Source: a virus. From it: a stretch of 26,774 bases of DNA. Each line of letters opens with the position of its first letter. The first letter of the stretch is position 1. Location of the stretch: the IMG/VR virus record IMGVR_UViG_3300032462_000062, positions 1 through 26,774 of that record, one strand, 5' to 3'. This document shows, one piece after another, positions 1 to 26,774 of the stretch. Under the pieces are notes generated by a model. It searched no databases. It saw only the letters and a list, made by a program, of their open reading frames with translations, and was not told the origin of the DNA. A program made the position numbers and the translations under genes.

Positions 1-36
1 CAGTATTAGTCCTGTCAGCTGACAGGACTAATACTG
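1..36. repeat. Perfect 36-base palindrome at the window edge
   Basis: Bases 1-18 (CAGTATTAGTCCTGTCAG) are the exact reverse complement of bases 19-36, with no loop. The right arm continues smoothly into the coding frame of the tail-fibre-like gene (LSADRTNTG), so that arm is probably the genuine sequence. The left arm may be a fold-back copy made at a contig end. A real palindrome inside the gene is possible but less likely, because it sits exactly at the edge. Confidence 0.9.
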
Positions 37-329
37 GTACTATGACTGAAGTTGCTTGGGGCACTACTAGATTGCTCATCAACTCTGTTGGTGAGGGTGC
101 TATGTGGGTCTGTGATGCTTCTGGTTCGTTTGAAAACGGTGACTATATAACTACAAGCACAATAAGAGGCTTGGGTGTTTATCAAGATAGTGATTCTCTT
201 AAAAACTATACAATCGGAAAAATAACACAAGATTGTACATTTGATGATGCGGACTTATACATAGAGTTCGAGGTTTCAGGTACCGTATATAGAAAGCAGT
301 TTGTTGGAGTGACATACCATTGTGGATAA
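3..329 (+). CDS. Tail-fibre-like structural protein, C-terminal fragment
   Basis: The reading frame is open from the window edge to the TAA at 327-329, so the N-terminus is missing; the ATG at 42 is internal. The visible part reads GTMTEVAWGTTRLLINSVGE, then GAMWVCDASGSFENGDYITT, then a Gly-rich turn, DSLKNYTIGKITQDC, and ends VGVTYHCG. From memory of the family, this is the conserved C-terminal domain of long tail-fibre or virion surface proteins in T4-like marine phages, where the segment before the final YHCG is often longer. It probably acts at the virion surface, in fibre folding or host contact. The first residues encoded by the palindrome's left arm should not be trusted. The fibre family is fairly sure; the exact role is inference. 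Confidence 0.7.
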   Translation, partial: VLVLSADRTNTGTMTEVAWGTTRLLINSVGEGAMWVCDASGSFENGDYITTSTIRGLGVYQDSDSLKNYTIGKITQDCTFDDADLYIEFEVSGTVYRKQFVGVTYHCG

Positions 330-379
330 TGAATTATTCAATAGTGATAATTCAGAGGCAAATGATATGGTTGAAATCA

Positions 380-387
380 ATATTTAT
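380..387 (+). promoter_or_regulatory. ATATTTAT motif upstream of the 429 gene
   Basis: Exact octamer in AATATTTATG, 41 bases before the start codon. One of seven intergenic copies; promoter role is inference. Confidence 0.4.
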
Positions 388-428
388 GTATATTTACAAT
401 CAAAGTAAATAATACGCCGCTATATTAA

Positions 429-764
429 ATGAAAAGTAATTTGGTTCTAGATTGCATCCGCGATGGTGGCGCAATAAAACCTTTACTGGTTAGTAGTGAC
501 AGGACGAACGGGCTTGGCCTGATGAATCCCTCGATCTACATCGACAATGGAAAAATCACAGGTATTCTCAGGCAGACAAATTACACGTTTTACCATTCAG
601 AGAGGAAGTTATTCCAGCACCCCTATGGCCCCTTAACATACATTCATCCAGAGAATGATCTAAAGCTAAGGACATGGAACGTGGCATATTATGACAGCAT
701 ACGCTATATTCAGAGCCGCATCTTTTGTGTTCGGTCTGTAATACTAATTGAAGTCAATAGTTAA
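429..764 (+). CDS. Truncated glycosidase-like protein (likely remnant)
   Basis: This 111-aa ORF starts at an ATG directly behind a TAA (426-428), with no clear Shine-Dalgarno site. Residues ~18-75 (LLVSSDRTNGLGLMNPSIYI, RQTNYTFYHSE, YGPLTYIHPENDLKLRTWN) resemble the start of a phage protein family with a beta-propeller glycosidase-like fold (GH130-like) that normally runs to several hundred residues. After LRTWN the match is lost; the last ~30 residues look unrelated and the frame stops. I scanned the other frames just downstream and saw no continuation, so a deletion is more likely than a simple frameshift. An ATATTTAT motif lies 41 bases upstream. Function is probably lost or altered; the family call is from memory and only moderately sure. 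Confidence 0.5.
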   Translation: MKSNLVLDCIRDGGAIKPLLVSSDRTNGLGLMNPSIYIDNGKITGILRQTNYTFYHSERKLFQHPYGPLTYIHPENDLKLRTWNVAYYDSIRYIQSRIFCVRSVILIEVNS

Positions 765-798
765 TTGGTTAATTTTTAATGAAAAACTGCGGCATTGT

Positions 799-806
799 AT
801 ATTTAT
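799..806 (+). promoter_or_regulatory. ATATTTAT motif upstream of the 867 gene
   Basis: Exact octamer in TATATTTATATG, 60 bases before the start. The complementary strand contains TATAAATA. Confidence 0.45.
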
Positions 807-866
807 ATGATATATATAGGTGGTGTTATACACTAAGTTAAATAAAATAGAATTGGACACATTAAA

Positions 867-1178
867 ATGGAAAAAGAAGTAAATGATGGTAATGCAGTAT
901 TGCGTAATACATCAACACTTAATTTATCAAAACTTGAGTTAGAAACATTCCACGAGATTAATAATAAAGTTAATGAATTAGTCACAGCAATTGGTGATAT
1001 TGAATTGCTAATTCAAAACAGAAAACTAGAAGATATTAAGATTTTAGCGGATAAGAATTCAACGATAGATACTGTACGTGGATTTGTTGAAAAAAGAGCA
1101 AAACTTATTAAGGAATTCTCGGAAAAATACGGAGCAGGCAATATAAACATACAAACAGGTGAAATTACACCAGTTTAA
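867..1178 (+). CDS. Small helical protein of unknown function
   Basis: The 103-aa product is unrecognised. It is rich in Glu, Lys, Ile and Leu, with long helix-like, coiled-coil-prone stretches (residues ~19-60 and ~70-88), ending KYGAGNINIQTGEITPV. Small helical proteins with a GxInxxTGEi-like tail occur next to tail genes in T4-like marine phages, from memory. It sits immediately upstream of the sheath gene, behind its own ATATTTAT motif (799-806), with no clear ribosome binding site (CACATTAAAATGG). A role in virion structure or assembly is inferred only from position. Confidence 0.7.
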   Translation: MEKEVNDGNAVLRNTSTLNLSKLELETFHEINNKVNELVTAIGDIELLIQNRKLEDIKILADKNSTIDTVRGFVEKRAKLIKEFSEKYGAGNINIQTGEITPV

Positions 1179-1200
1179 TATCGTTTTAAAAATTAAATCT

Positions 1201-1208
1201 ATATTTAT
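1201..1208 (+). promoter_or_regulatory. ATATTTAT motif upstream of the sheath gene
   Basis: Exact octamer in CTATATTTATAG, 32 bases before the ATG, followed by the ribosome binding site. Promoter role is inference. Confidence 0.5.
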
Positions 1209-1240
1209 AGACGAATCTTAATATACCAACGGAGAATTAA

Positions 1241-3553
1241 ATGGCTGAAAAGATTGTAAGCCCAGGCGTATTTACTAGAGAAAATGATTTATCATTTGTA
1301 AATCAAGGATTAGCAGAAATTGGAGCGGCAATTGTTGCACCATTTCCAAAGGGCCCCGCATTCGTACCAACGACGATTGAAACTCAAGCAGATTTTCAAG
1401 CATTGTTCGGTATTCCAGATGGAAAGCATCTTGGATCATATACCGTAGAAGATTATCTACGTAACAATGGTAGAGTTACCGTTGTAAGGGTAGGCGCAAC
1501 CGGTGGTTATAGCCAAACTTCATCTTTAGCCATTAAATTCAATATATCAGGTGGAACGGAGCAGACAGTAGCTGTTCTCGCTAGTACATTGGGTAATGGT
1601 AGTTTAGAAGGTTTTACTGGAACAACACTTACAACCGGAAGTGTCCAAACATATGCTGGAACTAAAACAGCAGTGTTGGCTCTCACAGGTTCAGGATTAA
1701 CATCAACTGCTTATTCTTTCTCATTTGATCCACAATCAACTCAGTATATCAAAACCGTATTCGGTTCTGACCCGCTATCCACTGTAAGTAATGCATATAA
1801 TTACGTATTATTTGAAGATGTTCTAAGTCAATATCGTGGTGACGGGGTAGTTACAGCATCTATTGAAATATTGGCAGGTTCTGCAATGGACTTCACACAT
1901 GATGTAACATACGCATCGACCCCATGGGTACTCTCTCAACGTGTACAGAACGCTGGAGCGAATTCAAGATATAATCTATTCAGAATCCACACATTATCAG
2001 ATGGTGATGATATGAATAGAAGCGTAAAAGTAGTAGTTGATACTGTTAGAGTCGCTGGATCGGTTCAAGGTTCTGATTTCGGTTCATTCAATGTTTCGAT
2101 TCGCAAATATAGTGATACAGAAAATCGACCAGTTGTTCTTGAGGCATTCCAAGGAGTTAACCTTGACCCAGCATCTCCAAATTATATTGGACGTGTTATT
2201 GGTGATCGTGATGTTACAGTGGATAGCGACGGTAAAATTTCAGAAACAGGCGACTATAATAATAATTCTCGCTACGTTCGTGTAGAAGTTAAAAATGAAG
2301 AAGATTACCCAGTGACAGCAGTCCCTGCTGGATTCGCGGCAATGTCGCTTCCAGTTAATGTATCAACTCTTCCAGTCGTTGCATTCTCTACCGGTTCATT
2401 GGTATCGCCATATACTAATTATAGTGGATTCGATTTCGCTAAATCAGATAATACAAATTACCTGAAACCTGTTCCAGATAATGGCGGCGTTGGAAACAAC
2501 GTATCGTTCTCGTTTGAAGATACATTGCTTCTTGAATTGACTGGTTCAACTCAAACTTCAAATGATTTACTTCGACGTAGATTCTCAATGGGATTCCAAG
2601 GTGGATTTGACGGAATGAGTACAATCATTAAGAAAAATACAGGGGAAGCAATAACAGCAACAAACACACTTGGATTTGATTGTTCAACATCCACTGCATC
2701 GGGTACTGTTTCATACACAAGGGCATTGAACGCAATTTCAAACCCTGATGAATTCGATATCAATTTGCTTGTAACTCCTGGTATTATTAGATCACTACAT
2801 CCACAAGTAACGACTAACGCAATTTCACTCGCTGAAAATCGTGGTGACATATTTTACATCGCAGATTTGGTTGGACCAACTGCTACGGTAGATACAGCAA
2901 TCACTCAAGCAGGTCAAGTTAATTCATCATTCGCTGGTTGTTATTATCCTTGGGTTAAAATCAATGATATTACTACCAACAAAATCGTTTCGGTTCCTCC
3001 GTCGGCTGTTATGGCTGGTGTATTTGCCGCGAACGATAAGATAGCATATGAATGGTGGGCACCGGCCGGGTTCAATCGTGGAGGTATATCTGCGGCAACC
3101 TCAGTACATAAACGACTGACATACAGTGATAGAGATAATCTATACTCTGGAAAGGTTAATCCAATCGCTACTTTCCCTGGTGAAGGTATTGTGGCTTGGG
3201 GGCAAAAGACTCTACAAGATAAATCATCTGCTCTTGACAGAATCAGTGTACGTAGATTATTGATTGCATTAAAGAAATTCATCGCATCTACATCTCGATA
3301 TTTAGTATTCGAACAAAACACATTGGCAACGCGTAGAACGTTCCTTAGTGTAGTAGAACCATATCTGGAACAAGTAGTGGCAAGACAAGGTATTTATTCT
3401 TATCGGGTTCAAATGGACGATACAAATAATACACCTGATATCATTGATAGGAACATTCTACAGGGTACAATTTGGATTCAACCAACAAGAACAGCTGAAT
3501 TTATTATACTTGACTTTAATGTTCTCCCAACAGGCGCTTCTTTTAGTTCCTAA
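1241..3553 (+). CDS. 18: Contractile tail sheath protein (T4 gp18-like)
   Basis: This 770-aa protein forms the contractile sheath around the tail tube and shortens during infection. The N-terminus SPGVFTRENDLSFVNQG and the following IVAPFPKGPAFVPTTIE are typical of gp18 sheath proteins. So is the C-terminal core, starting at residue ~671 (RRLLIALKKFIASTSRYLVF) and ending in TRTAEFIILDFNVLPTGASF, which is the inner polymerisation domain. It is about 110 residues longer than T4 gp18 (659 aa), consistent with variable surface domains inserted in the middle (residues ~100-450, Ser/Thr/Gly-rich). A GGAG Shine-Dalgarno site lies about 6 bases before the ATG, and an ATATTTAT motif lies 32 bases upstream. 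The tube gene follows directly. Confidence 0.95.
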   Translation: MAEKIVSPGVFTRENDLSFVNQGLAEIGAAIVAPFPKGPAFVPTTIETQADFQALFGIPDGKHLGSYTVEDYLRNNGRVTVVRVGATGGYSQTSSLAIKFNISGGTEQTVAVLASTLGNGSLEGFTGTTLTTGSVQTYAGTKTAVLALTGSGLTSTAYSFSFDPQSTQYIKTVFGSDPLSTVSNAYNYVLFEDVLSQYRGDGVVTASIEILAGSAMDFTHDVTYASTPWVLSQRVQNAGANSRYNLFRIHTLSDGDDMNRSVKVVVDTVRVAGSVQGSDFGSFNVSIRKYSDTENRPVVLEAFQGVNLDPASPNYIGRVIGDRDVTVDSDGKISETGDYNNNSRYVRVEVKNEEDYPVTAVPAGFAAMSLPVNVSTLPVVAFSTGSLVSPYTNYSGFDFAKSDNTNYLKPVPDNGGVGNNVSFSFEDTLLLELTGSTQTSNDLLRRRFSMGFQGGFDGMSTIIKKNTGEAITATNTLGFDCSTSTASGTVSYTRALNAISNPDEFDINLLVTPGIIRSLHPQVTTNAISLAENRGDIFYIADLVGPTATVDTAITQAGQVNSSFAGCYYPWVKINDITTNKIVSVPPSAVMAGVFAANDKIAYEWWAPAGFNRGGISAATSVHKRLTYSDRDNLYSGKVNPIATFPGEGIVAWGQKTLQDKSSALDRISVRRLLIALKKFIASTSRYLVFEQNTLATRRTFLSVVEPYLEQVVARQGIYSYRVQMDDTNNTPDIIDRNILQGTIWIQPTRTAEFIILDFNVLPTGASFSS

Positions 3554-3568
3554 AAAAATAAATATCTA

Positions 3569-3576
3569 ATATTTAT
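3569..3576 (+). promoter_or_regulatory. ATATTTAT motif upstream of the tube gene
   Basis: Exact octamer in AATATTTATATG, 24 bases before the ATG; the GGAG site fits between the two, as for a -10-like element with a short leader. Confidence 0.5.
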
Positions 3577-3600
3577 ATGAAACCAATAATGGAGATTTAA

Positions 3601-4185
3601 ATGGCCTTTCACAATTTACGATGGACACCGTTCGAACCAAAGATGCAAAACAGATTTCTGTTTTTCCTCGACCCGGCAGGTCCACCAAGCTATATAGTAC
3701 GTACTGCACAACGCCCTACGTTTAATATGGATCAAGTTCTTGTTGATTATGTAAATATTCAACGCAAGTTTAAAGGGAAGGCTACATGGAATAATATTTC
3801 GATTACTCTATATGATCCCATTACGCCTGTAGGTGCTCAAGCAGTTGAAGCATGGGTGAGAAATCATCATCACAATTCTCAAACTGGCAAGGAAGGGTAC
3901 GCAGTGGATTACAAACGTGATCTACGATTCGATGCAGTTGGTGCAGATGGTGAAGTTATTGAAACATGGAAATTGGCTGGTGCATTTATTGCAAACGTCA
4001 ACTACGGTGATTTCGATTGGGCAACATCAGATCCCGTACAGATTACTCTTGAACTTGCATATGACTACGCTGTTCTTGAATATTCAGGAGTTTTGAATCC
4101 ATCAGGTCTAGGTAACGCAGGAACTCCAACTGATTTAGACGGAATTACTCCTAGAAGTTCAACACGCCCTCCTCGGCTTGGGTAA
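3601..4185 (+). CDS. 19: Tail tube protein (T4 gp19-like)
   Basis: This 194-aa protein is the repeating subunit of the inner tail tube through which DNA passes. The T4 gp19 family signature is clear: NRFLFFLDPAGPPSYIVRTAQRP near the N-terminus, NISITLYDPITPVGAQAVEAW in the middle, and the late WKLAGAFIANVNYGDFDWAT followed by PVQITLELAYDYAVLEY. T4 gp19 is 163 aa; the extra length is mostly a Gly/Pro/Thr/Arg-rich C-terminal tail after residue ~160. The ATG has a GGAG site (3590-3593) and an ATATTTAT motif at 3569-3576, giving a short, neat leader. Sheath before tube is the standard gene order. Confidence 0.95.
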   Translation: MAFHNLRWTPFEPKMQNRFLFFLDPAGPPSYIVRTAQRPTFNMDQVLVDYVNIQRKFKGKATWNNISITLYDPITPVGAQAVEAWVRNHHHNSQTGKEGYAVDYKRDLRFDAVGADGEVIETWKLAGAFIANVNYGDFDWATSDPVQITLELAYDYAVLEYSGVLNPSGLGNAGTPTDLDGITPRSSTRPPRLG

Positions 4186-4200
4186 TACATTATTCTAAAC

Positions 4201-4236
4201 AAGTTAAACAAGTTAAACAAGTTAAATAAGTTATAT
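4201..4236 (+). repeat. Four tandem 9-base units before the gp26-like gene
   Basis: The unit AAGTTAAAC occurs at 4201-4209 and 4210-4218, then with one change (AAGTTAAAT) at 4219-4227 and more diverged (AAGTTATAT) at 4228-4236, running into the ATG at 4235. It fills nearly all of the space between the tube gene and the gp26-like gene. No Shine-Dalgarno sequence is present there, so the repeat may act as an unstructured A/U-rich translation enhancer or protein-binding site (inference). Confidence 0.85.
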
Positions 4237-5005
4237 GAGTGAAAAGCAATCTAAGTTCCCAAGTGAGGTAATAGATTTACCTTCAAAGGGACAGTTATAT
4301 TCAAAGGAACATCCTCTAGCAAGTGGTACTATAGAAATTAAGTATATGACCGCTCGTGAAGAGGATATTCTTTCGTCTAATAATCTGATTCAAAAGGGTA
4401 TAGTTCTTGATAAGTTGGTTGAATCGGTAATAATAACACAAGGTGTTTCTATTGGCGATTTATTAATCGGTGATAAGAATGCAATTGTATTGGCAACTCG
4501 TATTATGGGATTCGGCTCCGATTACGATGTAACGATTACATGTCCAAATTGCATGGTAAATCAAAAAATCATTATCGACTTATCAGAAGTAACCGCAAAG
4601 GAAATTGATTTCAACTTTGATAATAGAAATAACTTTGAATTCGATTTACCGAAATCAAAAACAAAAATTACGTATAAGCATTTAACTCATGCAGATGAAC
4701 GTAAAATTGAAGATGATATTGCGGCATATGAAAAGATTCGTGGCGGCAAATCCGATATCAATAAGCGAAAAAGTACACAGTATCGTTATATAATCACATC
4801 AATTGATGGTGATGCAAACCCAAGTCATATTCGTGATTATGTTGAAAATCAATTTATGACACAAGACTCCCGTGCTCTCATAGCAGAAATCGAAAAGAAC
4901 AATCCAGACATGGAAACAAAGTTTGATTTCGTATGCTCAGATTGTGACCATTCCGATAGGTTGGAGGTGCCTATCGATATTTCCTTTCTTTGGCCTACCA
5001 TCTAA
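4235..5005 (+). CDS. 26: Baseplate hub / tail assembly protein (T4 gp26-like), zinc-binding
   Basis: The 256-aa product matches the T4 gp26 baseplate family (PF12322 type) as I know it: early PSxxIDLPSKGQLYSKEHPLASG and then KYMTAREEDILSSNNLIQKG, ending in a short hydrophobic SFLWPTI. Two Cys pairs, CPNC at residues 103-106 and CSDC at 234-237, look like a four-Cys zinc site closing the two halves of the fold. In marine T4-like phages such genes sit just upstream of the tape measure gene, the place where siphophages encode tail assembly chaperones. There is no Shine-Dalgarno site; instead a 9-base tandem repeat runs up to the ATG. The small ORF at 5016 begins 11 bases after the stop, in a different frame. 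Confidence 0.85.
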   Translation: MSEKQSKFPSEVIDLPSKGQLYSKEHPLASGTIEIKYMTAREEDILSSNNLIQKGIVLDKLVESVIITQGVSIGDLLIGDKNAIVLATRIMGFGSDYDVTITCPNCMVNQKIIIDLSEVTAKEIDFNFDNRNNFEFDLPKSKTKITYKHLTHADERKIEDDIAAYEKIRGGKSDINKRKSTQYRYIITSIDGDANPSHIRDYVENQFMTQDSRALIAEIEKNNPDMETKFDFVCSDCDHSDRLEVPIDISFLWPTI

Positions 5006-5015
5006 TTATAGAGAT

Positions 5016-5204
5016 ATAGTTCATACGGAAGTATTCACCTTGATTTATAAGGGCGGTAGCATGACACATTCTGATGTCTATAATATGCCCCGCCCAATGC
5101 GACAATTCTATCTTGAGAAATTAATAAGTTTCAAAGATATTGAAAATGCAGACCCATCCCAACAGTCTCCCATAGCGAGACCTGATATTCCACTGACTCA
5201 ATAG
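5016..5204 (+). CDS. Small tape-measure-proximal protein (gp51 / chaperone-like), non-AUG start
   Basis: The conserved-looking part is EVFTLIYKGGSMTHSDVYNMP followed by RPMRQFYLEKL. Small proteins with this Y-hydrophobic, DVYxMP, RxFYxKxL pattern follow gp26 in T4-like marine phages and resemble the second tail assembly chaperone of other tailed phages (known families, from memory). The frame is open back to a TTG at 4923, deep inside the gp26-like gene, but no ATG or GTG lies at the expected N-terminus. Candidate starts are ATA at 5016 (11 bases after the gp26 stop, behind a purine-rich AGAGAT), or a +1/-2 frameshift from the end of the gp26-like gene. TTG 5040 and ATG 5061 are the only normal choices nearby and would remove conserved residues. 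The coding call is strong; the start is uncertain. Confidence 0.6.
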   Translation: MVHTEVFTLIYKGGSMTHSDVYNMPRPMRQFYLEKLISFKDIENADPSQQSPIARPDIPLTQ

Positions 5205-5225
5205 TAAGAACTTTTACAATTCCAG

Positions 5226-5233
5226 ATATTTAT
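5226..5233 (+). promoter_or_regulatory. ATATTTAT motif upstream of the tape measure gene
   Basis: Exact octamer in GATATTTATG, 21 bases before the GTG start, with AGGAG between them. Confidence 0.5.
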
Positions 5234-5254
5234 GAATGTAAATAGGAGATACAA

Positions 5255-7630
5255 GTGGCTACGAAGAAAGAAACAAAAGAACAAAACGATTTACTAAACC
5301 AGCAAAATGAACTGCTGAAAAAAGGCGGTGATTTAGAAGAGCGTAGAATTAGCCTCGCCGCTAAGTTAACTGAAAAGATAAAAGAATCTACAGAGAAACT
5401 AGCTGATGGTATATCCAATCTTGGTATAACCGAAAAGATACAGGACGCTCTCAATATATCCAATAGATATGTTCAAACCATAGTAAAGGATATCATCCCA
5501 AACGCATTCAAAGCAATGGGTAATTCCGCCAAGAAAACATTTAATTCAGTAACCGGGTTGGCTGGAGGATTTTTCAATAAAATCAAATCGCTGGGTGGTG
5601 CATTTAAAGACAACGCTGGAAAGGGAATGAAGTTTTTCGATCGATTTGGTGACAGTATAGAAGTGAATGAAAAAAAAGTTGATGATATGAAGTCAGCTCT
5701 TAACGATTTGCAAGCGAAAAATGAAACCGCATTTGGGTTGGAATCGAATCCGCATTATATGAGTCCAGATAAGGTTGAAGAAATGAACGCTGCTCTCGCA
5801 AAACAAGAAAAACTTACGAATGATTTATTGGCTGCTGAAACTCATTTATCAAAACTTAAAAACAAGCCAAAATTCTTTTCCAAGGAGAATTTCCGTGAAA
5901 AACGAGCAGACGTGCTTGAAAAATTGGGAGGAGCCACAAAACGGGGATTATCAGCAGTCGGAAATGCAACTAAAGCAATCACTAAAAAAGCAGCAATAGG
6001 CGTATCGTTGTTCGCGGGTGGAATCATTGTTGGATTGATAGCATCGATCGGAAAAGCAATTTCATTCGCATTTACTCGACTTCAAGAAGTAGAAGATTCC
6101 GTTATTGATATACGACGGGCATTTGGATTTACAAATAAAGGAGTAAAGCAATTCTCAGATTACATAGATAGTACGAGAGGATACTTCTTATCTCTGGGAT
6201 TATCATCAGCAGACGTCGCGACGAATATAATTGGAATGGTGTCGGTACTTGGAGAAGCTAGAAAAATAACAAATGATGAAATTTCATTAATTAACGAACT
6301 GAATGCCAGATTAGGAATTTCAGCTGAAGTCGCAGCAGGTGTTCTTGATGTATTCCAATTATATGGACCAGAAACTAAAAAGCAAGCTGCACACTCAGTA
6401 GCGTCACTTGCAACGTTAGCAGCAGCCGCTGGTATCAGTTTCAATAAGGTATCGGAAGATATTTCAGGAAACGCAGAAGAAATACTTACCGTATTTTCTG
6501 GATATGATAAAGCATTAGGAAATGCAGCAATCCAAGCTAGATTGCTTGGTCTTGATATTGGTAGAATTGCAAATGTCGCCGAAGGTCTGCTTGATTTTGA
6601 AACATCCATAACTAAAGAAATGGAAGCGGAAGTGTTGCTTGGCAGGAATATAAATCTAGAATCTCTTAGACGAGCCGCGTTTCTTGGAGATGAAGAGGGA
6701 GTTGTTCGGGGAATAGCAGATTTGACTCGACAAATTGGTAATATGGAAAAGCTGAACTTCTTCCAAAAGAAAGCATTAGCCGAAGCAACAGGATTGACTG
6801 TGAAAGAGCTCCAAACCGCATTCCTACTACAGACTAAGCTCGGGAAGTTGACGGCTTCTGAGCGGAAACAGTATGACGCATTGACAGACGCTGAAAAGGA
6901 AAGGGTAAATTCATCGAAAGAATCCCTATCAGCTGGATTGCGGCATAATAAAAATATGGAGCCTCTTCTTAGTTCAATGGGCAAGTTGAAGGCAAAATGG
7001 GAACAGATAAAGGAATTAATAGCTAGACCGTTGAGTAGAGTTATTGATATTATTATTAATAAGTTTTCGGCAATGCTAACAAAACTTGAAGGACAAATTA
7101 AATCAGGCGGATTATTAACTGCCTTTGAGAAATTTGGAGCAGTAGTTGGTGATATATTGGACAAAATATTTGATCAAGATTTCATAGATAAGGTAACGAA
7201 ATTCATTCAGAAGAGTATAGATCTGGTAGTCAAAATCGTCACTGCGGCCGGGCAACTTTTCGCTGGTATAGGTGGAGGAAGGGGAGGAAGCGGACATGGT
7301 AATGTAGCTGATGTAATCGATCCAAAAGCCAAAACGAATACAACGACTGGTGCACCCGAAGCTCCAATTCGTTCTTCGGTTAATGACGCCATTATTCATG
7401 CAGGTCGAATCATAACCACTCATCCAGAAGATTATTTGATTGCAACTAAAACACCAAAGGATTTAGCAAAACAACCGATTATTGTTAAGCAAGATTTTCC
7501 ACCTGAACTTGTGGCAATGATTAGAAATACCAATAATCTTATTGATTCATTGATGAAGAATGGAATAGATGCTAGAGTAGCACCAAAGAAATTAAGCAAA
7601 GCGGTATACGCTGAAAATAACGTGAGATAA
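5255..7630 (+). CDS. Tail tape measure protein
   Basis: This 791-aa protein has the typical make-up of a tape measure: a charged coiled-coil N-terminus (residues 1-65, 140-205), a hydrophobic membrane-like segment (~247-266, AAIGVSLFAGGIIVGLIASI) and a long Ala-rich helical middle. The C-terminus has VNDAIIHAGRIITTHPEDYL and IATKTPKDLA, which recurs in tape-measure-like proteins of marine T4-like phages (from memory). The role is to set tail length inside the tube and perhaps help DNA cross the cell membrane. The start is GTG at 5255, supported by AGGAG at 5244-5248; no in-frame ATG lies nearby. An ATATTTAT motif is at 5226-5233. It is followed two bases later by the next baseplate gene. Confidence 0.82.
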   Translation: MATKKETKEQNDLLNQQNELLKKGGDLEERRISLAAKLTEKIKESTEKLADGISNLGITEKIQDALNISNRYVQTIVKDIIPNAFKAMGNSAKKTFNSVTGLAGGFFNKIKSLGGAFKDNAGKGMKFFDRFGDSIEVNEKKVDDMKSALNDLQAKNETAFGLESNPHYMSPDKVEEMNAALAKQEKLTNDLLAAETHLSKLKNKPKFFSKENFREKRADVLEKLGGATKRGLSAVGNATKAITKKAAIGVSLFAGGIIVGLIASIGKAISFAFTRLQEVEDSVIDIRRAFGFTNKGVKQFSDYIDSTRGYFLSLGLSSADVATNIIGMVSVLGEARKITNDEISLINELNARLGISAEVAAGVLDVFQLYGPETKKQAAHSVASLATLAAAAGISFNKVSEDISGNAEEILTVFSGYDKALGNAAIQARLLGLDIGRIANVAEGLLDFETSITKEMEAEVLLGRNINLESLRRAAFLGDEEGVVRGIADLTRQIGNMEKLNFFQKKALAEATGLTVKELQTAFLLQTKLGKLTASERKQYDALTDAEKERVNSSKESLSAGLRHNKNMEPLLSSMGKLKAKWEQIKELIARPLSRVIDIIINKFSAMLTKLEGQIKSGGLLTAFEKFGAVVGDILDKIFDQDFIDKVTKFIQKSIDLVVKIVTAAGQLFAGIGGGRGGSGHGNVADVIDPKAKTNTTTGAPEAPIRSSVNDAIIHAGRIITTHPEDYLIATKTPKDLAKQPIIVKQDFPPELVAMIRNTNNLIDSLMKNGIDARVAPKKLSKAVYAENNVR

Positions 7631-7632
7631 TT

Positions 7633-8463
7633 ATGGCATCTATAATTGGAAGAACATATCCTGGTATGAATCCACCCCGAAAATCGGGAAGGGATTCATC
7701 AACTCGCCCACAAACCACACAACCGAATACAAGGGATATATCTCTAATGGATATCCGCCGACTTGGCGCGGGCATCGATAATTTAATAACAGACATTGGT
7801 GAATTATTCGCTGGACCATTAGATCCACCTGGAACTAGATCGGATGTAATTAATGAAAAAGGAATATCCAATATAGATGGGGATTTCAATCGTGACCTAA
7901 TTCATTTATATTTTGACGACATTACAAATGGAAAACGAATACAATTCAGGGCAACAGTCGCGAATATAAACGAATCTCATACACCTGAATGGACTCAACA
8001 TAGTTATATCGGCAGACCATACCCGATCCATCAATATATAGGCGTATCACGTACCTTAACATTTGATTTTAAAGTATACGCCATGAATAAAAATGAAATG
8101 GGACCCATTTGGGAGAAGTTAAATTACTTAACAGGAATGACACACCCGGCATCATACGTTGGTTCGAATATATCAGATGGATTTATGACGCCGCCGTATG
8201 TAGAATTAACACTTGGAGCAATGTTTAGGAAAATTCCTGGATATATCAATTCGTTGAACTACACAATACAAGATGGAATATCGTGGGATATTAATAAAGA
8301 ATTACCACTTGGAGTTGATATCAACATTAGCTTTACCATCATCGAAACCGAATCACATTCAAATCAAAAAGAAAGTCAATTCTATGGAAAACCATCTCAA
8401 TCCAAAGGTAATTTCCTTACGGGACTAAACGATGCGTGGAAAGATCTTATTAGCGGTGATTAA
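7633..8463 (+). CDS. Baseplate tail-tube-junction protein (gp48/gp54-like)
   Basis: This 276-aa protein has a disordered Pro/Thr/Arg-rich N-terminus (residues 1-35). A beta-rich core follows: FDDITNGKRIQFRATVANIN, ESHTPEWTQHSYIGRPYPIH, QYIGVSRTLTFDFKVYAMN, then FMTPPYVELTLGAM and PLGVDINISFTIIETE. The core resembles tube-like folds of baseplate proteins that cap the hub and start tube growth (T4 gp48 and gp54), which fits its place between the tape measure and the gp53-like gene. I cannot separate gp48 from gp54 by eye. It starts two bases after the tape measure stop and ends two bases before the next ATG, so the genes are surely co-transcribed. Confidence 0.65.
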   Translation: MASIIGRTYPGMNPPRKSGRDSSTRPQTTQPNTRDISLMDIRRLGAGIDNLITDIGELFAGPLDPPGTRSDVINEKGISNIDGDFNRDLIHLYFDDITNGKRIQFRATVANINESHTPEWTQHSYIGRPYPIHQYIGVSRTLTFDFKVYAMNKNEMGPIWEKLNYLTGMTHPASYVGSNISDGFMTPPYVELTLGAMFRKIPGYINSLNYTIQDGISWDINKELPLGVDINISFTIIETESHSNQKESQFYGKPSQSKGNFLTGLNDAWKDLISGD

Positions 8464-8465
8464 TT

Positions 8466-8768
8466 ATGAGCAGATACAAACGACAAATAACACAACGTAC
8501 ATTCAGCGGCAAGCGTGCATTTACTACAACTAGATATCCTGAAATTCCAAAAAAGATATCCGACATTTACGTTATAGCAACCGACGCTGATAGGCTTGAT
8601 ATACTTGCAGATCAATATTATAACAATCCGACGCTATGGTGGATAATAGCACAGGCAAATAATGTAGGAAAGGGATTACTTAGATTAGAAGCAGGGCAAC
8701 AGCTTAGGATACCAGCCGACATTCAATCTGTACTACAAGAATACAAAAGAATAAACAATGCCATTTAA
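8466..8768 (+). CDS. 53: LysM-like baseplate wedge protein (T4 gp53-like)
   Basis: The 100-aa product is mainly one LysM-like module: YPEIPKKISDIYVIATDADR, LDILADQYYNNPTLWWIIAQAN, ending LEAGQQLRIP (residues ~24-83). Small LysM-bearing proteins of this type in phage baseplate operons correspond to gp53, which binds the hub to the wedges; T4 gp53 is 196 aa, so this is a short form. An ancestral peptidoglycan-binding role is known for LysM, but here a structural role is more likely. The last 11 bases overlap the start of the next gene. Confidence 0.78.
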   Translation: MSRYKRQITQRTFSGKRAFTTTRYPEIPKKISDIYVIATDADRLDILADQYYNNPTLWWIIAQANNVGKGLLRLEAGQQLRIPADIQSVLQEYKRINNAI

Positions 8769-11700
8769 TATATTTAAAGATTTCCCGAAAAACGTTCAAA
8801 ATGAATTTAAACGCAGAGAAGTAAACTATGGAGTTAACGTCGAAGAGGGAATAGATAAAAATGCGCTTAAATATAGAGGTGGCAGAACGCCGTGGATACG
8901 CATTGCATCGGGAGTGGTATACAGAAGCCCATCTGGGTTGGTTCCAGGGGAAGTGCAAGTATTACCAACATCTGCCCTCAACGTGCCGAACCATTTTACA
9001 CCATCCGGAGAGGCAATATTTTTGGAAGACGTGAGTTTAAATCCAAATCTAATAGAAGCAAATGGACTGGTGCTTGAACCAAATATAAGTGATTTCAGAA
9101 ATTTCTATGGAATCGATGATAAGAAGCAGTTCATTGCTCGAGAAATCATACCGAGTCTACGAAATAATGGTATGATTGATATATTAAATGTTAGAAACCA
9201 ACCAGGCCCGATTGTAGATTCAGTTACAGTTGAAAGTAAGGGTGATATGGGATTGACTAGATCTGCTACATTCACTTGGAAGGCGTTCACTCAAGACCAA
9301 TTTGACGTATTATCTGATTATTTCTGCATAGCTGGTAAAACTATTGTTTTAGAATGGGGCTGGCACACATTTTTTGGAAAGGACGGCGGCGAATTGTTAG
9401 ATTTAACAGACGCGCAATATATTAAAGACATTGCATCTGGAAAATCATTCGGTCAGATTGAACGGGAAGCTAGACTCAACCATAGCCAAAAACATTTAAA
9501 CGATGAAACACTTGACGAAATATACGAACCGCGTGATGCATATGAATACTCAGGCGTAAGTACATCATCCAATACTAGAACGTTATTTGATACCATAAAA
9601 ACATCAGGTGATATTCATCATTTATCATATAGTCCATATGAAGCGTTAATGGCACTCGGCAATAATGATTATGATTTATTCATCGGCATCGTGGTTGATT
9701 ACGATATTTCAATTACGGACGGAGTATATGAAGTAACTGTTACGATGAAAACTAAAGGAGAATCATTTCTTAGTTTAACCAATAACGAATCAGGGCTAAA
9801 TAAGTATTTTTCAAATTCAGTTGATTCCGGATTCAGAAAGTTTTTGGATTCTAATAAAGATAGAGAACCTCGAATTTTCATAAAAAACGAACCAGATAAA
9901 ACAAAAGCGGTATATAACTCATCGGGAGAAACAAGCACTCCGGAAATACCTGCAAATTATAATTATAGTATCGGCGAACGCCGCAGATTAGCGAACATAT
10001 CGCATATATTTTTCAATATATCTCCTGTATATTATAATACTGAAAATTTCAAAGAGAGATTATCTAATTGGAAGTACAACATCGATGATGTACGAATAAA
10101 TTCATTGGCAGGTGGATCCGGCGACGGAGATTATTCATATATTCGAAAAGAATGGGGTCCGGATTTCGCTAAAAATATCCTTCCATATGTATATGCAACT
10201 GATAAGAATTTAATTGAATTATTTAATAGAAGTGCTAGATTGGTTGTTGATTGGAAAATTGTTCTCCCGCAAGCAGACGACTGGTGGTCTCCTGCCAGTG
10301 ATTGGACAACTCATAGGGAATTTTTGCATAAGTGTTACACCGGGGCGTTGGCAGTCACAAGCGCACAAATTGGAAATAGTATTAAAATCAATACACAAAC
10401 GGGCGCCAAAACAGAAGCGACGGATGCTCAGAAAAATATCAAAGGAAATCATTTAGCAATAACTAATGTACTAACCAAGCATTCGTTAGTTTCATCCGCT
10501 GCCTTCGGCGTGCCAGTTTTTGTATTTGAAGGATTGGGCAAAACAATAGCCGGACAGCAAGCAGACGTACATATTAGTGATTTTTGGAATACTCCCAATT
10601 TGTTAGATGTTGTTAGGTATTATTTGGAATTGGGGTTCAGAAACACATCAGATACAAAGACGGGTGTAGATCCAAGTTCAATAACAGGAACAGCCATTAC
10701 AAAAGATATAATAGCTAAAGCCCAGTTGGGATTATCTGCATTCGATCTGCAACCCATACAGAATATAGCACGGGATATAACGATAATGATTAAGAAAATA
10801 CGATCATATCTATATTTGGGACTTGGAATCACTGCCCCTCAGGCGAAGGCTATGATTGCTCGATTGGTTGTAACATCAATAAATCCATTTATACAAAAAT
10901 CAGAAGCGATACCCCTTGATAATCATAAGTATGATCCAGCAAAAGGAAATATTGCATATGATAACGATATATGGGGAGAAGATTCAATATCATTAATAGT
11001 TTCGGCACTCCGTATTCAACAAAATACATTTAATGGAAGTATTGTTCCCGAAGTTCCTATTGATGGTGATTTATCTAAAATATTTAGTACAGGTGGCGCC
11101 GCGCCACTACTTGATTCCGATGATCCGCATGCACCGGAATCTAGCTATTCTTATATATCATATGGATTGTTAGAAGAAATTATTAATACTAGAATATTAG
11201 GGTCTAATTATGCTCCAATATTGGATTCTAGAGAAACTCAACTATGGTTTCATAAAAATATGGTATCAAGCGATAAAAGTACTTGTATCCTACCAAACAG
11301 CAATGCCCCTTCATATAATTTATCGAATGTGAATGAAATTTGGAATGGTATCCAGGAACCTATTGGTAGTACGCAAGCGATTGGTAGTACACCTGCTCCA
11401 AAATCAGATGCTCTAATTCCATCTCTAGCATTTCAAGATTTAACTATAAATGGTATTTCTCATAATTCATATCCAAGATTATCCAATTCAAATTTGAAAC
11501 AAATAACGGAAGATAATCCAGTAGGAGAAATGTTTCTTTATTCCATATTCATTGACACTGAACTAATTGAACGGGTATTTTCATCGACAGCTGATTTGTA
11601 TGATGCTCTTATTGAATTACTGGGATATGTTAATGGTGCATTGGGGCGCCGGTATGATTTCAAGATTGCACGAGTAGGAGATACTGTACAAATTATTGAT

Positions 11701-12390
11701 TTTACAAATCCTGAAAAGAACAAATATAACGGAGAGTATACATTTCCATATAATACATCTCGTTCATTTATTAAATCACTTGATATATCATTAAGTCTAC
11801 CAGATCAAATAGCAATACAGGCATTTACAGGATTGACACAAGAAGGTTCAGCTGCTAGTATTTTAACCGGCAACACAGTATTCGGTGATATGTTCGAATT
11901 GCCACTACGCCCCATTATTAATGAAGTTGAAGAAATAAAGCAAACTCCTGTTACGTTACCGCAGTGTTTTTTTGAATTAGCATATAACGGACCAGATGGT
12001 ACGTATGCAACGGGAAAACACGAAGATAAGAAGCATAAGAATAATTTTGTATATCCTCACCAGGCCACCATTGATTTAAACACACAAGGAGGTACACGGG
12101 ATGATATGGTAGTAGTTCCAAATTCAGAAATATCAATAGGAATTGATGGCATGGCTGGGATTCAATTTTTTAATGTGTTTAATGTGGTATTTGTTCCAAG
12201 GCGATTTAGACAAGTCGGTCGGTTTTTCGTTAAAGGAATAAGCCACACCATTACACCCGAAACTTGGGATTCATCTATAGATGCACAATATATGATTGTA
12301 CCTGATATATATTGGAATAAGGATAATATAATTGATAATGATACAATTGATACAATTGATTTTTCAACCATGCCGCAATTGTCTAAATAA
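8758..12390 (+). CDS. Large baseplate hub-like structural protein
   Basis: This 1210-aa protein is the largest in the window. Near residue 152-202 it has DSVTVESKGDMGLTRSATFT followed by WKAFTQDQFDVLSDYFCIAG and ending VLEWGW, a pattern seen in hub-type baseplate proteins that line up with the tube. The last ~150 residues (from FELAYNGPDGTYATGKHED) include ISIGIDGMAGIQFFNVFNVV, FVPRRFRQVGRFFVKGISHT and ETWDSSIDAQY. These resemble the C-terminal part of gp27 / late-control-D-like hub proteins, which end in a beta domain with an IxGvxH motif. A repeated linker (AIGSTPAP-like, ~11364-11400) and an Asp/Thr/Ile repeat near the end are minor features. It starts inside the preceding gene (11-base overlap). 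The role as hub or central baseplate component is inference with moderate support. Confidence 0.65.
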   Translation: MPFNIFKDFPKNVQNEFKRREVNYGVNVEEGIDKNALKYRGGRTPWIRIASGVVYRSPSGLVPGEVQVLPTSALNVPNHFTPSGEAIFLEDVSLNPNLIEANGLVLEPNISDFRNFYGIDDKKQFIAREIIPSLRNNGMIDILNVRNQPGPIVDSVTVESKGDMGLTRSATFTWKAFTQDQFDVLSDYFCIAGKTIVLEWGWHTFFGKDGGELLDLTDAQYIKDIASGKSFGQIEREARLNHSQKHLNDETLDEIYEPRDAYEYSGVSTSSNTRTLFDTIKTSGDIHHLSYSPYEALMALGNNDYDLFIGIVVDYDISITDGVYEVTVTMKTKGESFLSLTNNESGLNKYFSNSVDSGFRKFLDSNKDREPRIFIKNEPDKTKAVYNSSGETSTPEIPANYNYSIGERRRLANISHIFFNISPVYYNTENFKERLSNWKYNIDDVRINSLAGGSGDGDYSYIRKEWGPDFAKNILPYVYATDKNLIELFNRSARLVVDWKIVLPQADDWWSPASDWTTHREFLHKCYTGALAVTSAQIGNSIKINTQTGAKTEATDAQKNIKGNHLAITNVLTKHSLVSSAAFGVPVFVFEGLGKTIAGQQADVHISDFWNTPNLLDVVRYYLELGFRNTSDTKTGVDPSSITGTAITKDIIAKAQLGLSAFDLQPIQNIARDITIMIKKIRSYLYLGLGITAPQAKAMIARLVVTSINPFIQKSEAIPLDNHKYDPAKGNIAYDNDIWGEDSISLIVSALRIQQNTFNGSIVPEVPIDGDLSKIFSTGGAAPLLDSDDPHAPESSYSYISYGLLEEIINTRILGSNYAPILDSRETQLWFHKNMVSSDKSTCILPNSNAPSYNLSNVNEIWNGIQEPIGSTQAIGSTPAPKSDALIPSLAFQDLTINGISHNSYPRLSNSNLKQITEDNPVGEMFLYSIFIDTELIERVFSSTADLYDALIELLGYVNGALGRRYDFKIARVGDTVQIIDFTNPEKNKYNGEYTFPYNTSRSFIKSLDISLSLPDQIAIQAFTGLTQEGSAASILTGNTVFGDMFELPLRPIINEVEEIKQTPVTLPQCFFELAYNGPDGTYATGKHEDKKHKNNFVYPHQATIDLNTQGGTRDDMVVVPNSEISIGIDGMAGIQFFNVFNVVFVPRRFRQVGRFFVKGISHTITPETWDSSIDAQYMIVPDIYWNKDNIIDNDTIDTIDFSTMPQLSK

Positions 12391-12404
12391 AGTAGGAAAC
12401 AATA

Positions 12405-12881
12405 ATGTCGACAGAAGAATATAACAGAATTTCATCTAAAAATATTGCACAGTTTGTATTGAATCCCACTCGATATAAACCAGAACCAACTGAAAATGAT
12501 TATTTCAGAGGATGGATATATAGATACTTTCTACGCAAGGTAAACGATGAATCAGCGGACATATTGGAAATATCAGAAAGCCAGTATGATATTTTCGTTA
12601 GATTCAATATGTATGTGGTAGTTCGCATTCGATGGAACATTTCTCTATCACATACGTTAGAGTACGAAGATGGGGCAATAGAATTTAACAGAAAACAAAT
12701 ACGGAATGGCATGCTTTTCATGTCCAATCTTAATATTTATTTTAACAACTTACTAGAGTTTCATAAAGACGGCGGCAGAGCCTCCGTGGGGTTTCTCCTT
12801 CCAGAGGGACAAATGGTACGTAGCAACGGCGTAATTGTCCAAGAAGAAGAAAATAAAATCATCGGACGAATCAATAAATGA
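12405..12881 (+). CDS. Conserved-looking phage protein of unknown function
   Basis: The 158-aa product begins with a Tyr-rich charged segment (RYKPEPTENDYFRGWIYRYF) and includes SESQYDIFVRFNMYVVVRIRW and EFNRKQIRNGMLFMSNLNIY. Proteins of this size with a YxRYFxxKxND-like start and a WxI...LS core occur beside baseplate genes in marine T4-like phages (from memory), without known function. The ATG has AGGA about 9 bases upstream. Its stop overlaps the start of the next gene as ATGA, implying translational coupling with the polymerase-like gene. Probably a virion protein, from context only. Confidence 0.75.
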   Translation: MSTEEYNRISSKNIAQFVLNPTRYKPEPTENDYFRGWIYRYFLRKVNDESADILEISESQYDIFVRFNMYVVVRIRWNISLSHTLEYEDGAIEFNRKQIRNGMLFMSNLNIYFNNLLEFHKDGGRASVGFLLPEGQMVRSNGVIVQEEENKIIGRINK

Positions 12882-14182
12882 TAATATCAAACGAAGAACA
12901 ATTTTCAGAATTCCTATCAAAATGGAATATTGAAGATTCATTTGTGGATGTGCTATTTCTAGATCCTGAAAAGCATCCAAATAATAACAAAATATCTGCG
13001 GTATTTGTTCAGTTTCTATCCGGAGACTCATACATACTACCGTTCCACCATCACGATTGCAATAATCTGCAACTATCGTATTTAGATAGACTCCCATCGA
13101 GCACATCTAATAAATTCTGTGTTAATAAGACAAATATTTTAAGTGTTTTGAAGTTAAAAAATCTAATTGACCTTAAAATTAGAAAATACTTAGAAACGGG
13201 AATAGTATTTGACGATAATAAATGGTATACGGAAGCCCACATTCATTATTATAACACATCGCCACTATCCGATTTAAATGGCATTATCCCTATTCTAAAG
13301 CATTTGGAATCGTTTGATAATATGGTAAAATACCTTAGGTCATTAATAACGGGTACATTTAATCCGTGGTATAATGATAAATTACCAGTAGCTTTATCTT
13401 TTATAGAAGAAGCCGGCTTAAATTGTGACTTAAATAAGTTTGTAGGCAAGGTAAAACATCTTAACGATACATTAACGTACACCCATTATAATATATTTAC
13501 AGCAACAGGAAGACCATCTAATGCGTTCGGTGGAGTTAACTATGCTGCTCTCGGCAAATCAGATGGTAGCAGACAGGGATTTACAAGTAGATTTGATGGT
13601 GGAAAGTTATTCCAATTTGATTATGATGCATTTCACATTAGAATCATCGCAGATCTAATAGGATATGATTTACCAAAAGATTCTATACATAATTGGTTCG
13701 CTGAACAATATTTCGGCAATATAGAAATCACAGACGAAATGTATGATGAAAGTAAAAGAATATCATTCACAAACTTATATGGCACATCTGTAGATGATAA
13801 TGAGACAATTGAATTCTTTTCTGAAACATACAAATTCAGAAAGAAACTATGGGAATATGCACAGACTCATAATCATATTCCTTCTCCATATACGGGAAGG
13901 AAAATATATTTGGCAAGCATTGACAATGTAAGTGAAACTAAAATATTTAACTATTTATTACAGTTATTGGAAACAGAGCATAACATTGGCATTATATATG
14001 ATTTAATGAAGTATATGAAACCAATGAAATCCAAATTAATATTATACACATATGACTCGTTTTTGTTTGATGTTCATCCCGATGAAGTGGAAAGTATGAA
14101 TGAAATAAAGGCAGTTATTGAAGATGGCGGCAAGTATCCTGCTCGGCTTGAAACAGGAACAACGTATCATTCACTTTCTTGA
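12878..14182 (+). CDS. Divergent family A DNA polymerase-like protein
   Basis: This 434-aa protein carries recognisable PolA features. TATGRPSN (208-215) matches TATGRLSS, so R212 equals Klenow R668. Motif A is DYDAFHIR (248-255), keeping the catalytic Asp (D705) and R712 but with His for E710. Motif B has K293 four residues before F297, then YG (301-302), matching K758 and FGxxYG, while R754 is not kept. N358 and Q362 match N845 and Q849. Motif C is TYDSFLFDV, keeping D393 (D882) but Tyr for H881 and Ser for E883. The N-terminus (LFLDPEKHPNNN, then SGDSYILPFHHHD) looks like a shortened, degenerate 3'-5' exonuclease domain. Klenow is ~605 aa. The gene overlaps a structural-type gene by ATGA. 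Fold assignment is strong; activity is uncertain because several catalytic residues differ. It may be a specialised polymerase or a non-catalytic relative. Confidence 0.82.
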   Translation: MIISNEEQFSEFLSKWNIEDSFVDVLFLDPEKHPNNNKISAVFVQFLSGDSYILPFHHHDCNNLQLSYLDRLPSSTSNKFCVNKTNILSVLKLKNLIDLKIRKYLETGIVFDDNKWYTEAHIHYYNTSPLSDLNGIIPILKHLESFDNMVKYLRSLITGTFNPWYNDKLPVALSFIEEAGLNCDLNKFVGKVKHLNDTLTYTHYNIFTATGRPSNAFGGVNYAALGKSDGSRQGFTSRFDGGKLFQFDYDAFHIRIIADLIGYDLPKDSIHNWFAEQYFGNIEITDEMYDESKRISFTNLYGTSVDDNETIEFFSETYKFRKKLWEYAQTHNHIPSPYTGRKIYLASIDNVSETKIFNYLLQLLETEHNIGIIYDLMKYMKPMKSKLILYTYDSFLFDVHPDEVESMNEIKAVIEDGGKYPARLETGTTYHSLS

Positions 14183-14189
14183 TATTTAT
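14182..14189 (+). promoter_or_regulatory. ATATTTAT motif upstream of the 14213 gene
   Basis: Exact octamer in GATATTTATATG, 23 bases before the ATG and overlapping the last base of the polymerase-like gene's stop codon. Confidence 0.5.
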
Positions 14190-14212
14190 ATGTATAAAAA
14201 ACAAATCATATT

Positions 14213-16324
14213 ATGAAGAAAAACGTATTTAAGTTTTTAATAGAATCCGATAAATTTAGAATAGCAACTAATTTTGAATTACCAGATTGGTCGAAAGAAT
14301 CACATGTTTTAGCATTGGCAGAAACGTTAGTGTATTATGATGTACCAAGTGATATTATACGAGAAGGATTAGCGGCATTAATCGAAGCTAATGATACAGG
14401 ATTATCGACCGCGGCGAAGAAGCTCAGAGACTCCAAGGGACTGAAGCATATTTCAAGGGGACTTTATTCAAAGACAGGAGAAATGCCGGCTGAGTACGAA
14501 CGCGATGGGGATGGATTCAAGCCTGTAAGTGGAGATGAAGCTAACGATGATGGAAAGGAAGAAAAGAAAAAAACAGAACCAAAGAAAGCTGCATCTACTG
14601 CAACGACGAAGCCCGCTGAAACAGAACAACCTGTAGAACAAGAATATGTAATAAATAACCAAAAATTATCAGATGAGGAAGCTCTAGAAAAAGAAGATTC
14701 AGGTTCGATTCCCGCTAAACTGAAAGCGCAAGCAATAAAAGCAACAGCTCAAGAAAAAGAAGATAAGAAAACAGATGAAAATATACCAAATTCGGTAATG
14801 ATAGGCGGCAAGAATAAGGCACTATCAATGGCTAATCCATTGGATAGTGATAGTTTTAACGAGCCGACAGTACCAACAAACACTGAATTTAATAATACAG
14901 CAAAGAAAAAGGGAAATTTAGTACCGGCAAAGGTTGCATATTCAATTCCATTTGAAATTAGAAAAAATATAAAGGCACCGAAGCATTTACTTGATGTATT
15001 TGAACGAATGACAAATACAATGGCATCAGTTGAAACCGCCAAATATTCATATTTTTCAAACCAACAAGGAGGAGCAGGCAGGATATCTGCACAGGCCGGA
15101 GAGTTAATGGCTTTATTTGGTTCAACACTTTCTGATGCAGACGCTGAAAAATTCTTTGATGGATTATTAAAATGGGAATCGGATTTCATATCAGACGAAA
15201 GAGCAAAGGTTCGAAACGGTGAAGGAAGTAAATTTATAAAAAAAGCTAAGAATGGGAATTTGCTCAGATCAAATATGCATTACGTTGACAGTACATGGAT
15301 TCAATCTGCAAAGAAAAATAGAACAGCAATTATGAAACGTTTGAGAAAACAACATGGTAAAGGTGTTTCAATATCGGCGGGTGCATGGGATACTAAAGAA
15401 CAAACAACTGGATTGGGTCTCGAAAATTATACAGAAAATAAGGGATTTTCAACTGATATATTTTTACGTGTTAAATTACCAAATGGACATGAAATATTGG
15501 ATGAAGTATCATTGAAGAAAAACACAGAAGTTAATTTCCTTAACTCTGGTGCCGGAAAATTCGAAGAATGGGATAGTAACATCCCGGATGCAGTAAATCA
15601 AAAAGTTTACGCATCAATCCAACGTGATAATCTAGGTCGGTTTGCTATGAGAAATACAGATAGTATACTTAATTTAATAAAAAAACCAAATAGCGCTTTA
15701 AAAAAACTAATAGACAGACGACTTGGTAAGCTTAAAGATAAAAACATACAGAATATGATTAAGAATGGAGATTACGCCGGCCTCATCGAAATGGTATATA
15801 ATGATACAATAAATGATCGCGGTAGTAGGCATAAGTCAAAAATATTAAGAGAAGCTATATGGATGTTAGCAAAGGATGGAAACGAAGATGCAATAATTGC
15901 CAAAAAAGAATTGGAAGATAAGCAATCAGATTTCATCAAAAATACAATTGCAGAAATATCAAAAAATAAGAAATTGAAAGACGGTATGTTGACTGACATA
16001 AAAGCAGAGTTTCCATTGAAAGCAATATCGGAAGGCGAAGAAACAATGGCAATAGGTGAATATTCATTGGATCGTGATATTATGACTGAAATATTCGGAA
16101 CAGCTGATTTTGATATAATCACAGAACAGTTGGATTCGCATCCCGGACCTCCTCCATTTTTAGGATATACAGTTGAATCGACTGGAAAAACGATTCCCAT
16201 TGCTAAGATAGATATACGTGAAGATGGAGTGGGCTATGGTGGCCAGATCAAATTTGATATGAGGTTGCATGGTGAGTTCGCAAAAATACTCGCAACTGCA
16301 AACAAAAAGATATACGAGTCATAG
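14213..16324 (+). CDS. 703-aa protein of unknown function, possible nuclease-like motif
   Basis: The gene is unrecognised. The N-terminal ~90 residues are helical, then residues ~95-235 are low-complexity and charged (Lys/Glu/Thr/Ala). A more ordered part begins near VAYSIPFEIRKNIKAPKHLL (~241). The segment GFSTDIFLRVKLPNG then EILDEVSLKKN (residues ~411-437) has the spacing of a PD-(D/E)XK-type active site (Asp415, Glu431, Lys435/436), with ExSLK instead of ExK; this is a tentative reading. The C-terminus includes EGEETMAIGEYSLDRDIMTE and a Gly-rich end. It follows the PolA-like gene by 30 bases, with an ATATTTAT motif at 14182-14189 and no Shine-Dalgarno site. It could be structural or DNA-acting. 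Confidence 0.7.
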   Translation: MKKNVFKFLIESDKFRIATNFELPDWSKESHVLALAETLVYYDVPSDIIREGLAALIEANDTGLSTAAKKLRDSKGLKHISRGLYSKTGEMPAEYERDGDGFKPVSGDEANDDGKEEKKKTEPKKAASTATTKPAETEQPVEQEYVINNQKLSDEEALEKEDSGSIPAKLKAQAIKATAQEKEDKKTDENIPNSVMIGGKNKALSMANPLDSDSFNEPTVPTNTEFNNTAKKKGNLVPAKVAYSIPFEIRKNIKAPKHLLDVFERMTNTMASVETAKYSYFSNQQGGAGRISAQAGELMALFGSTLSDADAEKFFDGLLKWESDFISDERAKVRNGEGSKFIKKAKNGNLLRSNMHYVDSTWIQSAKKNRTAIMKRLRKQHGKGVSISAGAWDTKEQTTGLGLENYTENKGFSTDIFLRVKLPNGHEILDEVSLKKNTEVNFLNSGAGKFEEWDSNIPDAVNQKVYASIQRDNLGRFAMRNTDSILNLIKKPNSALKKLIDRRLGKLKDKNIQNMIKNGDYAGLIEMVYNDTINDRGSRHKSKILREAIWMLAKDGNEDAIIAKKELEDKQSDFIKNTIAEISKNKKLKDGMLTDIKAEFPLKAISEGEETMAIGEYSLDRDIMTEIFGTADFDIITEQLDSHPGPPPFLGYTVESTGKTIPIAKIDIREDGVGYGGQIKFDMRLHGEFAKILATANKKIYES

Positions 16325-16402
16325 AAAAAAAAAGCATATGAGGTTGATGGGTGATATGGTAAACGATGTGAACCATATACTTATACTAAACAGGGGACGG
16401 AG

Positions 16403-16795
16403 CTGAAAAATCAATTATTATGTATTTTTTGTAAAATAGAAGATTTGGACATAACAATAGAACGCATTAAAGATGAATATAATATCATTTTTAATTATAT
16501 ATTTGTACTCCAAGATAGAGATGATTTAGATAGTTTATTCATCACATTCAATATTGAAAGTGACGCTAATTATAAAGTGGAAGGCTTGAATGCGATACTC
16601 ATACATCGCAAAAAATTCACAAATACGATTTATACGATAAATGCATTGAACGCCGTAATCAAATCCAAAACCGGCGGCAACCTAGATGATAGATACCAAC
16701 TTGATTGGTCAGAGTTCAAAAATACAATTCTCCTATCGGATCGTGACTCTTATAAGAAATTTCACACAAAAGTTTATCATATCGAAGAATTGTAG
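16403..16795 (+). CDS. Conserved phage protein, probable CTG start
   Basis: From CTG 16403 the product is 130 aa: LKNQLLCIFCKIEDLDITIE, then YNIIFNYIFVLQDRDD, LITFNIESD-type strand, ILIHRKKFTNTIYTINALNA and LDDRYQLDWSEFKNTILLSD. Proteins of this pattern in T4-like marine phages start with M-K-x-x-LLCxF (from memory), so the start should be at 16403, yet that codon is CTG. AGGGGACGGAG lies directly upstream. The only normal in-frame start nearby is TTG 16445, which would cut off the conserved N-terminus. A 22-codon ORF (16338-16406) ends in a TGA overlapping the CTG (CTGA), like the usual ATGA coupling. Function unknown. Confidence 0.65.
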   Translation: MKNQLLCIFCKIEDLDITIERIKDEYNIIFNYIFVLQDRDDLDSLFITFNIESDANYKVEGLNAILIHRKKFTNTIYTINALNAVIKSKTGGNLDDRYQLDWSEFKNTILLSDRDSYKKFHTKVYHIEEL

Positions 16796-16829
16796 CATAT
16801 ATATAGATAAACAAACAAAGGTTACAAAT

Positions 16830-17219
16830 ATGAGTGATGCATGGCACTACGCTGATTTGTCAGATTCTCCGGCAACTCCAGTCGAAACGGCTGAAGAGTA
16901 TTGTCAACGGCTATACCCGAATACAGTTGCGGAATTTAAGAAGATTCAAGATGAAATGTTTCAAACATTTTGTAAGAAGCAACGAAATTACGGCCCAGCG
17001 AATATATCAGTAGGGACATCGGTATCAACTCCAGCCGACATCAAATTATCATTAACTGGACTATTTTTCAGAATGAATGATAAGATTCAACGGATCAAAC
17101 AGTTGGTAGTATTGGGCGAACCCGATGAAGTGGGAGAATCAATAATGGACACGTATCAAGATGTATCTGTATATGGTATAATTGCACAGATAGTCCACCG
17201 CGGCAAATGGGCTAAATAA
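16830..17219 (+). CDS. Nmad1-like nucleotide modification associated protein (DUF1599 type)
   Basis: The 129-aa, all-helical product has EFKKIQDEMFQTFCKKQRNYG (residues 35-55), GLFFRMNDKIQRIKQL (77-92) and ESIMDTYQDVSVYGIIAQI (103-121). This order, with a KxxxYG motif, an R-x-x-D-K-x-x-R-I helix and an E-x-x-x-D-x-x-x-Y helix, is that of the Nmad1/DUF1599 family. The acidic residues are reminiscent of all-alpha NTP pyrophosphatases (MazG, dUTPase type). The start at 16830 is chosen over an upstream GTG/ATG extension because the family begins near here and AAAGG lies at 16817-16820. It sits next to an FkbM methyltransferase and before replication genes. Family fairly sure; substrate unknown. 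Confidence 0.75.
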   Translation: MSDAWHYADLSDSPATPVETAEEYCQRLYPNTVAEFKKIQDEMFQTFCKKQRNYGPANISVGTSVSTPADIKLSLTGLFFRMNDKIQRIKQLVVLGEPDEVGESIMDTYQDVSVYGIIAQIVHRGKWAK

Positions 17220-17220
17220 T

Positions 17221-17880
17221 ATGAAGCATGCGAAGGATGGAAAGTTATGGATTCCAGATAATGAATTCTGGACAGGTTGGGGATTAAACTACGAAAAGTC
17301 ACACTGGAATGAAGTAAAACAGTATATACAATCAACTAGAGTTGCTCTTGATGTTGGTGCTCATGTTGGTATTTGGAGTATTAGAATGGGTGGAATTTTT
17401 GATACAGTACATTCCTTTGAGGCTCTATCCAAGCATGTACAATGTTTTAATGAAAATCTAAAATTATTTGACAATGTCAATATCAACCAGATTGGGCTAT
17501 CAAATACAGTATCAACTCTCAAAATGAAAGCGTTGGATTTCAATTCAGGTGCATCATCATTTGAATATAAGATAGTTCAAAAGAATACAAAACATAAACA
17601 AACTATTGTAGATGTTGATACAAGACCACTTGATAGTTACAATCTAAAAAATGTTGATTTCATAAAAATGGATGTTGAAGGACATGAACTTAAAGTGATT
17701 GCAGGGGCAAAGAGAACACTAACAGAAAACTCACCTGTTATCTTCATTGAAATTCTAAATAGAAACAAACCATATGACGATATCACCTCGGTTTATACTG
17801 GACTTAATGCTCTAGCTGAATTTGGGTATCGAATGGAAAAACACGTGGGCAGCGGCAATTATATATGCGTTAAAAGATAA
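17221..17880 (+). CDS. FkbM family methyltransferase
   Basis: This 219-aa SAM-dependent methyltransferase of the FkbM type shows motif I VALDVGAHVGIWSI (residues 41-54), the acidic HSFEA after strand 2, and the family hallmark VDFIKMDVEGHELKVIAGA (145-163), followed by PVIFIEI. FkbM enzymes usually O-methylate sugars or small molecules. In a phage this could decorate virion or host surface sugars, or a modified nucleotide; the target cannot be told from sequence. It begins one base after the Nmad1-like gene's stop, so the two are almost certainly co-expressed, which makes nucleotide modification a fair hypothesis. Confidence 0.9.
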   Translation: MKHAKDGKLWIPDNEFWTGWGLNYEKSHWNEVKQYIQSTRVALDVGAHVGIWSIRMGGIFDTVHSFEALSKHVQCFNENLKLFDNVNINQIGLSNTVSTLKMKALDFNSGASSFEYKIVQKNTKHKQTIVDVDTRPLDSYNLKNVDFIKMDVEGHELKVIAGAKRTLTENSPVIFIEILNRNKPYDDITSVYTGLNALAEFGYRMEKHVGSGNYICVKR

Positions 17881-17882
17881 AA

Positions 17883-17907
17883 GTATTTCATATTTTCACA
17901 GAAATAC
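17883..17907 (+). other. Hairpin between FkbM gene and gp32-like leader
   Basis: GTATTTC (17883-17889) can pair with GAAATAC (17901-17907) around an 11-base loop, starting three bases after the FkbM stop codon. No U-run follows, so it is not a classical intrinsic terminator. It may protect the 3' end of the upstream mRNA or have no role. Confidence 0.35.
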
Positions 17908-17923
17908 CCGAACAAAATATATA

Positions 17924-17940
17924 TATAATGATATTTATAG
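17924..17940 (+). promoter_or_regulatory. Candidate promoter region for the gp32-like gene
   Basis: A TATAAT hexamer (17924-17929) runs into the recurrent ATATTTAT octamer (17931-17938), 65 bases before the ATG. No good -35 hexamer or MotA-like box is seen at the proper distance. Promoter activity is inferred from composition and from recurrence of the octamer upstream of six other genes. Confidence 0.45.
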
Positions 17941-17953
17941 ATGTGTAGGAAAG

Positions 17954-17993
17954 ACACTAAAACAAACCTAAATAATAAAACAATAAACAATAA
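17954..17993 (+). promoter_or_regulatory. G-free, A-rich leader of the gp32-like gene (possible translational operator)
   Basis: The 40 bases before the AGGAG of the SSB gene contain no G and are mostly A, so the RNA should be unstructured. T4 gp32 represses its own translation by binding an unstructured A/U-rich leader reaching the ribosome binding site (established for T4). This leader has the same look, so autoregulation is plausible; I did not find the pseudoknot seen in T4. Confidence 0.4.
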
Positions 17994-18003
17994 GGAGATA
18001 AAA

Positions 18004-18876
18004 ATGAGTATAGATCTAAGCAAAATTAAGTCACGTTTGAATACGCTTCAAAATAGCCAATCATCAAAATCGGTTATGTGGCGCCCGGTAGTGGGCAAGC
18101 AGGTAATCCGGATTGTACCTTATAAATTCAATCCATCAAATCCTTTCTTCGAAGGCCTCTTTCATTACAATATTGGTGGCAAAACCATATTGTCTCCAGC
18201 TACATTCGGCGATGCAGATCCTGTTTTGGAATTTGCAAATAATCTGAAACGTACAGGAGAAAAGGAAGATTGGAGAGCGGCAAAGCGAATGGAACCAAAG
18301 TTAAGAACGTATGCTCCTGTCATTGTTCGTGGAGAAGAAAACGAAGGCGTCCGATTCTATGGATTTGGAAAAACGGTATATCAAGAACTTCTTGGTGTAA
18401 TCGATGATCCTGATTACGGTGATATTACGGATCCATTGACTGGGAGAGATATTACGATTGAGTATATATCAGCAGAAGAAGCCGGTAAATCATATCCAGA
18501 AACAAGAATTCGTGTAAAACCGAATCCAACTCCTCTTGATGAAGATCAAACTCGTGCAGCATCATTTCTAGAAAATCAACAAAAGATTGATGATATTTGG
18601 ACAGTTCCAACCTACAATGAAATGAAGGCATATCTCGAGCAGTGGTTGAATCCAACCGAAGAAACCGAAGAAACGGAAGATAAATCCAATTCGGATAATG
18701 CTTCTCAATCAGGTGGATTTGCATTGAACACACCAGCATCTCCCGCGGCCGAAGCCACACAACCAACAGCAGCGGCAATATACGCGCCGGCGCCGACCGT
18801 TGCAGTTGAATCAAAGGAACGGGCTAGTAAAGTTGATCAAGTAAATAAGGACTTTGACGCCCTTTTTAGTGGATAG
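18004..18876 (+). CDS. 32: Single-stranded DNA-binding protein (T4 gp32-like)
   Basis: This 290-aa protein coats single-stranded DNA in replication and recombination. The N-terminal SIDLSKIKSRLNTLQ, then the SSB core starting MWRPVVGKQVIRIVPYKFNP and NPFFEGLFHYNIGGKTILSP, and the acidic low-complexity tail ending VDQVNKDFDALFSG all fit the gp32 family. The C-terminal tail (TEETEETED repeat, Ala/Pro linker, final DFDALFSG) would contact UvsX and polymerase partners. The His/Cys zinc site of T4 gp32 is not evident. I chose ATG 18004, not the in-frame ATG 17941, because AGGAG lies at 17993-17997 and the family begins here. UvsX follows after ten bases. Confidence 0.88.
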   Translation: MSIDLSKIKSRLNTLQNSQSSKSVMWRPVVGKQVIRIVPYKFNPSNPFFEGLFHYNIGGKTILSPATFGDADPVLEFANNLKRTGEKEDWRAAKRMEPKLRTYAPVIVRGEENEGVRFYGFGKTVYQELLGVIDDPDYGDITDPLTGRDITIEYISAEEAGKSYPETRIRVKPNPTPLDEDQTRAASFLENQQKIDDIWTVPTYNEMKAYLEQWLNPTEETEETEDKSNSDNASQSGGFALNTPASPAAEATQPTAAAIYAPAPTVAVESKERASKVDQVNKDFDALFSG

Positions 18877-18886
18877 GGAGTAAACA

Positions 18887-20047
18887 ATGGCAAAAAAGCA
18901 AAATAAAGCTAATGAGACAGGAATGTCCGAGCGTGATGAACTATCTGATTCACTGTCAGCGGCTTTAAATAAAGTCTTTAAAAATCAAAAAATAGCATAT
19001 TCCCTTTATGATTTAGATGCACCAACAAATGTATCTGATTGGATTTCAACGGGATGTGATATGCTTGACCTTGCTATCTCTAACCGACCAAACGGGGGAA
19101 TCCCCGTTGGTCGGATCACAGAGATAACAGGATTAGAGCAAAGCGGAAAATCTTTACTTTCATATCATCTATTAGCGGAAACCCAAAAAAAAGGTGGAGT
19201 AGCTGTTTTAATAGATACGGAAACGGCAGTTGATAATCCATTCTTAACTGCAATTGGAGTCAATCTGAATGATTTGGTTTACGTCAATGTTATGACAGTA
19301 GAAGAGATATTTTCAGTAATTGAAGCAATTATTTCTAAGATTCGTGAAAAGGCACCCGATAGGCTTGTGACCGTCGTCGTCGATTCGGTCGCTGCGGCAA
19401 CCACTGAATTAGAACAATCAGCTGATTATACCAAAGATGGTTGGTCGACTGGGAAGGCTATTATTCTTTCAAAGGCAATGCGTAAAGTTACAAATATGAT
19501 CGGCAGACAGAAGATTACTCTTGTGTTCACAAATCAACTTAGAATGAAACTTAATGCAATGTTTGGTGATCCGTATACTACAAGCGGAGGCAAGGCATTA
19601 CAATTTCACTCATCTGTTCGACTTCGATTGAAGAAAAAAGGAAAACTGAAAGTTAAAACTGAAATGGGCGATAGTATAGTCGGTATTACAACGCAAGCGG
19701 TGATAATAAAAAACAGAATGGGACCACCTGAAACTACAGTTGAATTTGATATTCTATTTAACAGTGGAGTAGATAATTACGGGTCTTGGTTCAATGCATT
19801 GAAAAAAGCAAACCTCATAAGCGGTAAAGGTTGGTACGTGTACGAAGTAACTAACATTGATACAGGTGAAGTTGAAAGAGAATGGAAGTTTCAAATGAAG
19901 GATTTTGTAAAAACGTTAGAAACCGATAAGCCTCTTCGTGATAATATATATAATCGCATTTGTAACGCTGTTATAATGGATTATATCAAACGAGAAGAAT
20001 CTATCATAAACGGAGAAATCCAACAAGAACGGGATGAGGACGAATGA
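18887..20047 (+). CDS. uvsX: UvsX/RecA-like recombinase
   Basis: This 386-aa ATP-dependent strand-exchange protein forms filaments on single-stranded DNA for recombination-dependent replication and repair. Walker A is GLEQSGKS (82-89), Walker B VTVVVDS (161-167), the loop-2 lead is TNQLR (215-219) and GGKALQFHSS (234-243) follows, all as in RecA/UvsX. It begins with a charged helix and ends with an acidic Glu/Asp tail. Its length is close to T4 UvsX (391 aa). AGGGAG lies just before the ATG. The stop overlaps the next start as ATGA. A GC-rich hairpin lies within the gene at 19084-19114. Confidence 0.92.
   Translation: MAKKQNKANETGMSERDELSDSLSAALNKVFKNQKIAYSLYDLDAPTNVSDWISTGCDMLDLAISNRPNGGIPVGRITEITGLEQSGKSLLSYHLLAETQKKGGVAVLIDTETAVDNPFLTAIGVNLNDLVYVNVMTVEEIFSVIEAIISKIREKAPDRLVTVVVDSVAAATTELEQSADYTKDGWSTGKAIILSKAMRKVTNMIGRQKITLVFTNQLRMKLNAMFGDPYTTSGGKALQFHSSVRLRLKKKGKLKVKTEMGDSIVGITTQAVIIKNRMGPPETTVEFDILFNSGVDNYGSWFNALKKANLISGKGWYVYEVTNIDTGEVEREWKFQMKDFVKTLETDKPLRDNIYNRICNAVIMDYIKREESIINGEIQQERDEDE
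19084..19114 (+). other. Strong GC-rich hairpin inside uvsX
   Basis: CCGACCAAACGGGG (19084-19097) pairs with CCCCGTTGGTCGG (19102-19114) through 13 base pairs with one bulged A and a GAAT loop. It encodes the conserved NRPNGGIPVGRI before Walker A. It is unusually stable for this AT-rich sequence. Confidence 0.75.
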
Positions 20048-21093
20048 AAGTAAATCCAAAGTATTATGAACTATTCAAAAATATGGAAGGCCGATTTGAA
20101 AAAAACGAATCACTTACCGGAAATTCAAATGTTCTTATAATAGATGGGATGAATACATTTATTCGATGTTGGTCTGTAGTACCAAATCTGAGTGATAATG
20201 GGGAGCATATTGGAGGCGTGACTGGTTTTTTAAAATCAATAGGGTACGCTATTCGAGAGCTTAATCCAACTCGGGTAATTGTCGTATTCGATGGAAACAA
20301 TTCATCCAGACGCCGGAAGAAAATTCATTCTGATTATAAAGCCAATCGTGGTAAGAATAAGCTTAGAGTAAATCGTGGAATATACGAACAGCTAAGTGAT
20401 GAGGATGAACAACAATCCAAGCGTAGACAGATAATTATCCTAGCTGAACTATTGACGATGCTACCAGTCACTACTATGATTTATGATGGAGTGGAAGCGG
20501 ATGATGTAATGGCTTATATCGTCAATAGATTATGTGATGAACATTCCATCATCATGTCGGAAGATGGTGACTTTTTACAATTAGTAGATGATACTTGTAT
20601 GGTATGGAAACCAACCAGTAAGAAATTGTATACACCCGAATTAGTATTGGAAACGACTGGCATCCCATCTCATAACTTTTTAATGTATCGTATTATGGAT
20701 GGAGACAAGTCGGATAATATCAGCGGCATTAAAGGCGCCGGCATTAAGACCATAATGAAGTTGTTTCCCAAAATTACAACGAATTCTAAACTAACTATTG
20801 ATGAAATCATATCTCATTCAGAAAATAAGCAAGGAAATGGAAAACTCTATGATACTATATTAGACAACAAAGATGTTCTTGGTCGAAACTTCAAATTAAT
20901 GCAATTAGAAGATGTTGATATACCAGGTTCAACAAAATTGCAAGTACAAAGTAGATTTCGTGAAGATATCCCAAAATTGGATAAGGTTTCATTTATTGGT
21001 ACATTAAAACGAGAGAAAATGTCGGACGCGTTTAGAGACCCGATAGGGTGGTTAACATCCACATTTAATACAATAGAATCATATAGAAAATGA
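20044..21093 (+). CDS. rnh: 5'-3' exonuclease / flap endonuclease (T4 RNase H-like)
   Basis: The 349-aa protein belongs to the FEN/5'-3' exonuclease family, which removes RNA primers and 5' flaps on the lagging strand. Metal-binding residues are visible in order: LIIDGMN (D34), VVFDG (D83), GVEADDV (E151, D153, D154), SEDGDF (D174, D176) and GDKSDNI (D221, D224). GIKGAGIKT (228-236) is the helix-hairpin-like DNA-binding motif. A basic segment (RRRKKIHSDYKANRGKNK, ~89-106) would form the helical arch. It is slightly longer than T4 RNase H (305 aa). It overlaps both uvsX and the helicase gene by ATGA, so the three are translationally coupled. Confidence 0.9.
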   Translation: MKVNPKYYELFKNMEGRFEKNESLTGNSNVLIIDGMNTFIRCWSVVPNLSDNGEHIGGVTGFLKSIGYAIRELNPTRVIVVFDGNNSSRRRKKIHSDYKANRGKNKLRVNRGIYEQLSDEDEQQSKRRQIIILAELLTMLPVTTMIYDGVEADDVMAYIVNRLCDEHSIIMSEDGDFLQLVDDTCMVWKPTSKKLYTPELVLETTGIPSHNFLMYRIMDGDKSDNISGIKGAGIKTIMKLFPKITTNSKLTIDEIISHSENKQGNGKLYDTILDNKDVLGRNFKLMQLEDVDIPGSTKLQVQSRFREDIPKLDKVSFIGTLKREKMSDAFRDPIGWLTSTFNTIESYRK

Positions 21094-22451
21094 CAGAAAG
21101 ACACGACACTTTATCGAAATATGGCACATCATTTCAGAATAAAGTAGTATCATGTCTCCTATCTGACGGTGATTTTTTATCTAACGTTGATGATATCCTG
21201 TTTGTGGATTACTTTGAAAGTGAAGCAAATAAATGGATTGTAGATGAAATAAAGAAATATTTCGCTAAGTTTGGGACAATACCATCACTGGATGTATTTA
21301 AAGTAAATATATCAGATGTTAAGCATGATGTACTCAAACAATCAATTACGGATAATCTCCGATCGGCTTGGGGATTTCGTGGCGCTACTGATTTAGATTT
21401 TGTAAAGGAAAAGTTTACTGATTTTTGTAAGAATCAGAAAATGAAAGAAGCCATTATGAAATCTGTCGATTTGATGGAGTCTGGAAACTTCGAACAAATT
21501 AGAGCAGAAATTGATGCGGCATTAAAGGCTGGCAATCAAGATGACATTGGGTATGATTACATATTAAATGTTGAATCTCGTTTGAATGATGAAAGCACAC
21601 GAGATACTATAGCAACTCCATGGGGCATTATAAATGAACTAATGGATGGTGGATTGGGCCCAGGTGAACTTGGGTGTATTATGGCAGCAACCGGCGGCGG
21701 TAAAAGCTGGATGTTAGGTGCAATAGCCGCTCAGGCAGTTTCTGCAGGCAAAGTTGTTTTTCATTATTCTCTTGAAAATGGGACTAAACTCGCTGCAGAA
21801 CGATATGACAGTCTTTTCACCGGAATCGTATCCCAAAAACATAAGTTAAACAAAGATAAGATTCGGCATAAAGTCGAATCTTTGACGGGTAATCTAATTA
21901 TTAAGGTATATCCGACTAAGACCGCTTCAGTTAGGACGATAGTATCCCATATGGAACGTTGCAAGGCAACGGGCGTTGTGCCGGATTTGATTATAGTGGA
22001 TTATGCCGACCTTCTCAGACCATCATCTAAAGCAAGTGATAGTAAGTATGAAGAACTAGGTGGAATATATGAAGAGCTACGTGGAATGGGCGGTATTCTT
22101 AATGTTCCAGTATGGACTGCGTCTCAAGTAAATCGTGATGGTACAGAAGATGAAATTATTAGAGTAAGCGCTATCGCCGATTCATATGCAAAAGCTTTCG
22201 TATCGGATTTCATCATGTCAATTAGTAGAAAAGATAAAGATAAAATAAGTAATACAGCTAGAGTTCACATCGTTAAAAACAGATTAGGGCCAGATGGATT
22301 AACATTGCATTCAAATATGGATTTATCAAATGGGCAGGCGGAAATTCATCCACCGAACTCAAGCAATTCAGTTATGGCTGAAAAGAGTTCAAGTGTAGCC
22401 GGTAATGCACATCGTGAAAATTTATCCAAGAAATATAGCGAATTAATGTAA
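21090..22451 (+). CDS. 41: Replicative DnaB-like helicase (T4 gp41-like)
   Basis: This 453-aa hexameric helicase unwinds DNA ahead of the fork and works with primase. The N-terminal helical domain (1-150) is followed by the RecA-type core: GELGCIMAATGGGKSWMLG with Walker A at 199-206, FHYSLEN (H1a/DnaB motif), Walker B LIIVDYADLL (300-309), then WTASQVNRDG and a KNRLGPDG arginine-finger-like motif near the end. T4 gp41 is 475 aa, so the length is right. The primase gene (gp61) is not next to it in this window. It overlaps the exonuclease gene by ATGA, and a 64-base AT-rich gap follows before the reductase gene. Confidence 0.93.
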   Translation: MTERHDTLSKYGTSFQNKVVSCLLSDGDFLSNVDDILFVDYFESEANKWIVDEIKKYFAKFGTIPSLDVFKVNISDVKHDVLKQSITDNLRSAWGFRGATDLDFVKEKFTDFCKNQKMKEAIMKSVDLMESGNFEQIRAEIDAALKAGNQDDIGYDYILNVESRLNDESTRDTIATPWGIINELMDGGLGPGELGCIMAATGGGKSWMLGAIAAQAVSAGKVVFHYSLENGTKLAAERYDSLFTGIVSQKHKLNKDKIRHKVESLTGNLIIKVYPTKTASVRTIVSHMERCKATGVVPDLIIVDYADLLRPSSKASDSKYEELGGIYEELRGMGGILNVPVWTASQVNRDGTEDEIIRVSAIADSYAKAFVSDFIMSISRKDKDKISNTARVHIVKNRLGPDGLTLHSNMDLSNGQAEIHPPNSSNSVMAEKSSSVAGNAHRENLSKKYSELM

Positions 22452-22515
22452 ATAAAACACACTATATATCCTACTTATTAGTACCGAATTTAATTTTATA
22501 ACAACAGAGAACTTT

Positions 22516-25308
22516 ATGAACATAAGCAATCAGATTTTATCTGACTTAACAACTTACATGAAATATGCAAAATATCAACCAGAATTAGGTCGCCGAGAGA
22601 CTTGGGATGAATTGGTTACTAGAAATATGAATATGCATATAAAACGATACCCCAGCCTCACAGATGAAATAAGAAAAGCATATAAATTTGTATATGATAA
22701 GAAAGTTTTACCATCAATGCGAAGCCTACAATTCGCCGGCAAATCAATTGAAATATCGCCCAATAGAATATATAATTGTCTGGCAAGAGAACAAGAATTT
22801 ATAACATCGACTGGTGTTATGTCATTTGATGATTTCAATGATGGAGACGAAATTTCTGTTTTAAGTCATCTTGGTAATTGGAAAAGGGCGACGGTGAAGT
22901 CATATGGGAAGCAATTACTTAATCGAATTACATTTGTTAGAGGAAAATCTAAATATGAAGTATATGCTACAGATTCTCATAGATGGGTATTATATGACGG
23001 GGCGGAAACGACGGAATTAAAACCGAAAGATATAATTTACCCATCTCAGAAAACTCAGAATTTTGACTATGATTCCGCGGACCCTTTCGAGAAATTATAT
23101 TGGGCATATGGATATGTATATGGGGATGGGACGGTAACATCCAATGGAACATCTAAATACTCTATGGTTAGGTTATGTGGAGAAGAATCCAATAGATATC
23201 GTTATAGGTTCGAAGAACTCGGATTTAAAACATCTACATCATTATCATTGGATGGTGATTTTATGGCATATACTGGAAAGTATTTAAAAACATTACCGGA
23301 AGTAGACAAAACTGATTTAAATTTATTAAAGGCATTTGTTTCTGGTTTGCTCGATGCGGACGCATATAAAAACCCGGATTGGTACGGTAATAATACACTA
23401 GGGAAATATCGAAGTATCCTACAACATTCAGCTGAAACCGTCGATTTTTTGAAAACGTCTCTTCCGCTGATTGGATATTATATTACAAATATAAAAGATA
23501 TTGCGGGACACGAAACAGCATATGGCATACGTCCTGACGGAGCAGCATCTATCCACATAACAAATCATATTGGCAGTAGACGAAATACCGCTTGGAGTGT
23601 AAAGAAGATAGAACAAACAGAACGATATGAAACAGTGTGGTGTCTTGAAGTAGAAGATGATCATTCATTTATGTTTCCATCCGGATTAGTAACTGGAAAT
23701 TGCGCGTATTTACCCATCGATGATTTCCGGGCATTTAGCGAAACAATGTTTCTTTTATTGGGAGGAACCGGAGTTGGGTACTCTGTACAATTCCATCACG
23801 TCGATCAATTGCCGGAAATACGAAAACCCAACCCAAACAGGACGCGCCGGTTTTTAATAGGAGACTCAATTGAAGGATGGGCGGATACCGTAAAGGTTCT
23901 TATGAGAGCATATTTTGAAGGAAAATCAACACCAATTTTTGATTATTCGGATATTAGACCAAAAGGTGCACAATTAATAACATCTGGTGGAAAAGCACCC
24001 GGTCCTCAACCTCTAAAGGATTGTGTACATAACATCACAAAGATTTTAAATGCTAAAGAAAATGCCAGTAAGTTAACATCATTGGAAGTCCACGATATAA
24101 TCTGTTTCATAGCAGATGCGGTATTGGCAGGCGGAATACGTAGAGCGGCTCTGATTTCACTATTTTCATTTGATGATGGATCAATGTCGACTTGTAAGTT
24201 TGGAAATTGGTGGGAATTAAATCCACAACGTGGTAGGTCAAACAATTCAGCTGTCATTATGCGACATCGTGTTAAGAAACGTGAATTCTTGACATTTTTC
24301 GAACGTGTGAAGAACAGCAGAAGTGGAGAACCTGGTGTGTATTTTTCTAATGATAAAGATATGGGTACAAATCCATGTGCTGAAATTTCTCTTAGACCAA
24401 ATCAATTTTGCAATCTGACGGAAATCAACTCATCCGATGTAAAAGATCAAGCCGATCTGAACGATCGAGCCATCACCGCCGCTTTCCTAGGAACGTTACA
24501 AGCAGGATATACCGATTTTCATTATCTCAGAGACGTATGGAAGCGAACGACCGAAAAGGAAGCATTAGTCGGTGTTGGTATGACTGGAATTGCAAGTGGT
24601 ACGGTATTCCCCTTGGATTTAGAAGAAGCGGCCAGAGAAGCATTGAAAGAAAATACCAGAGTCGCAAAATTAATTGGAATCAATTCAGCCGCTAGAACAA
24701 CGACGGTTAAACCATCAGGTACATCATCGTTGGTACTTGGTTGCTCTTCAGGAATTCACGCTTGGCATGCTAAATATTACATTCGACATATTAGAGTCGG
24801 TAAAAACGAAGCAATATATCAGTATTTGGCACTAAATCATCCAGAACTTGTTGAAGATGAATACTTTAGACCACAAGAACAAGCGGTAATTAAGATTCCA
24901 CAAATGGCTCCAGATACTGCAATTACTAGAGAAGATGAAACAACATTATCTTTCTTAGAACGTGTGGCACGCTGGAATGATGAATGGGTCGCAACCGGCC
25001 ACCGGAAGGGACCAAACACACATAATGTATCAGCTACAGTTTCAGTCAAATTAGATGAATGGGATATGGTCGCAGAGTGGATATGGAAGCACAGGTCTAA
25101 AGTTAATGGATTGAGTTGTTTACCTCATAATGATTCAGACCACTCGTATATGCAGGCACCATTTCAAGAATGCACAAAAGCCGAATATGTGAAAATGATG
25201 AAATCACTAACAGAGGTGGAACTAATTAACATACGTGAAGTAGAAGATAATACCACATTGAGCCAGGAACTCGCATGCGCAGGTGAAGATGGGTGCGAAA
25301 TTATATGA
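22516..25308 (+). CDS. nrdJ: Class II (adenosylcobalamin-dependent) ribonucleotide reductase with intein
   Basis: The enzyme reduces ribonucleotides to deoxyribonucleotides for phage DNA synthesis. The 930-aa precursor comprises an 87-residue N-extein, a 308-residue intein (88-395) and a C-extein from C396; the spliced product is ~622 aa. The spliced active-site region reads SPNRIYN-CAYLPIDDF. Other hallmarks are GGTGVGYSVQ (416-425), GGIRRAALISLFS (539-551), NPCAEISL (619-626, active-site Cys621), QFCNLTEIN (630-638) and the C-terminal redox pair in CAGEDGCEII (C921, C927). No N-terminal ATP cone is present. I call class II from the sequence style and from no NrdB-like subunit in the window; a partner gene outside cannot be excluded. 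Only a weak AGAG lies before the ATG. The intein is listed separately. Confidence 0.88.
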   Translation: MNISNQILSDLTTYMKYAKYQPELGRRETWDELVTRNMNMHIKRYPSLTDEIRKAYKFVYDKKVLPSMRSLQFAGKSIEISPNRIYNCLAREQEFITSTGVMSFDDFNDGDEISVLSHLGNWKRATVKSYGKQLLNRITFVRGKSKYEVYATDSHRWVLYDGAETTELKPKDIIYPSQKTQNFDYDSADPFEKLYWAYGYVYGDGTVTSNGTSKYSMVRLCGEESNRYRYRFEELGFKTSTSLSLDGDFMAYTGKYLKTLPEVDKTDLNLLKAFVSGLLDADAYKNPDWYGNNTLGKYRSILQHSAETVDFLKTSLPLIGYYITNIKDIAGHETAYGIRPDGAASIHITNHIGSRRNTAWSVKKIEQTERYETVWCLEVEDDHSFMFPSGLVTGNCAYLPIDDFRAFSETMFLLLGGTGVGYSVQFHHVDQLPEIRKPNPNRTRRFLIGDSIEGWADTVKVLMRAYFEGKSTPIFDYSDIRPKGAQLITSGGKAPGPQPLKDCVHNITKILNAKENASKLTSLEVHDIICFIADAVLAGGIRRAALISLFSFDDGSMSTCKFGNWWELNPQRGRSNNSAVIMRHRVKKREFLTFFERVKNSRSGEPGVYFSNDKDMGTNPCAEISLRPNQFCNLTEINSSDVKDQADLNDRAITAAFLGTLQAGYTDFHYLRDVWKRTTEKEALVGVGMTGIASGTVFPLDLEEAAREALKENTRVAKLIGINSAARTTTVKPSGTSSLVLGCSSGIHAWHAKYYIRHIRVGKNEAIYQYLALNHPELVEDEYFRPQEQAVIKIPQMAPDTAITREDETTLSFLERVARWNDEWVATGHRKGPNTHNVSATVSVKLDEWDMVAEWIWKHRSKVNGLSCLPHNDSDHSYMQAPFQECTKAEYVKMMKSLTEVELINIREVEDNTTLSQELACAGEDGCEII
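22777..23700 (+). mobile_element. Intein with LAGLIDADG homing endonuclease inside nrdJ
   Basis: This in-frame 308-residue insert starts at Cys88 (CLAREQEFITSTGVMSF, block A) and ends SGLVTGN before the +1 Cys396. Block B is ATDSHRW (Thr152, His155), block F VWCLEVEDDHSFMF. Two LAGLIDADG-type motifs are visible, YWAYGYVYGDG (195-205) and AFVSGLLDADA (273-283), with the expected Asp residues, so the homing endonuclease may be active. The penultimate residue is Gly instead of the usual His, which can slow Asn cyclisation but occurs in some active inteins. Insertion is exactly before the reductase's conserved active-site Cys, a typical intein site, so splicing is needed for enzyme activity. Confidence 0.93.
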
Positions 25309-25336
25309 TATTGAATTTTGTTACAATTAAGAGGAA

Positions 25337-26774
25337 ATAGATATTTACCAAAACATTTTTATAAAAAGAACGAAGCAAGGTAATATAGTTAATTTATGGG
25401 ATGATCAGAAAGGATTCTCTCAGTTTAGGTTCGATAGATATTGCTACATAAAAGACCCACAAGGTGAGTTTACAAGCATTTACGGTGATCCATGCAGTAA
25501 AACATATAGTTGGGAGGGCGAGAGTGAAGATGATTTGTTTGAACATGATGTAAATCTTACGACTCGTGTTCTTGTTGATCTATATGTAGATTCCGATACA
25601 CCATCGGTTAATCATACATTACTTAACTTTGATATTGAAGTTGAAATGATTACAGGATTGCCCGACCCAACAAAAGCTGAACAGGGAATCACATCAATAG
25701 CAGCTCATGATTCAGTGTCAAATTCCTACGTTGTTTTTATTTTAGATGAAGATAAAGTAGTTAAGAATAGTAAATCTGGAGATCGTGAAATACGATCCTT
25801 TGTTGATGAATACGATCTATTGATGGATTTTGTTCGATATTGGGAAACCATCCGTCCGACAATCATAACGGGCTGGAATTGTGATAAATTCGATGTCCCA
25901 TATCTTTATAATAGGCTTGTTAAAATATGCGGCACGTCAAATGCCAATAGACTTTCTGAAATAGGTGAAGTATCATATTCACCATTTAAGGGTAAGTTTC
26001 AAATCGCTGGGGTTAGTTGTCTTGATTATATGATTTTGTATAAGAATTTCTCATCCTCGGAATCCGTATCATATTCCCTTAACGCAATTGCAATGAAGGA
26101 ATTGGGCCGCGGTAAAATTGAATATAAAGGAAATCTTGATCAGCTGAAACGTGATGATATTGAAAAATTCATAGAATACAATATTACCGATGTTGAACTC
26201 GTAGTTGAAATTGATAGGTTGAAAAAATACATTGATTTGGCTCGCAGTATTTGCCACGCGGGCCGCGTACCATATGAAGAGATTGTATATTCATCTAAAT
26301 ATCTTGAAGGGGCTATTCTAGCTTTCTTGAAACAAAAGAATATGGTAGCATGTAATAAGATGAAACACGCACAATCCAAAATGAAGGAAATCAAAGAATC
26401 AGGCGAAAAGGGATTCGCTGGTGCATTTGTAAAAGAACCAGTAGCTGGTAAATACAATTGGATATATGATTTGGATTTAACTTCATTGTATCCATCTATT
26501 ATAATGGGACTTAACATTTCACCTGAAACTAAAATTGGTAAAATAACCAATTGGAATATTGAGAAGTTCGTCAAAGGAACGTGTGATGAATGGTTCATTG
26601 GTGGGAAAGTATGGACGAACGAAAAGCTCAGAGCTACCCTCGATGAGATGAATATATCAGTAGCATCAAATGGTGTGATGTATCGGCAAGATGTTCGAGG
26701 TTGTATTCCTGAAATTCTTAATACTTGGTTCGACCAGAGAAAGGTATATCAGGCCAAAATGGAAGATTTAGATA
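25337..26774 (+). CDS. 43: Family B DNA polymerase (T4 gp43-like), 3' end beyond the window
   Basis: The frame is open to the window end, giving ~479 codons of the replicative polymerase. From ATA 25337 the protein reads IDIYQNIFIKR, matching the short strand that opens gp43-type enzymes. Exo I is NFDIEVE (98-103; T4 D112/E114), Exo II ITGWNCDKFDVPYL (177-190), Exo III YNITDVEL (281-288) and polymerase motif A DLDLTSLYPSII (378-389), so proofreading and polymerase domains look intact. There is no ATG, GTG or TTG in frame between the stop at 25328-25330 and residue 67, so translation probably begins at ATA 25337 or ATT 25343, behind AAGAGGAA. AGAGGA is spaced 7 bases from ATT. Family call is very sure; the start is not. 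Confidence 0.93.
   Translation, partial: MDIYQNIFIKRTKQGNIVNLWDDQKGFSQFRFDRYCYIKDPQGEFTSIYGDPCSKTYSWEGESEDDLFEHDVNLTTRVLVDLYVDSDTPSVNHTLLNFDIEVEMITGLPDPTKAEQGITSIAAHDSVSNSYVVFILDEDKVVKNSKSGDREIRSFVDEYDLLMDFVRYWETIRPTIITGWNCDKFDVPYLYNRLVKICGTSNANRLSEIGEVSYSPFKGKFQIAGVSCLDYMILYKNFSSSESVSYSLNAIAMKELGRGKIEYKGNLDQLKRDDIEKFIEYNITDVELVVEIDRLKKYIDLARSICHAGRVPYEEIVYSSKYLEGAILAFLKQKNMVACNKMKHAQSKMKEIKESGEKGFAGAFVKEPVAGKYNWIYDLDLTSLYPSIIMGLNISPETKIGKITNWNIEKFVKGTCDEWFIGGKVWTNEKLRATLDEMNISVASNGVMYRQDVRGCIPEILNTWFDQRKVYQAKMEDLD

Follow-up and report, generated by a model that had tools for sequence, protein, structure and literature searches.

Why should a phage that encodes its own family B polymerase (PolB) also carry a divergent relative of the family A polymerases (PolA), adjacent to its baseplate genes? 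The question is raised by a stretch of 26,774 nucleotides, hereafter called the window, which corresponds to positions 1 to 26,774 of IMG/VR virus record IMGVR_UViG_3300032462_000062. An earlier, sequence-only reading had hesitated for this gene between a repair, translesion or end-processing enzyme, a DNA-handling part of packaging, and a non-catalytic relative.

A divergent family A polymerase

The gene and its polymerase motifs lie as follows in the window.

12878..14182, + strand: thumbless PolA-like polymerase, 434-aa ORF (homology, conserved active site, predicted fold)
13619..13642, + strand: motif A, D248-Y-D-A-F-H253-I-R255 (D248 and H253 in 81/81 and 59/59 homologues)
13742..13783, + strand: motif B / O helix, Y289..K293..F297..Y301-G302 (K, F, Y and G in 81/81 and 59/59)
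14045..14059, + strand: motif C, Y390-T-Y392-D393-S394 (Y392 and D393 in 81/81 and 59/59)

The similarity of the 434-aa product to PolA far exceeds chance. The protein matches phrog_17 "DNA polymerase" (E 1.5e-12) and Pfam DNA_pol_A (E 1.5e-5, 24.6 bits, below the cut-off of 34.3), and the profile search that had been proposed against PolA families succeeded, a profile built from 68 homologues matching Klenow at E 4.4e-6. Among those 68 members of the family, 44 match PF00476 at E<=0.01. In keeping with the missing thumb described below, the matches start at about profile position 100-115, and the members from Flavobacterium phage immuto and G015 exceed the curated cut-off once their pieces are summed. 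Pfam, phrog_17, the Klenow match and the predicted fold agree on the divergent PolA-like protein that was first proposed.

Alignment with Escherichia coli Pol I gives the correspondences R212=R668, D248=D705, H253=E710, R255=R712, H271=H734, Y289=R754, K293=K758, F297=F762, Y301=Y766, N358=N845, Q362=Q849, Y392=H881, D393=D882, and S394=E883. The family A landmarks listed in the sequence-only reading, its three substitutions (E710 to His253, H881 to Tyr392, E883 to Ser394) and the loss of R754, where Tyr289 is found, all match this alignment. The C-terminus shows no evident clamp-binding motif.

Conservation of the active site

Two sets of homologues were compared. Set 1 contains 81 sequences with a median pairwise identity of 37%, retrieved with search patterns that included motifs A and C. 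Because such patterns could build in the conservation of catalytic residues, retrieval was redone with residues 130-243 only, a probe without motifs A and C, which gave the 58 new homologues of set 2 (59 sequences with the window). D248, D393, K293, F297, Y301, G302, R212, Q362, H253, and Y392 are invariant in 81/81 sequences of set 1, and the same residues are invariant in 59/59 of set 2. The catalytic Asp residues of motifs A and C are therefore present throughout (D248 and D393, 81/81 and 59/59), as are the equivalents of Lys758, Phe/Tyr762, Tyr766 and the TGR Arg668 (K293, F297, Y301, and R212). The steric gate Glu710 and His881 are absent from the family, their positions being occupied by His253 and Tyr392 in 81/81 and 59/59 sequences, and the R754 position (Y289) is Tyr in 79/81 and 58/59. 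Position 394 is Ser in 67 and Ala in 14 of the 81 homologues.

Free variation of the Asp pair would have spoken against a polymerase; both residues are invariant in 81 plus 58 independently retrieved homologues. The invariance of the active site in both sets argues that the protein is not degenerate and that it is under strong constraint as a catalyst. In Klenow, E710, R754, and H881 contact the sugar, the triphosphate and the primer end. Since their replacements by His, Tyr, and Tyr are fixed or nearly so, the substrate may differ from an ordinary primer-template and dNTP.

The nearest PolAs outside the family, as found by tblastn, are those of the marine phages HMO-2011 and CRP-3 and of Twort-like Staphylococcus phages, which are of ordinary length and are annotated as the DNA polymerases of these phages. 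Unlike the thumbless proteins, they retain a thumb, E710, R754, and H881. Their motif C reads HDS, so that the change of E883 to Ser is common to them and to the thumbless PolA; altered chemistry as its meaning is thereby ruled out.

A palm-and-fingers fold predicted without a thumb

Two further features concern the predicted structure.

13364..13513, + strand: missing-thumb site (IExxG-TGR spacing; DSSP of the AlphaFold2 model)
12878..13294, + strand: remnant of an N-terminal 3'-5' exonuclease domain, about residues 1-139 (MAFFT alignment; AlphaFold2 model)

The AlphaFold2 (AF2) model, obtained with 68 sequences, has a pLDDT of 92.4 and a pTM of 0.90. Its best solved match in Foldseek is Klenow (E 4.5e-20), and a VIA superposition on Bacillus Pol I aligns 407 residues (Z 27.7, rmsd 3.4). 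The predicted palm-and-fingers fold of PolA type is thus well supported, and the palm domain on which a polymerase reading depended is present in all three analyses.

As a rule, PolA and replicative polymerases have a thumb, which in Pol I grips the duplex product. In the window protein, the helix of residues 163-179, ending with IExxG, reaches TGR (R212) within 35 residues, and DSSP finds the model helix-free between residues 184 and 242. The IExxG-to-TGR gap is 23-41 residues in the family and 23-35 in set 2; in E. coli it measures 127 residues, and the alignment puts it at about 190-240 for other phage PolAs. Spacing and model together indicate that the whole thumb is missing in all family members compared.

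Residue 1 of the model aligns with residue 302 of Bacillus Pol I. When the family was aligned by MAFFT with phage PolAs and E. coli Pol I, none of the Klenow exonuclease acids D355, E357 (DTE), D424, and D501 had a counterpart in it. Taq and Bst are Pol I enzymes that also have no active 3'-5' exonuclease, so that loss of these acids does not exclude membership of Pol I. The fused 5'-nuclease domain of bacterial Pol I is absent as well. The protein is most distinctive for having neither the thumb nor the exonuclease acids, two losses that the sequence-only reading missed.

Compared with Klenow, Bst, and Taq, the thumbless PolA has the palm and fingers, the Asp residues of motifs A and C, an N-terminal exonuclease-like fold, and the equivalents of K758, F762, Y766, R668, N845, Q849, and H734. 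It differs in its length of 434 aa, about 18% identity, the missing thumb and exonuclease acids, shorter fingers loops, and the changes of E710 to His, H881 to Tyr, and R754 to Tyr. It is a variant of family A, which has the fold and catalytic features of that family and has neither the thumb nor the Glu710 gate, R754, or H881. Palm-fingers polymerases without a thumb are also found among the Abi reverse transcriptases AbiA, AbiK, and Abi-P2 (PMC11077055). These have a reverse-transcriptase fold with helical and HEPN domains and are not PolAs.

Genomic context

The neighbors of the polymerase gene that are considered below are the following.

12405..12881, + strand: g158, conserved gene directly upstream, baseplate side (in 41/47 loci with enough upstream sequence)
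16403..16795, + strand: g116, small protein beside the thumbless PolA (co-occurrence)
17941..18876, + strand: gp32-like single-stranded DNA-binding protein, SSB (Pfam gp32 5.6e-11)
18887..20047, + strand: RecA/UvsX-type recombinase (Pfam RecA 8.4e-55)
20044..21093, + strand: 5'-3' exonuclease / flap endonuclease, FEN (5_3_exonuc_N 7.4e-29)
21090..22451, + strand: DnaB-type replicative helicase (DnaB_C 7.2e-19)
25337..26774, + strand: family B replicative DNA polymerase, truncated by the contig end (DNA_pol_B_exo1 5e-24, DNA_pol_B 2e-14)

The coupling to a baseplate-side gene is as first described: the start of the polymerase ORF overlaps the stop of the ORF at 12405-12881 via ATGA. When neighbors of homologues were collected, the gene order was found to be kept in about 80 loci. 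It runs from sheath, tube, T4_baseplate protein, tape measure, g276, LysM wedge protein, hub, and g158 to PolA, and continues, with inserts, through g116, SSB, RecA, FEN, DnaB, and RNR. With baseplate genes upstream and replication genes downstream, PolA lies at the seam of both blocks. The statement that it is not placed with the replication genes does not hold, since it borders the SSB-RecA-FEN-DnaB-RNR-PolB block. The FEN gene is the separate-gene counterpart of the N-terminal 5'-nuclease domain of Pol I. Synteny is only weak evidence for a shared pathway, as most genes of the lineage are syntenic. Moreover, gap filling, translesion synthesis and recombination synthesis are indistinguishable by gene order alone.

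In some relatives, PolA is followed directly by g116 and then by SSB, and in immuto no gene separates PolA from the preceding g158 homologue, which lies at the opposite end of the record. The window has, between PolA and the replication block, a 703-aa gene, a small gene of nucleotide-modification type and an FkbM gene. The 703-aa protein (14213-16324), directly after PolA and present in 33 related loci, is without a match in Pfam, and its one PHROG match (phrog_19589, E 0.0047) is marginal. The product of the second gene (16788-17219) is a DUF1599 "nucleotide modification associated" protein and may have to do with modified bases; 7-deazaguanine genes and DpdA are present in immuto. The FkbM-type methyltransferase gene (17221-17880), inserted between g116 and SSB, is absent from all other loci of the set. 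Further downstream, the RNR (22516-25308) has an insertion domain of the B12-dependent type and an in-frame intein-like insert at residues 127-392 (Intein_splicing, below the Pfam cut-off).

The association with g116 is constant. Of the PolA loci, 52 extend at least 4.6 kb downstream, and every one of these has g116; 47/49 loci found via g116 alone and with at least 4.5 kb upstream have PolA, and both genes occur in the same 6 of 50,697 phage records. The g116 protein has 130 aa and an HRKK motif, and its model has a pLDDT of 90. Fold searches with this model gave no convincing match, nor did comparison of g158 and g116 with PHROG. Homologues of g116 start with MKTQLLCTF. In the window, this start corresponds to a CTG (16403) that shares its frame with the listed TTG (16445), so that either the CTG is used or an ATG has been lost. 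The constant co-occurrence makes g116 a candidate partner of the thumbless PolA, on weak evidence, and may reflect lineage signal only. The baseplate gene g276 is almost as restricted as g116 and PolA among phage records. Rhodothermus phage RM378 (L183 14966-16342) has g276, and the thumbless PolA and g116 are absent from it by tblastn. Judged by eye from SLYPS and DTDS-like motifs, its own polymerase is a PolB.

Distribution of the family

Scanning IMG/VR with the single protein gave no match, and an alignment was required; at least 565 confirmed stretches with a thumbless PolA were then found, of which 80 loci were retained. A misassembly or a one-off is ruled out by these relatives. Among 50,697 phage records searched by tblastn, only three phages have full-length relatives: Microcystis phage Mel-JY01, Flavobacterium phage immuto (four records) and the uncultured LR756508 (484 kb). 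The outcome was the same when another family member was the query. Matches in GTDB genomes are confined to 8 MAG contigs, and the plasmids searched gave none. The family appears to be phage-borne, and the thumbless PolA belongs to the core genes of a large lineage of T4-like phages, called aquatic here because of the named records (Baltic Sea, Microcystis) and of marine MAG titles.

The immuto protein gp001 ("DNA polymerase family A"), WWT39333.1 of Mel-JY01 and an unannotated ORF of LR756508 belong to this family; they are full-length homologues that share the gene order and the active-site set with the window. The annotations seen for these three do not describe the loss of the thumb or a role, and in the open-access literature searched, no account of a T4-like phage with a thumbless or second PolA came to light.

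An accessory polymerase

The PolB reported from 25337 onward is indeed encoded there, as its two Pfam matches show. A PolB is present in 12/18 records examined, and those without it are fragments, except for the complete immuto genome, which has a separate, full-length PolA of 778 aa (gp199) instead. The genomes of immuto, Mel-JY01, and LR756508, as well as two long contigs, have a gene for a DnaG/gp61-type primase, so that the thumbless PolA is ruled out as the only primase of the phage. Hence, with a PolB or a second PolA and a DnaG-type primase present, the thumbless PolA is an accessory polymerase, neither the replicase nor the sole primase.

LR756508 carries three polymerase families, namely Pol III alpha (an ORF of 575 aa), the thumbless PolA and a PolB in pieces; the polymerase regions are at 47415-48068, 241015-242154, and 260623-266900 of the record, the locus L005 being 221015-262154. 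In group 2.2 jumbo phages, a minimal split Pol III alpha accompanies PolB (PMC7824862), a precedent from a different family for a stripped-down second polymerase beside PolB.

Possible roles of the thumbless PolA

Our preferred reading, in which we place about even confidence, is that of an accessory palm-and-fingers family A polymerase carrying out short gap filling and/or recombination-linked synthesis beside the main replicase. As judged from its residues and its model, the protein would be a catalytically intact two-metal nucleotidyl transferase. With no thumb to hold the duplex and no proofreading, it would add few nucleotides per binding event, a distributive mode suited to short patches. 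It would act beside the main replicase (PolB, or the second PolA in immuto) within the SSB-RecA-FEN-DnaB module. There, it could fill in the short gaps left once FEN has taken away primers or flaps, and/or perform short synthesis in recombination-dependent replication, extending recombination intermediates. The arrangement would amount to a "split Pol I," the 5'-nuclease being encoded by the separate FEN gene. SSB or g116 might conceivably tether the polymerase in place of a thumb. The repair or end-processing role first suggested is possible as well.

It is possible, although rather doubtful, that the protein represents a distinct enzyme class that needs a dedicated partner (g116 and/or SSB) as its thumb and that makes or extends short ribo- or deoxynucleotide primers at recombination intermediates, by a route separate from DnaG. 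Ribonucleotide use or primer synthesis is compatible with the fixed His253; the presence of DnaG makes it less likely.

It is doubtful that the protein is a polymerase for translesion synthesis or damage bypass that SSB and RecA bring to a stalled main replicase. The absent proofreading acids, the short fingers, the missing thumb, and the adjoining RecA and SSB would all suit such an enzyme, and UV damage would be a plausible pressure since the named relatives are aquatic. However, the protein has no specific lesion-bypass feature, and its presence in nearly every member of the lineage is more like that of a housekeeping part.

We regard as unlikely a primase-polymerase, either primer-making or primer-independent, that would use ribo- or deoxynucleotides to start or restart forks. 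The invariant His at the E710 steric-gate position points in this direction, although His253 may still exclude a 2'-OH. So does the absence of the thumb, as in polymerases that do not grip a long duplex; indeed, thumbless AbiA belongs to a group of enzymes whose DNA synthesis needs neither template nor primer (PMC11077055). Nevertheless, all three named phage genomes and two long contigs already have a DnaG/gp61-type primase, and the thumbless PolA has no zinc finger or other domain for template recognition.

Template-independent end processing by a terminal transferase, for packaging or end joining, is quite improbable. Thumbless palm enzymes such as AbiA can work without a template, and PolA adjoins baseplate genes in the gene order. 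However, the protein retains the equivalents of N845, Q849, R668, F762, and Y766, by which the minor groove of the primer-template and the nascent pair are read, and the neighborhoods of the relatives show no link to terminase genes. The idea of a DNA-handling part of packaging likewise finds no favor in the fully conserved active site and the replication and recombination context. For these same reasons, it is most improbable that the protein is a non-catalytic, structural or regulatory PolA descendant in the baseplate or virion, as the ATGA overlap with g158 and the upstream baseplate genes could suggest, given catalytic residues that are invariant in about 140 divergent homologues and the replication block downstream.

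Significance

In this lineage, a PolA that is thumbless and non-proofreading, and whose altered active site is frozen, is kept beside a full replicase. This offers a testable case both for a minimal PolA and for a dedicated second polymerase that serves phage replication or recombination. Finally, "PolA" matches in marine viromes may correspond to this accessory thumbless enzyme and not to a replicase, so that they should not be used blindly as replicase markers.
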